Made by a program: the position numbers and the translations under genes
Origin: Pontibacter russatus
GTDB taxonomy: Bacteria; Bacteroidota; Bacteroidia; Cytophagales; Hymenobacteraceae
NCBI RefSeq assembly: GCF_009931655.1
Contig: NZ_CP047984.1
Coordinates: 4,729,001 to 4,793,000 of the forward strand
Direction of reading: 5' to 3'
Length of the DNA stretch: 64,000 bases
Shown: positions 1 through 64,000 of the stretch, piece by piece
How the letters are laid out: the number at the start of each line of letters is the position of its first letter
Position numbering within the stretch: the first letter of the stretch is position 1
The notes under the pieces: model-generated
Seen by the model: only the letters and a program-made list of their open reading frames with translations
Database searches by the model: none
Told to the model about the DNA's origin: nothing

Positions 1-188
1 AAGAAGCTGCCAGTTTTTATATATACCCACATAGATGGTATAAGCACCCGGGCAAATTAATTTGTACTATAAATTAAAGTGCTATAAATCAATAGATTGC
101 TGAAAAAGCCATATGGGATACAAAGAGGCTAGTGTCTTGATACTTACGTCTTATTACTTATATAGAAATGGGCAGTGGCCGTGCAAGT

Positions 189-566
189 CTACAAGGCTTT
201 TAGAACGGCATAAAACAGGGCTCCCCACCCTAAGATGAAAGCAAGCCCGCCGAGCGGGGTAACGGCGCCGAGCCAGGTAATACCGGTGAGGCAAAGCGTG
301 TAGAGCGAGCCGGAAAAAATGAGGATACCGAAAAAGAAGCACCAGGCCGCTACCTGCAGCGCCGGCTGCTCTATCCTGAAAAGCAGAAGCCCCACCGCCA
401 GCAGCGCCAGCGTATGGTACATCTGGTATTTGACGGCAGTCTCGAAAGTGTCTACCCGGTCTGCCTCCCGCAGCATCGGGCCAAGCGCATGCGCCCCGAA
501 AGCGCCGATGGCAACTGTCAAGGCTCCGAACGCAGTGGCAATCAGTAAAATGGCTTTTTGTGTCAC
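189..566 (-). CDS. DUF423 family small membrane protein
   Basis: A 125-residue hydrophobic protein with four predicted membrane segments and the GAFGAHAL motif near residues 21-28, typical of DUF423 (YgdD-like) inner-membrane proteins. The family has no established biochemical role. The start is a GTG; an ATG 5 bases further upstream is out of frame and stops at once, so GTG is the best choice. It is transcribed alone, with the DUF2750 gene behind it on the same strand after a 121-bp gap. Length and motif match the family well. Confidence 0.85.
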   Translation of the reverse strand: MTQKAILLIATAFGALTVAIGAFGAHALGPMLREADRVDTFETAVKYQMYHTLALLAVGLLLFRIEQPALQVAAWCFFFGILIFSGSLYTLCLTGITWLGAVTPLGGLAFILGWGALFYAVLKAL

Positions 567-687
567 GTCATATATAGGTCAGGTACAGCGTGCAGGGCAC
601 GCACATCAAGGCAAAGGTAAGGCATATGGGGCGAAGTCGGCAAGTTTCCTGCCATAAAGGACGCATTAAACCGCTCCCCACAGCGTG

Positions 688-1137
688 CTATTCGTCTCCG
701 TCCATCGCCTCATTTACCTGCTCTTCAAACTCTTCCTGGCTTTCGTACTGGATAAACTTCAGCTTTTTGCCTTTGGCCTTCAGTTCGTTTATGACGTCCA
801 GGGCCACTGCCAGCGGCTCCGCCTCTTTCCCGCTCAGGTCAGCGCCCCAGTCAGCGCCCAGCAAAAGCTGGTCGCCGTACATGCCCACGCACCAGTTCTC
901 CAGGAACTCCACCAGCGATATACTCTCCGGCAGATAGGCCTCCCATTCGTCTTCGGCGCAGGCCACGGCCCCCTTTCTATCAGACCAGAACAGGATGACT
1001 TCCGTGTTTTCAGAAGCTGCTGCGCTCGATGTCGCCCAGGTTTCGTCCTTCGTAAGCCCCCATACGGCATCTGTTTCCACAATGCGTATTATAAAATTTC
1101 TATATGTCTTATCGAGAGCGGCTGTATCTTGTGTCAT
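688..1137 (-). CDS. DUF2750 domain-containing protein
   Basis: A 149-residue acidic, soluble protein with no signal peptide or membrane segment. The pattern of an N-terminal helix (YRNFIIRIVETDAVWGL), a central ILFWSDRKGAVACAEDEWE block and a late LLLGADWG motif matches DUF2750, a family of cytoplasmic proteins with no assigned function. The start is an ATG. It lies between the DUF423 gene and a glycerophosphodiesterase gene, all on the minus strand but with gaps above 100 bp, so no operon is implied. The family call is from motif memory, not from a search. Confidence 0.75.
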   Translation of the reverse strand: MTQDTAALDKTYRNFIIRIVETDAVWGLTKDETWATSSAAASENTEVILFWSDRKGAVACAEDEWEAYLPESISLVEFLENWCVGMYGDQLLLGADWGADLSGKEAEPLAVALDVINELKAKGKKLKFIQYESQEEFEEQVNEAMDGDE

Positions 1138-1309
1138 ATCTAAACAGGTTAACTTTTTAAACTCCTCTTTTTAAGCGAAATACCCAGTGCAGGAGGCCAC
1201 AGAATGGCTGCACCAAATGCGGCGCGGGATTGGTTAAAGAGCGAACTGAAGAGGAAATATAGCCTTGGCGCGAGGCAAAACAAAATAAAATACCGGATTT
1301 ATATAGAAG

Positions 1310-2212
1310 TTACAGCTCCCGGAAGAGATTCGGGAAGTCTGAGATGATGCCGTCCACTCCCATCTGCTTTAAGCGGCGCATGTCGTCCAGATCGTTCACC
1401 GTCCACGGGATAACGCTGATGCCCTGCTGGTGTGCGGCTTTTACGAGGTCTGGTGTTGTGAGATGGTGAGCCGGGCTATATATGGTGGGGGTGAAGCCAA
1501 GCTTTCGGACGTTCTGCCCAAACCCCTCGTTGTTGCTTACCAGCAGGGCCGTTTTCACCTGCGGGTACTTCTGGTGCAGAACCTGCAGCGTGCGCACGTC
1601 AAATGACTGAATGATGACCCAGGGCAGTATGTTTTTTTCCTGAATTACCTCCATCAGGCGGTCCACAAACGCTTCCGGCTCAGGGTGGTATTTATTGTCT
1701 GTGTCGGGCTTCGACTTTGTTTCGATGTTGTAGAACACCTGGGGCAGTTGGCGCCGCCTTATATATGCCTGTGTGGAGTCTATCACCTCGGATAGCAATG
1801 GTTTGTAAGCAGGCATGCGTTGCTGCTCCGGGAATTGGCTGTTGCCCCTAGATCCCACATCAAACGCTCTGATGTCGGCGTAGTTCATGTCGTAGAGAAC
1901 GTAGCTCTTTGCATCGGCGGCAATGATCTCCAACCCGTCGGGCAGCAGTTCGTGGTCCGGGTTCATGTAAGGGTCGTGTGAGAGCAGCACCTGGCCATCT
2001 TTGCTGATGTGCGCGTCCATCTCCAGGGTGGTGACGCCTAAATCCAGCGCGGCCCGCATGGCGGGCAGGGTGTTCTCGGGCAGCAGCCCGCGCGCGCCGC
2101 GGTGGCCCTGTGCATCGAAGACAGGCATTGTGGCAGCAGGGAGACGCATATCCGGGGTGCAGGCTGTAAAGAGCACGAGGCAGGCCAGGGCCGTTGAAAG
2201 AATAGGACGCAT
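1310..2212 (-). CDS. Glycerophosphodiester phosphodiesterase, lipoprotein
   Basis: A 300-residue enzyme of the GDPD family, which hydrolyses glycerophosphodiesters to glycerol-3-phosphate and an alcohol. The N-terminus is a lipoprotein signal ending LVLFTAC (Cys 18), so it is probably anchored in the periplasm or outer membrane. The family signature is clear: HRGARGLLPENT holds the first His and Glu, EMDAH the metal-binding Glu and Asp, and LLSHDP the second His. A late VNDLDDMRRLKQMGVDGIISDFP block is the usual end of the TIM barrel. The frame also opens at a TTG one codon earlier, but the ATG given here is the likelier start. Confidence 0.92.
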   Translation of the reverse strand: MRPILSTALACLVLFTACTPDMRLPAATMPVFDAQGHRGARGLLPENTLPAMRAALDLGVTTLEMDAHISKDGQVLLSHDPYMNPDHELLPDGLEIIAADAKSYVLYDMNYADIRAFDVGSRGNSQFPEQQRMPAYKPLLSEVIDSTQAYIRRRQLPQVFYNIETKSKPDTDNKYHPEPEAFVDRLMEVIQEKNILPWVIIQSFDVRTLQVLHQKYPQVKTALLVSNNEGFGQNVRKLGFTPTIYSPAHHLTTPDLVKAAHQQGISVIPWTVNDLDDMRRLKQMGVDGIISDFPNLFREL

Positions 2213-2516
2213 CAATTATATATATATCGTTATCCGAACAAACATCGCTCGTTTTCGGCCAGCAAAAAAGCCGTTACCCTAAATATAACATTTTATTTAC
2301 TTTGCTTAGTAAATGGCAACCGTTGCAGAAGGACACAGTAATATTCTCTTTTCTGTAGTGTTTATAGCTGTTCTGGTTCTCTTGCACCTGCCTTTTAGAC
2401 TTCTGTTTTTCACAAGCGGAATCCCAGGAGCGCGTTAGATATATCGGCCATCAAGTTGCTTCGCAACGTTTCTGCAACGGCTACAGCCAGCTTAGTAAAA
2501 CACGAAACCAAGGTTA

Positions 2517-3544
2517 GCGTGAACTCGGGAATTAAGCCAAAGTTCTGGCAGGATTAAATCTTTTGTTTTTGTGGTCGAGAAAGGTGTAGGCGGTCAGGCC
2601 GGAGAGGATGTGGACCAGGGCGTTGAGCGGGTTTCGGTGACGGGTGTGGTCGATGTCGCAAACGCTCATCAGAATATCATTGACGGCCTCTATACCTCCC
2701 CTCTTCATCAGGTTGAGCTTGTCTGAGAGCGTCAGGAGCATGTTTTTCATGTTCTTCCTTATTTTAGCCACCAGGTGCAGGCCCTTCTCCAGCAGTTCCC
2801 CGAGCAGGGAGGAGAGGTAGCCTCTGTCCCCGTAGCACTTGCCCTTCAGCCCCTCGAGCAGGCGCCCCAGCACCTGGTGGTTGTTGTCTGCCACGTTAGC
2901 CGGTGTGATGAGCAGGCGCGCCAGCTCTCCGTGCTGGTTTATGACCAGGTGCAGCTTGAGGCCGAAGAACCAGCCGGTGGAGCCTTTTCCCCTTGAGGCT
3001 ATCCCCTCGAAGACCCTGTGGGAGTGAATGCGCAGGTTGTCGCAGACAGGGAGCTTCTTGGAGTCTATGTAGTAGTGGCCGGTGCGGGCGGAGAGGCTGC
3101 ACCGGCACTGGGCCAGCAGAAAGGCGTGGAAGCAGGCCTGGCGGGCCAGCGAGAGGAACTGCGTGTAGGAGACGGCCCTGGGAAAGAAACTCCTCAGTTC
3201 TCCGAGTACCAGGCGCCGGTAGTAGTACTCGAAGCACTTGAAGCCCGAGAGGTGGTAGAGCACCAGGATGGTGAGCACCTCGCTCTCGGAGAGGGAGGGC
3301 TTCCTGCCGGCGGGGTGCTTTTCTAAGAGCCCTTTTGGCAGCGGATGGGAAGTGAAATAATCCTCAACCTCCTTACAGAAATCGTCAATGAAGCAGAACA
3401 CTTCTACCACCCTGGCAGTATCTATGATAAAGTGCATAAGGCTAAGGGTTTAGGTGAAACATAAGGCAATATTTCTACCTGATCCTTAGCCTTTTTTGTT
3501 GCGCAAGTACTTGATTTAAAAATATTTAATTCCCGAGTTCACGT
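2517..3544. mobile_element. IS982-family insertion sequence, complete
   Basis: A complete element of about 1,028 bp. A perfect 18-bp terminal inverted repeat is seen at 2518-2535 and 3526-3543 (outer end CGTGAACTCGGGAATTAA). The target duplication AAGGTTA is at 2510-2516 and 3545-3551; it becomes 8 bp (AAGGTTAG) if the left edge is set one base further in. Intact ends, an intact transposase and an undamaged target repeat suggest a fairly recent insertion. It sits inside a relic of a T9SS-secreted protein gene. Confidence 0.93.
2532..3437 (-). CDS. IS982 family transposase
   Basis: A 301-residue DDE transposase filling the element at 2517-3544. The family arrangement is visible: an N-terminal region with GRKPSLSESEVLTILVLYHL, first catalytic Asp in YIDSKKLPVC (D125), second Asp in YGDRGYL (D204) and Glu in GGIEAVND (E250). 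The spacing fits IS982 transposases, which move the element by cut or copy of its ends. Translation starts at ATG just inside the right inverted repeat and the stop lies within the left repeat. The frame is intact, so the element may still be active. Confidence 0.95.
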   Translation of the reverse strand: MHFIIDTARVVEVFCFIDDFCKEVEDYFTSHPLPKGLLEKHPAGRKPSLSESEVLTILVLYHLSGFKCFEYYYRRLVLGELRSFFPRAVSYTQFLSLARQACFHAFLLAQCRCSLSARTGHYYIDSKKLPVCDNLRIHSHRVFEGIASRGKGSTGWFFGLKLHLVINQHGELARLLITPANVADNNHQVLGRLLEGLKGKCYGDRGYLSSLLGELLEKGLHLVAKIRKNMKNMLLTLSDKLNLMKRGGIEAVNDILMSVCDIDHTRHRNPLNALVHILSGLTAYTFLDHKNKRFNPARTLA

Positions 3545-3890
3545 AAGGTTAGGAAAAGTCCCCTGCCTATCTATCCGAATACTAACACCGGGGACAAGCT
3601 TCATATCGCGTCGGATGGCTTCTCAAAACACGAGCTGCTGACGCTTTTCATATATGATGGGACTGGGAGGCTGGTGCATCGCTCAACTACGATGGCAGAA
3701 GAGGCCGGGGCTATGTGCATTGAATTGCAATTGAAAGACAGGCTACCGCAGGGAGTTTACTTTATCCATACTCGGGGGCTCTCGGAATGGAAAAAAAGCA
3801 GGCTGGTGGTGCAGTAGCTATATGTTCCTAGATAATCAGGTTGCCGGACTACCAGTGAGCAGGAGTGATGCAGTAAACCAAAAGCCATGT

Positions 3891-3932
3891 AAAAAGAGGG
3901 AAGCCGCCCATACAGGCGGCTTCCCTCTTTTT
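3891..3932. terminator. Bidirectional intrinsic terminator
   Basis: A perfect 18-bp stem (3891-3908 with 3915-3932) closes a 6-base loop. Its outer pairs are AAAAAG and CTTTTT, so each strand shows a GC-rich hairpin followed by a T run. It ends the minus-strand gene at 3950 and would also stop transcription coming from the secreted-protein relic on the plus strand. Confidence 0.9.
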
Positions 3933-3949
3933 ATATATAAACTTGTGTA

Positions 3950-4405
3950 TTACTGTTTAAGCGCAGTCGCGTTTTCAGGTATTGCCTCATCCATTTCGAG
4001 ATCCACGTTGGCGGCAATCTTCTTGTCCAAAGCATTATAGTCCTCGCGGCTGCCGAAGTAGTCGTTGTACTGCACCGTGCTCAGCACATTTTCCATCAGG
4101 CGGTCTCGTTCGGCATATATGGTTTTACTTTGCCTGTCAATTTCAGCCTGGTTTCCGGCATACTGCTGCTCTACAGCGGTCAGTTGCTCGGCTACCCGCA
4201 TATTGATCTCCTGGATTTTCCGAGACTGGTAATTATTCAACTGCAACCCGGTGATCATGTGGTTCGACAACTCTTTGGCTCTTGTGCTCGCCAATGCTTT
4301 CTTCGCCTTTTCGCCAGAGGCCTTGTCCATCGATTTGACTCCGCTGGCCTTAGATGCGAAAGTTGATCCAAACATCATGCAAAGCATCACAAATATCTTT
4401 CTCAT
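3950..4405 (-). CDS. Small secreted protein, tandem paralogue 1
   Basis: A 151-residue exported protein with an N-terminal signal peptide (MRKIFVMLCMMFGSTFASKA). It is paralogous to the next gene: both carry the blocks LSNxMIxxLQLNNYQSRK, EIN, EQxYAGNQ and ENVLSTVQYNDYFGSR. The middle is rich in charged helix-forming residues, which suggests a small alpha-helical periplasmic protein. The general shape recalls Spy/CpxP-type helical periplasmic proteins, but no LTxxQ motif is seen, so that link is weak. Function is unknown. It has its own terminator downstream and a gap of about 207 bp to its paralogue, so the two may be expressed separately. Confidence 0.75.
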   Translation of the reverse strand: MRKIFVMLCMMFGSTFASKASGVKSMDKASGEKAKKALASTRAKELSNHMITGLQLNNYQSRKIQEINMRVAEQLTAVEQQYAGNQAEIDRQSKTIYAERDRLMENVLSTVQYNDYFGSREDYNALDKKIAANVDLEMDEAIPENATALKQ

Positions 4406-4534
4406 AGGTTTACCCTTCCTTTCCTCAGTTTTGGTTATATTCCTTATACGAGCAGAAGGGGATGTGTAGTTGGGAATTAGAACTTTTTATATAGAAGGCG
4501 GCTCAGGGGAGAGGTGATGGATGCCGGTAAAAAG

Positions 4535-4575
4535 CACCAACGGCGGCGCTCCAATAAGGGGCGACGCCGTTGGTG
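4535..4575 (-). terminator. Intrinsic terminator after the 4613-5050 gene
   Basis: A perfect 11-bp stem pairs 4535-4545 (CACCAACGGCG) with 4565-4575. On the minus strand the stem is followed by a run of T residues (complement of 4529-4533), as expected of a Rho-independent terminator for the secreted-protein gene just upstream on that strand. Confidence 0.8.
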
Positions 4576-4612
4576 GCAAAGGGAAAAATTGCTGTGTAAT
4601 TCCTGGTTAAAG

Positions 4613-5050
4613 CTAGTTCACAGTTGTTGTTTCAGTAGTATTTGCTGTAGCTAAGCCGTTGCCGCTTTGCTGCGCCATTGTGGCCTCGGCCATAAACTGC
4701 TTGTCCAGCGCCACCAGGTTCTTTCGGCTGCCGAAGTAGTCGTTGTATTGCACAGTGCTTAGCACATTTTCAAGCTTTACGTCACGCATGGCGCACACTT
4801 CGCCGCACAGTTGGTCTATCTTCTGCTGGTTCCCCGCATACTCCTGCTCAATGGCAAGCATCTGCCTGGCAACCTCCAAGTTAATCTCATTTACTTTTCT
4901 CGACTGATAGTTATTCAGTTGCAGCTCTCGAATCATCTGGTTAGAAAGATGTGTCGCCCTTTCCTTTGCTGTTACAACCGCGCCGTCATTCGCCGAAACA
5001 GTGAACACACAACCGAACACCATACAAGTCATTACCAGTACCTTTTTCAT
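4613..5050 (-). CDS. Small secreted protein, tandem paralogue 2
   Basis: A 145-residue exported protein with a signal peptide (MKKVLVMTCMVFGCVFTVSA), related to its neighbour over most of its length through LSNQMIRELQLNNYQSRK, EQEYAGNQQKID and ENVLSTVQYNDYFGSR. It differs by two extra cysteines (QLCGEVCAMRD, about residues 82-86) and by a Thr/Asn-rich tail (TANTTETTTVN). Those cysteines are absent from the paralogue, so a disulphide specific to this copy is possible. Function is unknown. The duplicated pair probably arose by local gene duplication. Confidence 0.75.
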   Translation of the reverse strand: MKKVLVMTCMVFGCVFTVSANDGAVVTAKERATHLSNQMIRELQLNNYQSRKVNEINLEVARQMLAIEQEYAGNQQKIDQLCGEVCAMRDVKLENVLSTVQYNDYFGSRKNLVALDKQFMAEATMAQQSGNGLATANTTETTTVN

Positions 5051-5227
5051 AATTCCCCCTCTATAGTTTTAAATCTGTTTTTTCCGTCTGTGTTTACAAC
5101 GCGGCTGCAGGATAAAAAATTCCGGTCCGCTTGTAATTCCTTAACGGCTTATATAGTACACATATTGTGCCAAAAACAGCTTAAAATGCGTTTAAATGGG
5201 CTATTTACGGAGAAGGTAAGGCCTCTG

Positions 5228-5764
5228 CTACCACACGTTTTTCCACATCATCGACTCAACAGGGGTGATGGTGCGGTGGTTGTATTTTGCGTTTTCCTTG
5301 GTGTTGTAGTAGTTCTCGATGCCGCCCTTTACTTCAAAATAAATCAGCTGCCCGATGGGCATGCCGTGGTACACGCGCACCGGTTTCGAGACGGAGATCT
5401 CAAGCGTCCAGGTGTTGCAGAAGCCCACATCGCCTTTGCCGGCGGTGGCGTGGATGTCGATGCCGAGGCGCCCGACACTCGATTTCCCCTCCAGGAAGGG
5501 CACGTGCGCGTGCGTCTCGGTATACTCCAGCGTTACCCCCAGGTACAGCATGTTGGGCTGGAGCACGAAACCCTCTTCCGGTATGTCAAATACGTCAATC
5601 TCGTTGTGCTTGCGGGCGTCCAGCACCTCGTCCTTGTAAGTGGCCAGGTGGCGGCCCAGATGTACGTCGTAGGAGTTGGTGCCTAGGCAGTCGCGGTTAA
5701 AAGGCTCTACAAGAATGGTCCCTTTCTCAATCTCTTCTAAAATCTGCTTGTCTGTTAAAATCAT
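5228..5764 (-). CDS. dcd: dCTP deaminase
   Basis: A 178-residue enzyme that deaminates dCTP to dUTP, feeding dTMP synthesis. The trimeric dUTPase-like fold is recognisable from NSYDVHLG (about 30-37), VPFLEGKSSVGRLGI (88-102, nucleotide binding) and HATAGKGDVGFCNTWTLE (105-122), where the late Glu is the expected catalytic residue. The frame is open 34 codons further upstream, but the family start is MILTDKQI, so the ATG at 5764 is chosen. It stands alone, with gaps of about 180 bp on both sides. The end KNVW is the usual length for Bacteroidetes homologues. Confidence 0.93.
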   Translation of the reverse strand: MILTDKQILEEIEKGTILVEPFNRDCLGTNSYDVHLGRHLATYKDEVLDARKHNEIDVFDIPEEGFVLQPNMLYLGVTLEYTETHAHVPFLEGKSSVGRLGIDIHATAGKGDVGFCNTWTLEISVSKPVRVYHGMPIGQLIYFEVKGGIENYYNTKENAKYNHRTITPVESMMWKNVW

Positions 5765-5956
5765 GGTGTGGCGATTGTGGGATGTAAAGTAAGCAAATCT
5801 GCCGTTATATGAAAAGCGCTGCGGCCTGCGTACAGGTTTTATATATGGCCCCAAATAGGATGGCAAAACCCTGCTTCTATCGCTTGCGCCTATATAAAAA
5901 GCAGCACCTTTTATATAGATGCCGCTTTATATATAAAATGGGGGAAAAAGACAAGC

Positions 5957-7255
5957 TTAGGCCTGGTGCGCCTCCTGCAAGGCCTCCAGGTTGGCCTGCA
6001 CGTACTTCTCCACCAGTTGGTCGGTAACCGCTGTGGATACAAAGAGCGCCTCGTACTGCGAGGGAGCGAGGTATATGCCTCTATCCAGCATGCCGTTAAA
6101 ATAGCGGCCGAACAACGCGGTATCGGAAGTCTTCGCGGAGTCAAAGTCTGTCACTGGTTCCGGCGTGAAGAAAATGCTGAACATGGAGCCGACACGGTTG
6201 ATGGTATAGGCAAGGCCCAACTGCTGCATGTTCCGCTGCATGCCCGCCACCATGCTGGCACTGGTATTTTCCAACTTGTCATAGGTTTCCGGGTGCTCGT
6301 TCAGGAAATTCAGCATGGCCATGCCCGCCGACATGGCGATGGGGTTGCCCGACAGGGTGCCTGCCTGGTAAACAGGCCCAGCCGGGGAGACGTAATCCAT
6401 CAGCTCGCGCTTGCCGCCGTAGGCACCCACCGGCATGCCACCGCCGATAATCTTGCCCAGCGTACACATATCCGGTGTAACGCCATAGAGTTCCTGCGCC
6501 CCGCCGGGCGCCAGCCGGAAGCCTGTCATCACTTCGTCAAAAATGAGCACGATGCCTTCTTTGTCGCACAGGTCGCGGAGGCCCTGCAGGAAGCCCGGCT
6601 GCGGGATGACGAGCCCCATGTTGCCTGCCACCGGCTCCAGGATTATGGCGGCCACCTGTCCTTTGTTAGCTTCAGCAAGTGTTTTTACAGCCTCTAAATT
6701 ATTGTAGGGGGCCGTGAGCGTGTCGTTGGCGGTGCCTTTGGTGACGCCGGGGCTGTCGGGCACGCCCAGCGTGATGGCGCCGCTGCCCGCCGCAATCAGG
6801 AAGGAGTCGCCGTGGCCGTGGTAGCAGCCCTCGAATTTAATGATTTTGTCGCGGCCGGTGTAGCCGCGCGCCACCCGTATGGCCGACATGGTCGCCTCGG
6901 TGCCGGAGTTCACCATGCGCACTTTCTCGATGCTGGGCACCATATGCACAATCAGCTCCGCCATCTCCACCTCCTTGCGGGTGGGGGCGCCAAAAGAGAG
7001 GGAGTTCGGGATGGCCTTCTGCACGGCCTCGTTCACCACCTCTGCGGCGTGGCCCAGTATCATGGGGCCCCAGGAGTTGATCAGGTCGAGGTATTGGTTG
7101 CCGTCTTCGTCGTACAGGAAGGGGCCCTTGGCGGAAACCATGAACCGCGGGTGGCCCCCCACAGATCTAAACGCTCTGACCGGGGAGTTGACACCGCCCG
7201 GTATGCTGTTCTGTGCGCGCTGGAACAGCGCATCGCTGACAGGTGCTTGTTTCAT
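5957..7255 (-). CDS. hemL: Glutamate-1-semialdehyde 2,1-aminomutase
   Basis: A 432-residue PLP enzyme of the class III aminotransferase fold that converts glutamate-1-semialdehyde to 5-aminolevulinate, an early step of haem synthesis by the C5 route. Key parts are IPGGVNSPVRAF (18-29), the NSGTEATM phosphate-binding loop (116-123), IFDEVMTGFR (238-247) and LGKIIGGGMPVG with the Schiff-base Lys at 268. Length is normal. It starts 30 bp after the stop of the gene at 7286-8986 on the same strand, so the two are probably cotranscribed. Confidence 0.96.
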   Translation of the reverse strand: MKQAPVSDALFQRAQNSIPGGVNSPVRAFRSVGGHPRFMVSAKGPFLYDEDGNQYLDLINSWGPMILGHAAEVVNEAVQKAIPNSLSFGAPTRKEVEMAELIVHMVPSIEKVRMVNSGTEATMSAIRVARGYTGRDKIIKFEGCYHGHGDSFLIAAGSGAITLGVPDSPGVTKGTANDTLTAPYNNLEAVKTLAEANKGQVAAIILEPVAGNMGLVIPQPGFLQGLRDLCDKEGIVLIFDEVMTGFRLAPGGAQELYGVTPDMCTLGKIIGGGMPVGAYGGKRELMDYVSPAGPVYQAGTLSGNPIAMSAGMAMLNFLNEHPETYDKLENTSASMVAGMQRNMQQLGLAYTINRVGSMFSIFFTPEPVTDFDSAKTSDTALFGRYFNGMLDRGIYLAPSQYEALFVSTAVTDQLVEKYVQANLEALQEAHQA

Positions 7256-7285
7256 AAGTATCGAAAGTATATATGGGGTGTGCTG

Positions 7286-8986
7286 TCAGAAAACAGGATT
7301 CACTACCACAAGTTGCAGGTCTTCTAATTTTGTTATCGGCACGTACTGGTTGTCCGGCTGCAACTGCTGCCGTTCATTTGGGCTGGTGTAGCCGAAGCCG
7401 GAGTAAAACACCCCGGGTAGTATGCCCTCCGCCACCAACTGCTGGTTAAACTGCGGGCCGTACTGCTGGAGCCTGGTGCCGAAGTAGTACAGCATCTCGA
7501 AACCAATATATGCATACACCGAAGGCGGCAGGTTGTACCGTTGGATATACTCCTCCCGGAACCACTGATGGCCTGGGCTCTGCCTGTCTATATACCTGGG
7601 GCTGATAAAGTAGACCTCCAGGTTGTCGAGCTGGCGCAGGGAAATCTGGTTGATGTCCAGCCAGGCGTCGTACGTTACCAGGGGCATGGTCGGGGCCTTG
7701 GACTGCAGCAGGCTTGTCGCGTTTACGGCAGCCGTCATTCTGTCTGAGAAAACCGCCATATGCCCGGTGTCCTTCAGGTCCAGCCCTTTGAAGACATCGG
7801 CGGTGGCGGTGGGCTTGGTGGCGTTGATTTTCTTGTAGGCTTTCACCTTGCCGCCCAGCTTCAGGAACTGCCGGCGGTAGTAGCCGGCGAAGGTGGTGTC
7901 TTCCTTGGTGCTGTCATATATGATAATGGCGGTTTTGGGCGAGAAATGCTCATAGGCATAAGTGGCAGCCTGCCGCGCCTGCGTCGCCACCGACGACTCA
8001 AACAGGAACACGTTGCCGTTGCCCAGCGCCATGTCCAGGTCCTGCGACAGCGGGTTGACGATGTTGATGTTGTGCTGCGTGGCATACCGTGCCGCCACCC
8101 TGGCCGCAGCTTTATATATGGGCCCGATGATGAGGCTCATCTGCTCCATCTCCGGCAGGTCCAGCACCCGCTTCACGCCAACGGTGTCGGCGCTGGTGTC
8201 GTAGGTATACAAATTCAGGTTGATGCCCTGTTCCCGCAGCGTGTCTTGGGCCAATTTCATACCGGCATACATATCTGTGACAAACTGGCTTTTGCGGGCC
8301 GTAACGGCCGGGTCCTGGTTCAGCTGGAAGGGGAGGAGCACAGCCACGTTGTATCCCTGCCTGCTCAAGGCCTCCTTGCTCAGGTAGCGGCTGCTGTCCA
8401 GGTTGTGGCGGGAAACGATGTTCTCCAGCGTCCTCCGGTCCTCCGGGCGGTACCAGCCACCGATTAACTTGTCGGCATATACCTGGGCTACTGTTTTATC
8501 GGAGTCAAATTTTTGCAGCAGGCGCTCGAAAGCAGCTCTGTCGTTGAGCCGGTTCAGGTAAAAGCGCTTCAGGCCCTCTGCATCACTGGCAACGGCCGAG
8601 CCTTTCAGCTCCTGCAATTTGCTCAGGGCCCGCTCATACTCGCCCTGCTCGAACAGTACGTTCGCCAGCAGGTAATCCGCATCGGCCATGCCTGCCCATT
8701 TCGGGTTGTCGTTCTGCAGTTGCTGCAGCATCTGCCAGGCTTCGTCCGGCTTGTTGGCTTTCAGGGCCGCCAGCGCATAAAAATAAGAAGCCTCCGGCGC
8801 ATAAGGGCTGTTGTTGCCGGTCAAAGGCATGAACTCGGCCATGGCCTGGTCGAAGCGCTGCTGCTGCAGGAGGATTTTGCCGTTGCTGTACTGCGTGGCG
8901 GCATCCTGCACCTGCGCCTGTGCCGGCAGCGCCAGCGCGCCCGCCAGCAGCAAGCCTGTGGCCATGTTCCAAAAGCGTTTCATCAT
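7286..8986 (-). CDS. Periplasmic-binding-fold protein with N-terminal TPR-like region
   Basis: A protein of about 566 residues with a cleavable signal peptide ending ALPAQAQ. The N-terminal third has repeated helical pairs (YSNGKILLQQQRFDQAMAEF, DADYLLANVLFEQGEYERAL), like TPRs. From about residue 220 it has a type I periplasmic-binding fold (VAVLLPFQLN, FVTDMYAGMKLAQDTL, IIGPIYKAAARVAARYA). The layout recalls LpoA/LppC, the outer-membrane activator of PBP1A, but no lipobox is seen, so the activator role is only a possibility. The frame opens 10 codons earlier; the ATG pair at 8981-8986 is preferred because it begins the signal peptide. It lies directly upstream of hemL. Confidence 0.75.
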   Translation of the reverse strand: MMKRFWNMATGLLLAGALALPAQAQVQDAATQYSNGKILLQQQRFDQAMAEFMPLTGNNSPYAPEASYFYALAALKANKPDEAWQMLQQLQNDNPKWAGMADADYLLANVLFEQGEYERALSKLQELKGSAVASDAEGLKRFYLNRLNDRAAFERLLQKFDSDKTVAQVYADKLIGGWYRPEDRRTLENIVSRHNLDSSRYLSKEALSRQGYNVAVLLPFQLNQDPAVTARKSQFVTDMYAGMKLAQDTLREQGINLNLYTYDTSADTVGVKRVLDLPEMEQMSLIIGPIYKAAARVAARYATQHNINIVNPLSQDLDMALGNGNVFLFESSVATQARQAATYAYEHFSPKTAIIIYDSTKEDTTFAGYYRRQFLKLGGKVKAYKKINATKPTATADVFKGLDLKDTGHMAVFSDRMTAAVNATSLLQSKAPTMPLVTYDAWLDINQISLRQLDNLEVYFISPRYIDRQSPGHQWFREEYIQRYNLPPSVYAYIGFEMLYYFGTRLQQYGPQFNQQLVAEGILPGVFYSGFGYTSPNERQQLQPDNQYVPITKLEDLQLVVVNPVF

Positions 8987-9239
8987 ATATTCTTTGATAA
9001 AGGACTTCAAAGGCAAAGGACAAAAGACTCATTACTTAAACAAGCCCTTCCTCCTTTGTCCATCCGTCTTTCTGCTAATCCAGGTTGCAATTTGCTTTCG
9101 TTATGAAAAAAGAACCGACCCTCACCCCTCCAGGGAAGTGAATTTTCCCTAACGGTTGTTTATTCCCCTCCTCGGAGGGGCGGGTTTTCACATATCACAA
9201 ATCAGGCAAATTATATCTTCCATCCTGGGTTTCTAAACT

Positions 9240-10769
9240 TTATTCCCACTCAATGGTGGCCGGTGGCTTCGAGCTGATGTCGTACACGACGCGGTTGACT
9301 CCTTTTACTTTATTGATGATTTCGTTCGACACATCCGCCAGGAAGTCATATGGCAGGCGGCACCAGTCGGCTGTCATGCCATCTACGCTCGTCACCGCGC
9401 GCAGCGCCACCACATGCTCGTAGGTGCGCTCGTCGCCCATCACGCCCACCGACTGCACCGGCGTCAGGATGGCGCCTGCCTGCCACACCTCGTCATACAG
9501 CCCGGTTTTCTTCAGGCTGCTGATGAAGATATGGTCCACCTGCTGCAGGATATGCACTTTCTGAGGTGTTATGTCGCTCAGGATGCGAATGGCAAGTCCC
9601 GGCCCCGGGAAAGGATGGCGCCCCAATATGGCGTCATCTATCTTCAGCGTCTTACCTACCAAACGCACTTCGTCCTTAAATAGCGTCTTCAACGGCTCCA
9701 CCACCTGCAGTTTCATGAAATCGGGCAGCCCGCCCACGTTGTGGTGCGACTTGATGGTAGCCGACGGCCCCTTCACGCTCAGCGACTCAATCACGTCGGG
9801 GTATATGGTGCCCTGCGCGAGCCACTTCACGTCCTCAATCTGGTGCGCCTCGTCGTCGAACACCTCGATGAAGGTGCGGCCGATGGCTTTGCGCTTCAGT
9901 TCCGGGTCGGTCAGGCCTTCCAAGGCGGTGTAAAACTTGTCCTTGGCATTAACGCCTTTCACATTCAGGCCCATGTGCTTGTAAGAGTCCAGCACCGTCT
10001 CGAACTCGTCCTTTCGCAGCAGGCCGTTGTCCACGAAAATGCAGTACAGGTTTTTGCCGATGGCGTGGTGAATCAGCATGGCGGCCACACTCGAATCCAC
10101 ACCCCCCGACAGGCCCAGCACCACTTTGTCGTTGCCCAGTTGCTCCTGCAGACCGGCCACGGTGCTTTCCACGAACTGCTCGGAAGTCCAGTCCTGCTGG
10201 CAGCCGCAGATGTGTACCACAAAGTTGCGGAGCAGGGTTTTGCCTTCGTCGGAGTGTGTTACTTCCGGGTGGAACTGGATGCCGTAGGTTTCCTGGCCGC
10301 GCAGTTTGTAGGCCGCCACGCGCACGCTCTCGGTGCTGGCAATCACTTCGATGTTTTCCGGTATCTCTTTGATGGTATCCCCGTGCGACATCCAGACCAC
10401 GGAGCCGGGGGTAAGCTCTTTGAGGAGGCGGTCGGCGTTGTGCAGCTCGCTGAGGCGGGCGCGGCCGTACTCCCGGATGGTGGAGGGCGTCACCTCGCCA
10501 CCGTGCTCATGGGCAATCAGCTGCGCGCCGTAGCACACGCCCAGTACCGGCAGCAGGCCCAGGTAGTGGCTTAGGTCGATGGTGGGGTGCTCCTGGTCGC
10601 GCACCGAGCAGGGGCTGCCCGAGAGGATGACGCCTTTCACGTCTTCCGTAAGCGGCGGCACATTGTTGTAGGGGTATATCTCGCAATATACATTCAGTTC
10701 GCGCACCCTTCTGGCAATAAGCTGGGTGTACTGGGAACCAAAATCGAGGATGAGGATTTTTTCTGGCAT
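9240..10769 (-). CDS. guaA: GMP synthase (glutamine-hydrolysing)
   Basis: A 509-residue enzyme that turns XMP into GMP using glutamine and ATP, in the cytoplasm. The N-terminal class I amidotransferase has Cys 79 (GVCYGAQ) and the FHPEVTHSD block with His 167 and Glu 169. The ATP-pyrophosphatase domain has [10 protein letters not shown] (218-227), and the C-terminal dimerisation domain ends TIEWE, the universal GuaA end. The frame also reads from a TTG two codons upstream, but that TTG lies inside the promoter -7 box, so the ATG at 10769 is the true start. See the promoter entry: the transcript is probably leaderless. Confidence 0.97.
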
Positions 10770-10772
10770 GTG

Positions 10773-10803
10773 CAAAGTTAAGCCGCTTTTGCTGTTTTGC
10801 CAA
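10773..10803 (-). promoter_or_regulatory. guaA promoter, Bacteroidetes type
   Basis: On the minus strand TTGG (10803-10800) is followed after 19 bases by TAACTTTG (10780-10773), a full match to the Bacteroidetes consensus TTG/TAnnTTTG. The -7 box ends three bases before the ATG of guaA, so the expected transcription start falls on or next to the start codon and leaves no room for a 5' leader. Confidence 0.75.
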
Positions 10804-11118
10804 TTTTATTGACAGAAGCGCCTGCTGTGGCTGGGGTTTGGTGGAGCCTGCTGCGAAGGCGGGTTATATATAGGCTTGCAGGAAGGAGGCAGCTTATATG
10901 CTCAAATTATATATAGTAAATTTAATTAGGAGTCTTTGCTAATCTTTTTTAACTTAACCAGGAGAAGAAGGTGGTTATGATAATGCTTTCTGCATCAAAG
11001 ATGATTTCTAAAGGTAGCGGCAAAAATGTAGAAGGCCTCCTCCATACATAGTGCAGATAAACGTAGGTTCATGTAAAGCCACACGTTAGCCGCAAATTGA
11101 TAAAAGAAAACCTGTAAG
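10804..11118. other. Intergenic left flank of the AT-rich island
   Basis: No gene is seen. The sequence turns sharply AT-rich after about 10,890. Close to the right end, AAACGTAGG (about 11059-11067) and CCACACGTTAG (about 11079-11089) form a weak dyad. The ACGTTAG at its right arm is followed by an A/T-rich start region, the same arrangement seen at 11958-11970 in front of the next gene. It may mark the left edge of a gene cassette; this is inference. Confidence 0.35.
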
Positions 11119-11913
11119 ATGATTTCAAAAGATATTCTATTAAATAATTTTTCAAAAATTGAATATTTAACTTTCGTCTGTGAGTGCTGCAAAAAAGGGG
11201 CAAAAGTTTTTGACACAAACAAATACTTTGAATCAGAATCCGAATTTTCCAGAAGAGAATATACAGAAGATGTAAATGGGTTTAAGACAAAGATACAGAG
11301 AAGGTTCTCAGCTGGTTTTATATGCTCAAATTCTGAATGTAGAGATATTTCAATATTAGTTGGCGAAATTAATTCTATTTTAAGATTACAAGAAGAAAAT
11401 TATCAAGGACAGGTCACTCAAAATCCTACATATAATAATAGGATATCCATTTTTGATATAGTTCCAACTTTAAACTTATTCGATATTGAAAGTTATTCGT
11501 TTAAAACTGAAGCAAGTGCTATAGAAAGTGAATTAAAGGATGTTTTTAGTGTATTCTGGAGAAACGCTGATTGCTGTGCTATGAAAATAAGAGCGTTTCT
11601 GGAAGTTTTGATGGATGATAATATTATTGGCAAGACAGGCACAGATAAAAAGGGAAAAGAATATCCCTATAAATTACATCGGCGCATCGAGTTTTTTGAA
11701 GAGAAATATCCAAATGAAGATTTGAAAGCAATACTTCTAAATCTAAAAGACTTCGGTAATATTGGAAGTCATGCAGGAGAAAAATTAACACGGGAGAAAT
11801 TAATTATAATGGTTGAAATCGTTGAATGCATTTTGAATCAATTGTATACCGACAATAGAGGAAAACTTATAATCTTAGATAATAAATTAAAAAAATCAGC
11901 CACTAACGTTTAG
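11119..11913 (+). CDS. Zinc-ribbon-like protein with DUF4145 domain
   Basis: A 264-residue cytoplasmic protein. The N-terminus has a CxCC cluster (residues 21-24) and a later CSNSEC (about 72-77), which together could bind zinc. The C-terminal half (RIEFFEEKYPNEDLKAILLNLKDFGNIGSHAGE, then a helix) matches DUF4145, a HEPN-like helical domain known from restriction and other defence proteins. Codon use is strongly AT-rich, unlike the genes on either side, which points to acquisition by transfer. The last codons lie inside the left arm of a perfect inverted repeat. The molecular function is unknown; a defence role is inference from domain and context. Confidence 0.75.
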   Translation: MISKDILLNNFSKIEYLTFVCECCKKGAKVFDTNKYFESESEFSRREYTEDVNGFKTKIQRRFSAGFICSNSECRDISILVGEINSILRLQEENYQGQVTQNPTYNNRISIFDIVPTLNLFDIESYSFKTEASAIESELKDVFSVFWRNADCCAMKIRAFLEVLMDDNIIGKTGTDKKGKEYPYKLHRRIEFFEEKYPNEDLKAILLNLKDFGNIGSHAGEKLTREKLIIMVEIVECILNQLYTDNRGKLIILDNKLKKSATNV

Positions 11914-11966
11914 TGTAAACAACAAGCCATCGGCCATGGCTTGTTGTTTACACTAAACGTTAGTGG
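11900..11966. repeat. Perfect 31-bp inverted repeat with 5-base loop
   Basis: Arms 11900-11930 and 11936-11966 are exact reverse complements, with loop CGGCC. The outer ends carry CCACTAACG and CGTTAGTGG. The stop codon of the DUF4145 gene lies within the left arm, and the nuclease gene begins 22 bases after the right arm. It has no T run of terminator type. It could be a terminator-like hairpin, but its length, perfection and CTAACG/CGTTAG ends look more like a recombination site of a gene cassette. Confidence 0.9.
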
Positions 11967-11988
11967 TAATTTTAGAAAACAATTTTTT

Positions 11989-13026
11989 ATGCGGTATCTT
12001 TCTCTGAAACAAGAAAAGTTTAGAGACTTTCTATTTCTTAAACTAGGATTTAAAGAAGGCGAACACTTGAATCGCTATAGAGAATATTTAGAAGCATTGA
12101 TTGATTTAAAAGATTATAAAAAGGAGTTTACCTTTACAGATAGAAATAATAAAGATAAGCAGATAACAATAGAAGTGGATTTCACCATTGTTGATTGGCT
12201 TGTTGACGAATTAAATTTTAGAGAAGGTAGAAGTTGGAAAAAGAAAGCGACGATAAATATCGCAAAAGCAACTTCAGCAACTGATTTAGCTAACTTCTCA
12301 TTTTGCCCAGCAAGCTTTTCTATCTCTAATACTTTTGAAACGGAGAGAACCAAAAACATGGAAGAGGGAACTCTTCAACATGAAAAGTTTCATCTTTTAA
12401 AATGGAAAGAGAAAATTGAAATCTTAGATTTAGATAAAACTGAAATTACAGATAGAGAAGTATCATTTATAGATAAAGAAACAAAAGACTTTTTTAAAGA
12501 GTTAAAATATTCAAAAGTTGTTTATTCTGGACATCAAGAAAATGGAACTTCATTCTTTTTTAATAAAGCAAAAACATTTGTAGGGCAACCTGACTATGTA
12601 TTTAAAAATTCAAATGGAAATAATTTTATTGTAGAAGAAAAATTAAAATTTAACAAGGAGGAAACAATATTCTTTGTAAATAATAAGGTGCAATTAGCTG
12701 CATACTTAATAGAACTTGAAGAATTTAATGCAAATTATGGTTACTTAGTTTATTGGTACTACTATTCAAATTCATTGAAATGCAAGGTTGTTAAAATTAC
12801 AAAGAATGAAGTTGTGGGTAATTTTATAAACAATATTTTTAAACAAATAGACTTGCTAAAAGAAGGAACAGTCATAGAATTTGATACATCTAAATTAAAT
12901 ATCAACAAATGCCTAAATTGTTCAGTAAGGAAATGGTGTGGACATAAATCAGGGAACTATAATGATTTGAGTTTTCCTTATTCTGATTCATATATGAAAC
13001 TATTTTACGTAAAATATGAAAAATAA
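11989..13026 (+). CDS. Cas4-like PD-(D/E)XK nuclease with Fe-S cysteines
   Basis: A 345-residue protein, AT-rich like its neighbour. The second half has the Cas4/PDDEXK_1 pattern: Cys 106 (FCPASF), His 131 (GTLQHEKFH), Asp 202 (GQPDYVF), Glu 217 and Lys 218 (VEEKLKF), Gln 235 and Tyr 239 (QLAAYL), and the final three cysteines 308, 311 and 317 (CLNCSVRKWC). In Cas4 proteins, one early and three late cysteines hold a 4Fe-4S cluster, and the enzyme is a DNA exonuclease. The first 95 residues are unrecognised. The frame is open upstream into the palindrome from a TTG; the ATG at 11989 is preferred. No cas genes or CRISPR repeats are nearby. Confidence 0.75.
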   Translation: MRYLSLKQEKFRDFLFLKLGFKEGEHLNRYREYLEALIDLKDYKKEFTFTDRNNKDKQITIEVDFTIVDWLVDELNFREGRSWKKKATINIAKATSATDLANFSFCPASFSISNTFETERTKNMEEGTLQHEKFHLLKWKEKIEILDLDKTEITDREVSFIDKETKDFFKELKYSKVVYSGHQENGTSFFFNKAKTFVGQPDYVFKNSNGNNFIVEEKLKFNKEETIFFVNNKVQLAAYLIELEEFNANYGYLVYWYYYSNSLKCKVVKITKNEVVGNFINNIFKQIDLLKEGTVIEFDTSKLNINKCLNCSVRKWCGHKSGNYNDLSFPYSDSYMKLFYVKYEK

Positions 13027-13196
13027 AAAACAGCCACTAATTAATCCAAAACGCCAGCTTCGGCCGACGGCCTCGCACAACATTTACATAAGTCCGTGAT
13101 TCGTAATATTTAAAAAATAGAGCGATAGCTCAAGATTTTAATTTACAAGCAATAGTCAAAAGAAGCAGACCAGCAGTTGTTTATATATAAATCAGC

Positions 13197-13754
13197 ATGA
13201 GCTTGCAGAGAAATAGGGAAAGCAACAGGAACGATAATGCTACCGCAAACAAGTTAACAAATGTGTTATTTATAATTTATCTGCTTGCCTTGCTGTGGAT
13301 TTTAGTTTTCAAATTAGGGGTTCAGTTTTCTTATATGGCAGACAGGAGCGTAAATTTGATTCCGTTTGGGGAGCCGCTGATGTCGAATGGCAAGGCTGAT
13401 TTTAGTGAAATGATTTTGAATGCAGTGATTTTTGTGCCGCTTGGTATATATACAGGAGTCCTGTTTGAAAGATGGAGTTTTTGGAAAAGAGTACGCTTTG
13501 TTTTCTCAGTCAGTCTGGTGATCGAAGCACTCCAATTCCTTCTGAAAGTTGGAGCTTTTGATATTACGGACATTATAACGAATACAGTAGGCGGAGTAAT
13601 CGGCTTAGTGCTGTACAAGGCAATTGCTAAAATATTCCGGAATAGCAGGAAGGCGCAGAATTTTGTAAACGTCAGTGCAGCAATAGGTACCGCCGGCATG
13701 GTTCTACTGTTGGTACTGCTAAAACTGGATCTGCTCCCGATAAGATACAGATGA
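13197..13754 (+). CDS. VanZ-like membrane protein
   Basis: A 185-residue protein with about five membrane segments. The block NLIPFGEPL, followed by ILNAVIFVPLGIYTG and a later FDITDIITNTVGGVIGLVLY, is the VanZ-like signature. VanZ gives low-level teicoplanin resistance in enterococci, but most chromosomal members have unknown roles. Base composition lies between that of the AT-rich island and the rest of the chromosome. It starts 170 bp after the nuclease gene; there is no clear promoter in between, although TATATA lies just upstream of the ATG. Confidence 0.85.
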   Translation: MSLQRNRESNRNDNATANKLTNVLFIIYLLALLWILVFKLGVQFSYMADRSVNLIPFGEPLMSNGKADFSEMILNAVIFVPLGIYTGVLFERWSFWKRVRFVFSVSLVIEALQFLLKVGAFDITDIITNTVGGVIGLVLYKAIAKIFRNSRKAQNFVNVSAAIGTAGMVLLLVLLKLDLLPIRYR

Positions 13755-13937
13755 TATAAACCCCAGGTATAACTCACAACGCTTCCATAGGCAGGAACAG
13801 CTTTGCACAATAACTGCATTATAAAAGCATGGGCCAGCCAGTTTACACCTGTGCAGTCTAATTATGAGCATCAAGTGCCTCACTCAGAAGCAGCTATATA
13901 TAAACACCGGCAGCCTGTTTATTTTTCTCCTCGAACG

Positions 13938-13968
13938 TTTGCTCCGAAAACATTTTTCGCTACCTTTG
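13938..13968 (+). promoter_or_regulatory. SRP RNA promoter, Bacteroidetes type
   Basis: TTTG (13938-13941), a 19-base gap and TACCTTTG (13961-13968) match the Bacteroidetes housekeeping sigma consensus exactly. The predicted start, about five bases downstream, coincides with the first base of the SRP RNA closing stem. Confidence 0.85.
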
Positions 13969-13972
13969 CAAC

Positions 13973-14063
13973 GGCAAATCGGCACGGCCAGCTCCTGCTG
14001 AACTCCCCCAGGACCGGAAGGTAGCAAGGGTAGGTGGTTGAGCGGCGCGATGTTCGGTTTGCC
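13973..14063 (+). ncRNA. ffs: Signal recognition particle RNA (4.5S-type)
   Basis: About 91 nt. The conserved apical region is present (CAGGACCGGAAGGTAGCA, about 14009-14027), which holds the asymmetric loop bound by Ffh. The ends pair: GGCAAATCG at 13973-13981 faces CGGTTTGCC at 14055-14063. A run of seven T residues at 14066-14072 follows the closing stem and serves as the terminator. The protein partner gene ffh is in the same window at 30199. Exact ends are inferred from the stem and the promoter spacing. Confidence 0.9.
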
Positions 14064-14120
14064 ACTTTTTTTTGCCCCTGCCGCAGCCTGCGCGCTTCCT
14101 CCCAAAATTCCACCCGTAAC

Positions 14121-14152
14121 TTTCCTGATTCCCGATTAATGCGTTAGATTTG
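14121..14152 (+). promoter_or_regulatory. Likely fsa promoter
   Basis: TAGATTTG (14145-14152) matches the Bacteroidetes -7 consensus TAnnTTTG in full. A TTTC lies 20 bases upstream (14121-14124) where TTTG is expected. The gap from the -7 box to the ATG of fsa is 24 bases. Confidence 0.6.
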
Positions 14153-14176
14153 TGTGTAAATCTATAGACCAGCATT

Positions 14177-14833
14177 ATGAAATTCTTTATCGACACGGCA
14201 AACCTGAATGACATTCAGGAGGCATATGACCTGGGCGTACTGGATGGCGTGACCACCAACCCCTCGCTGATGCACAAGGAAGGCATCTCGGGCCACGACA
14301 ACGTGATGGCGCACTACAAGAAAATATGCGAAATCGTGGATGGCGACATCAGCGCAGAGGTGATTGCCACTGATTTTGAGAACATTGTGCGCGAGGGAGA
14401 GGCCCTGGCCGACCTGCACCCGAACATCGTGGTGAAAGTGCCGATGATACGTGACGGCGTAAAAGCGATCCGTTATTTCAGCGACAAAGGCATCAAAACG
14501 AACTGCACGCTGGTTTTCTCCGCCGGGCAGGCACTATTGGCTGCTAAAGCCGGGGCTACTTACGTTTCCCCGTTCATTGGCCGCCTCGACGATGTAGCTA
14601 CCAACGGCCTGAGCCTGATTGAGCAGATTGTGCAGATATATGATAACTATGGCTACCAGACCGAAGTGCTGGCCGCCTCTGTGCGCCACGTGATGCACCT
14701 GGTGCAGTGCGCCGAAATCGGGGCCGATGTGGTCACTTGTCCGCTTTCCGTGATCACGGGCCTGCTGAAGCACCCGCTCACCGACAGCGGCCTGGCCACG
14801 TTCCTGGCAGACCACGCCAAAGGAAGCAAGTAG
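14177..14833 (+). CDS. fsa: Fructose-6-phosphate aldolase / small transaldolase
   Basis: A 218-residue TIM-barrel enzyme of the TalC/MipB/FSA group, which forms or cleaves fructose-6-phosphate or acts as a transaldolase in the pentose phosphate pathway. [10 protein letters not shown] and GVTTNPSL (24-31) are signature blocks, and VVKVPM holds the Schiff-base lysine (Lys 87). [32 protein letters not shown] follows in family order. Sequence alone does not decide between aldolase and transaldolase activity. The gene has its own promoter and stands alone, 104 bp after the SRP RNA terminator. Confidence 0.9.
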
Positions 14834-14839
14834 CTTGCT

Positions 14840-14917
14840 AATTAGAAATTATGAATCAGAAATTAGAAATGGGTGCTGTTTATCTCATTTCTAATTTCTG
14901 ATTTCTAATTCGTAATT
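14840..14917. repeat. AT-rich inverted repeat, AATTAGAAATG family
   Basis: An 18-bp exact stem pairs 14854-14871 with 14886-14903; weaker pairing extends on both sides. Copies of the word AATTAGAAATG also make an inverted pair upstream of pseC (27432-27537), so this is a small intergenic repeat family. Its place just after the fsa stop suggests it may also act as a transcript-end hairpin. Confidence 0.65.
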
Positions 14918-14921
14918 CTAT

Positions 14922-15125
14922 ATGTACATCATCAAAGTAAAGGGCAAGGCCAAGATTCCGGACTATATCCAGCTGCGGGATGATAACTTTGTTTTGATTG
15001 CTTATTTCAGGGCCGACCGTCCCCTCAAAAACCTCGACCGCTATGGGCTGGAGGGGAAGGAGGATGCGCTGGCCGCCGTCATCACTTCCCTTGAGTTCGG
15101 CAAGCTTCAGGAATTAGATATTTGA
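14922..15125 (+). CDS. Small conserved-looking protein upstream of ftsE
   Basis: A 67-residue protein (MYIIKVKGKAKIPDYIQL at the start, ending LQELDI). It has no signal peptide, membrane segment or motif that I recognise. The pattern of short beta strands near the start followed by a helix suggests a small folded domain. It ends 7 bp before the ATG of ftsE on the same strand, so it is probably translated from the same mRNA. Its ATG sits right after the inverted repeat at 14840-14917, and codon use is GC-rich like neighbouring real genes. Confidence 0.65.
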   Translation: MYIIKVKGKAKIPDYIQLRDDNFVLIAYFRADRPLKNLDRYGLEGKEDALAAVITSLEFGKLQELDI

Positions 15126-15132
15126 GTTTTTT

Positions 15133-15843
15133 ATGAGCTTTACCTCAACCCCTGTGGTGTCGCTGCGCGATGTGGCCATCTACCAGGATGTCAACACCAT
15201 TCTCAGCGGTGTCAATTTCGATATAGCCAAGGGAGAGTTTGTATACCTGGTGGGCCGGACCGGAAGCGGCAAAAGCTCCCTGCTGAAAACGCTTTACGCC
15301 GATTTGCCGCTGCTGACCGGCCACGGGTCCGTGGCCGACTTTAAGCTGACGAAGCTGCCCCGCAAACAGGTGCCTTACCTGCGCCGCAAAATCGGCATCA
15401 TCTTCCAGGATTTCCAGCTGCTCATGGACCGGTCGGTGGCGGAGAACCTGACCTTTGTGCTGCGGGCAACGGGCTGGCACGACAAATCGAAGGTGAAGCA
15501 GCGCATCTCGGAGGTGCTGATGCGGGTGGGGCTCGATGCCGCCGCCTCAAAAATGCCGCACCAGTTGTCGGGCGGCGAGCAGCAGCGCATCGTGATAGCC
15601 CGGGCCCTGCTCAACGAGCCGATGATTCTGTTCGCTGATGAGCCCACCGGCAACCTTGACCCCATGGTGGCCGACGAGATCATGAACCTCTTCCTGGAGA
15701 TAAACAACAGCGGCACGGCCGTGCTCATGGCCACCCACAACTACGAAATCATCCAGCGTTACCCCAAGCGCGTGCTCAAATGCGCTAACGGTAAAGTGCT
15801 GGACTCGCAGGTGCAGGAATTCACCCTGACAAACGGTTACTGA
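15133..15843 (+). CDS. ftsE: FtsE-like ABC transporter ATP-binding protein
   Basis: A 236-residue ATPase subunit. Walker A is GRTGSGKSS (41-49), the signature is LSGGEQQR (145-152), Walker B with the catalytic Glu is ILFADEPTGNLD (165-176), and the switch His is in MATHNYEII. The short length, the KIGIIFQDFQLLMDRSVAENL Q-loop region and the absence of a fused membrane domain fit FtsE, which works with FtsX to control peptidoglycan hydrolases at division. No ftsX lies next to it, which is common in Bacteroidetes; a LolD-type transporter ATPase is the alternative. Confidence 0.82.
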   Translation: MSFTSTPVVSLRDVAIYQDVNTILSGVNFDIAKGEFVYLVGRTGSGKSSLLKTLYADLPLLTGHGSVADFKLTKLPRKQVPYLRRKIGIIFQDFQLLMDRSVAENLTFVLRATGWHDKSKVKQRISEVLMRVGLDAAASKMPHQLSGGEQQRIVIARALLNEPMILFADEPTGNLDPMVADEIMNLFLEINNSGTAVLMATHNYEIIQRYPKRVLKCANGKVLDSQVQEFTLTNGY

Positions 15844-15938
15844 TTCAGGTCTTGCAATCCTTCGCTACAGAAGCCCTCAAATTACCGCCTGACTATATAT
15901 AGGCGCTATATAGCCCTTAAAGTAAAGCAGGCTATATA

Positions 15939-16036
15939 TGGCGCGAGTGTCCCCGCTCGTGGCTTGCTATTCCCGGGCCTCTGGCCCTGCCGGGTTACAA
16001 ACCGTAGGAGGAGGCACGAGTTGCAAACTCGCGCCA
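15939..16036. repeat. Intergenic inverted repeat with GGCGCGAG ends
   Basis: The 320-bp stretch between ftsE and the next gene (15844-16163) has no gene. It holds a 98-bp unit whose ends TGGCGCGAG (15939-15947) and CTCGCGCCA (16028-16036) are inverted copies. Inside are GCTCGTGGC, facing GGCACGAG, and a CCCGGGCC/GGCC cluster. Several TATATA runs flank it. It looks like a dispersed intergenic repeat of the genome, but only one copy is in this window, so the repeat status is inference. Confidence 0.5.
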
Positions 16037-16163
16037 GCGAGGGGAAGCTGGCTTCTTAATCACCAGAAACAAATCAGGTTTATATAGGGCAGCTTGAGCT
16101 ATAGATGGGCTATATATAGCCAGCTTAGCCAGTGTGTTTTTAATTTAAATACGGCGTATATGA

Positions 16164-16826
16164 TTACTCGACCGGGGCGTACTGCTGCCTGATTTCTTTG
16201 TAACGCGCCTCGGCCTGCGCGATCGCAGTGCGCGCCTCCTCGTCCAGATCAGCTTCCAGGGTGCGGTAACGGTTATCAAGCGCAATCCACCAGCCTTCAA
16301 TCAGGTTCCAGTCGCGGGTTTCTAAGTTTTCGGCGCCTTCCGCCACGTTCTCCACAAAACGCTGGTACGTATTCGCTATTTCAGCAGGCGCTATATCACT
16401 CAGATCGTCTTTTTGTATCGCTACCCCGAGCAACTCCCGGCGGAGCAGATAGCGGTGGCTTGCCTCCTCGTACTCCCGCTCTCGGTTCTCCATGGCCACC
16501 GTGTAGCGCTCCTCCAAATCCTGAATCTCCTGCTGCCGCTCCGGCGCATAATGGTCCAGGTGCTGTTCCACCGCCTGCCTTTTCTGCTTGTGCTGCTGTT
16601 CTTTCTCCGCTGTCAGCTTCGCCCAGGCCGTGCTGTCGAAGTCTGCGTCTGTCATGGCCCGCATCTCCGTTTCCGAGAGCGTGTCTTCCTCCAGATCCGT
16701 TACCAGGGTTTCGTATTCGGTGAAGGCGGTGTCGCTTTCCGCTGTTTCCCCGTTTTCCTCACCGTTGCAGGAGAGCAGCAGTGGCATGAAAAGGGCAAGA
16801 AGGGCATATTTAATTTCATTCAGCAT
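16164..16826 (-). CDS. Coiled-coil lipoprotein, paralogue of the 32936 gene
   Basis: A 220-residue lipoprotein with signal MLNEIKYALLALFMPLLLSC (Cys 20), then a strongly acidic linker and a long charged helical region (AEKEQQHKQKRQAVEQHLDH and ERYTVAMENREREYEE). The last third (NTYQRFVENVAEG, RDWNLIEGWW, LDNRYRTLEADLD) aligns with the broken gene at 32936-33540 (EAYITFMENVRAQ, ADWEMAKMVLERL, RKDAISADID), so the two are paralogues. Probably a periplasm-facing helical lipoprotein. Function is unknown. Confidence 0.75.
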   Translation of the reverse strand: MLNEIKYALLALFMPLLLSCNGEENGETAESDTAFTEYETLVTDLEEDTLSETEMRAMTDADFDSTAWAKLTAEKEQQHKQKRQAVEQHLDHYAPERQQEIQDLEERYTVAMENREREYEEASHRYLLRRELLGVAIQKDDLSDIAPAEIANTYQRFVENVAEGAENLETRDWNLIEGWWIALDNRYRTLEADLDEEARTAIAQAEARYKEIRQQYAPVE

Positions 16827-16951
16827 GATGTCTTGTTTTGATTCCGTTCTTTTGTAACGCAGCTAGATAGGCTTGGTTTCGGGAGCTGTGGCGCGTCCCG
16901 CAGCAGCAGGCCTTGTTTATATATGATTTAAGCTGAGAAAACAGGAAGAAG

Positions 16952-18088
16952 ATGGAAGACATTAAAATGACTGACCAGAAGGCGCAGTACGCGCAGCACA
17001 AACCGGAACTGGATGCCGCCTTCAGCGCCGCCATGGAGCGCATGATGCAGGAGAACAGCCCGCTCGTGGATGACTTCGCCAGCAAAGTAGCGGGATACCT
17101 GGGCGCGCGGCACGTTTTCCCCTGCGCCAACGGCACCGACGCCCTGCAAATTGCGCTGGCGGCGCTGGACTTGCCGGCAGGGGCGGAGGTGATCATGCCT
17201 GCCTTTGGCGATGCGGCGGGGGCGGAGGCAGTAAAGCTGCTGGGCCTGAAACCGGTCTTCGCGGATGTGCTGCCCGATACCTATATGCTGGACCCTGCGG
17301 CGGTGGAGAAAGCCGCCACGCCAGGTACAGTTGCCATTATGCCCGTTCATCTTTTCGGCCACTGCGCCCCCATGCACGAGTTGCTTTCCCTGGCAGCGCG
17401 GCATAGTTTGTTTGTGGTAGAGGATAATACACAGTCGCTGGGGGCGGTATACGTGGGGCCGGAGGGTCAGGAGGCAAAGGCGGGCAGCCTGGGCCATATC
17501 AGCGCCACAGCCTTTTTCCCTGCCAAGCCCCTGGCAGGCACGGGCGAGGGCGGCGCGGTCATTACCAGCGATGCCGCACTTGCTGAGAATATCGGGCGAA
17601 TCACCAGGAATGAGCAGCAGGAAGGGGCTGAACCGGAGCGGCTATATATAAAATCTCCTCTCGACCCGCTGCAGGCCGCCATGCAGGAAGTGAAGCTGAA
17701 ATATATAGAGAGTTACAATTCCGCCAGGCGGGAGGTGGCCCACTTCTACGATAAGGCCTTTGCGGAGACGGTGCTGGTGCAGGCGCCGCATCGCGCACCC
17801 TATAGCTCCCATACCTATCAGCAGTATACCATTACTGTGAACCCCAAACTGCGTGACGGGCTGCAGGAGCATCTGCGGCGTCAGCATATCCCGAGCGTGG
17901 TGTATTACCCGCAGCCGCTCCACCTGCAGGAGCCCTTCGCTTACCTGGGCTACAAAGCCGGGGATTTTCCGGTTTCTGAAAGGCTGTCGGAAAGCGTGCT
18001 CTCGCTGCCGATGCACCCCCGCCTAAAAGAGGACCAACTGGCCTACATATGTCAGCATTTGCTGAATTATGTAAAGCAGCACGACTGA
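16952..18088 (+). CDS. DegT/DnrJ/EryC1/StrS-family sugar aminotransferase
   Basis: A 378-residue PLP enzyme of the family that makes amino sugars for surface glycans by transaminating nucleotide-linked keto sugars. The order of motifs is normal: CANGTDALQIAL (58-69), VVEDNTQSLGA (155-165, PLP-binding Asp 158), ATAFFPAKPLAGTGEGGAV with Lys 192, and DPLQAAMQEVKL in the C-terminal part. It differs from the pathway-specific PseC at 26219, so it probably acts on another sugar. It points towards the flippase gene at 18149, which is on the other strand. Its substrate cannot be told from sequence. Confidence 0.85.
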   Translation: MEDIKMTDQKAQYAQHKPELDAAFSAAMERMMQENSPLVDDFASKVAGYLGARHVFPCANGTDALQIALAALDLPAGAEVIMPAFGDAAGAEAVKLLGLKPVFADVLPDTYMLDPAAVEKAATPGTVAIMPVHLFGHCAPMHELLSLAARHSLFVVEDNTQSLGAVYVGPEGQEAKAGSLGHISATAFFPAKPLAGTGEGGAVITSDAALAENIGRITRNEQQEGAEPERLYIKSPLDPLQAAMQEVKLKYIESYNSARREVAHFYDKAFAETVLVQAPHRAPYSSHTYQQYTITVNPKLRDGLQEHLRRQHIPSVVYYPQPLHLQEPFAYLGYKAGDFPVSERLSESVLSLPMHPRLKEDQLAYICQHLLNYVKQHD

Positions 18089-18148
18089 TTGGGCGTCCTA
18101 TATAGCTGACGTGTTTGGTGGGAAAGGATGGCATATGCCCGGACAGTC

Positions 18149-19633
18149 TTATATCCGCCAGCCGGTGAGGTAATAGAGTTGCCCGCGCAGCCAACCGTTC
18201 ATGGGCGGGTAGATGCGCAGGCCGACACTCAGCCCGCCATATAGCAGGATGATCAGCAGCGAGCGCACCACCATGTCGAGGTACACATTGTTGAGGTAGG
18301 GCAGCAGATAAGCTGCCCCGAGCGCAAGCCCCGCCACAAGCAGCACTTTGGCGGCGCCCCAGGTAAACGGCTGGATTTTATAGACGGCCTGCACAAAGAA
18401 CAGGCGGGCCAGGTTCATCAGGCTGTAAGAGAGCATGGAGGCAAAGGCGGCGCCGTTGATGCCGTAGCGCGGTATAAAAAACCAGTTCGTCCAGACGGTG
18501 AGAAAGGCCAGGATGATGTTGAAAGCCAGGTCCCAGCGGTACTTCCGGGAAGTGGCCAGGATAACGCCGTTGAGGCTGGTGGCCAGGTCGATGATGCGGG
18601 CTACGGCGAGAAACAGCACCACGTACTTGCCCGCGCGGTACGTCTCCGGCATAAAGGAGTACAGGTTGTCGATGTTCGCCCAGATGCCGATGAAAAGCAG
18701 CAGCCCCACAATGAGGTTCACCATCGTCACATCCTTGTACAGTTTCCCCATGCCCGCCATGTCCGCGTCTTTCCAGAAGTCGGCCACCTGCGGCTGCGCT
18801 ATTTTCAGAATGGATTTGGCTGGCACGATGATGGCGCTGGTCATAAAGAAGGCCGTGGTATAGATGCCGTTCGCGCTCAGGCTGTACGCGCTGATCATCA
18901 CTTGGTCGATGGTGGTGATGATGGTGGTGGAGATGTTGCCCAGAAAGGTGAAGGCGCCATAATAGAGCATCTCCCGGATGGGGATGATGCGCAGGCCTGC
19001 CAGCATGGGGCGCAGGAAAAGCTGTTTCAGCCAGAGTGTATACACCACCAGCACCAGCGCCCCCGCCGAGTTGATGACAACGTAGAGCAGCACGAACTGC
19101 CGGAAGTCAATCAAGCCCAGGGCATATACACAGATGAGCAGCGTGGTGAGGATACGGAGCAGGAAGTCCTGCACAAAGGAGGAAACGATGGTTTTATACA
19201 GCGACCGCAGGTAAGCGGTGAACATGTTGAAGAGCAGCGTGAACAGCGCCAGCGGGATGATGTAGTAATAGTACTCCAGTATCAGCGGCGACTTCTCTAT
19301 ATAGTAATCTGCCACGAGGGGCTTGAAGAGCAGGAACAGGCCGGTGGCCACCGCAAAGCCGGACAGCGGCACCGCCAGCAGCAGGAACAGGAACCCGTTG
19401 TGCTGCCGCGCCTTGTCGCGGTAATAGGGGAAGTAGCGGGTGCTCATGTTCACGAAGCCCAGCGCGGAAAACTGCGCGAACATGACGGAGATGGTGAGCA
19501 TCAGGCGCGTCAGGCCCACCTGTGCCTCATCCAGAAAGTTCGGGAAGAGCAGGATGGTGTTCACGTAGCCGATGGCGATCCCGGCGTACGAGATAAACGT
19601 GTTCCAGATACCTTCGCGCTGTAGTTTGCTCAT
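18149..19633 (-). CDS. Wzx-like polysaccharide flippase (MOP superfamily)
   Basis: A 494-residue polytopic protein with about 14 predicted membrane segments, beginning MSKLQREGIWNTFISYAGIAIGYVN, a start typical of Bacteroidetes oligosaccharide flippases. The family moves lipid-linked glycan units across the inner membrane. It lies between a sugar aminotransferase gene and the pseudaminic acid cluster, which suggests that it exports a glycan carrying those sugars. The specific substrate is inference. Confidence 0.85.
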   Translation of the reverse strand: MSKLQREGIWNTFISYAGIAIGYVNTILLFPNFLDEAQVGLTRLMLTISVMFAQFSALGFVNMSTRYFPYYRDKARQHNGFLFLLLAVPLSGFAVATGLFLLFKPLVADYYIEKSPLILEYYYYIIPLALFTLLFNMFTAYLRSLYKTIVSSFVQDFLLRILTTLLICVYALGLIDFRQFVLLYVVINSAGALVLVVYTLWLKQLFLRPMLAGLRIIPIREMLYYGAFTFLGNISTTIITTIDQVMISAYSLSANGIYTTAFFMTSAIIVPAKSILKIAQPQVADFWKDADMAGMGKLYKDVTMVNLIVGLLLFIGIWANIDNLYSFMPETYRAGKYVVLFLAVARIIDLATSLNGVILATSRKYRWDLAFNIILAFLTVWTNWFFIPRYGINGAAFASMLSYSLMNLARLFFVQAVYKIQPFTWGAAKVLLVAGLALGAAYLLPYLNNVYLDMVVRSLLIILLYGGLSVGLRIYPPMNGWLRGQLYYLTGWRI

Positions 19634-19823
19634 GGGTAAGGCTCAGACCTGCAAAGGTAGTCTATAATTGGAATTCAGGAGAAGGAATATAGACCAGGGA
19701 AAAGTCCCGGAACCAGCCAGCCCTATATACCAGCCATATATAAAGCACCGCTCTGCCAGCAAGAGGGGAAGACCGAAGAGATTTTGAGGCAGGTCTGAGC
19801 AAAGGTGAGGCTTATATATAAAC

Positions 19824-21641
19824 CTACCGGACCACCTCTACCCAGCCTTTATATGTCCTTTGCGTGCGCGGGCTTGTAAACTGATAGTAGTAGGTGCCTG
19901 CAGGCATGTCCATAGCCGACCAGCTGTTATCGTACTGCGCTGCCTGGTAGACTGATTTTCCGAGGCGGTCAAAAATATGCAGCTGCATTGTGTTTTCCTC
20001 TATGCCAAGCGCCACAAAAGTGTCGTTTTTCCCGTCGCCGTTTGGTGTGATGATGTTGGGGATGATGGGGCACTCGTCGCTGACAACCGACACACTTTTG
20101 GTGTAGGTGCAGCCCGCCACCGTGATGGCAACGCGCATCTCAGCCGGGGCGGCCACCTTGATGCTTGGAGTTGTCTGCCCGTTGCTCCATATATAGGAAG
20201 CGTTTGCGGTGGAGGCATCCAGCAACACCTCCTCACCGTAGCAGGCTATGATTTCTTCCTTCAGCGGGATGTCTGGCTGCGGATTGACTGTAATCGTTAT
20301 GGAATCTTTCACTGTACAGCCTGCGCTGTTCGTTACCTCCACCCAGTATTCTCCGGAATTGCCCACCTCTATACTGGAAGTCGCTGCTCCTGTGCTCCAC
20401 AGGTAAGAATATTCTGTTGAGTTCGCTGTCGCTACTGCCAAGGATATGATGTCACCTTCGCACAACTTTGAAGGACCAGTTATCTCAATTCCACTCATCG
20501 TTTGAACACTGGCAATGTATTCTCCACGGCTAACTGTGCTTACACCCATAATCAACCCATCCGCTAGCTTGGCAGGAAGTTCTGACCAGGCAGTAACCGC
20601 ATTGTCTCTGCGTTCATATAGCTGTGCGGCACAGAAGGAAGACCCTGCTGCATAATTTATTTTATGTTGTGTTGCTGGCAACAGAGGAGTAAATATGCCG
20701 AAATAAGAATCATTACTGCCTGTTGCCGGTATGCCCTGGGTAGAATTCGGCCTTGCGTTTACATGGTATATGTGAAGCCCAACGGTGCCTGCCCCTACAG
20801 AATCAATTGAAATCTTATTGCCATCAGGTCCCTGCATTGAGATGCTCTTCCCGCTCCAGGCGTCTGTGTAAAGATACGTGCTGAGGTCGCCTATGGCTGC
20901 ACCAGACGTTACAGCGGCTACTGATGGGGTAGTGTTCCTCAGGCTGCCATGCAGCTTGAGGGCACTGTGGTCTGTAATCACGCCTCCGGCTATATTGTCT
21001 AGCTTGAAATAAGCAATTAAATCCGGAGTAGTTTCAGGGAGTGTTCTGCACATGTTTTGTCTGATCTCTTCGGCAGAAAGTGCTCTCTTCCAGATTCTGA
21101 CTTCGTCCACTGTTCCTTTGTAAAAGTGGTTCCCAAGCTGAGGGTAGTAATAGTTTCCTAATAAAAGGTTTTCGCTGTTATTCAGTACCGGATTTACATA
21201 ACCTGAAGTGAACTGGTTCTGGAGGATGCCATCTACGAATATCATCCAGACCCCCTGATGTACGACACCAGCTAAGTGATGCCAGTTGCCGTCCGCTACA
21301 ACGGTGGTGGAATAACCTGACAGCCTGTAATTACCTGAACCATCTCTGCCTGCCAAACAGGCTTTTCCGTTCTGGATAAGCAACTGAAAGCCATTCTCAG
21401 AGTCACGATTATATTTAGACACAACATGGTGATGCCCAAATGAATTGGTTTTAATCCAGGCTTCAACAGTGAGCTGCACCGTAATGCCTCTGTTGTTATT
21501 GCCGAACTCTGCATAGTCATTTACACCATCTAATTCGATAGCCCTTCCGGCCCCTTGTGCATTGCATATGCAGGGAGTTAGGATGATAGAAATAAATAAG
21601 AGCGGCGCAATAATATTGAATGCAAGCTTTGGATTAGGCAT
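19824..21641 (-). CDS. Secreted LamG-domain protein with T9SS type B sorting domain
   Basis: A 605-residue exported protein with a signal peptide ending CICNAQG. Residues about 30-210 form a LamG/concanavalin-like domain (AIELDGVNDYAEFGNNNRGITVQLTVEAWIK-type start, then GTVDEVRIWKRALSAEEI). Two Ig/PKD-like segments follow (YSYLWSTGAATSSIEV and YIWSNGQTTPSIKV). The end has the gliding-motility-type sorting domain: PNIITPNGDGKNDTF, LHIFDRLGKSVYQA, MPAGTYYYQF. The last part directs export by the type IX system and retention at the cell surface. A glycan-binding adhesin role is likely but inferred. Confidence 0.9.
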   Translation of the reverse strand: MPNPKLAFNIIAPLLFISIILTPCICNAQGAGRAIELDGVNDYAEFGNNNRGITVQLTVEAWIKTNSFGHHHVVSKYNRDSENGFQLLIQNGKACLAGRDGSGNYRLSGYSTTVVADGNWHHLAGVVHQGVWMIFVDGILQNQFTSGYVNPVLNNSENLLLGNYYYPQLGNHFYKGTVDEVRIWKRALSAEEIRQNMCRTLPETTPDLIAYFKLDNIAGGVITDHSALKLHGSLRNTTPSVAAVTSGAAIGDLSTYLYTDAWSGKSISMQGPDGNKISIDSVGAGTVGLHIYHVNARPNSTQGIPATGSNDSYFGIFTPLLPATQHKINYAAGSSFCAAQLYERRDNAVTAWSELPAKLADGLIMGVSTVSRGEYIASVQTMSGIEITGPSKLCEGDIISLAVATANSTEYSYLWSTGAATSSIEVGNSGEYWVEVTNSAGCTVKDSITITVNPQPDIPLKEEIIACYGEEVLLDASTANASYIWSNGQTTPSIKVAAPAEMRVAITVAGCTYTKSVSVVSDECPIIPNIITPNGDGKNDTFVALGIEENTMQLHIFDRLGKSVYQAAQYDNSWSAMDMPAGTYYYQFTSPRTQRTYKGWVEVVR

Positions 21642-21705
21642 AAATACACCTGATTGCTGATGAGACCTGTTTTGAAGTAAATATAGGTATATATAACTTA
21701 ATAAA

Positions 21706-22983
21706 TCAAAGAGACAGGAAGGATTTTAGGTAAAAGGCCGAAAGTTCAGCGCTCCTTCCATCGTAAGGCGTACCCACCGTGGCGCAGTAATACTTTGCCC
21801 TGTCCAGCACAGCGGGCTTCGTATACCGGTGCATAAGCAACAGGCGGACTATATCTTCCGGCGTTGCTGCCACATCCACCAAACCATGCCGGACAAAGCC
21901 GTAGTAATCCTCTATTTTATGATTTGGGCTGAAGTCGTAGAATATGGACCACACATTGAGCAGCACGGCCTCCAGGTGAATGCCGGAGGTGGCGCTCACC
22001 TGCGCGTCAACCTGGCGCAGATAGTCGAAGGTGGCGACAGCCCGGCTGTCGGAGAGGCGGATGTTAGAACCTATCGCTGACAGACGGGCAAAGTTGCGGT
22101 TGTCGCGGGGGTGGGGGCGCAGGATGATCGCGAGGTCAGGGAATCCAGCGGAAAGCACCTGCAGCAGCTTTTCGATTTCATCCAGCTCATCCATTACGTT
22201 ACAGCCGATGCCGATGGTGCGGATACTGGTGCTGGTGTTTCTGTAGGGTATATATAGATCGGCTTTGGGCATTCCCACCAACTCAACACGCCCCGATATA
22301 GCGCCACACTGCCTGTACTTGTCCAGCGAGTCCTGCCCTTCCAGTAAGTTCAGGTCGAAGGAGAGGGGCGGGAACAGGGTGCTCACGCTAGCGTGCTGTA
22401 TGTATACAGTTTTGATGCCGAGGCTGCCGGCGGCAAGCAGCATCGCGCGGGCATCGGCGTTATGGTCGTTGGCAAACACGACAGCGGAAGGCCGGTATTG
22501 CCGCAACTTCCGGTAATAGACTTCATAAAAGCCAACAGCGTCAAATAGCAGGTCGAGAAAGCGGAGGGTACTTTTTCGGTTGTGCCTCAAAAACTGGAAG
22601 AGGAGGGATGGCAATTTATAATAGTACAGCACCTTCCGGCGCAGCGACAGCCGTGCAACATTTTCGTGATACCGCCCGATGTTTTTGCTCTGGCCCGCCA
22701 CAAAGATAGACCCTGGCAGGTGCTTTTGCACAAACCGCAGGCTGTCCACGTTGTTCTGGCTTACCACGTACAGCCATACCTTTGCGGTTAAGACCCCCGG
22801 CTTCTCCACCGATTGAAAAATGTTGCCGAGCAGACGAAGAACAGTATAGCCCACTATTCGGAACAGGCGCTTGAGCGGGTTTTGTGGAGAAGAGGCGTTT
22901 TTCGCACTCTCCGGCAGGTTATAATACTGTTCCGAAAAGTGCAGGTAAAGGATGTTGCTGTAAAGGGCGAACCATTTCTTCAT
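21706..22983 (-). CDS. Putative GT-B-type transferase next to pseI
   Basis: A 425-residue cytoplasmic protein without a signal peptide. Blocks such as VYIQHASVSTLFPPLSFDLNLLEG, MPKADLY, GCNVMDELDEIEKLL and AIILRPHPRDNRNF resemble those of capsule-type GT-B transferases (polysialyltransferase or CDP-glycerol-transferase-like). A late YLRQVDAQVSATSGIHLEAVLLN matches the usual donor-binding region. Only 3 bp separate its ATG from the stop of pseI, so it is in the same operon. It is the best candidate in the window for the enzyme that transfers pseudaminic acid, but that role is inference. Confidence 0.65.
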   Translation of the reverse strand: MKKWFALYSNILYLHFSEQYYNLPESAKNASSPQNPLKRLFRIVGYTVLRLLGNIFQSVEKPGVLTAKVWLYVVSQNNVDSLRFVQKHLPGSIFVAGQSKNIGRYHENVARLSLRRKVLYYYKLPSLLFQFLRHNRKSTLRFLDLLFDAVGFYEVYYRKLRQYRPSAVVFANDHNADARAMLLAAGSLGIKTVYIQHASVSTLFPPLSFDLNLLEGQDSLDKYRQCGAISGRVELVGMPKADLYIPYRNTSTSIRTIGIGCNVMDELDEIEKLLQVLSAGFPDLAIILRPHPRDNRNFARLSAIGSNIRLSDSRAVATFDYLRQVDAQVSATSGIHLEAVLLNVWSIFYDFSPNHKIEDYYGFVRHGLVDVAATPEDIVRLLLMHRYTKPAVLDRAKYYCATVGTPYDGRSAELSAFYLKSFLSL

Positions 22984-22986
22984 GCC

Positions 22987-24030
22987 TTACACCATGTCCC
23001 AGCTTAGCGGCGTGCCCATCCTGATGGCAGCCCTGGCCTTTCTGCCCAGCAGGTTCTCGTAGTGCTTCGGCGCCAGGCCCAGGCCCGGCCGGATGACGCG
23101 GATGTTCTCTTTGGTGAGTTCCTCGCCGGGGGCGATGTCCCTGGCCGCGTACACCGAGCGCTTGAAGAGGCGGCTCTTCTCCTCGGCCCGCTGCACCCCG
23201 TACTGCACCCGCCCCAAGGCCAGCCTCGCCCGCTCCGTCTCCACCGCCAGCGCCCTCAGCTCCTCCGGCTCCAGCGAGAAGGCCGAATCCACGCCGCCGT
23301 CCGCTCTCCGGAGGGTGAAGTGCTTCTCGACCACGGTGGCCCCCAGGGCAACCGCCGCCACGGCCGCGCCGATGCCCATGGTGTGGTCGGAGAGGCCCAC
23401 CTGCACCCCGTAAAGCTCCCGCATGTGCGGGATGGTCAGCAGGTTGGTGTTCTCCGGCGAGGCCGGGTAGGTGGAGGTGCACTTGAGCAGCACAAGCTCC
23501 CGGCAGCCCGCCTCCCCGAGCACCTGCACCCCCTCGGCCACCTCCTGCACCGTGGCGGCGCCGGTGCTCATGATGACGGGCTTGCCCGTGGCGGCCACCC
23601 TGCGCAGCAGCGGGTGGTCCGTGTTCTCGAAAGAGGCTATTTTATATAGGGGCGCGCCCAGCCCCTCCAGGAAGTCCACGGCCGTCTCGTCGAAGGGGGA
23701 GGAGAAGGCGATGAGGCCGCGCTCCCTCGCCCTGTCGAATATCGGCCTGTGCCACTCCCAGGGGGTATAGGCCTCTTTGTACAAATCATACAGCTCGCGC
23801 CCTTTCCACAGCGAGTCCTCGTCGTTGATGGTCAGGGCGCCCGGCAGCGTCATGGTGTCGGCGGTGTAGGTCTGCAGCTTGACGGCGTCGGCACCCGCGT
23901 CGGCGGCGGCGTCCACGATGGCCAGCGCCCGCTCCAGCGACTGGTTGTGGTTGCCGGACATCTCGGCGATGATGAACGGCTTGTGGCCGGGGCCGATAAG
24001 GCGGCCTTCTATGTTTATAGTCTGTGACAT
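22987..24030 (-). CDS. pseI: Pseudaminic acid synthase
   Basis: A 347-residue NeuB-family enzyme that condenses 2,4-diacetamido-2,4,6-trideoxy-L-altrose with phosphoenolpyruvate to give pseudaminic acid. FIIAEMSGNHNQSLERAL (19-36) is the PseI form of the N-terminal motif. DAVKLQTYTADTMTLP, KIASFENTDHPLL, STGAATVQE and VGLSDHTMG follow in order, and a C-terminal SAF (antifreeze-like) domain covers about 285-347. It sits in the order pseB-pseC-pseF-pseG/H-pseI, which supports PseI rather than sialic acid synthase. Confidence 0.92.
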   Translation of the reverse strand: MSQTINIEGRLIGPGHKPFIIAEMSGNHNQSLERALAIVDAAADAGADAVKLQTYTADTMTLPGALTINDEDSLWKGRELYDLYKEAYTPWEWHRPIFDRARERGLIAFSSPFDETAVDFLEGLGAPLYKIASFENTDHPLLRRVAATGKPVIMSTGAATVQEVAEGVQVLGEAGCRELVLLKCTSTYPASPENTNLLTIPHMRELYGVQVGLSDHTMGIGAAVAAVALGATVVEKHFTLRRADGGVDSAFSLEPEELRALAVETERARLALGRVQYGVQRAEEKSRLFKRSVYAARDIAPGEELTKENIRVIRPGLGLAPKHYENLLGRKARAAIRMGTPLSWDMV

Positions 24031-24051
24031 ATATGATTTCGTATTAAGGGG

Positions 24052-25527
24052 CTACCTCAGCCGCAGCTCAAACCGGAGTGCCTCCGGGTGTTTCTCATCG
24101 GGGGCGGCGCGCGTGAAGCCGGCTTTCTCAAAGGAACGCACGGAGGCGGCGTTCTCCGGTTGCACCAGCCCCTCCACCCGCTGCACGTCCGGGCGGCTCG
24201 CCTTTAGCTTTTCAATCCCTTTCAGCAGCACGCTGTGCCCAAGGCCCTTCCCCCGGAACGCGGCGCTAATCAGGTAGCTGATGGAGGCGCTGCCTTCAGA
24301 TACACTGAAACGGATGTGCGCGGCGGGCTTGCCGTCGGACTCGGCTATATACAGCAGCGTCTGCCCGTCCTCCAGCACAGCCTCGAACCACTGCGCGTGG
24401 GCCTGCGCCGTAATGGGTTTTGGGTTGAAGGAGTGGCGGCGCACCTCGGGGTCGTTCGCCCAGGCCAGCAGCAGCGGCTTGTCCTCCCGGGCGACTTCCC
24501 GGAGCCACAGGCTGGCGCTGAGGCTGAGCCTGCGGAAGACTTCCCGGAGCCGCGCGCCGCTCTGCCCGTCGAAGTGCCGCCGCTGCACGATGACCTGCTC
24601 CCGGAACAAACCTGGAAGGGAGCCGCTGTTTAAAAGCTGCGGCAACTCGTCGTATATTCTGGCGATGCCAGCCGAGATTAAGTCATTATATAAATCCCGC
24701 TGGTTATCTGCCGTCCGGAGCACAAAGAGCAGGCCGCCCACGGCCGCGTACTCGTAGGCCACCCCGCTCGCCGAGGCGACGGCTGCCCCGCACTTTCGCA
24801 TCAGGTCACACATCTGCTGCGCGTCCAGGTTGCGGTGCAGGGTGAAGCAGGGGTGATGCTGGAGCCACGCCTGCAACTCCGACTGGTGCCTGTAGGCGGC
24901 GCCCACCACGATTTCTGCCTGAATCATCATGTTCAAAGCCTGAAGCTCCTTGGCAAGCTGCAGGGTCAGGTTCTGCGGGTCCGCCCCGCCCAGGTTCAGC
25001 AGCACGCGGGGACTGCCCTCCGGCAGGTTCCTGTCTCTGCCCGAGGCGGCCAGGAAGGGTGGCCGGAGCAGCGCGTGAGCAGGGCCGAGGCAAAGCCTGG
25101 TGTAGGGAGCCGTTTCATATGCGGTTTCGCTGACGCCGCCTGAATGGTTTATCACCACATCCGCCACAAACTTATAGGCATGGATATCGTCGATGCAAAC
25201 TAGCGGTGCCCCTTTCGCCTTTATACTCTCTTGGTACGCCGTGCCGAAGCCGTAGCCGTCCAGCACCACGATTTCCTCCTCTGAGACATAGGCGTCGAGC
25301 TCATGCACAAAACGCTCCTCGGACGGGACACAAAGCGGCAACGCGATTATCCCCTCGCACACCTGCCTTATCTGCTCCTGCAGCGCCGTTGTCGGGTCCT
25401 GAATGGCAAATATACACTCGAACTCTTCGCGCAGCATGGCGGCCAGGGCCAGTGAGCGCACCACGTGGCCCAGCCCAATCTGGCTGTTTCCGTCCGCCCG
25501 GAAGATGATGCGGCGCTTCCTGATCAT
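24052..25527 (-). CDS. pseG: PseG sugar hydrolase fused to a GNAT acetyltransferase
   Basis: A 491-residue two-domain protein. Residues 1-335 match PseG, which removes UDP from the altrose intermediate: FRADGNSQIGLGHVVRSLALA (GxGH loop, His 21), INHSGG, LNLGGADPQNLT and CGAAVASASGVAYEYAAVG. Residues from about 339 form a GNAT domain (LWLREVAREDKPLLLAWAND, then AAFRGKGLGHSVLLKGIEKL as the acetyl-CoA loop). The GNAT half most probably replaces PseH, the N4-acetyltransferase that acts just before PseG; there is no separate pseH in the cluster. The start ATG overlaps the stop of pseF (ATGA), so translation is coupled. Confidence 0.9.
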   Translation of the reverse strand: MIRKRRIIFRADGNSQIGLGHVVRSLALAAMLREEFECIFAIQDPTTALQEQIRQVCEGIIALPLCVPSEERFVHELDAYVSEEEIVVLDGYGFGTAYQESIKAKGAPLVCIDDIHAYKFVADVVINHSGGVSETAYETAPYTRLCLGPAHALLRPPFLAASGRDRNLPEGSPRVLLNLGGADPQNLTLQLAKELQALNMMIQAEIVVGAAYRHQSELQAWLQHHPCFTLHRNLDAQQMCDLMRKCGAAVASASGVAYEYAAVGGLLFVLRTADNQRDLYNDLISAGIARIYDELPQLLNSGSLPGLFREQVIVQRRHFDGQSGARLREVFRRLSLSASLWLREVAREDKPLLLAWANDPEVRRHSFNPKPITAQAHAQWFEAVLEDGQTLLYIAESDGKPAAHIRFSVSEGSASISYLISAAFRGKGLGHSVLLKGIEKLKASRPDVQRVEGLVQPENAASVRSFEKAGFTRAAPDEKHPEALRFELRLR

Positions 25528-26222
25528 TTTATATCTCCCTTTGTCATCAGGCGGTACTTCATCTCGGCCAGTCTCCAGTCCGTCAAATTATCAATATCCT
25601 GCACTTCCAGCTCGCTCAGCTCTATGGCACCGGAGTTGTCGGTGAAGAGCGCCCGCTTCTCCAGGAAGGCCTTCACGCCGAACCAGTAGAACTGCCCCGC
25701 GTCGTGGAAAGCCGCCGGCAGGTCCTGCGAGCGGCTGCGCAGGTGCTCGGGCCAGTTCAACACGGCTTTCCCGTCTTCTATCCTCAAGCTTCGCCAGATA
25801 GGATAGCCGTAGCGGAGCACGGGAAAGACGGTGTCGTACTTCTTTTCGGTCATGAGCTTGAAAGCATCTGTGAGAGCGGTGGCCTTCACCAGCGGAGCGG
25901 TGGGGTACAGGCAGCAGCCGTAGGCGAACTCCTCGCCCGCGGACGCGTAAGCCTGCAGCACCTCAACGAGCGCCTCGGCGGTCGTGGCGAAATCGCCTGA
26001 TGCGGCCTTGCTCCGGAGGAAGGGAACCTTTGCGCCGTATTTGAGGGATATCTCCGCTATCTCCCCGTCGTCAGTCGACACCATCACCTCCTCGAATAGA
26101 CCGGAGTTCAGGGCCGTCTCAATGGAATAGGCGATGATGGGCTTGCCCAGAAAGTCCCTGATGTTCTTGCGCGGGATGCGTTTGCTGCCGCCGCGGGCCG
26201 GTATGATGGCGATGCGCTTCAC
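25524..26222 (-). CDS. pseF: Pseudaminic acid cytidylyltransferase
   Basis: A 232-residue enzyme that activates pseudaminic acid with CTP to give CMP-Pse. The nucleotide-binding motif IPARGGSKRIPRKNIRDF (7-24) and VSTDDGEIAEISLKYGAKV are those of the NeuA/PseF family, and CCLYPTAPLV and DAGQFYWF agree with PseF. The start codon is GTG, and it overlaps the stop of pseC by four bases (GTGA). It likewise overlaps the pseG fusion at its end, so three pathway genes are translationally coupled. Confidence 0.92.
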   Translation of the reverse strand: MKRIAIIPARGGSKRIPRKNIRDFLGKPIIAYSIETALNSGLFEEVMVSTDDGEIAEISLKYGAKVPFLRSKAASGDFATTAEALVEVLQAYASAGEEFAYGCCLYPTAPLVKATALTDAFKLMTEKKYDTVFPVLRYGYPIWRSLRIEDGKAVLNWPEHLRSRSQDLPAAFHDAGQFYWFGVKAFLEKRALFTDNSGAIELSELEVQDIDNLTDWRLAEMKYRLMTKGDIK

Positions 26223-27424
26223 CTTCCCACAAACTCCTTCACCTTCTCAATCACGAACGCCTGCTCCTCCTGCGTGAGCGAGGGGTACATGGGCAGGCTG
26301 AGGCACTCGGCGTAGTACCGCTCCGCCTCCGGGAAGTCGCCCCGGCCGTGGCCCAGGCTGCGGTAGTAGGGCATGGTGTGCGCCGGGATGTAATGCACCT
26401 GGGCGTAGATGCTGTGCTGGCGCAGAAAGTCATACAGCCCTTTGCGGTCCGGCACCCGGATGACGTACAGGTGGTAGGCGTGGCCTGTCTCGCCCTCCGC
26501 GCCCAGGGCGGCTGGCTCGGTGTGCAGCGGCTCAATCCCTGCTACGTCTTTGAAAGCGGCGTCATATATCCTGGCGATGCCCTTGCGCCTGGCCAGCCCG
26601 GCGTCGGCGCGCTGCAGCTGTGAGATGCCGAGGGCGCAGAGCATGTCGGGGAGGCGGTAGTTGTAACCCAGCTCCTGCATCTCCATATACCAGCCGCCGT
26701 CGTTTCCCTCCGTCTCCTCCGGGTCGCGGGTGATGCCGTGGGTGCGCAGCCTCAGCAGCTTTCTATATAGGGCTTCGTTGTTGGTGGTGACCATGCCGCC
26801 CTCGCCGGTGGCGATGTGCTTGACGGGGTGGAAGGAGAAGATGGCCAGGTCGGCGTAGGCCCCGTTGCCGCACAGCTGCCGCCGGCCTTTGCTGTCGTAG
26901 AAGAAGCCGCCCGGCGCGTGCGCCGCGTCCTCTATAAGCCACAGCCCGTGCTCGTCCGCCAGCCTCCGGAACGCCTCCATGTCCACCGGGTTGCCCGCGA
27001 AGTCCACCGGGATGATGCCGCTGAAATAGCCTTGCGGCTTGCTCTCGAGCAGCTGCCGCACCTTGTTTATATCCAGCAGGGCGGTGGCGGGGTCGATGTC
27101 GGCGAAGGCCACGGTGCCGCCGCAGTAGCGCACGCAGTTGGCCGAGGCAACGAAGGTGATGGGCGTGGTGATGACCCGCGAAGACTCGTTCACGCCCAGG
27201 GCCAGCGCGCAGAGGTGCAGCGCCGCGGTGCCGTTGGAGACCGCCACCGCATAGGTGGCGCCCACGTAGTCGGCGAAGGCCCGCTCGAACTCGGCCACCC
27301 GTGGCCCCTGCGTCAGGAAGTCTGAGCGCAGCGTGTCCGCCACGGCCTCGATGTCGGCCTCCGTGATGTGCTGCCTACCGTAGGGGATGGGCTTGTTCGG
27401 GTTGTGTTCAGCGCTCTGAGTCAT
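26219..27424 (-). CDS. pseC: UDP-4-keto-6-deoxy-AltNAc C4 aminotransferase
   Basis: A 401-residue PLP enzyme of the DegT family that aminates the 4-keto intermediate in the second step of pseudaminic acid synthesis. IPYGRQHITEADI (13-25) is the PseC form of the N-terminus. NGTAALHLCALALGV (64-78), IEDAAHAPGG and FSFHPVKHIATGEGG with Lys 202 follow. It overlaps pseF by four bases at its end. Its ATG is preceded by the intergenic inverted repeat at 27432-27537, which separates it from pseB. Confidence 0.93.
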   Translation of the reverse strand: MTQSAEHNPNKPIPYGRQHITEADIEAVADTLRSDFLTQGPRVAEFERAFADYVGATYAVAVSNGTAALHLCALALGVNESSRVITTPITFVASANCVRYCGGTVAFADIDPATALLDINKVRQLLESKPQGYFSGIIPVDFAGNPVDMEAFRRLADEHGLWLIEDAAHAPGGFFYDSKGRRQLCGNGAYADLAIFSFHPVKHIATGEGGMVTTNNEALYRKLLRLRTHGITRDPEETEGNDGGWYMEMQELGYNYRLPDMLCALGISQLQRADAGLARRKGIARIYDAAFKDVAGIEPLHTEPAALGAEGETGHAYHLYVIRVPDRKGLYDFLRQHSIYAQVHYIPAHTMPYYRSLGHGRGDFPEAERYYAECLSLPMYPSLTQEEQAFVIEKVKEFVGR

Positions 27425-27431
27425 CTTTATA

Positions 27432-27537
27432 TAATTAGAAATGAAAAATTAGAAATGAAGCATAGCACGATAACAGGGGATGCTTTATATATAAACCCGC
27501 CCTATATGTCTTCACCCATTTCTAATTTCTAATTCAT
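27432..27537. repeat. AATTAGAAATG inverted repeat between pseB and pseC
   Basis: Two direct copies of AATTAGAAATG (27433-27443, 27448-27458) face inverted copies at 27517-27537, forming a large imperfect dyad over the 123-bp gap between pseC and pseB. TATATA runs lie in the loop. The same word builds the dyad after fsa at 14840-14917. Being inside the pse gene series, it could affect transcript level or stability downstream of pseB. Confidence 0.55.
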
Positions 27538-27547
27538 GATTTCTAAA

Positions 27548-28567
27548 TTAAACGGTAAAGTTCGGGTCCACGTGCTCGCGGATTTCGTCGCGCAACTGCT
27601 CGACACTGAGCCACTCCTTGTTGGTGCCGGAGTTATATTTAAAGCCCATCTCCACCATCTTTCCGCCGTGCGCTCGCAGAAATTCCTCCGTTTTCCAGGT
27701 GGGGGTAGAGGGGAGAATGATATAATACTTTTCTAATTCCACCGTGTTCAGGGAATCGGTCTCTGTTATCATCTCCTCGTGCAGTTTCTCGCCCGGCCGG
27801 ATGCCGACAACCTCTTGTTTGCAGTTGGGGCCGATGGCCTCAGCCATATCCGTAATTACGTACGAGGGAATTTTGGGGACGAAAATCTCCCCGCCCCAGT
27901 GTTGCTCCAGCGCATGGAACACCAACTCAACGCCTTCCTCCAGGGATATGTTGAAACGCGTCATCTCCGGGTGTGTGATAGGCAGCACGCCTTCAGCCCG
28001 CTTCTTCAGAAAGAAAGGAACCACGGAACCCCGGGAGCCGATTACGTTGCCGTAGCGCACCACCGAGAAGCGGATGTCGCGCTTGCCTTTCATGTTGTTG
28101 GCGGCTACAAACAGCTTGTCGGAGCAGAGCTTGGTGGCACCGTACAGGTTGATGGGCGCGGCCGCTTTGTCTGTGGAGAGCGCCACCACGTCTTTCACGC
28201 CACAGTCCAGCGCGGCGTTGATAATGTTCTCGGCACCCAGAATGTTGGTTTTGATGCACTCCATCGGGTTGTACTCGGCGGCAGGCACCTGCTTCATGGC
28301 AGCAGCGTGTACGATGATGTCGATGCCCTCGCAGGCGCGCTTGAAGCGCTGGCCGTCGCGCACGTCGCCAATAAAGTAGCGGATGGAGTTGTACTTGCTG
28401 TGCGGGAAAACCTGGGCCATCTCAAACTGCTTCAGCTCGTCGCGCGAGTAGATGGCGAGGCGCTTCACCTGCGGGAAACGCGCGTATACCATCTCCACGA
28501 ACTTTTTTCCGAAAGAGCCGGTGCCGCCGGTTACTAATATAGACTTATGATTCAGGTCTAATGCCAT
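27548..28567 (-). CDS. pseB: UDP-GlcNAc 4,6-dehydratase (inverting)
   Basis: A 339-residue short-chain dehydrogenase-type enzyme that carries out the first step of pseudaminic acid synthesis, dehydration with C5 epimerisation of UDP-GlcNAc. The NAD loop GGTGSFGKKF (14-23), SRDELKQFEMA, HAAAMKQVPAAEYNPMECIKTN and the catalytic block STDKAAAPINLYGATK (Asp-Lys and Tyr-x3-Lys) are all present in PseB form. It is the first gene of the pse series on the minus strand. A candidate -7 element was not found with confidence. Confidence 0.94.
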   Translation of the reverse strand: MALDLNHKSILVTGGTGSFGKKFVEMVYARFPQVKRLAIYSRDELKQFEMAQVFPHSKYNSIRYFIGDVRDGQRFKRACEGIDIIVHAAAMKQVPAAEYNPMECIKTNILGAENIINAALDCGVKDVVALSTDKAAAPINLYGATKLCSDKLFVAANNMKGKRDIRFSVVRYGNVIGSRGSVVPFFLKKRAEGVLPITHPEMTRFNISLEEGVELVFHALEQHWGGEIFVPKIPSYVITDMAEAIGPNCKQEVVGIRPGEKLHEEMITETDSLNTVELEKYYIILPSTPTWKTEEFLRAHGGKMVEMGFKYNSGTNKEWLSVEQLRDEIREHVDPNFTV

Positions 28568-28671
28568 GGATATATATGAATGATGCGACGGGCTGCTTGT
28601 GTCGCCCGATGCGGCGCAAGTTACTCGTTTTTCGGCACAAGTTTATATATGGCTGGTGCGCCCCGGCAGCC

Positions 28672-30000
28672 TTATCTGTGCCGCGTCAGCTTTTTCACCA
28701 CCGCTGCGAGTTCCGCTGTCAGGGCTCTCCTGGAGTAGCGGGCGTGGTTTATATAGGGCAGGTCCTGGTTGGGGTTGATGAGCCAGGCCTTGCTGAGCTG
28801 CGTCAGGTGGTCCACCATCAGGTCGTAGGCGGTGTAATGGAAAAGCCGCCCGGCGCCGCACTCGTCTATGATGCGGTCGGTGTCGGAGTGGACGGGACCC
28901 AGGCAGATGATGGGCTTGTTGGAGGCCAGATACTCAAACAGCTTGCCCGGCACGTTGGCATACACAGTGTCCACATCGGCAATGGCCAGCAGCAGCACGG
29001 TGCTCTGCATCAGGTACTGGATGGCCTGCTCGTGCGGCACGTAGGGGATGAACTCGGTGATGCCCAAAACCCCAGCTTTCTCAATGCGCTTCTTCACACC
29101 CTCCGACACCTGGCCCACGAAGCGCAGCCTGTAAGACACCTTGCTGTGTACCGACATCATATGCGCCAGCGCCTTCAGGAACACGTCGATGTTATAGCTC
29201 TCGGTGATGGTGCCGGTGTAGGTAATCAGCAATTCATTTTCAGGCGGGGCCGAGGGATCTATAAAATCATCCTCGTCGTAGCCGTTCGGTATCACATGAA
29301 TCTTGTCCGCGCTGATGTTCACGGGCTTGTTGAGGAAGAGCCGTTTGGTGTCCTCGCTCGTCACGATGATGGCGTCGGCCTGCTCCAGCACCTGCCGCTC
29401 ATATTTCTCGTCGAGCCGCCTGGCCAGCGGCGTGTGGTGCAGCTGGTCGTAGTAGTGGATGTTGGTCCAGGGGTCGCGCAGGTCCGCTATCCAGGGCAGG
29501 TGGAATTGCTTCTTGAGCTTCATGCCGATGAGCTGGGTGGAGTGCGGGGGGCTGGTGGTGATGACAGCTTTATATGTGCCGTCCTGCAGCAACTCACCCG
29601 CCTTTTTCAGCGCGTGCTTGTTCCAGCCCACGCGGGCATCAGGTATAAACAGGTTGCCCCGCACAAACTTGAACAGCTTGTCCACCACCGTGTCTGCCTT
29701 CTTCTGGTTGGCGAAGCCGCTGAACGGGATTTCTTTTTTGCCCGTCAGCTTCTTGTAATATTCGAAAGGCTCAGTGGTGGGCGTGCGGCGTACCTGCAGG
29801 CCCTGCGGCACTTCTTTCTCAAAGGAAGGGTCAAGGACAGGGTAGGAAGCCTGCTTTTCGTCCACCGTCAGCACGGTGGGCTGCACCCCGAACTGCGGAA
29901 AATACTTGCAGAACTTGAGCCCGCGCTGCACGCCCGGCCCCCCCGAAGGAGGCCAGTAATAGGATATATAGAGGAGGTTGGTGGTGTCGGGTTTTTCCAA
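28672..30000 (-). CDS. GT4-family glycosyltransferase
   Basis: A 442-residue GT-B enzyme. The N-terminus LLYISYYWPPSGGPGVQRGLKF is typical of Bacteroidetes GT4 proteins that build surface glycans; WIADLRDPWTN, VIPNGYDEDDF, ITYTGTITESYNIDVFLKAL and NVPGKLFEYLASNKPIICLG mark the acceptor and donor domains. No ATG is available near the start; a TTG gives the family N-terminus and an in-frame stop lies eight codons upstream. It lies 104 bp upstream of pseB on the same strand and may serve the same glycan. Confidence 0.85.
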   Translation of the reverse strand: MEKPDTTNLLYISYYWPPSGGPGVQRGLKFCKYFPQFGVQPTVLTVDEKQASYPVLDPSFEKEVPQGLQVRRTPTTEPFEYYKKLTGKKEIPFSGFANQKKADTVVDKLFKFVRGNLFIPDARVGWNKHALKKAGELLQDGTYKAVITTSPPHSTQLIGMKLKKQFHLPWIADLRDPWTNIHYYDQLHHTPLARRLDEKYERQVLEQADAIIVTSEDTKRLFLNKPVNISADKIHVIPNGYDEDDFIDPSAPPENELLITYTGTITESYNIDVFLKALAHMMSVHSKVSYRLRFVGQVSEGVKKRIEKAGVLGITEFIPYVPHEQAIQYLMQSTVLLLAIADVDTVYANVPGKLFEYLASNKPIICLGPVHSDTDRIIDECGAGRLFHYTAYDLMVDHLTQLSKAWLINPNQDLPYINHARYSRRALTAELAAVVKKLTRHR

Positions 30001-30198
30001 TGGCTTTTCGCTGCTTTCCTGTCATCTCAAATATAATGATAATATTACGCACATGGGCACGCGCTGTTTCTAATGTCGCCTGTATGCGGGATAAGCGGCT
30101 GAGAATAAACACAGCCTTCCCGAATGCGCAATTCTCCTTTGCCAGGATTCGTATATCAGTAGGAGAATGCTTATTTTTGCAGGTAAACCCAGAGAAAG

Positions 30199-31536
30199 AT
30201 GTTTGATAATTTAAGTAACAAATTAGAGCAAGCCTTCAAGACGCTGAAAGGCCAGGGAAGCATCACCGAAATCAACGTGGCGCAAACCATCAAGGAGGTG
30301 CGCCGTGCCCTGGTGGATGCGGACGTAAACTATAAAGTTGCCAAAACCGTCACCGACAAAATCAAAGACGAGGCCATGGGCCGCGATGTGCTCATCGCCG
30401 TGTCGCCGGGGCAGCTGATGGTGAAGATTGTGCACGAGGAGCTGACCGAACTGATGGGCGGCCAAAAGCAGGACATCAACCTGAAAGGCGACCCGGCCAT
30501 TATCCTGATTGCGGGTTTGCAGGGCTCCGGTAAAACCACTTTCACCGGCAAGCTGGCCAACCACATCAAGCGCCAGGGCCGCAGCGTGCTGGTGGCCGCC
30601 TGCGACGTGTACCGCCCTGCTGCGATAAACCAGCTGCAGGTGCTGGCCGAGCAGGTGGGAGTAGAGGCCTACACTGAGCCGGAAAAAAAGAACCCCGTGC
30701 AGATTGCCCTCAATGCCATCGAGCACGCCCGCAAGACGAACAAGAAGGTAGTCATCATCGACACGGCCGGCCGCCTGGCCGTGGACGAGGCGATGATGAA
30801 GGAGATAGCCGAAATCAAGCAGGCCGTGAAGCCGTCGGAGACGCTGTTTGTGGTGGACTCCATGACAGGCCAGGATGCGGTGAACACCGCCAAAACCTTC
30901 AACGAGCGCATCAACTTCGATGGCGTGGTGCTGACGAAGCTGGACGGCGACTCGCGTGGCGGCGCGGCCCTTTCCATCCGGGCGGTGGTGGAGAAGCCCA
31001 TTAAGTTTATATCCACCGGGGAAAAAATGGAGGCGCTCGACCTGTTCTACCCGGACCGTATGGCGCAGCGAATCCTCGGCATGGGTGACGTGATCTCCCT
31101 GGTGGAGCGGGCGCAGCAGGCCTTTGACGAGGACGAGGCCAAGCGCATCAACAAGAAAATCCGCAAAAACCAGTTCAACTTCGACGACTTCCTGACCCAG
31201 CTGGAGCAGATCAAGAAGATGGGCGACATCAAAGACCTGGTAGGGATGATTCCGGGTGTGGGCAAGGCGCTGAAAGACGTGGAGATAGACGAGGGCGCGT
31301 TCAAACCAATTGAGGCCATCATCCGTTCCATGACGCCCGCTGAGCGCGAGAACCCCGACATGATCAGCGGCAGCCGCCGGCAGCGCATCGCCAAAGGCAG
31401 TGGCACCGACATTACGCAGGTCAACAACCTGATGAAGCAGTTCAACGACATGCGCAAAATGATGCGCTCGATGAACAAGATGTCGGGCAAGCGCGGCGGC
31501 CTGGGCAACCTGGCCAATATGATGAAGCAGCGCTAA
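30199..31536 (+). CDS. ffh: Signal recognition particle protein Ffh
   Basis: A 445-residue SRP54 GTPase that binds signal sequences and the SRP RNA and targets ribosomes to the membrane. The N domain is helical; the G domain has GLQGSGKTT (106-114), DTAGRL, TKLDGDSRGG and the GTGEK-like STGEKMEAL. The Met-rich M domain runs from about residue 325 to the end (KMMRSMNKMSGKRGG). TATTTTTG at 30172-30179 is a good -7 box 20 bases before the ATG, but its -33 partner is poor (TTCG). A bidirectional terminator follows. Confidence 0.97.
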   Translation: MFDNLSNKLEQAFKTLKGQGSITEINVAQTIKEVRRALVDADVNYKVAKTVTDKIKDEAMGRDVLIAVSPGQLMVKIVHEELTELMGGQKQDINLKGDPAIILIAGLQGSGKTTFTGKLANHIKRQGRSVLVAACDVYRPAAINQLQVLAEQVGVEAYTEPEKKNPVQIALNAIEHARKTNKKVVIIDTAGRLAVDEAMMKEIAEIKQAVKPSETLFVVDSMTGQDAVNTAKTFNERINFDGVVLTKLDGDSRGGAALSIRAVVEKPIKFISTGEKMEALDLFYPDRMAQRILGMGDVISLVERAQQAFDEDEAKRINKKIRKNQFNFDDFLTQLEQIKKMGDIKDLVGMIPGVGKALKDVEIDEGAFKPIEAIIRSMTPAERENPDMISGSRRQRIAKGSGTDITQVNNLMKQFNDMRKMMRSMNKMSGKRGGLGNLANMMKQR

Positions 31537-31562
31537 GCTATATATAATTTATTTATAAATGC

Positions 31563-31608
31563 AAAACAGCGGCGGCTGCACCGGATAAGGAGCAGCCGCC
31601 GCTGTTTT
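31563..31608. terminator. Bidirectional terminator between ffh and guaD
   Basis: A 17-bp perfect stem (31563-31579 with 31592-31608) built on AACAGCGGCGGCTGC, with a 12-base loop. A's flank it on the left and T's on the right (TTTTTT at 31605-31610), so it can stop the convergent genes ffh (+) and guaD (-). Confidence 0.92.
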
Positions 31609-31642
31609 TTCACCTGCAGGTAACGGCAGCTTTATATATAAT

Positions 31643-32122
31643 TTAGTAGCTTTTCCGATCCGCATACTGCGCCCAGTCCTCAAACACTTTCTGGGCCTCA
31701 TCGGGCAGCAACTGCTGCATCGGGATCTTCCGTTCTGCCAGTGGCTTTCCGATTTCTTCATATATGAGCGCATCGTCAAAACCGATGCGGGCCGCATCCT
31801 GGCGGGTGTTGCCGTAGTACACTTTCCTGATCCTGGCCCAGTAGATGGCCCCGAGGCACATTGGGCAGGGTTCGCAACTGGTATATAGCTCGCAGTCAGA
31901 AAGGTCGAAGGTGTCCAGTGCCTCAGAAGCTTTCCGGATGGCGTCCACCTCGGCGTGGGCGGTGGGGTCCTTGGAAATAAGCACGTTGTTGAAGCCCCGC
32001 GCCACAATCTCCCCGTCCCGGACTACCACGGCACCGAACGGCCCGCCATATCCCTGTCTCATCTTATCTTCTGAAAGGCGTATGGCCTCCCGCATAAATG
32101 TCTGGTCTTGATTCATATGCAT
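31643..32122 (-). CDS. guaD: Guanine deaminase (CDA-fold)
   Basis: A 159-residue zinc deaminase of the cytidine-deaminase fold. PTAHAEVDAIRKA holds the zinc His and the proton-shuttle Glu; SCEPCPMCLGAIYWARI holds the two zinc Cys. The rest (GGPFGAVVVRDGEIVARGFNN, GFDDALIYEEIGKP, FEDWAQYADRKSY) agrees with B. subtilis GuaD rather than the tRNA deaminase TadA. It converts guanine to xanthine in purine breakdown or salvage. Two ATGs (32122 and 32116) are possible starts. Confidence 0.85.
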   Translation of the reverse strand: MHMNQDQTFMREAIRLSEDKMRQGYGGPFGAVVVRDGEIVARGFNNVLISKDPTAHAEVDAIRKASEALDTFDLSDCELYTSCEPCPMCLGAIYWARIRKVYYGNTRQDAARIGFDDALIYEEIGKPLAERKIPMQQLLPDEAQKVFEDWAQYADRKSY

Positions 32123-32211
32123 TCTGATGAGGTTATGCCCTCTTGCCGGAGGCGTGATTATATCTAATGAACTTCTCTGCGTATATACTCTAACGCTATA
32201 TATACTTCCCT

Positions 32212-32652
32212 ATGCCGCTGTTCGTTTTGCTTTCCCTCTTCAGCTTTGTCCTCCAGTTATACGCAGCGCCTCAGCAGGGTGTGGCTGCCGCAGGCGCTCC
32301 CGCACAGGATGCTGGGCAGCTATTGACAGACGAATGGGCGCTGCGCGAACACCTTGCTGAGAAGGACGGGACTTACGCACCGGAGCTGCCCCTCGATTCC
32401 CTTACGCTGGTGCTGTTTGATGATCAGACGTATCAACTTACACGCACAAGACCTGCATCGGTGGAATGGGGGAAATGGGAACTGAACGACAATAATGACC
32501 TGATTAGCGTGCAGGTGACGAACCTGGATGGTTACTCCACACTCAGCGCCATGCTGGGCCGCTGGCGGATCAGGAAACTGACCCCGCAGCAATTAATCCT
32601 GAAGCCCTTTGGCGCAGGCAATCAGTACCTGGTGTTTGAGCGGGCGCGGTGA
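32212..32652 (+). CDS. Hypothetical exported protein, lipocalin-like pattern
   Basis: A 146-residue protein with a signal peptide (MPLFVLLSLFSFVLQLYAAP). The mature part has alternating beta strands: a block SLTLVLFDDQTYQLTRTRP, then WGKWELNDNNDLISVQVTN, and ending RKLTPQQLILKPFGAGNQYLVFERAR. This pattern is seen in small lipocalin-like proteins of Bacteroidetes, but no signature is decisive. Function is unknown. It is divergent from guaD and separated from it by 89 bp. A hairpin follows at 32668-32720. Confidence 0.65.
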   Translation: MPLFVLLSLFSFVLQLYAAPQQGVAAAGAPAQDAGQLLTDEWALREHLAEKDGTYAPELPLDSLTLVLFDDQTYQLTRTRPASVEWGKWELNDNNDLISVQVTNLDGYSTLSAMLGRWRIRKLTPQQLILKPFGAGNQYLVFERAR

Positions 32653-32667
32653 AACCGCCACAAAAAA

Positions 32668-32720
32668 ATAGCTTACACGACACTTGTGCTGAAACATCGC
32701 ATACTCGTCGCGTAAGCTAT
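32668..32720. terminator. Possible terminator hairpin after the 32212 gene
   Basis: ATAGCTTACACGAC (32668-32681) pairs with GTCGCGTAAGCTAT (32707-32720) with one mismatch, across a 25-base loop. The T run is stronger on the minus strand (complement of 32662-32668), so its role for the plus-strand gene is unsure. No other feature is seen in the 283-bp gap to the next gene apart from several TATATA runs. Confidence 0.35.
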
Positions 32721-32935
32721 CCCTATTTTCCCCTGAAGGTATAGGATGGGTGGTTTTTTCCTCGTCCGAATATATATAAGTACGCGGTGTGGCGGGCATG
32801 GTTCGGGTGGCATTGCTGCTGATGGAAATATATATAACACGAGTTCCGCCTCCTGCCGGTGCAGGGACAGGCTTTCGGGAATATCCAATCCAGGATGCGT
32901 GCGTATCAAAGCATGGAGCCTATATATACACTGCT

Positions 32936-33540
32936 ATGAAAAAAGGATTTATACATGCATTAATGGTTAGCCTGCTCGTCAGCCTGACCAGCCTGGGAAG
33001 CTGCACCACCGCGCGCGAGAGCGAGGTGGAAGACGAGTTGAGCGAGTTCAGAAACTGGGTGAACCGCGAAACCTCGCAGCTCGCCAGCCGCACCGAGGAA
33101 GACTGGGAACAGGCGAAGCAGGACTTTAAGGTGCGCACGCGGGAGCTTGACCAGAAACAGGAACAGTTTTCGGAGGAACTGCAGGAAGAGTACCGGCAGT
33201 TGAAGCAGGAGTTCACCGAGGCCGATGAGTCCTACGAGAGCGTCCGGCAGGAGGCGCTTATGGCGGAGTGGGGGGGGAACTGCTGGGCCAGTGGGCCGAC
33301 ATGGACACGCTTAACGCTGCCAACATACGCGAAGCCTATATCACGTTCATGGAAAACGTGCGTGCCCAGAAATCCGAGTGGGCCGATGCGGACTGGGAGA
33401 TGGCCAAAATGGTGCTGGAGCGGCTGAACAAGCGCAAGGATGCAATCAGCGCCGATATTGACACAGACTCGGAGGTAAAAATCAAGGCCCTGCAGATGGA
33501 GTTCCTGACACTGGAGACAGCCGCCGACATCAGCGACTAA
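32936..33540 (+). pseudogene. Coiled-coil lipoprotein gene, frameshifted at a G8 run
   Basis: The first frame starts at the ATG at 32936 with a lipoprotein signal (MVSLLVSLTSLGSC) followed by an acidic coiled coil (EDWEQAKQDFKVRTRELDQK, QEEYRQLKQEF). At a run of eight G residues (33270-33277) the frame is lost; the coding continues in another frame (GELLGQWADMDTLNAANI, then EAYITFMENVRAQ and ADWEMAKMVLERLN) to the stop at 33538-33540. Adding one G would restore a protein of about 201 residues. The second half is homologous to the gene at 16164-16826. It may be a true pseudogene, an on/off length variant, or an assembly error. Confidence 0.75.
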
Positions 33541-34136
33541 ACAATGATGCGCCCCTCCCGCGCGTCGCCGTAAAGCACCGACTGCCCCGCCTCGTGCCGG
33601 TAGCCGCTGAGCCAGGCAAGCGCGGCGTCGAACTGGTGCCAGTTCCGGGGTTGCTCCTGTAACTGAAAGGGAAGCAGGCCCTGCAATGCCGCTGCGAAAG
33701 CAGGGAGCGCGGCAGGGTCTTTTTTGTAGCCCTGCAGTTCGGGCAGCAGCAGGCGAATCAGGGCCGAGGGATATGTTTCGAGTGCTGCCACGCCATTTTG
33801 AGCCAGTTGCGCCCGCAACTGGATGGCCCGCGCCGTCAGTCCCCCGATAAACATCGGCGACATGGCCTGCAACTCCCGGTCGGCCTGTCGGTAAAAGTAG
33901 TCGGATGCAGCGGAGTGGGTGGCCTGGCCGTATATAGCAGGCAGCGTCAGCGGGGCGTCTATATATACCACCTTTGCCTGCTGCTGCAGCACCAGTTCAC
34001 GCAGCCATCTGTCTGCATCCTGGCCCGCCTGGCTCTGCCATACGCGCAATTTCCCCTCAGCCAGCATGGCAGCGGCGGTGGTGCCCGCCATTTTAGCGCC
34101 GTAGTCGACACCCATGTGCTGCGTTCTCTCTTCCAT
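33537..34136 (-). CDS. DUF429-like protein (RNase H-like fold)
   Basis: A protein of about 199 residues with GVDYGAKMAGTTAAAML near the start, where the Asp-containing strand resembles an RNase H-like fold, then VVYIDAPLTLPAIY and ALETYPSALIRLLLPELQGYKK, which fit DUF429. The family has predicted nuclease-type active sites but no known role. The frame opens 23 codons further up; the ATG at 34136 or 34115 is likelier because the family begins at the DYG strand. Its stop overlaps that of the frameshifted lipoprotein gene on the other strand by four bases. Confidence 0.7.
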   Translation of the reverse strand: MEERTQHMGVDYGAKMAGTTAAAMLAEGKLRVWQSQAGQDADRWLRELVLQQQAKVVYIDAPLTLPAIYGQATHSAASDYFYRQADRELQAMSPMFIGGLTARAIQLRAQLAQNGVAALETYPSALIRLLLPELQGYKKDPAALPAFAAALQGLLPFQLQEQPRNWHQFDAALAWLSGYRHEAGQSVLYGDAREGRIIV

Positions 34137-34405
34137 ATAGGATAGCTTCAGTGACAATTTGACGGAAAACCCATGCGTTCCGTTAGTTCCTCTTACGCAG
34201 GCCATTGGCTTGGTTACAATCCTTTTCGGATTTGAGAAAACAGCGCCGGTTTATATTCCTGTTTCAGAAGCAAATTTAAACTGTTTTCGATGAAGCAATT
34301 AGCCGGGCGAGGGACTACAGGGGCTGTGTTAAACCAAAGCTGGACATTATTTCACCTTCATATTTGACTTGCTTTCGGACCTTTTAAAATATTTCTGCGT
34401 GTCGG

Positions 34406-34437
34406 TTTGGAGATGAGCTAAATATGCTTTTTATTTG
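34406..34437 (+). promoter_or_regulatory. Candidate promoter of the Cys-leader/TonB receptor unit
   Basis: TTTG (34406-34409), a 20-base gap and TTTATTTG (34430-34437) match the Bacteroidetes consensus with one mismatch in the -7 box (A to T at the second base). It would place the transcript start near 34442, about 40 bases before the small leader frame. Confidence 0.5.
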
Positions 34438-34481
34438 TCTACTTAATCTATAGGAAATATATAAATAACCATTCAAACGCC

Positions 34482-34580
34482 ATGAAAACAGTTTCTATAC
34501 ATGCTGGTCTTGACGTGCAGAGGTTTCTCCTTCCAAGTTATATATCCTGTTGTTGTTTCTGTAGCAGCGCTGTCCTCTAA
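34482..34580 (+). CDS. Possible Cys-rich leader peptide
   Basis: A 32-codon open frame beginning ATG AAA ACA, with residues 23-27 reading CCCFC, encoded by TGT TGT TGT TTC TGT. It lies between the candidate promoter and the TonB receptor gene, 358 bases before that gene's ATG. Clustered codons of one amino acid in a short leader are the hallmark of attenuation by ribosome stalling; Cys-run leaders are known before sulfur genes in other bacteria. The downstream genes (TauE/SafE exporter, Rrf2) agree with a sulfur link. It may also be a chance frame; nothing else in the window resembles it. Confidence 0.5.
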   Translation: MKTVSIHAGLDVQRFLLPSYISCCCFCSSAVL

Positions 34581-34938
34581 GCGCAAAGTTCCTGCGCCGC
34601 TGTCGTCACAGTGGCACCTTTCATTAAAAATTTACAAGCATACACTTTCTTAAGCTGTAGGCCCGCCTCTGGTAAAGAGTGCCAAAGGTTCATTCTGTTT
34701 GCTGTACCGATCGCTTCTCCCGTTGGGCGAGCCGCGCCCGGGGGCGAATCATAGTCAGCCTGGGAGTACTCTCGCTATTGCGTCCCGAATTTCTTTACAA
34801 GTAACCGGTTTGGGTTTCCCTATATGGAGCCGGGCAGCGAAGAAAGTGAAACCGGGTGGCTGGCGACCTGGCTTATGGGCTTGGCTGAGACAGCCGGGAA
34901 GTGGTGTGTCCTTTTCATCCATCTCAAAACTAACAATC
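34581..34938 (+). other. Long, probably structured leader of the TonB receptor gene
   Basis: No gene is seen. Just after the Cys-rich frame, GCGCA and TGCGC pair around a short loop (34581-34597). Further on there are GC-rich blocks that can pair (GGGCG with CGCCC near 34726-34741, and CCGGG with CCCGG near 34836-34900). The frame of the receptor is open through part of this region but lacks a credible start or signal peptide. An attenuator or other RNA switch would fit the length and the leader frame, but I could not match it to a known riboswitch. Confidence 0.4.
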
Positions 34939-37800
34939 ATGAAAAACATTATTCTATACTTATACCTGGGGCTCCTGCCTCTTATTGGCTTCTCTCAGGA
35001 GAGCAACATCATCGAAGTCACGGGCCAGGTGGTGGACCAGGACTCCAAAGAGCCCCTGCCGGGAACTAGCGTATATATAAAAGGCTCCGTCACGGGCACG
35101 GTCTCCGATGTCAACGGCGACTTTGTGCTCCGAACGAAACTGAGATTTCCCTTCACCGTCGTATTTTCATCTATTGGCTTTCAGCCACAGGAAGTGGAGG
35201 TGCAGCGTATCGGCTCCCGGCTCAACATTGCGCTGGTGACGCAGACGATGCTCGGGAAGGAGGTGGTTATCTCCGCCTCGCGCATGGAGGAAAGCCAGCT
35301 TCGCTCTCCCGTGGCCATCGAGAAACTGGATATCAGGGCCATCCGGGAAACGCCGGCGCCCAGCTTCTACGACGCGCTGGAGAACGTGAAGGGCGTGCAG
35401 ATGACCACCTCCAGCCTCACCTTCAAGGTGTCGAACACCCGTGGCTTCAACATCCCCAACAATTTCCGGTTCATGCAGCTGGTGGACGGCGTGGACATGC
35501 AGGCCGCCACGCTCGGAGTACCACTCGGCAACGCTATCGGGCCAACGGAGCTGGACATCGCCAGCGTGGAGATAACCCCGGGGGCTGCCTCCGCGCTATA
35601 TGGGATGAACGCCATCAACGGCATGGCCAACCTGATTACCAAGAGCCCCTTCCTGTACCAGGGGCTCAGCCTTTACCAAAAGACGGGTGTGAACCATGTG
35701 GACGGCAAAGACCACAGCCCAAGCCTGCTGACCGAGACGGCCGTGCGCTATGCCAGGGCTTTCAAAGACAAGTGGGCCTTCAAAGTGAACGCAAGCTATA
35801 TGCGCGGCACCGACTGGCGCGCCAACTCTGCCACCGACCAGAACCCCAATAACCTGAACACGGCTAACCCCGCCTTTCCTGCACTGGCCGGAGACAACAA
35901 CCCCGCTTCAGATGCCTGGAACAGGTACGGCGACGAGAACAACAACGCCGTCACCATCAGCGGGGTGCAGTACGGTGGCAAAAGCCAGTCCTTCCTGGTC
36001 CGCAGGACGGGCTATTGGGAGCGCGACCTGGTAAGCCCCACCGTGGACAATCTTAAGTTTGATGCAGCGCTGCACTACCGCCTGAATGAGAAGGCGGAGC
36101 TGTCGTACGGCTACCGGGTAGGCAGGATGGACGGGGTGTTCCAGCGCGGCAACAAAATTCAGCTGGACAATGTGGTAGTGCAGAACCACAGGCTGGAGCT
36201 CAAAGGCGATGACTTCTTCGTGCGATCCTACGTCTCTATCGAGAACACCGGCGACTCCTACAACGTGAAGCCCCTGGCCGACAACCTGCAGATTAGCAGC
36301 AGCGGCACCAACAGCGCGTGGGGAGCCATATATAAATCGGCGCTGCAGGCGGAACTGGACCACGACGCCGACCTGGCCACCGCCATGCAGCGGGCGAGGC
36401 TGGCCGCAGACAAGGGACGGGTAGAGCCGGGCACGGCTGCCTTCAATGCCCTGAAGAACACCATCACGGAGATTAACAACTGGGACCACGGGGCTGTGAT
36501 TCCGGGTGCCCCGGCCACAGGGGGAGCGTGGCTCTCGCAGCGAAGCCGCCTCTACCACACCGACGCACAGTGGGACTCTAAAGACAGGATAAGGTTCGCT
36601 AACCTGCTGCTGGGGGTGGATGCACGCGTATATGAGGTCATTCCGGACGGCAACAACTTTGTTGATTTCTCGAGACCGCTGCATGCACGGACACTGCCCG
36701 GCGGCGACAATGTGTATTACAAGAAGTTCGGCGCCTTCGGCCAGCTTACCAGAGCCTTCTTCGGGGAAAAACTGAAACTGTACGGCTCCCTGCGCCTGGA
36801 CTACAACCCCGAATTCGACCCGAAGCTCAACCCCCGGGTTGCTGCTGTCTACACGCTGGCGGAGCACCATAATTTCAGGGCCTCCTTTCAGAATGGATTC
36901 CGGTTCCCGTCGCTGTTTGAGGCGCTGTCATATGTCAACAACGGTAATGTGCGCAGAGTGGGCGGGCTGGCCTATATAAACGAGGGCCTGGGCTACCTCG
37001 ACAATTCCTACACGCTCGCATCCGTGAACGCCTTCAACGCGGCCGTGAACCAGGATGTGACAGATGGTTTGACAGCGGAACAGGCGGCACGGAACAACAG
37101 GAGCCTGCTTGCCAAAACCGACCTGGCCGCCACCGAGCCGGAGCGCATTAACTCCTTCGAGGTAGGTTACAGGAGCGTGCTGCTCAATAACTCGCTGGTG
37201 ATAGACGCAGACGCCTATGTAAACGAGTATGCCGGTTTTCTGGGGCAGGTGGAGGTGGCCGTGCCTTTATCGGGAGAGGTTGGCACCGATGCCGGTGTGC
37301 TGGACATGCTGGCAGCGAACCGTGCCCGGCAAACCAGGTACCGGGTATATACCAACGCCAAAAACAACTACCGCAACTATGGCTCGTCGCTGGGCCTCAC
37401 GTACAACTTCTTCAGCAGGTTCACGCTGGCGGGCAATGTCAACTACAACAACATCAGGGCGAACGCAGGGCAGGATATTTTCGTGACCGGCTTCAATACG
37501 CCAAAGTGGGCAGCAAACCTTTCCTTTGGAAACCGCGAGGTGCTGAATAACCTCGGCTTCAACCTTGTGTGGCGCTGGCAGGATGCCTTCCTGTGGGAGA
37601 GCCCGCTGGCTAACGGCAAAGTGCCCGCCTACCATACCGTGGATGCCCAGGCCACGCTGAAAGTGCCTTCCTTGAACGCAACCGTAAAGGTGGGAGGCGC
37701 CAACATCTTCAACAATAGGTACATCCAGTATGCGGCAGGACCGACCATCGGGGCGCTCTACTATGCGGCCGTTACCTTCGACGGATTATTGGCCAGGTGA
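34939..37800 (+). CDS. TonB-dependent outer-membrane receptor
   Basis: A 953-residue protein with a signal peptide (MKNIILYLYLGLLPLIGFSQ), a carboxypeptidase-regulatory-like domain (about 25-105: VTGQVVDQDSKEPLPGTSVYIKG), a plug (about 115-240: VVISASRMEESQLRS and ITPGAASALYGMNAINGMANLI) and a 22-strand barrel to the end. Such receptors import substrates through the outer membrane using TonB energy. There is no SusD partner, so a small compound is likelier than a polysaccharide. The frame extends upstream to 34699, but only the ATG at 34939 gives a signal peptide. Substrate unknown; neighbours suggest a sulfur compound or oxyanion. Confidence 0.93.
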   Translation: MKNIILYLYLGLLPLIGFSQESNIIEVTGQVVDQDSKEPLPGTSVYIKGSVTGTVSDVNGDFVLRTKLRFPFTVVFSSIGFQPQEVEVQRIGSRLNIALVTQTMLGKEVVISASRMEESQLRSPVAIEKLDIRAIRETPAPSFYDALENVKGVQMTTSSLTFKVSNTRGFNIPNNFRFMQLVDGVDMQAATLGVPLGNAIGPTELDIASVEITPGAASALYGMNAINGMANLITKSPFLYQGLSLYQKTGVNHVDGKDHSPSLLTETAVRYARAFKDKWAFKVNASYMRGTDWRANSATDQNPNNLNTANPAFPALAGDNNPASDAWNRYGDENNNAVTISGVQYGGKSQSFLVRRTGYWERDLVSPTVDNLKFDAALHYRLNEKAELSYGYRVGRMDGVFQRGNKIQLDNVVVQNHRLELKGDDFFVRSYVSIENTGDSYNVKPLADNLQISSSGTNSAWGAIYKSALQAELDHDADLATAMQRARLAADKGRVEPGTAAFNALKNTITEINNWDHGAVIPGAPATGGAWLSQRSRLYHTDAQWDSKDRIRFANLLLGVDARVYEVIPDGNNFVDFSRPLHARTLPGGDNVYYKKFGAFGQLTRAFFGEKLKLYGSLRLDYNPEFDPKLNPRVAAVYTLAEHHNFRASFQNGFRFPSLFEALSYVNNGNVRRVGGLAYINEGLGYLDNSYTLASVNAFNAAVNQDVTDGLTAEQAARNNRSLLAKTDLAATEPERINSFEVGYRSVLLNNSLVIDADAYVNEYAGFLGQVEVAVPLSGEVGTDAGVLDMLAANRARQTRYRVYTNAKNNYRNYGSSLGLTYNFFSRFTLAGNVNYNNIRANAGQDIFVTGFNTPKWAANLSFGNREVLNNLGFNLVWRWQDAFLWESPLANGKVPAYHTVDAQATLKVPSLNATVKVGGANIFNNRYIQYAAGPTIGALYYAAVTFDGLLAR

Positions 37801-37934
37801 TACTCCGCAGAAACAGTACGGCCGCCTTTTACGCTGCTAAGATCACTGCGTTAAGGGCGGCCAGGCTGCGCGGCTGTAACCGGAGAAGCAAAGGCAAGAC
37901 AGGAAGAATGCACCATCACCCATAGATTTTATAT

Positions 37935-38804
37935 ATGAAAGTACTTCTTATACCCATTGCTGCCCTGGCATTGGCTGCAGCTATACTGCTGTACACAACA
38001 GGCTATTATCTGACCCTGCTAGCCGCTGTGCCAGCTGCAGTAACCGACCAACTAAGCTCAGAGCTTTTCCTGTATATGCTGGCTGGCTTTGTGGCGCAGA
38101 TGATAGACGGGGCCTTGGGCATGGCATACGGCCTTAGCTCCACCACCTTTTTGCTGGCTATGGGCGTTCCGGCCGCCGCCGCCAGTGCCAGTGTCCATAC
38201 CTCAGAGATCTTCACTAGCGGTGTATCGGGTCTGATGCACCTCAGGTTCGGTAACGTGAACAGGAAGCTGTTCCAAACGCTGCTGCTGCCGGGTGTCATC
38301 GGAGCTGTGCTGGGGGCTTATATACTCTCGTCGCTGGAGCATTATGACTACATCATAAAGCCAGTCGTTGCCTCCTACACCATGGTGTTAGGGGTACTCA
38401 TCATCCGGAAGGCCTACCAGCTCCGGAAGAAAGGGGCAGAGATGAAGAATGTGGCCCCCTTGGCTATTTTCGGCGGTTTTATGGATTCTATCGGCGGCGG
38501 TGGCTGGGGCCCAATCGTGTCGTCCACGCTGATGGCCCGCGGCCATTGCCCCCGCTTTACCATTGGCTCTGTGAACCTGACCGAGTTCTTTGTGGCGCTG
38601 GCTTCCTCGATCACTTTTTTCACCATGATCGGACTGGTGCACTGGCAAATTATTCTGGGCTTGATTCTGGGAGGTGTCTTCGCGGCTCCTGTGGCTGCCT
38701 CTCTGACGAGGCGCCTCCCTGTCAAAACCATCAAGCTGATCGTTGGCGCAGTGGTTATCCTTATCAGCCTGAGAACAATTGGCACGGCATTATGCGCCCT
38801 TTAA
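37935..38804 (+). CDS. TauE/SafE-family (TSUP) membrane exporter
   Basis: A 289-residue protein with about eight membrane segments in two repeats: FVAQMIDGALGMAYGLSSTTFLL (about 53-75) and FGGFMDSIGGGGWGPIVSSTLM (about 175-196), the two half-signatures of the family. Members carry sulfite, sulfonates or related anions across the inner membrane. It follows the TonB receptor by 134 bp on the same strand and may be cotranscribed. The ATG lies in TATATATG, as do many starts in this window. Confidence 0.9.
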   Translation: MKVLLIPIAALALAAAILLYTTGYYLTLLAAVPAAVTDQLSSELFLYMLAGFVAQMIDGALGMAYGLSSTTFLLAMGVPAAAASASVHTSEIFTSGVSGLMHLRFGNVNRKLFQTLLLPGVIGAVLGAYILSSLEHYDYIIKPVVASYTMVLGVLIIRKAYQLRKKGAEMKNVAPLAIFGGFMDSIGGGGWGPIVSSTLMARGHCPRFTIGSVNLTEFFVALASSITFFTMIGLVHWQIILGLILGGVFAAPVAASLTRRLPVKTIKLIVGAVVILISLRTIGTALCAL

Positions 38805-39153
38805 CAGTGTAGCAGGAGCAAGAGGGCAGTTAGAGCAGAAAGTGGGAGGCACTCTCTTGCTGGAGCGATTTTCAATATGAAGCCACCAAATAGTGTCGGC
38901 AGCACGACACAGCACCCCGATAATCGGGCCTGCCATATATTATATTTAATGGTTGTTCAGAATATTGGCGCCTCCCCTTCGCCATCGTTTACAGGGGCGG
39001 CACTCTCAGAGCTGCCAGGGTATACATGGCACATGGGCGCTTTGTCATTGGCCAGCTTAAGGGGTGCCATCCGTTTTCCGGTCTGCAGGCGTATTAAGGC
39101 AAGAAAGCAGAGAAGAGTTACTGCTGGCTTATCCGGAGATAAAAAGCATTTGA
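38805..39153. other. Intergenic region, no gene seen
   Basis: This 349-bp stretch between the TauE/SafE gene and the convergent Rrf2 gene holds no credible gene. An open frame on the plus strand (from 38877) has no family features and runs into the antisense of the Rrf2 gene. A short dyad (GTGTCGGCAGCACGACAC, about 38893-38910) is the only structure noted. Confidence 0.5.
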
Positions 39154-39603
39154 TTAGCTCTGTTCGTGCTCCTGTGCTTCCACCAGGCTTGCAATTGTTT
39201 CCAGGCTGTTCAGGAAAGTATTGTCCAGTATTTGAGCGGTGGCGTCACGCACCTTCTTCATCACGATTCGAATTTCACAGGAGGCCTCATCTTTGCATTC
39301 GTCGCACTTCCGGTAATAGAGATGACTCACGCAGGGGATGGGAGCCAAGGGGCCGTCTATCATTCTGATAATATTCCCAACGGATATTTCAGAGGGGCTT
39401 TTAGCTAAGGAATAACCGCCGTTCTTGCCCCTGACACTATGTAAGATACCATTCGTCTTCAAGTCTACCAGGATGGCCTCCAGGAATTTGCGGGGAATGC
39501 GCTCTTCCCCGGCAATGTCGGAAATAACAATAAGCCCTTTATCCTGATTTTTTGTAAGGTAAAGCATGGCTTTCAATGCATATTTCGCTTTTTTAGACAG
39601 CAT
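39154..39603 (-). CDS. Rrf2-family transcription regulator with Cys cluster
   Basis: A 149-residue winged-helix regulator. MLSKKAKYALKAMLYL and IPRKFLEAILVDLKTNGILHSVRGKNGGYSLAK are the standard Rrf2 DNA-binding part. Cys 91, 100, 103 and 109 (PCVSHLYYRKC, DECKDEASC) could hold an Fe-S cluster as in IscR or NsrR. Rrf2 proteins often answer to Fe-S status, nitric oxide or cysteine supply (CymR). It is divergent from the ChrB-AraC gene, 285 bp away, and points towards the TauE/SafE gene. Control of either neighbour is inference. Confidence 0.9.
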   Translation of the reverse strand: MLSKKAKYALKAMLYLTKNQDKGLIVISDIAGEERIPRKFLEAILVDLKTNGILHSVRGKNGGYSLAKSPSEISVGNIIRMIDGPLAPIPCVSHLYYRKCDECKDEASCEIRIVMKKVRDATAQILDNTFLNSLETIASLVEAQEHEQS

Positions 39604-39855
39604 ACAGGTGTGAAGATGTATATGATAGTTGATTCGAACAGGAGGGATGCCAACAGTAAAGACTCTATCCTGTTGCCGGTCTGTTTCAATAACTTAATAT
39701 CTTTTTAAATGATTCACTGCGTCAGAAGCTGGCTGGCAGACACCGGATACTTTTTTTCCGCTGGGAACCGTACATATTGCTCAGACGCCAAAGATAGAAA
39801 AGCCGCCAGGGGGCTGCAAGGCAGGAGCGACCTGAGGAGCATATTTTCGGGAATA

Positions 39856-39871
39856 ATACCTCATAAGGTAT
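39856..39871. promoter_or_regulatory. Dyad operator candidate upstream of chrB-like gene
   Basis: ATACCT (39856-39861) and AGGTAT (39866-39871) form a perfect 6-bp inverted repeat with spacer CATA. It lies 18 bases before the ATG of the ChrB-AraC gene, within the gap that separates it from the divergent Rrf2 gene. Either protein could bind it; a dimeric Rrf2 site would have this size. No second copy was found near chrA. Confidence 0.45.
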
Positions 39872-39888
39872 AAAATTACAGCGGGCAT

Positions 39889-40746
39889 ATGAACTGGATC
39901 ACACGAGAGCGCCCTAAGGTGGATAGAATAGCCTGTCCGTGGCTTATCAGGAGATTTATAGACAAAGAGGCTGTTTTTTTCTTTGTGCCCTACCAGCAGG
40001 TAGTGGAAAAGGCAAAAGAACTGGACGCAACCCCGTTTGATATACCGGAGGCCGAGCTTACCCACTACAACGACCGCTGCACGTTTGATTGTTTTCTGGA
40101 GAATTACCAGCTGACAGATCGCGCCTTGCTCGTGATGGCGCCCATTATCCGGGGAGCGGACACCGACGATCACAGCCTAACGGCCCAATCGGCCGGTTTG
40201 TGGGCGATCTCGGCCGGATTAGCAGCCAATATAAATGATGACCAGGATTTGCTGGACAAGGGGATGCTTGTTTACGACGCCTTGTATACCTGGGCTAAGC
40301 ACCTGCAGGGAGTAAAGCACCTGCAGCAGCCGTCTGAAAACCTGTTCCTCCAGGTGTTCAATAAATATATGCAGGAACAGAAAGAGAAGAAGATACCGGC
40401 ATGGGCACAGGGACTGAAAGAGATTATACAAGACCAGATCGATACCAACCTCAGTATCAGCCTTAAGGAGATAGCTGAAGGACTGCAGATGCACCCTGCC
40501 TATGTATCCCGGGAGTTCTCCAGGTATTTTGATAACATGTCGTACGGAGAGTATATCCGGAAACTGCGCATCGAGAAGGCCCTGCACCTGCTCCACGCTT
40601 CATCCCATTCTCTCTCAGAGATTGCTTACCTCACCGGCTTCTCTGATCAAAGCCATTTTACCCGCATTTTCAGGAAGTATACTGGCCAGAGCCCTTCTGG
40701 CTATAAAAAAAGCCTGGCAAAAGGTAAAAAGGATTCCAAAGGTTAA
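39889..40746 (+). CDS. ChrB-type chromate sensor fused to AraC DNA-binding domain
   Basis: A 285-residue protein. Residues 1-150 match the C-terminal ChrB domain of chromate-resistance regulators: MNWITRERPKVDRIACPWLIRRFID, ATPFDIPEAELTHYNDRCTFDCFLE, and MAPIIRGADTDDH. Residues about 180-280 are an AraC-type double helix-turn-helix (LKEIAEGLQMHPAYVSREFSR and LSEIAYLTGFSDQSHFTRIFRKYTGQSP). The fusion would link oxyanion sensing directly to transcription. It ends 60 bp before chrA on the same strand, so it probably controls and is cotranscribed with chrA. Confidence 0.88.
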   Translation: MNWITRERPKVDRIACPWLIRRFIDKEAVFFFVPYQQVVEKAKELDATPFDIPEAELTHYNDRCTFDCFLENYQLTDRALLVMAPIIRGADTDDHSLTAQSAGLWAISAGLAANINDDQDLLDKGMLVYDALYTWAKHLQGVKHLQQPSENLFLQVFNKYMQEQKEKKIPAWAQGLKEIIQDQIDTNLSISLKEIAEGLQMHPAYVSREFSRYFDNMSYGEYIRKLRIEKALHLLHASSHSLSEIAYLTGFSDQSHFTRIFRKYTGQSPSGYKKSLAKGKKDSKG

Positions 40747-40806
40747 GCACATGCTATTTTAGGGAGTAAAGCAGGGCTATAATTGCTCAACTAAATTTCT
40801 GCAATA

Positions 40807-42192
40807 ATGATAAAACCTGTTGGAGACAGCGGCACCATGCAAAGCCAAACTGTTCAGAAGAAAGATGCCAACCCTTCGCCGCCCGTAAAACCGGCCTTTA
40901 GGGAAGCCCTGCTGTTCTGGCTGAAACTGGGTTTCATCAGCTTCGGAGGGCCTGCCGGGCAGATTGCCATCATGCATGAGTTTGTGGTGGATAAAAAAAG
41001 GTGGGTTTCAGACGCGAAATTTCTGCATGCCCTCAACTACTGCATGCTGCTGCCGGGGCCGGAGGCGCAGCAACTGGCCACCTATATCGGCTGGCTGTTG
41101 CACGGCGTGCGGGGAGGGCTGGTTGCAGGCATTCTGTTTGTGCTGCCCTCGGTGTTTATTCTGCTGGGCCTGAGCATGGCCTACGTCAGCTACGGCACCA
41201 TTCCGTGGGTGGCGGCCTTGTTTTACGGACTGAAGCCTGCGGTCGTGGCGATTGTGCTGCTGGCGCTTTTCAAAATCGGTAAAAAGTCGCTGGTGAGCGG
41301 TCTGCATTATATACTGGCGCTGGCAAGTTTCTGCGCCATCTTTTTCTTTGATGTTCCATTCCCCTATATCATCCTGGCCGCTATGCTGGCGGCGCTGCTG
41401 GCGCGCAAAATACTTCCTCGTCTTTTCAGTGAGCGGAAAGAGAGCGCTGCATCTGCCGCCGGGGAGCAGCAGGCATACTATGTGCATGCCACAAGCCAGG
41501 TGAGTCACGCAGCCCTGCGCCCCGGCAAAATTATAGTGCGAGGGTTGGTGGTGCTGTTCCTTTGGCTGGTGCCTTATGCGCTGTTCTATATGATGAGCCA
41601 GGAGTTCGGCTTCTGGAAAAACCTGTCGCTCTTTTTTACAAAGGCGGCGCTGGTAACATTTGGGGGCGCATATGCCGTGCTGCCGTATGTGGCGCAGGTG
41701 GCGGTCGAAAACTTAAACTGGCTCACCCGGCTCCAGATGATCGACGGGCTGTCGCTGGGGGAAACCACACCTGGGCCCCTGATCATGGTCCTGGTGTTTG
41801 TGGGTTTCATGGCGGGGTATAACCACTATGGCGGTTCGCTGCTGATGGGCGCTTTGGGACTCTTCACCACTACTTTCTTTACCTTCCTGCCCTGCTTCCT
41901 CTTCATACTGGTAGGTGCCCCGCTTATTGAGCGCACCCAGGGTGACGTGCGGGTAAAGTCGGTGCTGGGGGTTGTCACGGCGGCCGTGGTGGGGGTAATC
42001 CTGAACCTGGCAGTGTATTTCGGCAGGGCCGTCATTGTGGGGCAGGGGCAGGGAATAGACTGGCTGGCGCTCGTCTGGATTGCCGTGTCTTTCGTGGCGA
42101 TGCACCGTTTCAAGGTCGGGATGATAGCCTGGATAGCCATCAGTGCCGGAGCAGGCTTGTTGCATTACCTGTTGCAAAACCACCTGTTGTAG
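40807..42192 (+). CDS. chrA: Chromate transporter, long-chain (two-domain)
   Basis: A 461-residue inner-membrane protein with about 12 segments in two homologous halves. The first half has FWLKLGFISFGGPAGQIAIMH and LNYCMLLPGPEAQQLATYIGW; the second has FFTKAALVTFGGAYAVLPYVAQ and MIDGLSLGETTPGPLIMVLVFVG. These are the paired CHR signatures of ChrA, which exports chromate (and is competed by sulfate). A second ATG ten codons in is also possible as start. It follows the ChrB-AraC gene. Confidence 0.93.
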   Translation: MIKPVGDSGTMQSQTVQKKDANPSPPVKPAFREALLFWLKLGFISFGGPAGQIAIMHEFVVDKKRWVSDAKFLHALNYCMLLPGPEAQQLATYIGWLLHGVRGGLVAGILFVLPSVFILLGLSMAYVSYGTIPWVAALFYGLKPAVVAIVLLALFKIGKKSLVSGLHYILALASFCAIFFFDVPFPYIILAAMLAALLARKILPRLFSERKESAASAAGEQQAYYVHATSQVSHAALRPGKIIVRGLVVLFLWLVPYALFYMMSQEFGFWKNLSLFFTKAALVTFGGAYAVLPYVAQVAVENLNWLTRLQMIDGLSLGETTPGPLIMVLVFVGFMAGYNHYGGSLLMGALGLFTTTFFTFLPCFLFILVGAPLIERTQGDVRVKSVLGVVTAAVVGVILNLAVYFGRAVIVGQGQGIDWLALVWIAVSFVAMHRFKVGMIAWIAISAGAGLLHYLLQNHLL

Positions 42193-42416
42193 TTCCCGTG
42201 CTATATATGCCAGACTCCGAAGTCTGATAACCTTGCTATATATGACAAAAGGCTTTCACAACTGCTGCTGAGCGGGCTATATATAAATCGCCTCGTATGC
42301 CTTTCCCGAAGCGCTGGAGCCAAGAGGCAAAGTGGTTGAAGCTACAGAAACCGGTTGGCAGCGGGTTTCATTTCAGCGAACGGTATGGCAGGAACCTATG
42401 CATAGCCTAACTGAAG

Positions 42417-42975
42417 CTAGCTGACCAACCGCCGTTTCAGGTGATATATGGCACGGAGGTGGTGGTTGAAGTGGTCCTGCAGGAAGGTGAGGGTCTGGGA
42501 AATGGTGAGGGGCCTGCGTTGGGGTGCCTGAACAGGCACTTGTCCAGGTGCTGCGGGGGGATATCACTCAGCACGTCTTCCAGCCTGAAGCGGATATCGT
42601 CCCACTCCTGGCGCAGCGCCGGCAGCGCGGCCCGGCACGTCGGCCACCACGGGGGGCTTAGTACCGCTTTCCTGAATGCAGCGCGAGTTTGAGCAGCAAC
42701 GACCTGATAGGGTGGGAGAGGGCAACGGGCCGGAGATTATCCTGTTGCGCCAGTTTATGCTGTACGTACTGCATCGCCTTCTTGGCTACGAGCAGTGAAT
42801 GGGCGATGTGCTGGGCGATAGACCATTTGCCTCCCGCCTGCGGGGTATTCAGCAAGTCATCATCGACACCCTCCAACTCGTTTAGGAGGCAGGTACTTTG
42901 TCTCCGGTTAGTGATTGATAAGCCGAACGGATCGTGACGCCTCTGTACCCATGCGCCCGGGATTGGAAACCTCAT
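42417..42975 (-). pseudogene. DinB-like protein gene with two frameshifts
   Basis: Three frames must be joined to recover one protein: from the ATG at 42973-42975 through GGKWSIAQHIAHSLLVAKKAM to about 42665; then WDDIRFRLEDVLSDIPPQHLDKCLF; then LTFLQDHFNHHLRAIYHLKRRLVS to the stop at 42417. The product resembles the DinB/DUF1569-like four-helix metal-binding family. Two single-base shifts (near 42665 and 42510) mean it is not expressed as one protein, unless these are assembly errors. Confidence 0.7.
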
Positions 42976-43120
42976 GTTAAATCTAATATATGGACAGATG
43001 ATTTCAAAAAGCGAACCCCGCACGTAAAATCCTATCGGAGGTGAGGCAGATTTAGATGCGGCCCGGCTTTTACGGCTGCGCAATTGTGCCGAACTTGCCC
43101 CTGACTTAAACTATGCGCTC

Positions 43121-43828
43121 ATGAAAAACGATCCCATGGGAGCCGCCATGCTCGATTACCTGAACGGCGATGCCGATGCCGGGGTGGTGGTGATCAGCAG
43201 TCTGACAGAGGATGATGTGATGCCGGCTTATTACCTGTTCAGGGATGTGGCGGAGATGCCCGAACTGGAACTGCTGGCGCTGGAGGCTTGCCGTGGCAAC
43301 ACACTGGACGTGGGGGCCGGGGCGGGTAGCCACAGCCTGGCGCTGCAGGAGCAGGGCAAGGAGGTGACAGCCGTCGATTTCTCCGCAGGGGCGGCCGAGG
43401 TGATGCGGCGGCGGGGCGTGCGGCAGGTGCTGCACCAGGATGTGCTGGAACTGAAAAACGGTCAGTACGACACGCTCCTGCTGCTGATGAACGGCATCGG
43501 CATCGCGGGCAACCTGATGGGGCTTGTCCGCTTCCTGAAGCACCTCAGAACGCTACTGAAGCCAGGTGGCCAGATTTTGCTGGAGTCTTCGGATATTTTA
43601 TATATGTATGAAGACGAGGACGGCTCGGTGCTCCTCGACCTGAACGCAGGCTATTATGGCGAGGTGAAATACAATATGACCTACAAAGACCACGAGACCG
43701 GCTGGTTCAACTGGCTTTTTATCGATGCCGCCATCCTGGAGGACTATGCCGTGGAAGAGGGTTTTGAGTTTGAACTGCTGTATGAGGGCGAGCACGGCAA
43801 TTACCTGGCGCGCCTCTGGCTTTCATAG
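43121..43828 (+). CDS. Class I SAM-dependent methyltransferase
   Basis: A 235-residue Rossmann-fold methyltransferase. LDVGAGAGSHSLALQEQGKEVTAVDFS (about 62-88) is the SAM-binding motif I with the acidic end of strand 2; DTLLLLMNGIG and LLKPGGQILLESSDI are motifs II-III. The N-terminus (ML DYLNGDADAGVVVISSLTEDDVMPAYYLFR) resembles Bacteroidetes methyltransferases of unknown target. It stands alone on the plus strand. The substrate cannot be named. Confidence 0.85.
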   Translation: MKNDPMGAAMLDYLNGDADAGVVVISSLTEDDVMPAYYLFRDVAEMPELELLALEACRGNTLDVGAGAGSHSLALQEQGKEVTAVDFSAGAAEVMRRRGVRQVLHQDVLELKNGQYDTLLLLMNGIGIAGNLMGLVRFLKHLRTLLKPGGQILLESSDILYMYEDEDGSVLLDLNAGYYGEVKYNMTYKDHETGWFNWLFIDAAILEDYAVEEGFEFELLYEGEHGNYLARLWLS

Positions 43829-44147
43829 TTCTGTAAGCAAGCATTTCTAAATATAAGCCCCATATCTATATATAAGCCATATACAGGGCTTTCGCAAAAG
43901 GAAGAATCATAAGTTGAACCGGCCGTTGCCATGTGCTTTTATACAGCTTCAGTCTTCCTATATATCCTGTGTGGAAAACCTGAGCCTGTTCGTGTCCTTG
44001 CCCGGTAACCGGCGGTTGCAGCGATGGGTTTTCGTGCCACTTCCATCACAGGATTCCCTTTCTCCCCATCCCGGAAGCCAATGCGCCGTATTAGAAAATA
44101 CGCCCCCGCCTGAGGAGCGGGTACCTGAACGGTTTTCTATTCAGCCT
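43829..44147. other. Intergenic region upstream of the BrkB-like gene
   Basis: No gene is seen in these 319 bp. The frame of the BrkB-like gene is open for 78 codons upstream from a TTG, but the encoded sequence has no family similarity or signal character, so it is treated as noncoding. TATATA runs lie near its left end. A small stem (CGTATT with AATACG, about 44087-44103) is present. Confidence 0.45.
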
Positions 44148-45056
44148 ATGAAAAAATCATTCAAGACCAACTGGGAGATAACGAAGCAAACCTGTAAGGA
44201 CTTTATTGACGATAATCCGCTGGATTATGCGGCCATCATTGGCTTCTACACCATCTTTTCGCTTCCGGCGGTGCTCATCATCACCATCCGGATTGCGGGG
44301 GCCGTGTTTGGCGAGGAGGCGGTGCGCGGGCAGGTGGTGGACCAGATTGGCGGCGTGGTGGGCCGCAACAGCGCAGAGCAAATCCAGAGCATCATCGAGA
44401 ACGCCAGCCGGTCAGACGCCACCACCATCGGCACCATCGTGGGCGTTGCCACAATGATTTTCACGGCCACCACCGTTTTTGTGGCCCTGCAGGATTCAAT
44501 CAATGCCATATGGGAGGTAAAGGCCAAGCCGGAAAAGGGCTGGTGGAAACTGGTGGTGGACCGGGTGCTCTCGCTGGCGCTGGTAGTCAGCCTCGGTTTT
44601 CTGCTGCTGGTGTCCCTGTCGGTTGATATCGTGATGGGGGTGATATACGATTACCTGCGGGAGCAACTGACAGGCGTTGCCGTATATCTGGTAACGGTCG
44701 GAAACGTAATCATCTCCGTACTGGTGTGTGTGCTTATTTTCGCTACCATCTTCAAGGTGCTGCCCGACGCCAAGACGAAGTGGAGCCACGTGTGGATAGG
44801 CGCCTCCGTCACGGCTATCCTGTTCGTCATCGGCAAATACATCCTGAACATCTACTTTCAGCACGATCCGCTGGCGGACACGTACGGTGCGGCGGGCTCC
44901 CTGGTCCTCATCCTGGTGTGGGTATACTATGCGTCTGTCATCTTCCTGTTCGGGGCGGAGTTCACGCAGGTGTACGCCCGCGTCCACGACCGGGGCATCA
45001 AACCGCAGGACAACGCTGTGAAAGTAGAAAAGAAGGAGATAGAGACGGACGGTTGA
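44148..45056 (+). CDS. YihY/BrkB-family membrane protein
   Basis: A 302-residue inner-membrane protein with six predicted segments. DFIDDNPLDYAAIIGFYTIFSLPAVLI, then IVGVATMIFTATTVFVALQDSINAIWEV and PDAKTKWSHVWIGASVTAILFVIGKYILNIY, then YGAAGSLVLILVWVYYASVIFLFGAEFTQVYAR are the usual YihY blocks in order. The family was once annotated as RNase BN; its role remains unknown. The ATG at 44148 starts the family N-terminus. A terminator follows its stop. Confidence 0.9.
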   Translation: MKKSFKTNWEITKQTCKDFIDDNPLDYAAIIGFYTIFSLPAVLIITIRIAGAVFGEEAVRGQVVDQIGGVVGRNSAEQIQSIIENASRSDATTIGTIVGVATMIFTATTVFVALQDSINAIWEVKAKPEKGWWKLVVDRVLSLALVVSLGFLLLVSLSVDIVMGVIYDYLREQLTGVAVYLVTVGNVIISVLVCVLIFATIFKVLPDAKTKWSHVWIGASVTAILFVIGKYILNIYFQHDPLADTYGAAGSLVLILVWVYYASVIFLFGAEFTQVYARVHDRGIKPQDNAVKVEKKEIETDG

Positions 45057-45100
45057 TATATGGAACCGTATTGTGGCAGGCGCAACAGCCCATCAAAACA

Positions 45101-45137
45101 AAAAAGCGAGACGCCTGCTGTAGGTGCCTCGCTTTTT
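45101..45137. terminator. Bidirectional terminator between brkB-like gene and pdhB
   Basis: AAAAAGCGAG (45101-45110) pairs with CTCGCTTTTT (45128-45137), with further imperfect pairing inside (CGCCT with AGGTG). A's on the left and T's on the right make it usable from both strands, serving the BrkB-like gene (+) and pdhB (-). Confidence 0.85.
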
Positions 45138-45158
45138 TATAGGGTGTAGCGGCTTAAC

Positions 45159-46145
<987 letters not shown>

Positions 46146-46234
46146 ATATGATGTTTTATATCTTCTGTTCAGAAGGTAAAATTAAGATAAGTCTGTCAAT
46201 TTCCAATGTAGTTACTTCTTTTATGGCGCGGCTA

Positions 46235-48013
46235 CTACCGGAGCAGCGCATCTTTGAAAGCCGCCTCGCCCCGGAAGTCCTCAAATTCCCTGTCGCGGAT
46301 AGCTCTTTCCATAAATGCGCCGTCGGCATTTACCGCGCTGCGCAGGTTTTGTTCCAGCAGTTGTGCATTGTTGGTGCGGGCCCCAATCAGTGCCAGGCTG
46401 TAGTAGGCGAGGGCATCACCGGGTTTCTGTTCCAGCGCCTGGGTATAGTAGCGCTGCGCGCCCTCGTAGTTCTCTTTCAGCAGGTAGCTCAGGCCCAGGT
46501 TCATGTTGGTCTGGTAGCTGTCGCCGGCATAGCGCAGGCTGGCAATGGCATCGTCAAACTGGCCTATTTCTATTTCCAGCGCCGCCTTGTCGGCAAACAC
46601 CTGCTGCAGCATTTCCTCCTCGCCGCCCAGTTTGATGGCATAGTCATAATACTGCAGCGCCTCCAGCATGTCGCCGCGCTGGTGGTAGGCGCTGGCCAGG
46701 CTGTAGTAAACGTTTGCGCTGGGGTTGCGGAAGCCGGCATAGGTGAGGTTGTGGATGGCGCGGGCCAGCAGCGCCTGCTTCGCCTCCTGCCGGTACTCCT
46801 TCCGGGCCATCTCGCTGTATACCACCCCCAGGTTATAATAGGCGGGCCACTTGTCGGTGGACTTCACGGCCGCCTCAAAAAATTTGCGCTTCTCGTCCAG
46901 CAGGGGCGTCAGGGCAGCGGCATGCTGCAGTTCCTCCTCCGTCAGCACGTCGGCAGCTATCTTTTCCTCCGCTATCTTCTTGGCCAGTATATATAGCTCG
47001 TAATCCGATTTGCGGCTGCGGTTGTAGTTTACCTCGAGCTGGGCCGCCCGCATACTGGGGTATATATAATCCTTGATGTAGTCATATACCGGCGACTGCC
47101 GCAGCGCCTGCACTTTCTCCTGCTGGCTGCGGTTGCTGGCCACAATGGCGATGGCTGCTTGCTTTTCCGGCTTCGCGATAGGGGAGGACTGTAATTTCTG
47201 CAGCAGCAGTTCGTTACCCGCTTTTTGCACACGGGTTTTGATGCTGACCTTTTTACCGTTGTAGTCGAGGGTGTGCAGCTTCTGGCGGTACAGGTCGGCG
47301 AGGGCCTCAGCGCGTTTCTGCGCCAGGCTAGTGCCCGTCTCCTCCGGCGACTGGCTGGCGGTGACGGTGATTTGCTGGCTGCGCACATTGTCCAGCACGT
47401 ACTGCTCCAGCACTCGCAGGCTCTCCCCCTGGCTGCTGTTCAGCGTTGCCTGGTACTTCTCAAAAAAGAAGGTCACCCTACCGGGCTGGTTCGCTTTCTC
47501 CTGATAGGTATCGGGTAAGAAACCGTAGGCATTGTTGCGCACCAACAGCAGCGGCGTGGTAACAAGCCCCTCAGCCACTTGCTTTGCGTGCGTGTAGCGC
47601 ATGTCGCCGTCTTCGTTGTCGATGGCATAGCCCTGCACCATCAGCCGCCCCGGGTTTTTGCCGGGTGCGTAGGGGAAGGAGAGCTGCCGGATGACGGTTG
47701 GCATGCCGTTCTCATATATAAATTCCCCGAACCGGAAGCTGTAGGTAGCCACATCCTCGCGCTTCAGATCGTATTCGTAATAGATGTCGAGTTTGTATGT
47801 TTCGTCCTCGCGCACGAGCTTGTCCGGAACTTGTGCCTTCAGTTCGAAGTTAACAGACTGACCATTGGCCTGCAGGGGGTTAGGCGAAACGGTGATAACC
47901 TGCTCCTTTTCGGCCGCGCGCACCATGCGCTGCAGCGTGCAGCCGGTGCCGCCAACGCCAAGTGACAGGGTAAGGAAGAGCAGGAGGCTTTTATTTTTTT
48001 TGTACCGGTTCAT
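46235..48013 (-). CDS. Large TPR lipoprotein
   Basis: A 592-residue lipoprotein with signal ending LSLGVGGTGC (Cys 25). The middle has an all-beta stretch (FELKAQVPDKLVREDETYKLDIYYEYDL) and a possible OmpA-like or domain-swapped region (SQQITVTASQSPEE, AQKRAEALADLYRQKL). At least five TPR-like units fill about 385-565 (AYYNLGVVYSEMARKEY, VYYSLASAYHQRGDML, TNMNLGLSYLLKENYEG, ALAYYSLALIGARTNN). It is probably a periplasm-facing scaffold of an envelope complex. The shape recalls T9SS-associated TPR lipoproteins such as PorW, but identity is not established. Confidence 0.8.
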   Translation of the reverse strand: MNRYKKNKSLLLFLTLSLGVGGTGCTLQRMVRAAEKEQVITVSPNPLQANGQSVNFELKAQVPDKLVREDETYKLDIYYEYDLKREDVATYSFRFGEFIYENGMPTVIRQLSFPYAPGKNPGRLMVQGYAIDNEDGDMRYTHAKQVAEGLVTTPLLLVRNNAYGFLPDTYQEKANQPGRVTFFFEKYQATLNSSQGESLRVLEQYVLDNVRSQQITVTASQSPEETGTSLAQKRAEALADLYRQKLHTLDYNGKKVSIKTRVQKAGNELLLQKLQSSPIAKPEKQAAIAIVASNRSQQEKVQALRQSPVYDYIKDYIYPSMRAAQLEVNYNRSRKSDYELYILAKKIAEEKIAADVLTEEELQHAAALTPLLDEKRKFFEAAVKSTDKWPAYYNLGVVYSEMARKEYRQEAKQALLARAIHNLTYAGFRNPSANVYYSLASAYHQRGDMLEALQYYDYAIKLGGEEEMLQQVFADKAALEIEIGQFDDAIASLRYAGDSYQTNMNLGLSYLLKENYEGAQRYYTQALEQKPGDALAYYSLALIGARTNNAQLLEQNLRSAVNADGAFMERAIRDREFEDFRGEAAFKDALLR

Positions 48014-48145
48014 ATCCTGTTATTCGCTTTGATCGTAAAATGTACTCCAACAGGCGCTTTTTAAAGCGTCAGGATTTGTACCTGACTGGCGTTGTTTTTG
48101 ACATTTGCCAAAGAAAACGTAATTTAGTCATTCAATTTTTGTAAA

Positions 48146-48364
48146 ATGAAGCGTCTACAGTACTTTATTGAATCCCGGGCTTTTGGGGTATGTACGATGC
48201 TGGGTGAGAAGCTTGGCATCGCTACCAGTAGCATCCGGCTGTCGTTTATCTATCTTTCTTTTCTGACCATGGGCTCGCCCGTGCTGCTTTACCTGACGCT
48301 GGCGTTCTGGATGAACGTGCAGAAAAGCCTGCGCCGCGAGCGCAGCACCGTATGGGATTTATAG
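48146..48364 (+). CDS. PspC-like small membrane protein
   Basis: A 72-residue protein with FGVCTMLGEKLGIATSSIRLSFIYLSFLTMGSPVLLYLTLAFWM, a PspC-type domain with two hydrophobic stretches. PspC proteins act in membrane-stress signalling in proteobacteria; short stand-alone versions in Bacteroidetes are of unknown role. It is divergent from the TPR lipoprotein gene and its stop overlaps the end of the GT2 gene on the other strand by six bases. Confidence 0.75.
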   Translation: MKRLQYFIESRAFGVCTMLGEKLGIATSSIRLSFIYLSFLTMGSPVLLYLTLAFWMNVQKSLRRERSTVWDL

Positions 48365-49381
48365 CTCCCGCACTGTCCGTTTCTGCCGCACAAAGTATTG
48401 CCATACAATGCTTCCCCGGTATACGCCCGGCATATCCGGGAAACTGCCTTTCTGCCGCTGCGCCTGCCGCCTGCTCTGCCAGTAGCTCCTGTTACGGAGC
48501 AGGTCCCGGTGCGCCTTGAGCACTGCTTTGGCGTCTTTTTTCTGCCCGGCCAGCACCATGCGCAGCGCCGCCACCCAGTCCAGCAGCACCCGCAGCATCA
48601 TGGTTGAAAATAACTCCCTGGAAGGAATGTTTTTGTAGAGCAGCGCCAGCCCGTTCCGGAAGTTGAGGTACGTCTTGCGCGGGTTGGATTTATGCAGCGT
48701 GCCGCCGCCCACGTGGTACACGGCGCTCTGGCCGTTGTAGAGCACTTTGTATCCGGCATTCTTGGCGCGCCAGCAGAAATCGATTTCCTCCATATGCGCA
48801 AAGAAGGCGGGCTCCAATCCTCCCAGTGCCTTGTATGCATCGGCCCGCACAAACATGCAGGCCCCGGTGGCCCAGAAAATCTCCTGCACATCGTCGTACT
48901 GCCCCCGGTCTTCCTCCAGCGTCTCGAACAGGCGGCCCCGGCAATAAGGATACCCGAGCGCATCCAGCATGCCGCCTCCGGCCCCGGCATACTCGAAAAG
49001 ACCGGGGTGCTGCTGCGAGATGATCTTAGGCTGGCAGACCGCAATGACGGCATCAGCCTCCATCAGGTCAATGATAGGTTGTGTCCAGCCCTGCGGCACG
49101 GCCACGTCGGAGTTCAGCAGCACGTAATAGGTAGCCTCCACCTGGCACAGGGCCCAGTTATATCCCTCGCAAAAACCGTAATTTTCTGGGTGCAGGATGA
49201 GGCGCACCTGCGGAAAATGCTCCTGCAGAAAAGCCACGGAGCCGTCGGTGGAGGCGTTGTCGGCCACTATCACCTCGCAGCCCGCGCTGTGCGCCACCAC
49301 CGACGGCAGGAATTCCTGCAGAAACTTCAGCCCGTTCCAGTTCAGGATAACAATAGCTGTGTGGGTGGGACTATAGGCCAA
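48359..49381 (-). CDS. GT2-family glycosyltransferase
   Basis: A 340-residue inverting glycosyltransferase. IVILNWNGLKFLQEFLPSV (10-28), EVIVADNASTDGSVAFLQEHFP and YVLLNSDVAVPQGW (with the metal-binding DxD-type motif) form the GT-A core, and FWATGACMFVRADAYKALGGLEPAFFAHMEEIDFCWRAK is the late acceptor-binding block. It probably adds a hexose or rhamnose to a surface glycan or lipid. The start is a TTG inside the end of ybaB (11-base overlap); an in-frame stop lies just upstream, so no ATG is available. Confidence 0.9.
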   Translation of the reverse strand: MAYSPTHTAIVILNWNGLKFLQEFLPSVVAHSAGCEVIVADNASTDGSVAFLQEHFPQVRLILHPENYGFCEGYNWALCQVEATYYVLLNSDVAVPQGWTQPIIDLMEADAVIAVCQPKIISQQHPGLFEYAGAGGGMLDALGYPYCRGRLFETLEEDRGQYDDVQEIFWATGACMFVRADAYKALGGLEPAFFAHMEEIDFCWRAKNAGYKVLYNGQSAVYHVGGGTLHKSNPRKTYLNFRNGLALLYKNIPSRELFSTMMLRVLLDWVAALRMVLAGQKKDAKAVLKAHRDLLRNRSYWQSRRQAQRQKGSFPDMPGVYRGSIVWQYFVRQKRTVREL

Positions 49382-49706
49382 AGCTTCCCAAGTCTAAGCC
49401 CGGAATGTTGGGCAGCAGGCCTTCGGTGTGCTTCTTCATTTCCTCCTGGGCGCGCTCCCCGGCTGTCAGCATGGCGTTGTTCACGGCCGCCACCACCAGG
49501 TCGTTCACCATCTCCCGGTCACTCACATTCATGATGGTTTCGTCTATCTCAATTTTGAGGAGTTTGCGCTGCCCATTCACCGTGGCTTTCACCAGGCCCG
49601 CACCCGACTCGGCGGTAACGGTTATATCCTTCAGCTTCTCCTGCGCTTCTTTCAACTTGGCCTGGACTTCTTTCATTTTGCCCATCATGCCGAACATATC
49701 AAACAT
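49371..49706 (-). CDS. ybaB: YbaB/EbfC nucleoid-associated protein
   Basis: A 111-residue DNA-binding protein with a helix-strand-helix tweezers fold. MFDMFGMMGKMKEVQAKLKEAQEKLKDI and the beta part VTAESGAGLVKATVNGQRKLLKIEID are the family pattern, followed by ETIMNVSDREMVNDLVVAAVNNAM. The frame opens 23 codons earlier, but the ATG at 49706 gives the family start. In many bacteria ybaB lies with dnaX and recR; here it overlaps a GT2 gene instead. Confidence 0.93.
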   Translation of the reverse strand: MFDMFGMMGKMKEVQAKLKEAQEKLKDITVTAESGAGLVKATVNGQRKLLKIEIDETIMNVSDREMVNDLVVAAVNNAMLTAGERAQEEMKKHTEGLLPNIPGLDLGSFGL

Positions 49707-49847
49707 AGTCGCTTCTTTTAAAATGATAAGTGTATTTGTACGGATATATGGCTGCCTTGCCTGCCGCTGATGCAAATATACACATTCGTGCTGCCATTTA
49801 CAGGAGCACCGGCCGGTTACGATATATAGCCATAAAGCCTCCGGGAG

Positions 49848-51764
49848 TTAGCGCAGAAGCGTGATGGTGCCGGTACGGCGGCGGGAGGCGCCAGAGTCCG
49901 AAACAGCCCTCACCTCATAGGCATAAGCGCCTGCCGGCAGCAGTTCGCCCTGATAAGTGCCATCCCAGCCGTTGTCTCCTTCGGTGCCCTCATATATAAC
50001 ATGGCCCAGGCGGTTATATATCCGGATGGTATAGCTGCTGAAAAAGCGCCCCTTTATCTGGAATACATCGTTCAGGCCGTCCCCATTCGGGGTGAAGCCA
50101 CTGGGTATATAGAGCTGCAGGCCCTGCTCCACCAGCGCGGTGTTGGAATAGGTGCTGGCGCCGTCAGCCGCTGTGCCTCTGACCCGGTAGCGGAGTTGTT
50201 GCATCTCCTGTGGGAGGGAGCGGTCGGTGTAAGTGTTTCCGGAGGCGGGATAGCTGTGCAGCACCTTGCCATCCTCGTCGAGCAACTCCACCGTATATTG
50301 CCTGACACCATTCGGGAAGCCTTCGTATTTTGTCCATTCCAGCGAGATGGCCGCCCCAGCGTCCTGCTGCTGCGCCTGCAGAAAAATAGGGCAGGAGGTA
50401 TTGCTAAGGGCGGAGGTATTGCCGCAGGCATTGGTGAAGGCGGCGCGGTAGCAGATTTGCGCGGGTGTAGTTTCTTTATCTGTGAAGGACGCCTGCGGCC
50501 CCTGGGTGAGCGCCTCGAAAGCGCTGCCTTCCGCGCTGCGCTCAAAGCTTATCTGCCCGGCTGCCTCTCCCGGTGGCAGTTGCAGGAGCAGTTCCACCTG
50601 ATTGGCCGGGTTAAAAGTGGAGAGCAGGTACGGGGCGGCCGGAGCAACCGTGGAAACCACCTGCACCTCGCCAGCCGCTGACACCGAAACGCTGCCGTCA
50701 GCGGCGATGCCGCGCACCTCATATATATAAGGCTGGCCGCACACCACATCAGTGTCTATATATTGTTTGACGGTATTGCCCAACGTCTGCAGCAGTGATC
50801 CGTTTCTGTAAAGCTCGTAGCGCTGCGCATGGGCCATGCTTTGCCACCTGACCGTTGCCTGCTGCTCTTCAGCGGTGAACTCCAGGGCGATGGAACTGAC
50901 TGCCCTGGCATCCGGAAAGGCAGTGCCGCAGGCATCAAGAGGGCGCACCCTATAGGAGGTTCCTTCCGAGGTGTTCACGTACTGCAGGCGATGCGTGATG
51001 GCTGCTTGAGAGATGGTATGGATAGTATCGATGGTAATGTAGCCGGGACTGGAGGCACTGAGGTCCCAGCGCTGCACGATATAAGCAAGGCCGGGCTGCA
51101 GGCTCTCCAATGCTAATGCAAGTTGCCCGCTGCCTGCCTGCTCCAGCACGGTCAGGCTGCGGATGAAGGGAACAGGGGCTGCGGGCAGGGTGGTGACCCC
51201 GGTGGTGCTTTCTCCGGCACAGGCGCCCCCGGCATATACCCCCGAAACGGTTAGGGTGTATGTGCCCGGTGAGGCGTAGCGATGGGGAACCTGGCTGCCT
51301 GGCTTCGCGCCCGTCGTTTTCCCGCCATCCCCGAAATCAAGGGTATAGCTGCTGTAGTTGCTGTCTGTGATGCGGACGGAGACGGCGCCGTTGGCGCAGC
51401 TTTGGGCGGTGAAAGAGGGGGCTGGGGAGTCTTTCACCTCAAAGACAACTGATACTGTGTCGGTGAGGGTGTTGCTGCCGTAGTTCGCGATTTGCAGGAC
51501 CCGGTAGGTGCCGGGTTTGGTGTAGCTGTGCCGCTGGCTGTCGGATGCGTCCGTGATGGGCGAGCCTTTTTTATAATCAAACACATAATACTCATTCTCG
51601 TCCGGCACTTTGCCCCCGCAATCCTGAAAGGTGTATTCCTGCCCCACGCAAAGCACCGTCGCCTCCTGCCCCTGCGCGTCATATGCCTTGAAGCACTTGG
51701 TAGCGGACTGCGCCCAGGCAAAGCCAGCATATAGGAAGAGCATGATGTGCAGGAGGGGTTTCAA
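49848..51764 (-). CDS. Secreted PKD/Fn3-type protein with T9SS type B sorting domain
   Basis: A 638-residue exported protein with signal ending GFAWAQ. A PKD-like domain covers about 20-110 (GKVPDENEYYVFDYKKGSPI, YTKPGTYRVLQIANYGS), and a second PKD repeat (LDFGDGGKTTGAKPGSQVPHRYASPGTYTLTV) follows. Several Fn3-like segments come next (TVRWQSMAHAQRYELYRNG). The end SGFTPNGDGLNDVF, YNRLGHVIYEG, LLPAGAYAYEVRA is the gliding-motility-type C-terminal domain, used for T9SS export. It starts at TTG; the next ATG (51743) would shorten the signal peptide. Likely a cell-surface or adhesin-type protein. Confidence 0.9.
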   Translation of the reverse strand: MKPLLHIMLFLYAGFAWAQSATKCFKAYDAQGQEATVLCVGQEYTFQDCGGKVPDENEYYVFDYKKGSPITDASDSQRHSYTKPGTYRVLQIANYGSNTLTDTVSVVFEVKDSPAPSFTAQSCANGAVSVRITDSNYSSYTLDFGDGGKTTGAKPGSQVPHRYASPGTYTLTVSGVYAGGACAGESTTGVTTLPAAPVPFIRSLTVLEQAGSGQLALALESLQPGLAYIVQRWDLSASSPGYITIDTIHTISQAAITHRLQYVNTSEGTSYRVRPLDACGTAFPDARAVSSIALEFTAEEQQATVRWQSMAHAQRYELYRNGSLLQTLGNTVKQYIDTDVVCGQPYIYEVRGIAADGSVSVSAAGEVQVVSTVAPAAPYLLSTFNPANQVELLLQLPPGEAAGQISFERSAEGSAFEALTQGPQASFTDKETTPAQICYRAAFTNACGNTSALSNTSCPIFLQAQQQDAGAAISLEWTKYEGFPNGVRQYTVELLDEDGKVLHSYPASGNTYTDRSLPQEMQQLRYRVRGTAADGASTYSNTALVEQGLQLYIPSGFTPNGDGLNDVFQIKGRFFSSYTIRIYNRLGHVIYEGTEGDNGWDGTYQGELLPAGAYAYEVRAVSDSGASRRRTGTITLLR

Positions 51765-52025
51765 GTTATATGGTTAATATGCAGGTTGGTTAATGAGGTA
51801 TTATGTAACTGATATCATATATAGCCGGAAGGCTTTTTCAGCACCCACTGGTATATATGACTTAACGTTGCTGAGGGCTGATTATTTATATATACCAGGT
51901 TGCGCAATTCATTTTTTGTCCCCTTTCAAAGCTCATCTTGTAGGGAAAAAATTTAGTTCATGCCGCAAGTTTAGCGACAGCGCAAATGTGGCTAAATGGG
52001 CATATATAGACTTCAGAAACTGGAA

Positions 52026-53486
52026 TTAAAAAGGATACTCCCGCAGAAACGCGATGCTGGCCTTGACGTCGTGGTGCAGCATACGGTCTGTGGCCATGAA
52101 AGGCACCTTTTCGCGGTAAGCCGCCACCAACTTCTCCAGCACCGGCGAAGACCGCAGCGGACGACGGAAATCAAGCGCCTGCGCCGCATGCAGCAACTCA
52201 ATCGCCAGCACCCGCTCCACGTTTTCCACCACCTGGTATAGCTTAGTGGCCGCATTTGCGCCCATGCATATATAATCTTCCCGGGCGTTGAAGGAGCCGG
52301 TGGAGGCGGGGGTGCAAAGCTGCCTGTTCTGGCTCACGATGGCGGCCGCGGTGCTCTGGCTTGCCAGGAAGCCTGTATTGATTCCCGGCTCCGCCACCAG
52401 GAACTCCGGCAAACCCCGCAGCCCGGACACAAGCTGACAAGAGCGCCTTTCAGAAATGCCACCAAGATTCGCCAGCGCGGTGGCCAGGAAGTCCAGCGCC
52501 AACTCCAGCGGCTGCCCATGGGAAATTCCGCCTGAGAGCACGGTGTCTTCTTCCTGGAAAACGATTGGATCGCCGGTAACGGTGTTGATTTCTGTTTCAA
52601 CAAGCCCCGCCGTAAAGGTAATGGCGTCTTTGGTGGCACCGTGTACCTGTGGCATGCCTTGGAACGAATAGGGATCCAGCCCGTGCCGCTTCTGCCGCTG
52701 CATCAGTTCGCTTCCCTCCAGTAGCTGGCGCACCGCCGCCGCTGTCTCCCGCTGCCCTTTGTGGGGGTGCAGGCGGTGGATTAATGCGTTGAAAGTCTCC
52801 AGGCTGCCATCAAATGCATCCAGCGAAAGCGCACCAATCATATCCGCCTGCCGCGACAGTCTCTGCGCATCTAACAGCGCCAGCACCCCATATGTAGCCG
52901 TAAACTGGGTGCCGCTCAGCAACGCCAGGCCTTCTCCGGCGTTCAACGTGACGGGTTCCCAACTGAACATCTCCAGCACATGCTCGCTGGCCAGTTTATA
53001 TCCCTGAAAGCTCACTTCTCCGAGTCCGGCCAGGGGCAGGCAGAGGTGCGCCAGCGGTACGGCGTCGCCAGCGCCTGCCGAACCCTGCTGGTACACCACG
53101 GGGTACACCTCCCGGTTATAGAAGTCGATCAGGCGCTTTACCGTTTTCAACTGCACACCGCTATGCCCGTGCGCCAGCGACTGGATCTTGAGCAGCAGCA
53201 TCAGTTTAACCATATCCTGCGGCACCTCCATTCCTACTCCGCAGGCGTGCGCCAGGAGCAGGTTGCGCTGCAACTGTTCCTGGTCGGGCTGGTAAGTCTG
53301 GGTTTGGGTGCCGGTGCTATATATCGGTCGTTCCGGAGCGTTTATTTTCAGCTGCAGGTACGTGTGGCCCTGCACAATCCGCTGTTCCGCCTCCTCCGAC
53401 AGAGCCAGCGTGTGCTGCCCGCGCAGTATCTGCCCAATAGTCTCGAGGTCCAGGTACTTTCCGGATATATAATGCACATCGGGCAT
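52026..53486 (-). CDS. Histidine ammonia-lyase homologue lacking catalytic residues
   Basis: A 486-residue protein that aligns end to end with Bacteroidetes HutH-type aromatic amino acid lyases, yet most active-site residues are changed. The MIO-forming Ala-Ser-Gly is gone: GSAGAGDAVPLAH (135-147) is one residue shorter than GSxGASGDLAPLAH. The YGxNTGFG loop reads YSTGTQTQ (56-63); LLNGTQ reads LLSGTQ (Ser 191); QDPYSFRC reads LDPYSFQG (Leu 270, Gln 276); GGNFHG reads GGISHG (319-324). His 80 and Glu 403 are kept. The frame is intact, so it seems to be a maintained pseudoenzyme. It begins 5 bp after hisS, so the two form an operon. Confidence 0.85.
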   Translation of the reverse strand: MPDVHYISGKYLDLETIGQILRGQHTLALSEEAEQRIVQGHTYLQLKINAPERPIYSTGTQTQTYQPDQEQLQRNLLLAHACGVGMEVPQDMVKLMLLLKIQSLAHGHSGVQLKTVKRLIDFYNREVYPVVYQQGSAGAGDAVPLAHLCLPLAGLGEVSFQGYKLASEHVLEMFSWEPVTLNAGEGLALLSGTQFTATYGVLALLDAQRLSRQADMIGALSLDAFDGSLETFNALIHRLHPHKGQRETAAAVRQLLEGSELMQRQKRHGLDPYSFQGMPQVHGATKDAITFTAGLVETEINTVTGDPIVFQEEDTVLSGGISHGQPLELALDFLATALANLGGISERRSCQLVSGLRGLPEFLVAEPGINTGFLASQSTAAAIVSQNRQLCTPASTGSFNAREDYICMGANAATKLYQVVENVERVLAIELLHAAQALDFRRPLRSSPVLEKLVAAYREKVPFMATDRMLHHDVKASIAFLREYPF

Positions 53487-53491
53487 AGCAC

Positions 53492-54886
53492 TTATTTTAA
53501 CTGTTTGATGATTTCATCTACCGTAAGGTCCTGCTGTTCGCCCTGTTGCATGTTGCGCAGCTTCAGCTTTCCGGTAGCCATTTCTTCTGAGCCTACCAGT
53601 ATGGCGTAGGGGATGTTCTTCTGGTCGGCATAGCCCAGCTGCTTCTTCAGTTTAGCGGGCTCGGGGTATAATTCGGCGGCAATGCCAGCGTCGCGCAACT
53701 GCTGCAGCACCGGCAGGGCATATAACTCTGATTCCCTGTCGAACTGCACGAGGAGCACCAGGGTGCCTGCCTGGCTGCTGTCGGGGAATAGCTGCAGCTC
53801 GTCGAGCACGTCATAGATGCGGTCCACGCCAAAGGAGAAGCCGACACCCGACACGCCGGGCAGGCCGAACATACCCGTGAGGTTATCGTAGCGGCCGCCG
53901 CCGCTGATGCTGCCCATGCTCACGTTGTTGACCTTCACCTCGAAGATGCAGCCGGTATAGTAGGAGAGGCCGCGCGCCAAGGTTGGGTCGAGTTGTAGCC
54001 TCGGGCCCCCAGACGCATTCTGGGCAGACAAAGCCTGGCTGCTGAGCGCCTGCAGGTACTGCCACACCTCGCGCAGGTCCTGTAGGCCGCGTTTGCCTTC
54101 CTGCGTGTTGCCCAGGATGGTTTGTAGCTGCTCCAGAAGCTGTTCGTTTGTTCCTTCCAGCGCGTAGAGGGGCTCCAGCTTACCGATGGCTTCCGGCGCT
54201 ATACCCCGCTCCAGCAGTTCTTTGCGCACGCCGTCCTGGCCTATTTTATCCAATTTGTCAATCGCCACACATATATCGCCCTCGCGCCCTTTGGCACCGA
54301 TGGCCTCGGCAATGCCCGCCAGCACGCCCCGGTGGTTTATTTTGATGGTGAAATCCGTCAGCCCCAGCGTTGCCAGCACCTCGTTGATCATCTGCACGAT
54401 CTCGGCCTCGCAGAGCAGCGAGTTGGTGCCGACCACGTCGGCGTCGCACTGGTAAAACTCCCGATAACGGCCCTTCTGCGGCCGGTCAGCGCGCCAGACC
54501 GGCTGTATCTGGTAACGCTTAAAAGGGAAGGTGATGTCGTTGCGGTTCATGACCACGTAGCGGGCGAAAGGCACCGTGAGGTCATAGCGTAGTGCTTTCT
54601 CCGATATTTTGCGTGTCAGGTGCTTCGCGCCCTCGCTTATATCCTTCTCTGTGGTTTTGGCCAGAAAATCGCCGGAATTCAGGATTTTGAAGATCAGTTG
54701 GTCGCCCTCCTCGCCATATTTGCCGGTCAGCACCGAGAGCTGCTCCATGGCTGGGGTTTCGAGCGGCAAAAAGCCGAATTTCTCAAAAGTGCGCCTGATC
54801 ACCCCGAAGATATAGTTTCGCCTCAGCACGACAGCCGGGCCAAAATCGCGTGTTCCTTTTGGTATAGATGGTTTCTCTTTGCTCAT
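53492..54886 (-). CDS. hisS: Histidyl-tRNA synthetase
   Basis: A 464-residue class II synthetase that charges tRNA-His. IPKGTRDFGPAVVLRRNYI is the N-terminus, RYDLTVPFARYV and RYREFYQCDADVVG are the motif 2 area, LDPTLARGLSYYTG and GSISGGGRYDNLTGMFG are the histidine-specific and motif 3 regions, and the anticodon-binding domain fills the last 100 residues. The minus strand has TAACTTCG, a near match to the -7 consensus, about 24 bases before the ATG. Downstream lies the HAL-like gene with a 5-bp gap. Confidence 0.96.
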   Translation of the reverse strand: MSKEKPSIPKGTRDFGPAVVLRRNYIFGVIRRTFEKFGFLPLETPAMEQLSVLTGKYGEEGDQLIFKILNSGDFLAKTTEKDISEGAKHLTRKISEKALRYDLTVPFARYVVMNRNDITFPFKRYQIQPVWRADRPQKGRYREFYQCDADVVGTNSLLCEAEIVQMINEVLATLGLTDFTIKINHRGVLAGIAEAIGAKGREGDICVAIDKLDKIGQDGVRKELLERGIAPEAIGKLEPLYALEGTNEQLLEQLQTILGNTQEGKRGLQDLREVWQYLQALSSQALSAQNASGGPRLQLDPTLARGLSYYTGCIFEVKVNNVSMGSISGGGRYDNLTGMFGLPGVSGVGFSFGVDRIYDVLDELQLFPDSSQAGTLVLLVQFDRESELYALPVLQQLRDAGIAAELYPEPAKLKKQLGYADQKNIPYAILVGSEEMATGKLKLRNMQQGEQQDLTVDEIIKQLK

Positions 54887-54970
54887 GCGCTTGCGGGTTT
54901 GTCCGCGAAGTTAGTAAAAGATGAGGAAAGGTAGGCGTAATCAGGAGCTGCGCCATGAGAAACGAACTGC

Positions 54971-56350
54971 TTAAAAAGCGTGCTTGTCTCCACGAAAAAC
55001 ATTGTAGACCGTGTAGAAGATGATTTTCAGGTCAAGCAGGAACGACCAGTTCTCAAGGTAGAAAATATCCAGTTTCACCCGGCCGCGCATCTGGCTCACT
55101 TCGCTTGTGTCGCCCCGGTAACCCCTTATCTGCGACAAGCCGGTGATGCCCGGTTTGATGAAGTGCCGCACCATGAATTTATCGACAATGGCAGCATATT
55201 CCTGCGTGTGCTTGAGCATGTGCGGGCGCGGCCCCACCACCGACATTTTCCCGAAAAGGACATTGAAGAACTGAGGGAGCTCATCCAAGCTCGTTTTCCT
55301 CAGAAATGCCCCGATGCGCGTTATCCTGGCGTCGCCCCGACGGGCCTGCTTCAGGTTTGCCTCCTTGTTCACGTACATGGTCCGTAGCTTCCAGCACTGG
55401 AATTTCTTATTGTCGATGCCTGAGCGCTCCTGCCTGAAGAAAACGGGTCCTCTGGAGTCCAGTTTGATGAGGATGCCCAGAATGGGCAGCAGCCAGGACA
55501 GAACGGAGATGATAACAAAAAGAGAGAAAATAATGTCGAAAGTTCGTTTCGCCACCTTGTTAATGGCATCGTCCAGCGGGATGGACCGCAGCATGAGCAC
55601 GGGCAGCATGTCGTAAAAATCGACCTTCAGCTTTTTGTAAGGGAAGCTGCCGGGTTCCGGCAGAAACTTTATCCTGACAAGGTTATTGTCCACAAACTCC
55701 AGGAGGCGGTTTATCTGCCCTTTCTCCAGTTCAAACGGACAGCAGTAAATCTCGTCCACCTCATTTTCCAGCACGAATTGCTCCACATCGGCCACGCTGC
55801 CCGTAATGGGATAGTCTTCGGGTGCTTTATCATCAAAAAAGCCAAGGAACCGATACCCGTACTCCGGGTGGTTCCTAAAGAAGTGCTCTAACTCCAGCCC
55901 CACTTTGCTGTAACCCACGATCACTACTTTCCTGTAGTTATACCCCTTCAACCGATAAAGCCGTAGCGCCGTGGAGACGACAAGCCGCCAGGAAAGAATC
56001 AGGAAAGCTAAAATGGCATAATGGTAGAGCAGGATTTGCCGGGTGATCGTCTCGTTATTCGCGATGTTCAGGCCCGCCTCCACTAAAATTATATATAGCA
56101 CGATGGCCTTCAAAGCCGTTAGCAGCACCTTGAGCCTGCGCATGACACGGTATATCTTGTACGTGTTGAGCAGAGAGGTGCAGATAACCCAACCTACTAG
56201 CGAACAGCATAGGAATAGCAGAATAGAGGAGGCAGGTGTAGAAGTTGCCTCGTTGCCCAGGCCGTACGCCACGCCAACGGAGACAGCGATGGCCCCTAAA
56301 TCGCCAAAGAAGTGAATAAGCTTGATATATTTAGAGTACAGTCCAGGCAC
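54971..56350 (-). CDS. Polyprenyl glycosylphosphotransferase (WcaJ-like)
   Basis: A 459-residue membrane enzyme that starts a glycan by moving a sugar-1-phosphate onto undecaprenyl phosphate. Four membrane segments and a CoA-binding-like region (VVIVGYSKVGLELEHFFRNHPEYGYRFLGFFDD) precede the catalytic C-terminus: KRTFDIIFSLFVIISVLSWL, GPVFFRQERSGIDNKKFQCWKLRTM and LRKTSLDELPQFFNVLFGKMSVVGPRPHM. The start is GTG. It is the first assembly step for the locus 55-64 kb and lies at its downstream end on the minus strand. Confidence 0.92.
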   Translation of the reverse strand: MPGLYSKYIKLIHFFGDLGAIAVSVGVAYGLGNEATSTPASSILLFLCCSLVGWVICTSLLNTYKIYRVMRRLKVLLTALKAIVLYIILVEAGLNIANNETITRQILLYHYAILAFLILSWRLVVSTALRLYRLKGYNYRKVVIVGYSKVGLELEHFFRNHPEYGYRFLGFFDDKAPEDYPITGSVADVEQFVLENEVDEIYCCPFELEKGQINRLLEFVDNNLVRIKFLPEPGSFPYKKLKVDFYDMLPVLMLRSIPLDDAINKVAKRTFDIIFSLFVIISVLSWLLPILGILIKLDSRGPVFFRQERSGIDNKKFQCWKLRTMYVNKEANLKQARRGDARITRIGAFLRKTSLDELPQFFNVLFGKMSVVGPRPHMLKHTQEYAAIVDKFMVRHFIKPGITGLSQIRGYRGDTSEVSQMRGRVKLDIFYLENWSFLLDLKIIFYTVYNVFRGDKHAF

Positions 56351-56352
56351 TT

Positions 56353-57591
56353 TTACTCCCCTACAGATGGTTTATGTGCAAATACAAAGATAGCAGAGAA
56401 GAACGAAAACAACACTACGCCTGCCTGCCTGTGCATCAGAGACTCCGTAACGCAGCACAAAGCAAATATTACTATAAATGCCAGCAGTATAAGTTTACGT
56501 TCCCTTAAGGAGTATCGCAGGATAGCAGCTATGCACAGCACGAAGGCAATTAGGCCTGGCATGCCGAGCGAAACGGCTATATCCAGGTACTGGTTGTGAA
56601 CATTATATTTCGCTTCTATCCCTTCCTCGAAACTTATCAGGCGATACTTTGCTAGCAGGACTTCTTTGTTATCTCCTGTACCAACGCCAAAAACAGGATT
56701 GTCTTTAATGACGCCTATGGCAGCCTGCCACATATACATTCTTTCAGAACTGCCTGCCAAGCTGCTCATCTTGTCGCGCAGGTAAGGGACGATTCGATAG
56801 GCAGTATAAGAACCTGTAGCAAGAGAAATAAAAATAACGGCTATAATAAAGAATCTTCTTTTCTGAAGCAGGTACGTAGCTGCTATAACAGCAACCGCAA
56901 CAACAGTTGCAAATAATGCAGTTCTGGAAGATAAGAGAGCAATGAATGTGAAGAAGTAAAAAGACAGCAGTATATGAACTAAGAAGAAGATAACGTGCCT
57001 ATGCCTCATTTGAATTACTGCTTCATTCAAAAGGATGACCAAGCCTATACCCATGTATAAACTAAAATAAGGGGCATGGAACCCGATAGAAATGGGTAAC
57101 GAAAACGAAAAGTAAGCCCAATCAAGATTTCTTAGGTTGGCAGCGGTAAGCGGGAAAGCGTGAAAATAAAGGGTATAGGTTTTATATATGGCAAATAATG
57201 ATACAAAGAGGATACTGAAGGTGAATATCAGAATGGCTTTACGTACCTGTTCCTTTGTTAGCTTTTTGTAGAAGAGTATGGGAAGAAGGGGAACAGAAAG
57301 AAGCAATATGATAAAATCAACCGCTTCTTTTTTATTCTGGCTGAGGAAGAAGGAGAGCAGGTACAGCGCGTAAAGAAAGACGAAAGGAAGAAATACTTTA
57401 TTCTGAACCAGATACTTCAGATTAGAAGCATTTGTTTTCAGATTACCTAACCATACTAGTGCAAGTAGTATTAATGCGCCGGATTTCAGATTGTTGGGCA
57501 GGGGCAGGAGAAACGCATATAGGTATATTAGATAGCTATAGTAGTTTCGGGCAATATCTTTTTTAATCCTGCTGCTGTTGAAGAAAATCAT
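56353..57591 (-). CDS. O-antigen ligase / polymerase family protein
   Basis: A 412-residue membrane protein with about 12 segments and the central loop typical of WaaL/Wzy proteins (MWQAAIGVIKDNPVFGVGTGDNKEVLLAKY, then VHNQYLDIAVSLGMPGLIAFVL). The conserved His in the HNQYLD motif is the catalytic residue of ligases. It either ligates a glycan to lipid or polymerises units. The frame opens further up, but the ATG at 57591 starts the first membrane segment; the gene overlaps the GT4 gene upstream by 29 bases. Confidence 0.85.
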   Translation of the reverse strand: MIFFNSSRIKKDIARNYYSYLIYLYAFLLPLPNNLKSGALILLALVWLGNLKTNASNLKYLVQNKVFLPFVFLYALYLLSFFLSQNKKEAVDFIILLLSVPLLPILFYKKLTKEQVRKAILIFTFSILFVSLFAIYKTYTLYFHAFPLTAANLRNLDWAYFSFSLPISIGFHAPYFSLYMGIGLVILLNEAVIQMRHRHVIFFLVHILLSFYFFTFIALLSSRTALFATVVAVAVIAATYLLQKRRFFIIAVIFISLATGSYTAYRIVPYLRDKMSSLAGSSERMYMWQAAIGVIKDNPVFGVGTGDNKEVLLAKYRLISFEEGIEAKYNVHNQYLDIAVSLGMPGLIAFVLCIAAILRYSLRERKLILLAFIVIFALCCVTESLMHRQAGVVLFSFFSAIFVFAHKPSVGE

Positions 57592-58681
57592 GATACTTGC
57601 TTTCAACGTAGGTCCTGATGCTGTTGGAGAAGTTTTGCCTGCTGAATTTTTCTGCATTGGCTCGGATGGTGCAGCTATTGAAAGCTCCCACCTTCTCTTC
57701 AAAAGCTTTGACAGCGTTTTTCAGGCTTTGGCGGGTTTGCTTATAGAAGAATATTCCTGTTTCAGGAGTTACAGTTTCTAGTGCGCCGCCTTTGCCGTAG
57801 GCTATTACAGGAGTTCCACAGGCCTGTGCTTCAACAGGCGTGATGCCGAAATCTTCCTCGGCAGCAAAAACAAAAGCTTTGGCCCGCTGCATATGATCCT
57901 TTAACACATTGAACGGCTGATAGCCTAATAACTCTACGTTATTGCCGGCCTTTGCTTTTATTTTTTTGAAGTCTGGACCCTCCCCAATGACGATAAGCCT
58001 TTTCTCAGGCATATCCGAGAACGCTTCTACTATGAGGTCTATTCGCTTGTAAGGCACCATGCGCGAGGCAGTGAGGTAAAAATTTTCTTTGTTTTCCCGA
58101 AATTCAAAGCGGTCCACATCTACCGGCGGATATATAACCGTAGCATCCCTATTGTAAATTTTTTTGAGCCGCCTGGCAATATAAGCAGAGTTCGCAATAA
58201 AATGGTCTACACGGTTAACGGTGGAGGTGTCCCATATCCTGATATAGTGTAGCACGAGCTTCGCTATAAGTCCTTTCAATCCCCTGTTTAGGTTTGCTTC
58301 GTCTAAATACTGATGATACAAATCCCAGGCATAGCGGATAGGAGAGTGGCAGTAGCAGATATGCAGCTGATTGGAATTAGTGAGTGCTCCCTTGGCCACT
58401 GCATAAGAGGATGATATTACTAAATCATAAGACGTGAGATTAAACTGCTCAACAGCCAACGGAAATAGCGGCAGGTAGCTCCTGTACTTGTTTTTCGAGA
58501 AAGGCAGCCTGTCTATAAAAGATGTCCTGATTTCGCAGTTGCTGAAGTAGGAGCCTGCAATAGCGTCCTCGTTTTTCATCAGTGTGAAGATGTCGCCTGG
58601 GTAAACCCGGTGGATTTCCTCCAGTACCTTCTCCGCACCACCCATCACAGGTATCCAATCATGCACAATAGCTGTTTTCAC
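57563..58681 (-). CDS. GT4-family glycosyltransferase
   Basis: A 372-residue GT-B retaining enzyme. AIVHDWIPVMGGAEKVLEEIHRVYPG is the acceptor-side start, and CYCHSPIRYAWDLYHQYL, YPPVDVDRFEFRENKENFYLTASRMVPYKRIDLIVEAF and FAAEEDFGITPVEAQACGTPVIAYGKGGALETV (with the EDFGITPVE donor motif) complete the family pattern. The sequence resembles mannosyl- or rhamnosyl-transferases of O-antigen clusters. The start is GTG. It overlaps the O-antigen ligase gene, which points to coupled translation. Confidence 0.9.
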   Translation of the reverse strand: MKTAIVHDWIPVMGGAEKVLEEIHRVYPGDIFTLMKNEDAIAGSYFSNCEIRTSFIDRLPFSKNKYRSYLPLFPLAVEQFNLTSYDLVISSSYAVAKGALTNSNQLHICYCHSPIRYAWDLYHQYLDEANLNRGLKGLIAKLVLHYIRIWDTSTVNRVDHFIANSAYIARRLKKIYNRDATVIYPPVDVDRFEFRENKENFYLTASRMVPYKRIDLIVEAFSDMPEKRLIVIGEGPDFKKIKAKAGNNVELLGYQPFNVLKDHMQRAKAFVFAAEEDFGITPVEAQACGTPVIAYGKGGALETVTPETGIFFYKQTRQSLKNAVKAFEEKVGAFNSCTIRANAEKFSRQNFSNSIRTYVESKYHDFLQQQQD

Positions 58682-58829
58682 AGGGCTGGTTTGATAAAGC
58701 TTCAGATTAATTGATTTATGTTTCAGGCAGCTATTGAACCCATGCCCCTTTTTGCTGATGTAAACAGTCTACAGCAAAACAAGCGGGATTGGGTGACCAG
58801 ATGACCGGACATCCGGGCGCACAAAAATG

Positions 58830-59918
58830 CTAAGGTTCAAGATAGACACACTCTGTCTTCCGGACCATGTCCTCAACCCTGAAATATTTATTGTAAACTT
58901 CCCGTGACCTTTCGGCGCATCTGTTATATAAGTCCATATCAGAGTGAAGCAGAGTAATGTACTGGACAGCCTTTTCATAATCATTCAAAGGGTACAGAAA
59001 GCCATTTTCCCCCTGCATCACTACCTCGTCATTCCCGGTAACGTCACTGGCCACAATAGGCAATCCCATGGCGGCGGCCTCCACCAACGCGATAGGTAGT
59101 CCTTCCCACCGCGATGTAGATAAATAAATGTCTGACTGTTGAAGATAATCCGACGGATTGTCTTTGAATCCGGTAAAAATAATATTGTTAGTTTGCTCAG
59201 TACTGGCTTGTTCTTCCAAAGCGGCTTTGTCGGGGCCGTCTCCAATCCAGATAAAACGAATGTCGGATGCCGCAGCGAATGCCTTAGCGATTGTATAAGC
59301 CAGCTGCATGTTTTTAGAATAGTCGAATCTGGAGATGCATGCAACAGTAAACACTTCGCTGCTGTTTCTGGTCTTACCGTTCTTCACAACGGGTGAGGCT
59401 ATGCCGTTATATATAATAGATGTCCTCTGTGCTGTTGAAAAGCCCGAAGTTAGGCAAATGTTTTTTTCGCCGTTAGAGACATTGATGAATTTATCAGTAA
59501 GCTTCCCGGCGGCCTTTTCGAAAAGCAAGTAAGCTGATTTCTGAAGCGGGTTATACTCCTGTATATGGACCCCATGGAAAGTGTGAACAACCTTGAGACC
59601 AGGCATCAGCAGCTTTAGTGCTCTGGCATAAACGCCTGCTCCTTTGCCATGTGAATGCACAAGCCTGATGCCCTGAATTTTTATGTAACGTTTGAGGCTT
59701 AATAGCGACTTTACACTGAATTTCCTGTGCGGTATGGTATGGAGCCCGCTCACTTTTTCATTTCCTGCCCATAAATCATAATAGGGCGCATCGGTAGGGC
59801 AGGCTATATATACTTCAAACCGCTCAGAGAGGTTGTTAAGCAGCAGGTCCAGGTGCTTGGGACCTCCGCCATGGTCAGCCCTGACGGTTATGTACAACAG
59901 CTTCACTTTGCTGCTCAT
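58830..59918 (-). CDS. GT4-family glycosyltransferase
   Basis: A 362-residue GT-B enzyme. LLYITVRADHGGGPKHLDLLLNNLS is the N-terminal glycine-rich loop, VHSHGKGAGVYARALKLLMPGLKVVHTFHG the acceptor region, ACISRFDYSKNMQLAYTIAKAF the linker and STSRWEGLPIALVEAAAMGLPIVASDVTGNDEVV the donor-binding region with the ExxxxG(E)-type signature. The neighbouring Wzy-like gene overlaps it by 44 bases at its start. Sugar specificity is not visible. Confidence 0.9.
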   Translation of the reverse strand: MSSKVKLLYITVRADHGGGPKHLDLLLNNLSERFEVYIACPTDAPYYDLWAGNEKVSGLHTIPHRKFSVKSLLSLKRYIKIQGIRLVHSHGKGAGVYARALKLLMPGLKVVHTFHGVHIQEYNPLQKSAYLLFEKAAGKLTDKFINVSNGEKNICLTSGFSTAQRTSIIYNGIASPVVKNGKTRNSSEVFTVACISRFDYSKNMQLAYTIAKAFAAASDIRFIWIGDGPDKAALEEQASTEQTNNIIFTGFKDNPSDYLQQSDIYLSTSRWEGLPIALVEAAAMGLPIVASDVTGNDEVVMQGENGFLYPLNDYEKAVQYITLLHSDMDLYNRCAERSREVYNKYFRVEDMVRKTECVYLEP

Positions 59919-61206
59919 AATGCTTGTGTATGAAAATGTAAAAAAGCGAGAATTGCGCCAGCAGCATGTCCGACATCAAAGATCCTCCGGTATTGTTTGT
60001 GATAAACAGGCCAACTGAAAAGTAAAAAAACAACTCGTAAAGAGAAGAGTACCTGCTCAGCCTGCTTAACCTGAACAGCAGACTGATAAAGAAAAACAGA
60101 ATGCTAAATAAGGCAATTATCCCCCCGTAAGCAAGCATGATGAAAAACAGGCTCTCCGGTACGGAGGCGTAATTATCATACATGCCAAAATAACTGTTGG
60201 TCTCCTTTAAGAAATAAGTAAAATTAAAATCGTTGTAGCCGTATCCAATAAGGAGGTGAAAGGGAAACAATATGTAGGAGAGGAGAATAAGTATCCATAC
60301 ATTGAACCGCAGGTTTATGTTCTGCTCCCCACCCGATTCTGTGATTGATCTCAGCGTGTACTCAATCTTGTTGATCAGACCTATGTTTACATCATTAACC
60401 AGTATCACAACCAGAAAAACTGATAAAGCCAGCAGAAAGTAAAGGTATACCTTTTTTAGCCTGAGCTTTAACAGGTCTTTGGAGAAGAAGCACAGGTTAA
60501 CCAACAGAAATATCAGGAGGGACTCTCGGGATGTGAGCAGGGACAGGCTTATGACAACAAGGATTATTAATAAGATGCTTGATCTGCCACCTTCTTTCTT
60601 GTTTCCGGTGAGTAAAAGGTGCAGGTTTAGCAGGTAAATTAAAACCAGATAAGAGCCATATACCCCGTGATTGCCTGCGGACCTGGTAAAGGACAGAGTT
60701 CGTGGATCAAAGTTTAGATTGGATAAACCGGAGGGTACGTAATTCACATCCCATGTGGTTAAGTAAAAATATTCTCCAGTCGTGCCAGTGAAAGTATACC
60801 ACCTGAAAGCATATATGACTAACGTAATCAGGATGCTGTAAAATGCTATTTTGTTAAAGGAGGCGATAAAACCAGCCAGATTGTTCCGGGACACGAGCAG
60901 AACAGCAATGATATATAAGAGATACTTGAGTGTTTTAAACAAACCAGCTATATCAATGAAATTGCTGAAGGATATTAGCGTGCAGACAAGGATTAGAAGA
61001 ACGGAGGCAAAGTAATAGAGATAGGGGCTTATGAATTTGGGAAGTACGAACAGCTGTCTGTAATCGAAGATAATAATGAGTACTACTACAATAGCAATAA
61101 TTAGCTCCTGCGGATATAGGTATACACCTTCAGCAAACTCAATCTTAAAACTGACCGGAAGAGTTAGAAGAGAATAGTATATAATGCTGTTAAGAGAAAG
61201 CCTCAT
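59875..61206 (-). CDS. O-antigen polymerase-like (Wzy) membrane protein
   Basis: A 443-residue AT-rich membrane protein with about 12 segments. It has no sharp motif, as is usual for Wzy, but it has a long periplasmic loop (about 160-200 and 330-370) and lies among glycosyltransferases, where a polymerase is expected. There is also a WaaL/Wzy-type gene at 56353, so one of the two may be the ligase. It ends within the first codons of the gene at 58830-59918 (44-base overlap), so these two are coupled. Confidence 0.65.
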   Translation of the reverse strand: MRLSLNSIIYYSLLTLPVSFKIEFAEGVYLYPQELIIAIVVVLIIIFDYRQLFVLPKFISPYLYYFASVLLILVCTLISFSNFIDIAGLFKTLKYLLYIIAVLLVSRNNLAGFIASFNKIAFYSILITLVIYAFRWYTFTGTTGEYFYLTTWDVNYVPSGLSNLNFDPRTLSFTRSAGNHGVYGSYLVLIYLLNLHLLLTGNKKEGGRSSILLIILVVISLSLLTSRESLLIFLLVNLCFFSKDLLKLRLKKVYLYFLLALSVFLVVILVNDVNIGLINKIEYTLRSITESGGEQNINLRFNVWILILLSYILFPFHLLIGYGYNDFNFTYFLKETNSYFGMYDNYASVPESLFFIMLAYGGIIALFSILFFFISLLFRLSRLSRYSSLYELFFYFSVGLFITNNTGGSLMSDMLLAQFSLFYIFIHKHYEQQSEAVVHNRQG

Positions 61207-61221
61207 GCTCTGATTTTCAAC

Positions 61222-62325
61222 TTAACTATTCGACAACTCAGAAAACAAGGCTTCGTAACTGCTGATTATTTTGTTCAAAGCATACCTCTCGGTGGTAAGG
61301 GCCATAATGCGCTGTCTGTCATATTCGGTATGGGCGACCTGTGTGATGCTTTCGGCGAGCGCAGCCTGGTTGTCATCTTCGACCAATGTTCCGCAAATCG
61401 TATTGTTTATTATTTCAGAGATTCCTCCCGGGCTTCTGAATCCTATCACCGGCACGCCGCAGGCATTTGCCTCAATCACGACATTGGGAAAACCCTCATA
61501 ATACGACGTTTGGATCAAAGCTTTTGCATACCGCATATATACATAAGGGTTAGGGATAAACCCCAAAAAGGAAATCCTGTCTGTAAGGTGTTCTGCCTCA
61601 GCTAAAGAAACAAGCTTATCTTTATCTACGCCGTCCCCAATGATGCTGAGATGAATGGATCTGTCTTCTATATACTTGAAAGCCTTTATGAGTCTATCAA
61701 ATCCTTTTTCCTTTGAAAGCCTTCCCACCGCTACGAAATTTATTCTGCCAGGGTCCTGAAAGGGATTTGGAGCCGTGCCGATAATGTGGTGAATTTGGGC
61801 CTCGTCTACGGGGTTATTGATTACAAGGGTTTTTTCTGCGGGAATATTGTAATTTTGAATCAAATCCTGCTGCATATAGCCTGATTGGCAAACTATTTTA
61901 TCAAACGACTTGTAAACAGTCCTGAACAGAAAGTCGAACAGGGCAGGATATACCTCGTTCTTATTGTGCAGACTGACTGTGCTGGATTCCCGGGCAATGA
62001 ATCTGATGCTTTTAGGCAGAAGGCGCCTCAAACTAGCAATCATCAGGTTCAGATGCCCCAGTGTTGAAAAAACGATGTCAGGCTTCTGCTTCCGCAGCAG
62101 CCTAAATATCTTAAGCGGGGCATACCTAGTGCGGCTCAGGTCAAGATTTACAATTTCAACATTTTCGGGTATACCCTTTAAAAAAACACCTTCTTTTTTA
62201 ATAAGAGCAAGGATTATTTCGAACTTATCAGGGTTTATATGCCTGACCAGATGAGATACCACCCTCTCCGAACCTCCTCCATGCATAGAGGGGATAATAA
62301 AAAGAATTCGTGGTTTTAAAACCAT
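61222..62325 (-). CDS. GT4-family glycosyltransferase
   Basis: A 367-residue GT-B enzyme. ILFIIPSMHGGGSERVVSHLVRHI (5-28) is the acceptor-loop start, FSTLGHLNLMIASLRRLLP and FVAVGRLSKEKGFDRLIKAFKYI follow, and IQTSYYEGFPNVVIEANACGVPVIGFRSPGGISEII is the donor site. It resembles the N-acetylgalactosaminyl-type GT4 proteins of surface glycan clusters. It ends 15 bp before the Wzy-like gene on the same strand and starts 17 bp after the next gene ends. Confidence 0.9.
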   Translation of the reverse strand: MVLKPRILFIIPSMHGGGSERVVSHLVRHINPDKFEIILALIKKEGVFLKGIPENVEIVNLDLSRTRYAPLKIFRLLRKQKPDIVFSTLGHLNLMIASLRRLLPKSIRFIARESSTVSLHNKNEVYPALFDFLFRTVYKSFDKIVCQSGYMQQDLIQNYNIPAEKTLVINNPVDEAQIHHIIGTAPNPFQDPGRINFVAVGRLSKEKGFDRLIKAFKYIEDRSIHLSIIGDGVDKDKLVSLAEAEHLTDRISFLGFIPNPYVYMRYAKALIQTSYYEGFPNVVIEANACGVPVIGFRSPGGISEIINNTICGTLVEDDNQAALAESITQVAHTEYDRQRIMALTTERYALNKIISSYEALFSELSNS

Positions 62326-62342
62326 TTAATTTCAGGGATGAA

Positions 62343-63428
62343 CTATTTAGAAGAGAAAAAGCGCTGGACCTTTCTTTTAAGTGTCGGCAAATCTTTGATC
62401 TTCTTTAGGCTAAAGAATACTCTCCTGGATGTTCCTTGGTACAGCTTAATCTTATAATCTATCTGACTTACACTTTTCCCCTCTCCGGACGTTGAATCTA
62501 TCAGGGAGTTTAATCCATCAACGTAGTTACTCTCAATATTTGCTTCACCCGAAGGTTTTGCCTGTTGCCGCATCAGGTACTGCCATACTTCCAGATGTTT
62601 ATTGGCATAGTCTTTCCATGTCCAGTCGGCAATCGAATTGATCAGTTTATCTCTTTGCGCCTTAATTATATTAAACTGAGCACACAATTCTTCTTTTGTG
62701 TTGAATGAGTGCGTAATGGCATCCTTTGCATCTAGATGATAACCCTGAGGCGTAACAATGGTTTTAACACCCGCTGCTAAGGCATCGATAAAGCCCATGG
62801 AGCCTTCGTCCTGGCCCAGATACAGGTAATAATCAAGGGAAGGAATAAGCTTTACATACTCCTCATAGTCAAAGTCATTAAAGTAGGTTACGTGAAAACC
62901 CTTTGCCTTCATTTTGGCGATGATTCCTTCCCAGCCCATCCCCATGATTTTAAACTGGAAATCAGAAGGAGATATATTATCAGCCAGTTCCAGCAGGAGG
63001 TGCTCTCTTTTGCAACCATCGGGTTGCACTTTGCTAGTAATTCCTATTGCGATGGGCTCCGGCTTGATGACGCCGTCGTGCGCTGGATTTACAAAGCAGA
63101 GTTTATTTCTGGGCACTCCAGCGCCCGAAAGCTGATGCATAGTTTCCGCTGACATGCATATTCCAACATGGGCTGTCTTTAACTGCTCTTTTATTAAGCT
63201 GAGCTTCCTTACATCATCCACGTGCGTGATCATCAGGGTCTCCACACCTCCTGTATAGCTCTCGTAGCCTAAATAAATGATATGATGATTGATATCTGCA
63301 GCCGGATCAGCTGTTTTGGCGATATCTACCTCCATACCCAATAAGGCCAGTTCTTCCTGAAGCTTTCTGGCAAATTTACCCAGTATCCAGCCATGGATGT
63401 CTTCATAACTGACAATCCTTACCCGCAT
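62343..63428 (-). CDS. Putative glycosyltransferase
   Basis: A 361-residue protein with GT-B-like features: IVSYEDIHGWILGKFARKLQEEL at the start, MITHVDDVRKLSLI, FVNPAHDGVI, FKIMGMGWEGIIAKMKAKGF, LGQDEGSMGFIDALAAGVKTIVTPQGYHLD. The donor-binding Glu lies in the GQDEGSMGF stretch. It resembles GT4/GT1 proteins but is divergent. The frame is open 12 codons further up; the ATG at 63428 is preferred because it begins two bases after the stop of the upstream methyltransferase gene. Confidence 0.7.
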   Translation of the reverse strand: MRVRIVSYEDIHGWILGKFARKLQEELALLGMEVDIAKTADPAADINHHIIYLGYESYTGGVETLMITHVDDVRKLSLIKEQLKTAHVGICMSAETMHQLSGAGVPRNKLCFVNPAHDGVIKPEPIAIGITSKVQPDGCKREHLLLELADNISPSDFQFKIMGMGWEGIIAKMKAKGFHVTYFNDFDYEEYVKLIPSLDYYLYLGQDEGSMGFIDALAAGVKTIVTPQGYHLDAKDAITHSFNTKEELCAQFNIIKAQRDKLINSIADWTWKDYANKHLEVWQYLMRQQAKPSGEANIESNYVDGLNSLIDSTSGEGKSVSQIDYKIKLYQGTSRRVFFSLKKIKDLPTLKRKVQRFFSSK

Positions 63429-63430
63429 TT

Positions 63431-64000
63431 CTATAATTTTTGAGCTACAATACTTATGTTCCAATCGTATGGAGCAAGTTCTTTGCCGGACGCCATAAAG
63501 GGGAGGGCAGCCTTTAGCTGGAAGTTATTGATTTTCAGCAGACTTTCTATCTCTGGAAGAAAGTAGTAATGCAAGTGATGCAATTCTTCAAACTCATCAG
63601 TCTTTACATTGTCTTCCAGCAGCAGACAGGTAAACTTTACAAAGGCATCCTGTTTAAGCAAGTCAAGGCTTGTCTCCGAAATCCTGATAATCTCTGTGCT
63701 GTTGCTTTGCTTACGGAGTACCCGTACCGGGGAGTAATCTCTCACAACAGCGTTTCCATTCCAGAAGTCAAAAATAAAGAACCCCTCATCTTCCAGCAGG
63801 TTATATATGTTTGACATTGTTTTGCTCTGGTCTTCGAAAGTGGTTAAATAGTTGACAGCAGAAAACATGGAGATTACCACATCGTATTTTCTGTCTATCT
63901 GGTGGGCTTCCTGAAAAGAGAAATTATACAGGTTAGCGTCCAGGCCATTTGCTTCTGTTAGCTCCCTGGCCTCATCAATCATGCTTGCAGAAATGTCACT
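63431..64000 (-). CDS. SAM-dependent methyltransferase, cut by window edge
   Basis: The C-terminal part (about 189 residues visible) of a class I methyltransferase. The visible start SDISASMIDEAREL is the end of strand 2, where the acidic residue binds SAM, so the motif I region lies beyond the right edge. DVVISMFSAVNYLTTFEDQSKTMSNIYNLLEDEGFFIFDFWNGN is the motif II-III region. It belongs to the glycan locus (2 bp before the next gene) and may methylate a sugar or a lipid-linked intermediate. The 5' end is outside the window. Confidence 0.85.
   Translation of the reverse strand, partial: SDISASMIDEARELTEANGLDANLYNFSFQEAHQIDRKYDVVISMFSAVNYLTTFEDQSKTMSNIYNLLEDEGFFIFDFWNGNAVVRDYSPVRVLRKQSNSTEIIRISETSLDLLKQDAFVKFTCLLLEDNVKTDEFEELHHLHYYFLPEIESLLKINNFQLKAALPFMASGKELAPYDWNISIVAQKL

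Follow-up and report, generated by a model that had tools for sequence, protein, structure and literature searches.

A perfect 31-bp palindrome in Pontibacter russatus is almost certainly the attC site of the first of two cassettes in an integrase-less integron of a Bacteroidota type that is ubiquitous in Pontibacter. The locus can be read with high confidence as a succession of (i) an orphan attI, (ii) cassette 1, (iii) attC 1, the palindrome itself, (iv) cassette 2 and (v) a degenerate attC 2; positions given without a locus name are those of the window, the whole stretch of 64,000 nucleotides that was analysed. Integrons count as rare among Bacteroidetes, yet 12-77 attC sites are present in every Pontibacter genome examined. 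IntegronFinder 2.0 records one complete integron in Bacteroidetes proper, that of Salinibacter ruber (PMC9024848), and the taxon models of attC cover 11 taxa with no Bacteroidetes among them (PMC8352920). Literature searches limited to an open-access library yielded no account of integrons in Pontibacter, Hymenobacter, Cytophagales or Flavobacteriaceae, although earlier reports may exist elsewhere; the large integron family of Pontibacter and its relatives is apparently undescribed so far, and it is this family behind the palindrome that is likely to be the news. The integrons of Pontibacter give access to an extensive and hitherto hidden store of mobile genes, partly on a plasmid, and a natural cassette-moving system lacking the I2 helix of classical integrases would allow direct tests of how the integron mechanism arose.

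The sequence-only reading had described an exact palindrome with a 5-base loop, and a repeat search of the window bears this out: the arms at 11900-11930 and 11936-11966 are 31 nt each, 100% complementary and 5 nt apart. When all 64 kb are scanned for hairpins, the palindrome scores 31, and no other ungapped inverted repeat exceeds 20. The site as a whole (attC 1, 11899-11967, + strand) has its R'' box AAC at 11905-11907 and its R' box GTT at 11959-11961, with the cut point at 11959/11960. Its suggested kinship with the folded recombination sites of mobile gene cassettes gains support from a covariance model, R1, which was trained without the palindrome and finds it at 36.9 bits on the - strand and 31.5 bits on the + strand, and from the arrays of the genus, which lie beside an integrase and an attI and share cassettes that end at cut points. 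A genome search for further copies gives a divided answer: the arms have no further copy in the genome of 4.97 Mb, which is unsurprising for attC stems, whose sequence is not conserved, while sites of the same architecture are abundant. No Rfam family is found at the palindrome.

The covariance model was adopted because a simple energy scan for AAC...GTT hairpins, now rejected, gave mostly coding-sequence noise. R1 was trained on 25 sites, none from the window, 24 coming from relatives and one from elsewhere in the same genome (4.61 Mb); its E-values are rough, the calibration having been shortened. The 25 aligned sites share an architecture that combines AAC and GTT boxes with an asymmetric spacer, followed by an L stem and the terminal loop. 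Their stems are paired in 97.4% of cells, whereas shuffles reach 79.0% and slid partners 27-38%; double changes number 73, compared with 24 in shuffles. The slid-partner control weighs most, because related sequences can beat shuffles without any structure. The attC sites of the family show the classical R''/R' and L''/L' pairs, the terminal loop and the covarying stem, and the window site joins them through the model. In typical family sites, the spacer is unpaired, with about 3 nt on the left and 5-6 nt on the right. The L-stem columns of the 25 aligned sites have no gap, that is, no extrahelical bases, and a bulge-free helix of at least 8 bp is present in at least 77 of 109 sites. R1 finds sites in 50 of 50 Pontibacter genomes, 1384 in total, and none in the integrase-less control loci L042, L043, L046 and L082 among the matches listed. 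At the integrase loci analysed, each of the 96 confident sites is downstream of the integrase and shares its strand; some of them are training sites, in the choice of which strand and position relative to the integrase played no part.

Searches with the end motifs CACTAACG...CGTTAGTG and CTAACG...CGTTAG were dropped as evidence because their counts were at or below a chance control and the 15 contig matches were of mixed kind; across the genus, the count for CTAACG...CGTTAG lay below the control. This search nevertheless surfaced palindromes with differing stems, one of them at 1,014,491 in the same genome, within a run of AT-rich, same-strand, single-gene units beside a tyrosine recombinase. 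Some palindromes with different stems have the loop GCTTCGGCCGACGGCCTCGC in common, which is also present after gene 2. Another candidate, L009 of genome G224, was rejected as an attC, as its arms do not pair. The motif CAGCCACTAA, noticed at the ends of both window genes, is real at both 11897 and 13031 and forms the R'' side of each cassette's attC. Group II introns and IS110-type transposases are known guests of attC arrays. Genome G292 has two inverted group II intron copies (L078 11346-15011 and 2621-6250) with two reverse transcriptase genes each, one copy beginning directly after an attC-like stem (GTGCGCCC...), and IS110-type transposases are found within or beside arrays.

In the window, the cassettes are part of an insertion relative to related genomes (10810-13950, ends approximate) between guaA and the SRP RNA. 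These two and transaldolase are adjacent in nearly all compared genomes of the genus, and the distance from guaA to the SRP RNA is ~3.1 kb in the window versus 185-240 nt in L164, L165, L168 and L171. The G+C content of 11001-13000 is 29.5%, compared with about 55% in the surroundings. The insertion contains, in order, the attI-like site, cassette 1, attC 1, cassette 2, attC 2 and a vanZ-like gene. By analogy with cassettes bounded in this way, cassette 1 would span 11086-11959 (+) between the cut points of attI and attC 1, and cassette 2 11960-13096 (+) between those of attC 1 and attC 2. Gene 1 (11119-11913, +) encodes 264 aa with a DUF4145 domain (Pfam PF13643, 1.4e-13). Gene 2 (11989-13026, +) encodes a PD-(D/E)XK nuclease of 345 aa, which matches PF12705 (3.8e-6), TIGR00372 (5.5e-9, below cut-off) and PADLOC Cas4 (3.6e-11). 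It is Cas4-like only, without Cas4 membership: it fails the cut-off of the Cas4 family with 36 versus 65 bits, and no cas genes are seen beside it. Its start is most likely the ATG at 11989, about 30 nt past attC 1; both window genes begin ~30 nt past a G^TT and end close to an R'' box. The second site, attC 2 (13031-13104, +), is degenerate, with TGATT in place of TTRRR after the cut point G(13096). R1 finds it at 13033-13104 (32.7 bits, E 1.2e-5 over 583 kb), and its loop core CAGCTTCGGCCGACGGCCTCGC at 13055-13076 recurs in attC sites of other Pontibacter. No relatives of genes 1 and 2 were found in viral contigs, nor any of gene 2 in the genomes of 58 relatives.

The vanZ-like gene (13197-13754, +; PF04892, 8.9e-24) is at most a candidate third cassette, as no attC could be found after it. 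Among the 50 genomes of the genus it has a close relative in G152 only, at another position, and upstream of that relative lies a palindrome, CAGCTAACTAAAGC...GCTTTAGTTAGCTG (L041 8957-9023), which R1 misses and which is possibly another attC. The gap between guaA and the SRP RNA could be an insertion hot spot; it holds 0.6-1.1 kb of extra DNA in L174, L175, L176, L178, L182, L187 and L190. Compared with the CALIN and In0 elements of IntegronFinder (PMC9024848), the window locus resembles a CALIN with its attI left, but has only two attC sites, one of them degenerate, and was found with an attC model specific to the Pontibacter family.

At integrase loci, the attI has a site like ACATAGTGCAGATAAGCGTATGTTnnCGTATATACTATAG^TTRGC ~110 nt past the integrase stop codon, followed by the first cassette. 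The orphan attI-like site of the window (11040-11087, +) has the 14-mer CATAGTGCAGATAA at 11047-11060 and the cut point G^TT at 11085/11086; the 35 nt from the 14-mer to the cut point is the commonest spacing among attI sites downstream of integrases. What had been taken for a weak copy of the palindrome at about 11059-11089 is this attI-like site, with G^TTAGCC at its cut point, and no copy of the palindrome. The 14-mer has at least 148 matches, distributed over 47 of 50 genus genomes, and the reversed control has 0 among the matches listed. It is preferably read as a DNA site; the end of a small ORF (HSADKR...) is disfavoured, because the frame is not conserved across all copies.

Many 14-mer copies have no integrase upstream. 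The window island likewise contains no integrase gene and no recognisable integrase remnant, and the two integrases of the genome lie elsewhere. The integrase gene of the window locus has probably been lost, a view based on the decayed integrase 3' end that other orphan attI copies keep (L141, L144, L159, also L138 and L143). Alternatively, an orphan attI and its cassettes might constitute a self-spreading unit, in which the attI region is copied or moved with the first cassettes and the integrase acts in trans. Such a unit would accord with the number of exact 14-mer sites, ~2-3 times that of integrase genes in the 50 genomes, and with the fact that most orphans have no integrase remnant in the part read; however, the decayed integrase ends at the orphans just named speak against it, as does the failure to find a target-site duplication or another end, and it is unlikely overall. 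Under the preferred reading, loss of the integrase, the window cassettes are probably fixed, unless they are served in trans by either integrase elsewhere in the genome. A third attI-like site of this genome (L231 4989-5028, at 4.06 Mb) is also an orphan and is followed by at least two cassettes, the first being the one that is 98.8% identical to a cassette in the 4.60 Mb array.

Cassette mobility is visible in comparisons between arrays. Two arrays of the P. russatus genome (4.61 Mb and 4.06 Mb) contain the same 580-bp cassette, the copies agreeing at 98.8% over precisely the stretch that the predicted cut points delimit; the identity runs from GTTGGCC to CCGTT, and one copy is joined to attI and the other to attC. 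The cassette at an attI of the same genome (L045 7239-8257) is 99.9% identical to that of another species (L214), cut at both sites. Among 17 shared-cassette pairs, most end at or beside the site boxes. Since shared cassettes begin and end at predicted G^TT cut points, the family moves cassettes as units cut at G^TT. This applies to the family and not to the window cassettes, because neither cassette 1 nor cassette 2 could be found again in other arrays.

The presumed enzyme is a Xer/IntI-like tyrosine recombinase, found in association with the arrays and putative in its activity, which occurs in 41 of 50 genus genomes (E<=1e-60). The family has single-gene cassettes separated by attC sites and an attI next to the integrase. 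Both integrase loci of the P. russatus genome (L045 8396-10063 at 1.02 Mb and L044 7537-9009 at 4.60 Mb) have their own attI and cassette array. The predicted substrates of the enzyme are the hairpin attC and the attI that lies ~110 nt past its own gene; strands would be exchanged at G^TT, a cut point placed by the bounded cassette identity in other arrays. Aligned copies are 479-490 aa long, with Phage_integrase and Phage_int_SAM_4 as core domains. The TIGR02249 and XerA models score about equally on the integrase, all below their cut-offs, and the TIGR02249 match skips positions 180-241. The integrase is below the curated cut-offs of XerC, XerD and XerA alike, XerA being nearest with 213 versus 220 bits. 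The IntI-specific insert I2 (~42 residues) is absent, as judged from the KDR-HxLRH interval of 65 residues, compared with 107 in IntI1 and 67-73 in aligned Xer proteins. A small tree places the integrase as sister to IntI (support 86/87, long branches), a weakly supported position that serves as a lead only. The N-terminus is predicted to form two similar b-b-a-b-b-a-b domains (16-sequence alignment, mean pLDDT 75), and the whole predicted model matches the structures of IntI4 and XerA best. In both loci of this genome and in G311, the integrase has a divergent neighbour gene that encodes a treble-clef-like motif. In the two loci of this genome, between this small zinc-finger gene and the integrase there is a perfect or near-perfect palindrome (L044 7459-7504, L045 9902-9959).

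The integron system extends beyond Pontibacter, because three of 395 genomes of the phylum, all of family f26, have relatives of the integrase (E<=1e-80) with same-strand arrays. These relatives are 375-aa frames with 42-48% identity; the zinc-finger neighbour is found in two of the three genomes, and the arrays have weak to moderate attC matches in all three. Within the genus, plasmid pls1 of Pontibacter kalidii (L234, NZ_CP111080.1 13113-39976) has the same integrase with a cassette array, and tra genes are found on the plasmid; this array is a mobile form of the Pontibacter integron. The annotation of NZ_CP111080.1 has only a tyrosine-type recombinase and hypothetical proteins there. In another phylum, an Acinetobacter indicus plasmid (NZ_CP041290.1 28223-28744) encodes a recombinase C-terminus with 55% identity to the Pontibacter integrase.

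The recombinase could in principle be only a neighbour of the arrays, with another enzyme, for example the host XerC/XerD, moving the cassettes. The core without the IntI insert and the profile scores as close to XerA as to IntI would suit this idea, and some genomes, such as G296, have attC sites and no integrase at the threshold used. It is nevertheless very improbable, given that the order integrase, attI, array is constant in the loci read, with 96 of 96 sites downstream on the integrase strand, and that the same order recurs with the 375-aa relatives in another family. Like the Xer recombinases (XerA 4a8e/5hxy, XerD), the integrase has a catalytic core without I2, and these are among its best profile and structure matches; it differs from them in its link to cassette arrays, its extra N-terminal domains, and a SAM_4 core-binding domain and C-terminal SPLD motif in common with IntI.

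The Pontibacter system resembles the sedentary chromosomal integrons with IntI, such as the Vibrio cholerae superintegron, in its attI and single-gene cassette array with the G^TT cut, in attC hairpins that combine R and L boxes with an asymmetric central spacer, and in cassettes bounded at cut points. In contrast with these, its integrase has no IntI-specific insert (65 versus 107 residues in IntI1), the L stem mostly has no extrahelical bases, and there are extra N-terminal domains, a zinc-finger neighbour gene and an integrase on the array strand. Treponema-type integrons have a genuine IntI, with the integrase on the cassette strand. The Pontibacter array is likewise downstream of the integrase on the same strand, but the integrase is without the IntI insert.

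The I2 helix of classical integrases serves as docking place for the extrahelical attC bases and hinders the second strand exchange; it has been described as the innovation that enabled integrases to use single-stranded attC (PMC7790495). Strand choice is directed by the extrahelical bases, and the spacer is required for high efficiency (PMC2727003). Two separate tests lead us to infer that matching parts are missing in the Pontibacter protein (I2) and in its site (extrahelical bases); the lack of I2 and, in most sites, of L-stem bulges, with the spacer kept, suggests another way of strand choice. We lean slightly towards the view that the Bacteroidota may have an integron lineage of their own, in which the integrase copes with hairpin attC sites although the I2 helix and the extrahelical bases are both missing. 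Such an integrase would select the strand and prevent the second strand exchange by other means, perhaps through the tandem N-terminal domains and the treble-clef partner. If true, the integron mechanism would have arisen twice, or else this lineage would have survived from a pre-I2 stage.

That the palindrome is merely the transcription terminator of gene 1, with an accidental likeness to attC, is scarcely credible: it does lie at the end of gene 1, whose stop codon TAG (11911-11913) sits within the left arm, and its 31-bp stem would also fold as RNA (-36.5 kcal/mol with DNA parameters), but no T run directly follows it, the AAC and GTT boxes are correctly placed, it is preceded by an attI, the next gene is followed by a second attC, and a covariance model trained elsewhere finds the palindrome. 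The palindrome may end transcription in addition to serving as attC 1.

As an attC, the window site is untypical of its family: its symmetry is perfect, the spacer loop is missing, and the - strand gives the slightly higher score. Typical family sites have an unpaired central spacer, whereas the window palindrome is fully paired and the spacer absent. Probably one arm was copied onto the other, in the manner of quasi-palindrome correction, which would have removed the internal loop. Since it has also lost the spacer, the window palindrome may, by analogy, recombine poorly. A minority of attC sites elsewhere is nearly symmetric and scores on both strands (L077 9772-9843, L080 9314-9374, L045 2488-2557, L079 9146-9219 and L078 9206-9281), and this near-symmetry may likewise reflect arm-to-arm copying that removes the spacer.

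Follow-up and report, generated by a model that had tools for sequence, protein, structure and literature searches.

A poly-Cys leader frame ahead of a sulfur-linked TonB receptor gene in Pontibacter, a probable cysteine-responsive leader peptide

The leader of a TonB-dependent receptor gene in Pontibacter russatus contains a short upstream open reading frame (uORF) with a run of cysteine codons close to its stop. On comparative sequence evidence, this frame very probably acts as a cysteine-responsive leader peptide, in which ribosome stalling at the Cys codons would raise receptor expression. We regard a switch set by the cysteine level as very probable because the frame recurs in many relatives and ahead of their cysteine-making genes. 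The frame suggests that Bacteroidota have a regulon of cysteine-sensing leader peptides, and it ties an orphan clade of TonB receptors to sulfur nutrition. A SAM-I aptamer and a poly-Cys frame in tandem, an arrangement found elsewhere in the same genome, would make a compact two-signal switch.

The receptor leader and its surroundings

The following features lie in the window, which is the whole 64,000-nucleotide stretch of DNA analysed here.

34434-34454, + strand: imperfect palindrome TTTGTCTACTTAATCTATAGG, candidate promoter/operator, from its conservation and its rarity in the window
34482-34580, + strand: poly-Cys leader peptide uORF, 32 aa, MKTVSIHAGLDVQRFLLPSYISCCCFCSSAVL
34548-34562, + strand: Cys codon run TGT TGT TGT TTC TGT (Cys-Cys-Cys-Phe-Cys), read from the sequence; proposed stalling site
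34581-34938, + strand: spacer of 358 nt between the uORF and the receptor start
34939-37800, + strand: TonB-dependent receptor (CarbopepD_reg_2, Plug and beta-barrel domains; Pfam PF13715, PF07715, PF00593), candidate regulated gene
37935-38804, + strand: TauE/SafE family transporter (Pfam PF01925)
39154-39603, - strand: Rrf2-family regulator, CymR/IscR-like (PF02082, NCBIfam rrf2_super)

The uORF extends from an ATG at 34482 to a TAA at 34578-34580 and has four Cys codons, three consecutive TGT codons (34548-34556) and a further TGT (34560-34562), so placed that the run starts 10 residues and ends 5 residues ahead of the stop. The initial annotation had claimed a 32-codon frame with this run; it is present at that place, and its Cys run is above chance. 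Across 4000 dinucleotide-preserving shuffles of the 500-nt receptor leader, in which ATG frames of 6-80 aa were scored, CCC arises in such a frame in 0.55% of shuffled leaders, and four or more Cys within five codons in 0.025%. Just three other short ATG frames with CCC occur in the 64-kb window, counting both strands. A search of NCBIfam with the leader peptide returns no family.

The candidate promoter region contains a conserved block, TTTGTCTA-N7-TATAG, at 34434-34454, which has one exact match in the window against 0.01 expected by chance and is common to the leaders of related Pontibacter and Adhaeribacter, where it stands ahead of the uORF. An Rrf2-type regulator is suspected to act at this block, given the neighbouring Rrf2 gene. 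As a marker of a regulon, the operator motif is too loose, since its 9 matches in the same genome are fewer than the 18 of a reversed-pattern control. A search of Rfam with 34100-35100 yields no match, and the SAM-I covariance model (RF00162) has no match there above its gathering score. The spacer holds one terminator-like hairpin (34596-34615) against 1.2 expected, which is not above chance. In place of a riboswitch, the receptor leader has the conserved operator-like block.

The TauE/SafE transporter is probably an operon partner of the receptor, and its family is found again next to the receptor in many orthologous loci. The Rrf2 protein scores under the CymR equivalog cut-off; Rrf2 genes also lie close to the receptor at the loci L059-L062, L066 and L073, and Rrf2 and TauE genes occur near it in Pontibacter and Adhaeribacter. 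A substrate look-up for the receptor is uninformative, as the closest solved structures, colicin I receptors, are matched via the plug domain alone. Further downstream (39889-40746), a ChrB C-terminal domain is fused with an AraC-type DNA-binding domain, and this gene adjoins a chromate transporter (40807-42192).

Recurrence in receptor orthologs and their sulfur gene context

Orthologs of the receptor, at 57-80% identity, are found in Hymenobacteraceae and other families and are distinct from a homolog group at 29-49%. We applied a strict criterion, CC inside the last 8 residues of a short ATG uORF, to the leaders of orthologs of at least 57% identity, leaving out the window's own copy. The frame is present in 54 of 82 leaders, against a shuffle mean of 3.1 and a maximum of 6 in 60 rounds, although related sequences within such counts are not independent of one another; the antisense strand gives 2. 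CCC occurs in 28 leaders of this set, compared with 0.1 expected from shuffles. None of 15 leaders of distant homologs and none of 24 leaders of other TonB receptors of the genus carries a Cys frame, and by this comparison the predicted frame is restricted to the sulfur-linked receptor clade. A check for the Cys run in orthologous leaders, suggested with the original annotation, therefore supports it, since a short frame with a terminal Cys run is seen in most of these leaders and not in the controls. About one third of the orthologs have no frame under the strict criterion.

A second set, of named taxa (Rufibacter, Adhaeribacter, Hymenobacter, Pedobacter, Hufsiella, Pelobium, Terrimonas, Segetibacter, Mucilaginibacter and others), has a CC frame in 46 of 80 leaders, with some doubt over a few of these frames. 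Many species are common to both sets, so the second count does not stand independently of the first. The frames end in ...FGCCCCR, ...LPSCCCCCA, ...HSFSCCC, ...TACCCC, ...KRCCCC, ...NRCCSRA or ...MCMCC, and their shared feature is the Cys run that closes them or lies close to the end; otherwise the peptides have little in common. Among the 46, which include the window copy, the last Cys is at most one residue from the stop in 25 leaders and at most five in 40, with the window copy at five. The distance from the uORF stop to the receptor is mostly 41-140 nt in relatives, and the 358 nt of the window is longer than most.

The initial annotation had also suggested that the receptor is linked to cysteine or sulfur, and this link is stronger than it claimed: orthologs lie inside sulfate-assimilation operons, and three further poly-Cys leaders occur in the same genome, ahead of operons for cysteine synthesis or sulfide incorporation. 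The order in loci of the Hymenobacter type is cysH, cysD, cysN, cobA-like, cysJ-like, uORF, receptor, DUF2490, cysI-like and TauE, while other families have cysteine synthase-like, cobA, cysJ, cysI, receptor and TauE. Gene names in these neighbourhoods come from sequence clusters and a reading of the proteins; Pfam or NCBIfam checks cover the cysH and sulfite reductase of the window's genome, the DUF2490 protein and the siroheme synthase/TauE fusion. No sulfate-assimilation genes were seen around distant homologs in the neighbourhoods examined. The genes downstream of the frames belong to cysteine metabolism, a link that for the receptor is read from gene context alone. At four of the ortholog loci (L060-L062 and L073), the gene 3' of the receptor has a second poly-Cys frame (e.g. 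MILPLKDLTCCCCMQVCNC) ahead of it and encodes a protein of 179-395 aa with weak similarity to Cys/Met PLP enzymes.

Poly-Cys frames downstream of SAM-I riboswitches

The window's genome contains four SAM-I riboswitches (RF00162), three of which are followed by a poly-Cys frame. In the cysHDN leader (L147:7545-7785, equivalent to C1:1167544-1167784), the riboswitch is separated by a 9-nt gap from a 42-aa frame ending ...FYCCCCCMQCC. In a second leader (L147:17309-17526, - strand), an 8-nt gap separates the riboswitch from a frame ending ...VMCCCCCRSSF ahead of a NirA-type sulfite reductase gene, 3' of which lies a fusion of the N-terminal part of siroheme synthase with TauE/SafE (L147:13079-14605, - strand). 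The metY leader has the third, with a 9-nt gap and a frame ending ...GMWCCCIC. The fourth site, the metH leader, is without a Cys run or poly-Cys frame, and SAM-I sites across the phylum ahead of genes read as metH, metE or metX likewise have no Cys frame.

Within Hymenobacteraceae, all 30 metY leaders sampled (L344-L373) have a CC frame and 28 have CCC, where shuffles give means of 1.65 and 0.25; metY leaders of more distant families in the sample have no Cys frame. In the eight Hymenobacteraceae metY leaders that were measured, 7-9 nt separate the end of the aptamer from the leader AUG; some other loci have a longer gap, such as the roughly 110-130 nt of L209 and L212. For cysH, 6 of 27 leaders across the class have a poly-Cys frame, some of them ending CCCCCCC in another family. 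The shortest poly-Cys peptides have 8 residues (MMGMPCCC). Met codons are frequently interspersed in the Cys run of metY leaders (MCMCC), which may mean that these leaders also read methionine. A pattern search of the genome for Cys runs close to a stop returns 178 matches against 54 for a reversed control, a count that is unfiltered and consists mostly of G+C-rich TGC runs.

SAM gating of leader translation in the cys/met operons is probable because SAM-I ends just 7-9 nt before the leader start in the cases measured in this family. More tentatively, Cytophagales and related Bacteroidota may use SAM-I with a poly-Cys frame as its expression platform. In such a two-input leader, SAM would close the P1 helix 7-9 nt 5' of the leader start codon and the Cys codons at the frame end would report Cys-tRNA, so that one mRNA leader would integrate SAM and cysteine. 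The receptor leader would keep the cysteine input only, and the TonB receptor would have been recruited into the cysteine-sensing regulon via a leader that retains this second input alone.

Other genes also have leaders of this form. SAM-I and a poly-Cys frame, MPVTACCTMGCCCC, lie at L068:376-579 (+ strand) ahead of an amino-acid permease gene (754-2223), a candidate cysteine or cystine transporter. At L212, L219 and L217, SAM-I and poly-Cys leaders precede other TonB (SusC-like) receptors and a RimK-like ATP-grasp protein.

The proposed cysteine switch, its rivals and its output

Comparison between genomes demonstrates, at the level of predicted frames, the frame itself, its terminal Cys run, its position and its recurrence before cysH, sulfite reductase and metY of this genome. 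From these we infer that the frame is translated and that ribosomes stall at its Cys codons. When Cys-tRNA is ample, the ribosome would pass through the frame and the downstream leader would keep a low-expression state; when it is scarce, the ribosome would be held at the Cys codons, which usually close the frame, with a rise in receptor expression as the result. The direction, from stall to higher expression, is taken by analogy from known attenuators. Sensing of Cys-tRNA by a codon run would account for the Cys run being the sole shared feature, for its terminal place and for targets that lie in one pathway.

Under one rival reading, which we consider very unlikely, the frame is no regulatory leader and its product is a functional Cys-rich small peptide that binds metals or thiols or is the precursor of a modified peptide. 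Runs of 4-7 Cys could bind metals, and genes for a chromate regulator and a chromate transporter are found further downstream in the window and close to certain other receptor loci; yet the peptides share little beyond the terminal run and can be as short as MMGMPCCC, and a codon-sensing role fits frames that stand ahead of the receptor, cysH, sulfite reductase and metY, whose products are unrelated but serve one pathway. It is very unlikely that the run arose by chance in this genome and that the receptor is regulated only by an Rrf2-type operator. The operator-like block is indeed conserved, and the orthologs at L032 and L034 have it without a poly-Cys frame, but an enrichment of about 17-fold over shuffles across orthologs, together with the 0.025% frequency in shuffles of the window leader, argues against chance.

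A further reading places the signal in the Cys residues within the exit tunnel, as nascent-peptide arrest or a thiol/sulfide sensor, and not in the A-site Cys codons. The run closes the frame, in many cases right beside the stop, and some runs mix Met and Cys, both of which are compatible with this; however, the residues 5' of the run, which a typical arrest peptide needs, are not conserved across clades, and the Cys codons alternate between TGT and TGC among leaders, making this reading highly improbable.

The proposed cysteine-responsive leader resembles known systems in several respects. The trp, his and leu attenuators have a run of cognate codons in a leader frame ahead of the pathway genes for that amino acid. 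The leaders described here are like these classical attenuators in clustering codons of one amino acid in a short leader frame, and unlike them in that no mutually exclusive terminator/antiterminator was found. Poly-Cys frames near a stop ahead of cys operons have been predicted in mycobacteria (PMC1262725), and mycobacterial poly-Cys leaderless sORFs are described as cysteine-responsive (Canestrari et al. 2020, doi 10.1111/mmi.14498, as reported in PMC9094748). Both groups have a Cys run near the stop, ahead of cysteine/sulfur genes, with no conserved terminator hairpin. The present leaders differ in phylum, in targets that include a TonB receptor and metY, and in a frame that is often 3' of SAM-I; the cys/met leaders of the window's genome are unlikely to be leaderless because a riboswitch lies upstream.

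In Rhodobacterales, uORFC-8-2 ahead of cysS has tandem Cys codons and a proposed ribosome-mediated attenuation (PMC8632094); there, a terminator stem and then cysS follow, whereas here no terminator was found and the Cys runs are longer and usually terminal. The known SAM-I (S-box) riboswitch, RF00162, stands 5' of the cysH, sulfite reductase and metY uORFs of this genome and is absent from the receptor leader in the window. In Flavobacterium, amino-acid operons have been suggested to be under leader-peptide attenuation, in a paper whose main text mentions no cysteine leader (PMC9723704). Our literature search, which covered few subscription papers, found no description of a poly-Cys leader in Bacteroidota. 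The kind of element is known from the mycobacterial poly-Cys leaders; new here are the targets and the SAM-riboswitch partner.

The output of a stall could be transcriptional (polarity/Rho) or translational. The receptor leaders contain no intrinsic terminator above chance and no mutually exclusive or terminator/antiterminator structures were found in them; because such alternative RNA structures were not found, we do not file the leader as a classical transcription attenuator. A rut-like C-rich region 3' of the uORF stop is not specific, its pooled C/G of 1.59 being equalled or exceeded in controls (1.74, 2.33). Overall, the Cys run pairs with the downstream part of the receptor leader about as well as expected by chance (mean z -0.42). 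In 16 of 44 leaders, the receptor start becomes more accessible when a stalled ribosome is modelled, which gives no support for sequestration by the Cys run, since blocking bases has this effect generically and direct pairing is near chance. Consensus structures for the receptor leaders of Rufibacter and Hymenobacter leave the Cys run unpaired. The metY leaders of the Rufibacter group have a different arrangement, found only there: a conserved stem with modest covariation has the Cys codons as one of its arms, and 85-97% of cells are paired, depending on the helix, so that a stalled ribosome would open the stem. In the same group (L357-L369), a near-invariant hairpin, GUUCAAUU-loop-AAUUGUAAC, lies some 12 nt 5' of the metY start codon.

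Follow-up and report, generated by a model that had tools for sequence, protein, structure and literature searches.

The retention of a lyase scaffold for a non-catalytic role after the loss of activity is familiar from delta-crystallin, a lyase-fold pseudoenzyme of the argininosuccinate lyase superfamily. That superfamily differs from the one considered here and does without the MIO cofactor of the histidine ammonia-lyases (HutH; PF00221, TIGR01225; Pseudomonas putida HAL, structures 1B8F and 1GKM). MIO-dependent ammonia-lyases are recognised by the Ala-Ser-Gly triad that forms MIO, and by the Tyr53 loop, Asn195, Gln277, Arg283 and Phe329 (here and below, active-site residues carry P. putida HAL numbers). 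In the mutant S153A of RxPAL, loss of the MIO serine entails loss of the prosthetic group (PMC3903478), and the Geobacillus HAL mutants Y52F, H82L, N194D and E411D have zero activity on histidine (PMC11432326). The literature that we searched contained no report of a native HutH without MIO, nor of a unit formed by hisS and hutH.

Results

A HutH homologue without the MIO triad, next to hisS

The window, a stretch of 64,000 nucleotides of the Pontibacter russatus genome, contains an open reading frame (ORF) of the HutH family that follows hisS (Table 1), begins with ATG and has no internal stop. It matches PF00221 from end to end (476.7 bits, E 9e-143, residues 12-459 against positions 1-466 of the 466 of the profile), and is therefore a full-length member of the aromatic amino acid lyase family, whereas its score against TIGR01225 (459.7 bits) lies under the cut-off of 539.15 that defines the hutH equivalog. 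The solved structures closest to it are those of HAL, and it is 52-72% identical to the HutH encoded beside hisS in its relatives within the genus. An AlphaFold2 model built from six sequences had a pLDDT of 36, too low for interpretation. An earlier note, made from the sequence alone, had described an intact frame of 486 codons, colinear with HutH-type lyases and starting 5 bp past hisS; the profile match and the coordinates agree with this description. PADLOC gave no match that would make the ORF a defence protein.

Table 1. Features of the hisS-HutH locus of P. russatus (positions in the window)
Feature	Position	Strand	Remarks
hisS, histidyl-tRNA synthetase	53492..54886	-	TIGR00442, 405 bits above the cut-off; the gene ends 5 bp before the HutH-like ORF
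MIO-less HutH-family ORF (probable pseudoenzyme)	52026..53486	-	486 codons; sole HutH homologue of the genome
Tyr53 loop remnant YSTGT, 6 residues of YGINTGFGAL deleted	53307..53321	-	alignment
MIO loop GSAGA-GDAVPLAH, Ser of Ala-Ser-Gly deleted	53046..53084	-	alignment with relatives
LLSGTQ, Asn195 to Ser (N195S)	52905..52922	-	
LDPYSFQG, Gln277 to Leu (Q277L), Arg283 to Gln (R283Q)	52656..52679	-	
GGISHG instead of GGNFHG, so without the Asn and Phe329	52515..52532	-	
STGSF---NAREDYICM, 3-residue deletion and Gln413 to Arg next to retained Glu414	52263..52304	-	alignment
Secreted protein with T9SS type B sorting domain	49848..51764	-	TIGR04131, 64 bits

The protein shares full-length colinearity and the scaffold motifs with HutH; it lacks the MIO serine, Asn195, Gln277, Arg283, Phe329 and the Tyr53 loop. 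In the Tyr53 region (IYSTGT------QTQT) most of the loop with the catalytic tyrosine is gone, and the segment that reads SIxSSNNQEDHVSM in relatives has become SF---NAREDYICM; none of the three deletions shifts the frame, and His83 and Glu414 are retained. The absence of the MIO-forming triad, and the replacement of the Asn of LLNGTQ, the Gln and Arg of QDPYSFRC and the Phe of GGNFHG, had already been pointed out in the earlier note, whose list was right as far as it went, but slightly understated the damage, since it missed the 6- and 3-residue deletions. Among columns that are invariant in intact enzymes, 34 of 85 are altered in the pocket and 12 of 123 in the scaffold (odds ratio 6.2, p 4e-7), a p value that is descriptive because the pocket motifs were picked from known active-site loops once the alignment had been seen. 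Judged from its residues, the product is almost certainly devoid of lyase activity, because single mutations of Geobacillus HAL (Tyr52Phe or Asn194Asp, for example) are sufficient to abolish it. RxPAL S153A likewise lost the MIO serine, but that protein is a laboratory point mutant, whereas the present one is a natural form with several lesions that has been under selection (see below).

A sequencing error behind these lesions can be ruled out: the genome is a single contig of 99.99% completeness, the lesions form a coherent set that leaves the frame intact, and other assemblies show lesions of a similar kind. So can a mixed tetramer with an active paralogue, as the P. russatus genome contains no second HutH-family gene.

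At least four apparent losses of MIO in one family

In a survey of 205 Hymenobacteraceae genomes, HutH was matched in 183, and the match exceeded the hutH cut-off in 170. We read the 13 copies that fall below it, which come from P. russatus, from a congener (G034) and, for the other 11, from a second genus that is probably Hymenobacter. The MIO triad is absent in all 13, and all frames are open over the region read (two low scorers, G176 and G189, sit on short contigs). The serine is replaced by Tyr or Phe in clade A (6 species), deleted in clade B (3 species) and in P. russatus, and lost with the loop in G183, G034 and G176; Glu414 is also lost in the MIO-less clades of the second genus. In clade A (loci L076, L090-L093 and L098) A-S-G has changed to A-Y-G, or A-F-G in one case, so that the triad is composed like that of a GFP-type chromophore.

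Within the genus, every copy read apart from those of P. russatus and G034 has a full active site, so that the MIO lesion of P. russatus is specific to its lineage. A loss shared by P. russatus and G034 is ruled out: their lesions differ, they are sisters in neither the HutH nor the hisS tree, and intact relatives lie between them. The gene trees put losses of MIO at P. russatus, at G034, at clade B and at clade A with G183, that is, at least four apparently independent events; G183, which groups with an intact enzyme in the tree of HutH but with clade A species in that of hisS, may or may not represent a fifth. In an order-wide search outside the family, low-scoring homologues kept the ASG triad in 14 of the 15 loci read, the motif being unreadable in the remaining one.

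hutU and hutI are missing from all MIO-less genomes of the survey

P. russatus has no hutU, hutI or hutG, and its HutH-like protein thus stands without the downstream hut pathway. The first two genes are missing in all 13 MIO-less genomes, and hutG also in G034. Conversely, hutU is found in 151 of the 205 genomes, none of which has a MIO-less copy; in one member of the genus (G031:C1:1687845-1689457) it is split between two matches that overlap, which may reflect a frameshift or the beginning of the loss of the pathway. By hand tally, the 54 genomes without hutU comprise 19 with HutH over the cut-off, 13 with a MIO-less copy and 22 without any HutH-family gene. A protein of this family is therefore not essential in Hymenobacteraceae.

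The 19 genomes that keep an over-cut-off HutH, next to hisS where read, include G002, G068, G069, G091, G106, G108, G143, G145, G164, G167, G180, G182, G195 and G200 (loci L028, L062, L074 and L101-L111); hutI was missing in all 15 of the 19 tested, with two positive controls detected in the same search. In the pairs compared, the omega of intact HutH is 0.033-0.096 in genomes without hutU and 0.029-0.055 in those with it; since the enzyme is equally constrained in both, the intact lyase seems to be useful even without histidine degradation, and one may ask whether urocanate serves as an end product. In the intact neighbours of clade A and G183 (G091, G108 and G164) hutU and hutI are already gone, suggesting that in this part of the tree the pathway was lost before MIO. 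For P. russatus the sister depends on the tree, being hutU-less G069 in that of HutH and hutU-bearing G019 in that of hisS.

The order hisS, HutH, secreted T9SS protein is kept in 19 of 19 compared loci from two genera, and the adjacency of the first two genes is kept across the family and extends to some further families within the order. Catalytically intact homologues have it equally. At L092, L093 and L094, which belong to G183 and two species of clade A, hisS is separated from the HutH-like gene by an ORF of about 1.2-1.4 kb that is unrelated to them and differs between the loci.

Purifying selection after the loss of catalysis

Values of omega were obtained with our own code for a codon model of the GY94 type (F3x4), and the branch tests presuppose an adequate alignment and moderate saturation; the pairwise omega of G034 is unusable, its dS being saturated. 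In a tree of 10 species, the P. russatus branch has an omega of 0.228 (dN 0.127, dS 0.556) against 0.062 for the background (LRT 33), about a 4-fold increase over the enzymes; neutrality (omega = 1) is rejected there (LRT 25). With branch lengths fixed, a partition fit gives 0.414 on this branch and 0.001 elsewhere for the pocket, and 0.198 and 0.074, respectively, for the scaffold. A neutral phase accounting for the excess dN would correspond to about 144 mutations, among which about 4.6 stops would be expected (probability of none about 0.01, frameshifts not yet counted).

The strongest evidence for selection is provided by clades A and B. In a tree of 26 sequences, in which intact branches have an omega of 0.075, the crown of clade A is at 0.114 (summed dS 2.17; LRT against 1 of 751) after a stem at 0.725, the crown of clade B is at 0.143 (LRT against 1 of 418) after a stem at 0.20, and G183 is at 0.228. 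Such low crown values mean that entire groups of species arose while their HutH, already without MIO, was under a constraint similar to that of the enzymes. In a smaller tree, the omega of the clade A pocket goes from 0.011 in intact enzymes to 1.07 on the stem and 0.107 in the crown, and that of the scaffold from 0.097 to 0.334 and back to 0.097. In the pocket, 22-37% of the columns are variable in the crowns without MIO and 0-5% in intact clades, with scaffold variability alike in both. Intact and MIO-less forms have 109 conserved positions in common. The pocket has lost its extra conservation, and the scaffold has kept its own.

Discussion

We think that these proteins are HutH-fold pseudoenzymes retained by selection because a second, non-catalytic role of the scaffold has outlived histidine degradation, and we would give this reading a probability of about 0.6. 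According to it, the ancestral hisS-linked histidine ammonia-lyase would have combined the lyase reaction with a second, non-catalytic function of its folded, presumably tetrameric, scaffold. The loss of hutU and hutI (and of hutG in P. russatus) would have made the reaction dispensable, presumably in P. russatus too before MIO was lost, and the active-site loops could then have been altered and shortened in frame. The scaffold, probably still a tetramer, would meanwhile have stayed under purifying selection because its second role was still useful; we infer that this role is binding, most likely of another macromolecule, rather than new catalysis. The earlier note had also proposed a HutH-fold pseudoenzyme under selection, and the branch omega below 1, the in-frame deletions and the concentration of change in the pocket bear it out for P. 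russatus, as do the MIO-less clades diversifying at an omega of 0.11-0.14.

One may object that the P. russatus copy is simply a unitary pseudogene in slow decay after the loss of hut, its open frame being due to recency and to transcription with hisS. The pathway is indeed gone, omega has risen, the gene is missing altogether from 22 hutU-less relatives, and the active site is kept in all close relatives. This last point had been named in the earlier note as a sign of a recently decaying gene; the relatives do keep the triad, but decay does not seem to follow, since neutrality is rejected on this branch. The absence of stops, the length of the three deletions and the concentration of altered columns in the pocket also argue against decay, as do the crowns of clades A and B, still constrained long after MIO was lost. 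We therefore consider slow decay unlikely, with some weight left for P. russatus alone, because its copy evolves so much faster than the enzymes.

We find the two other possibilities that we have considered very improbable. An altered pocket could have acquired MIO-independent catalysis or the binding of a new ligand, and the A-Y-G or A-F-G triad of clade A might even cyclise as in GFP; several pocket replacements are fixed in this clade, whose pocket has returned to purifying selection. Such a ring is impossible in P. russatus, where Ala-Gly alone remains, and a new chemistry common to all is unlikely, because the lesions differ from lineage to lineage (Ser to Tyr or Phe, Ser deleted, 6-residue deletions) and the crown pockets are no more conserved than the scaffold, unlike a catalytic site. 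The other possibility, proposed in the earlier note, is a sensor that would bind histidine, or a regulator of HisRS that would act on the charging of tRNA-His. It would fit the conserved proximity to hisS and the presence of His83 and Glu414 in P. russatus, but intact enzymes adjoin hisS equally, and Glu414 is lost in the clades of the second genus. Moreover, binding of histidine in the canonical pocket appears unlikely because the carboxylate and amino anchors (Arg283, Gln277, Asn195 and the Tyr53 loop) are gone, together with Phe329, and the pockets of the MIO-less clades, no more conserved than the scaffold, lend this part of the proposal no support either.

The data are most simply explained by a scaffold that binds something. 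Since selection preserves the rest of the protein after both catalysis and pathway have been lost, MIO-less HutH probably performs a further, non-catalytic task, as yet undescribed. The likeness to delta-crystallin would lie in this retention of a lyase scaffold for a non-catalytic role; MIO-less HutH differs from it in being bacterial and in having arisen repeatedly. HisRS is our guess for a partner, from gene order, and is a lead only, because intact enzymes have the same order.

Conclusion

More tentatively, and with the odds rather against it, one could propose that hisS-linked HutH is bifunctional across the family and that its scaffold role, possibly with HisRS, has outlived the lyase at least 4 times independently, so that an enzyme would have turned repeatedly into a structural or regulatory protein. 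In the literature searched we found no natural members of the MIO family that lack the cofactor, are under selection and recur in one bacterial family. Hymenobacteraceae offer living and dead counterparts of the same enzyme, in which a hidden second function can be tested directly, and a route to understanding how pseudoenzymes originate after the loss of a pathway.
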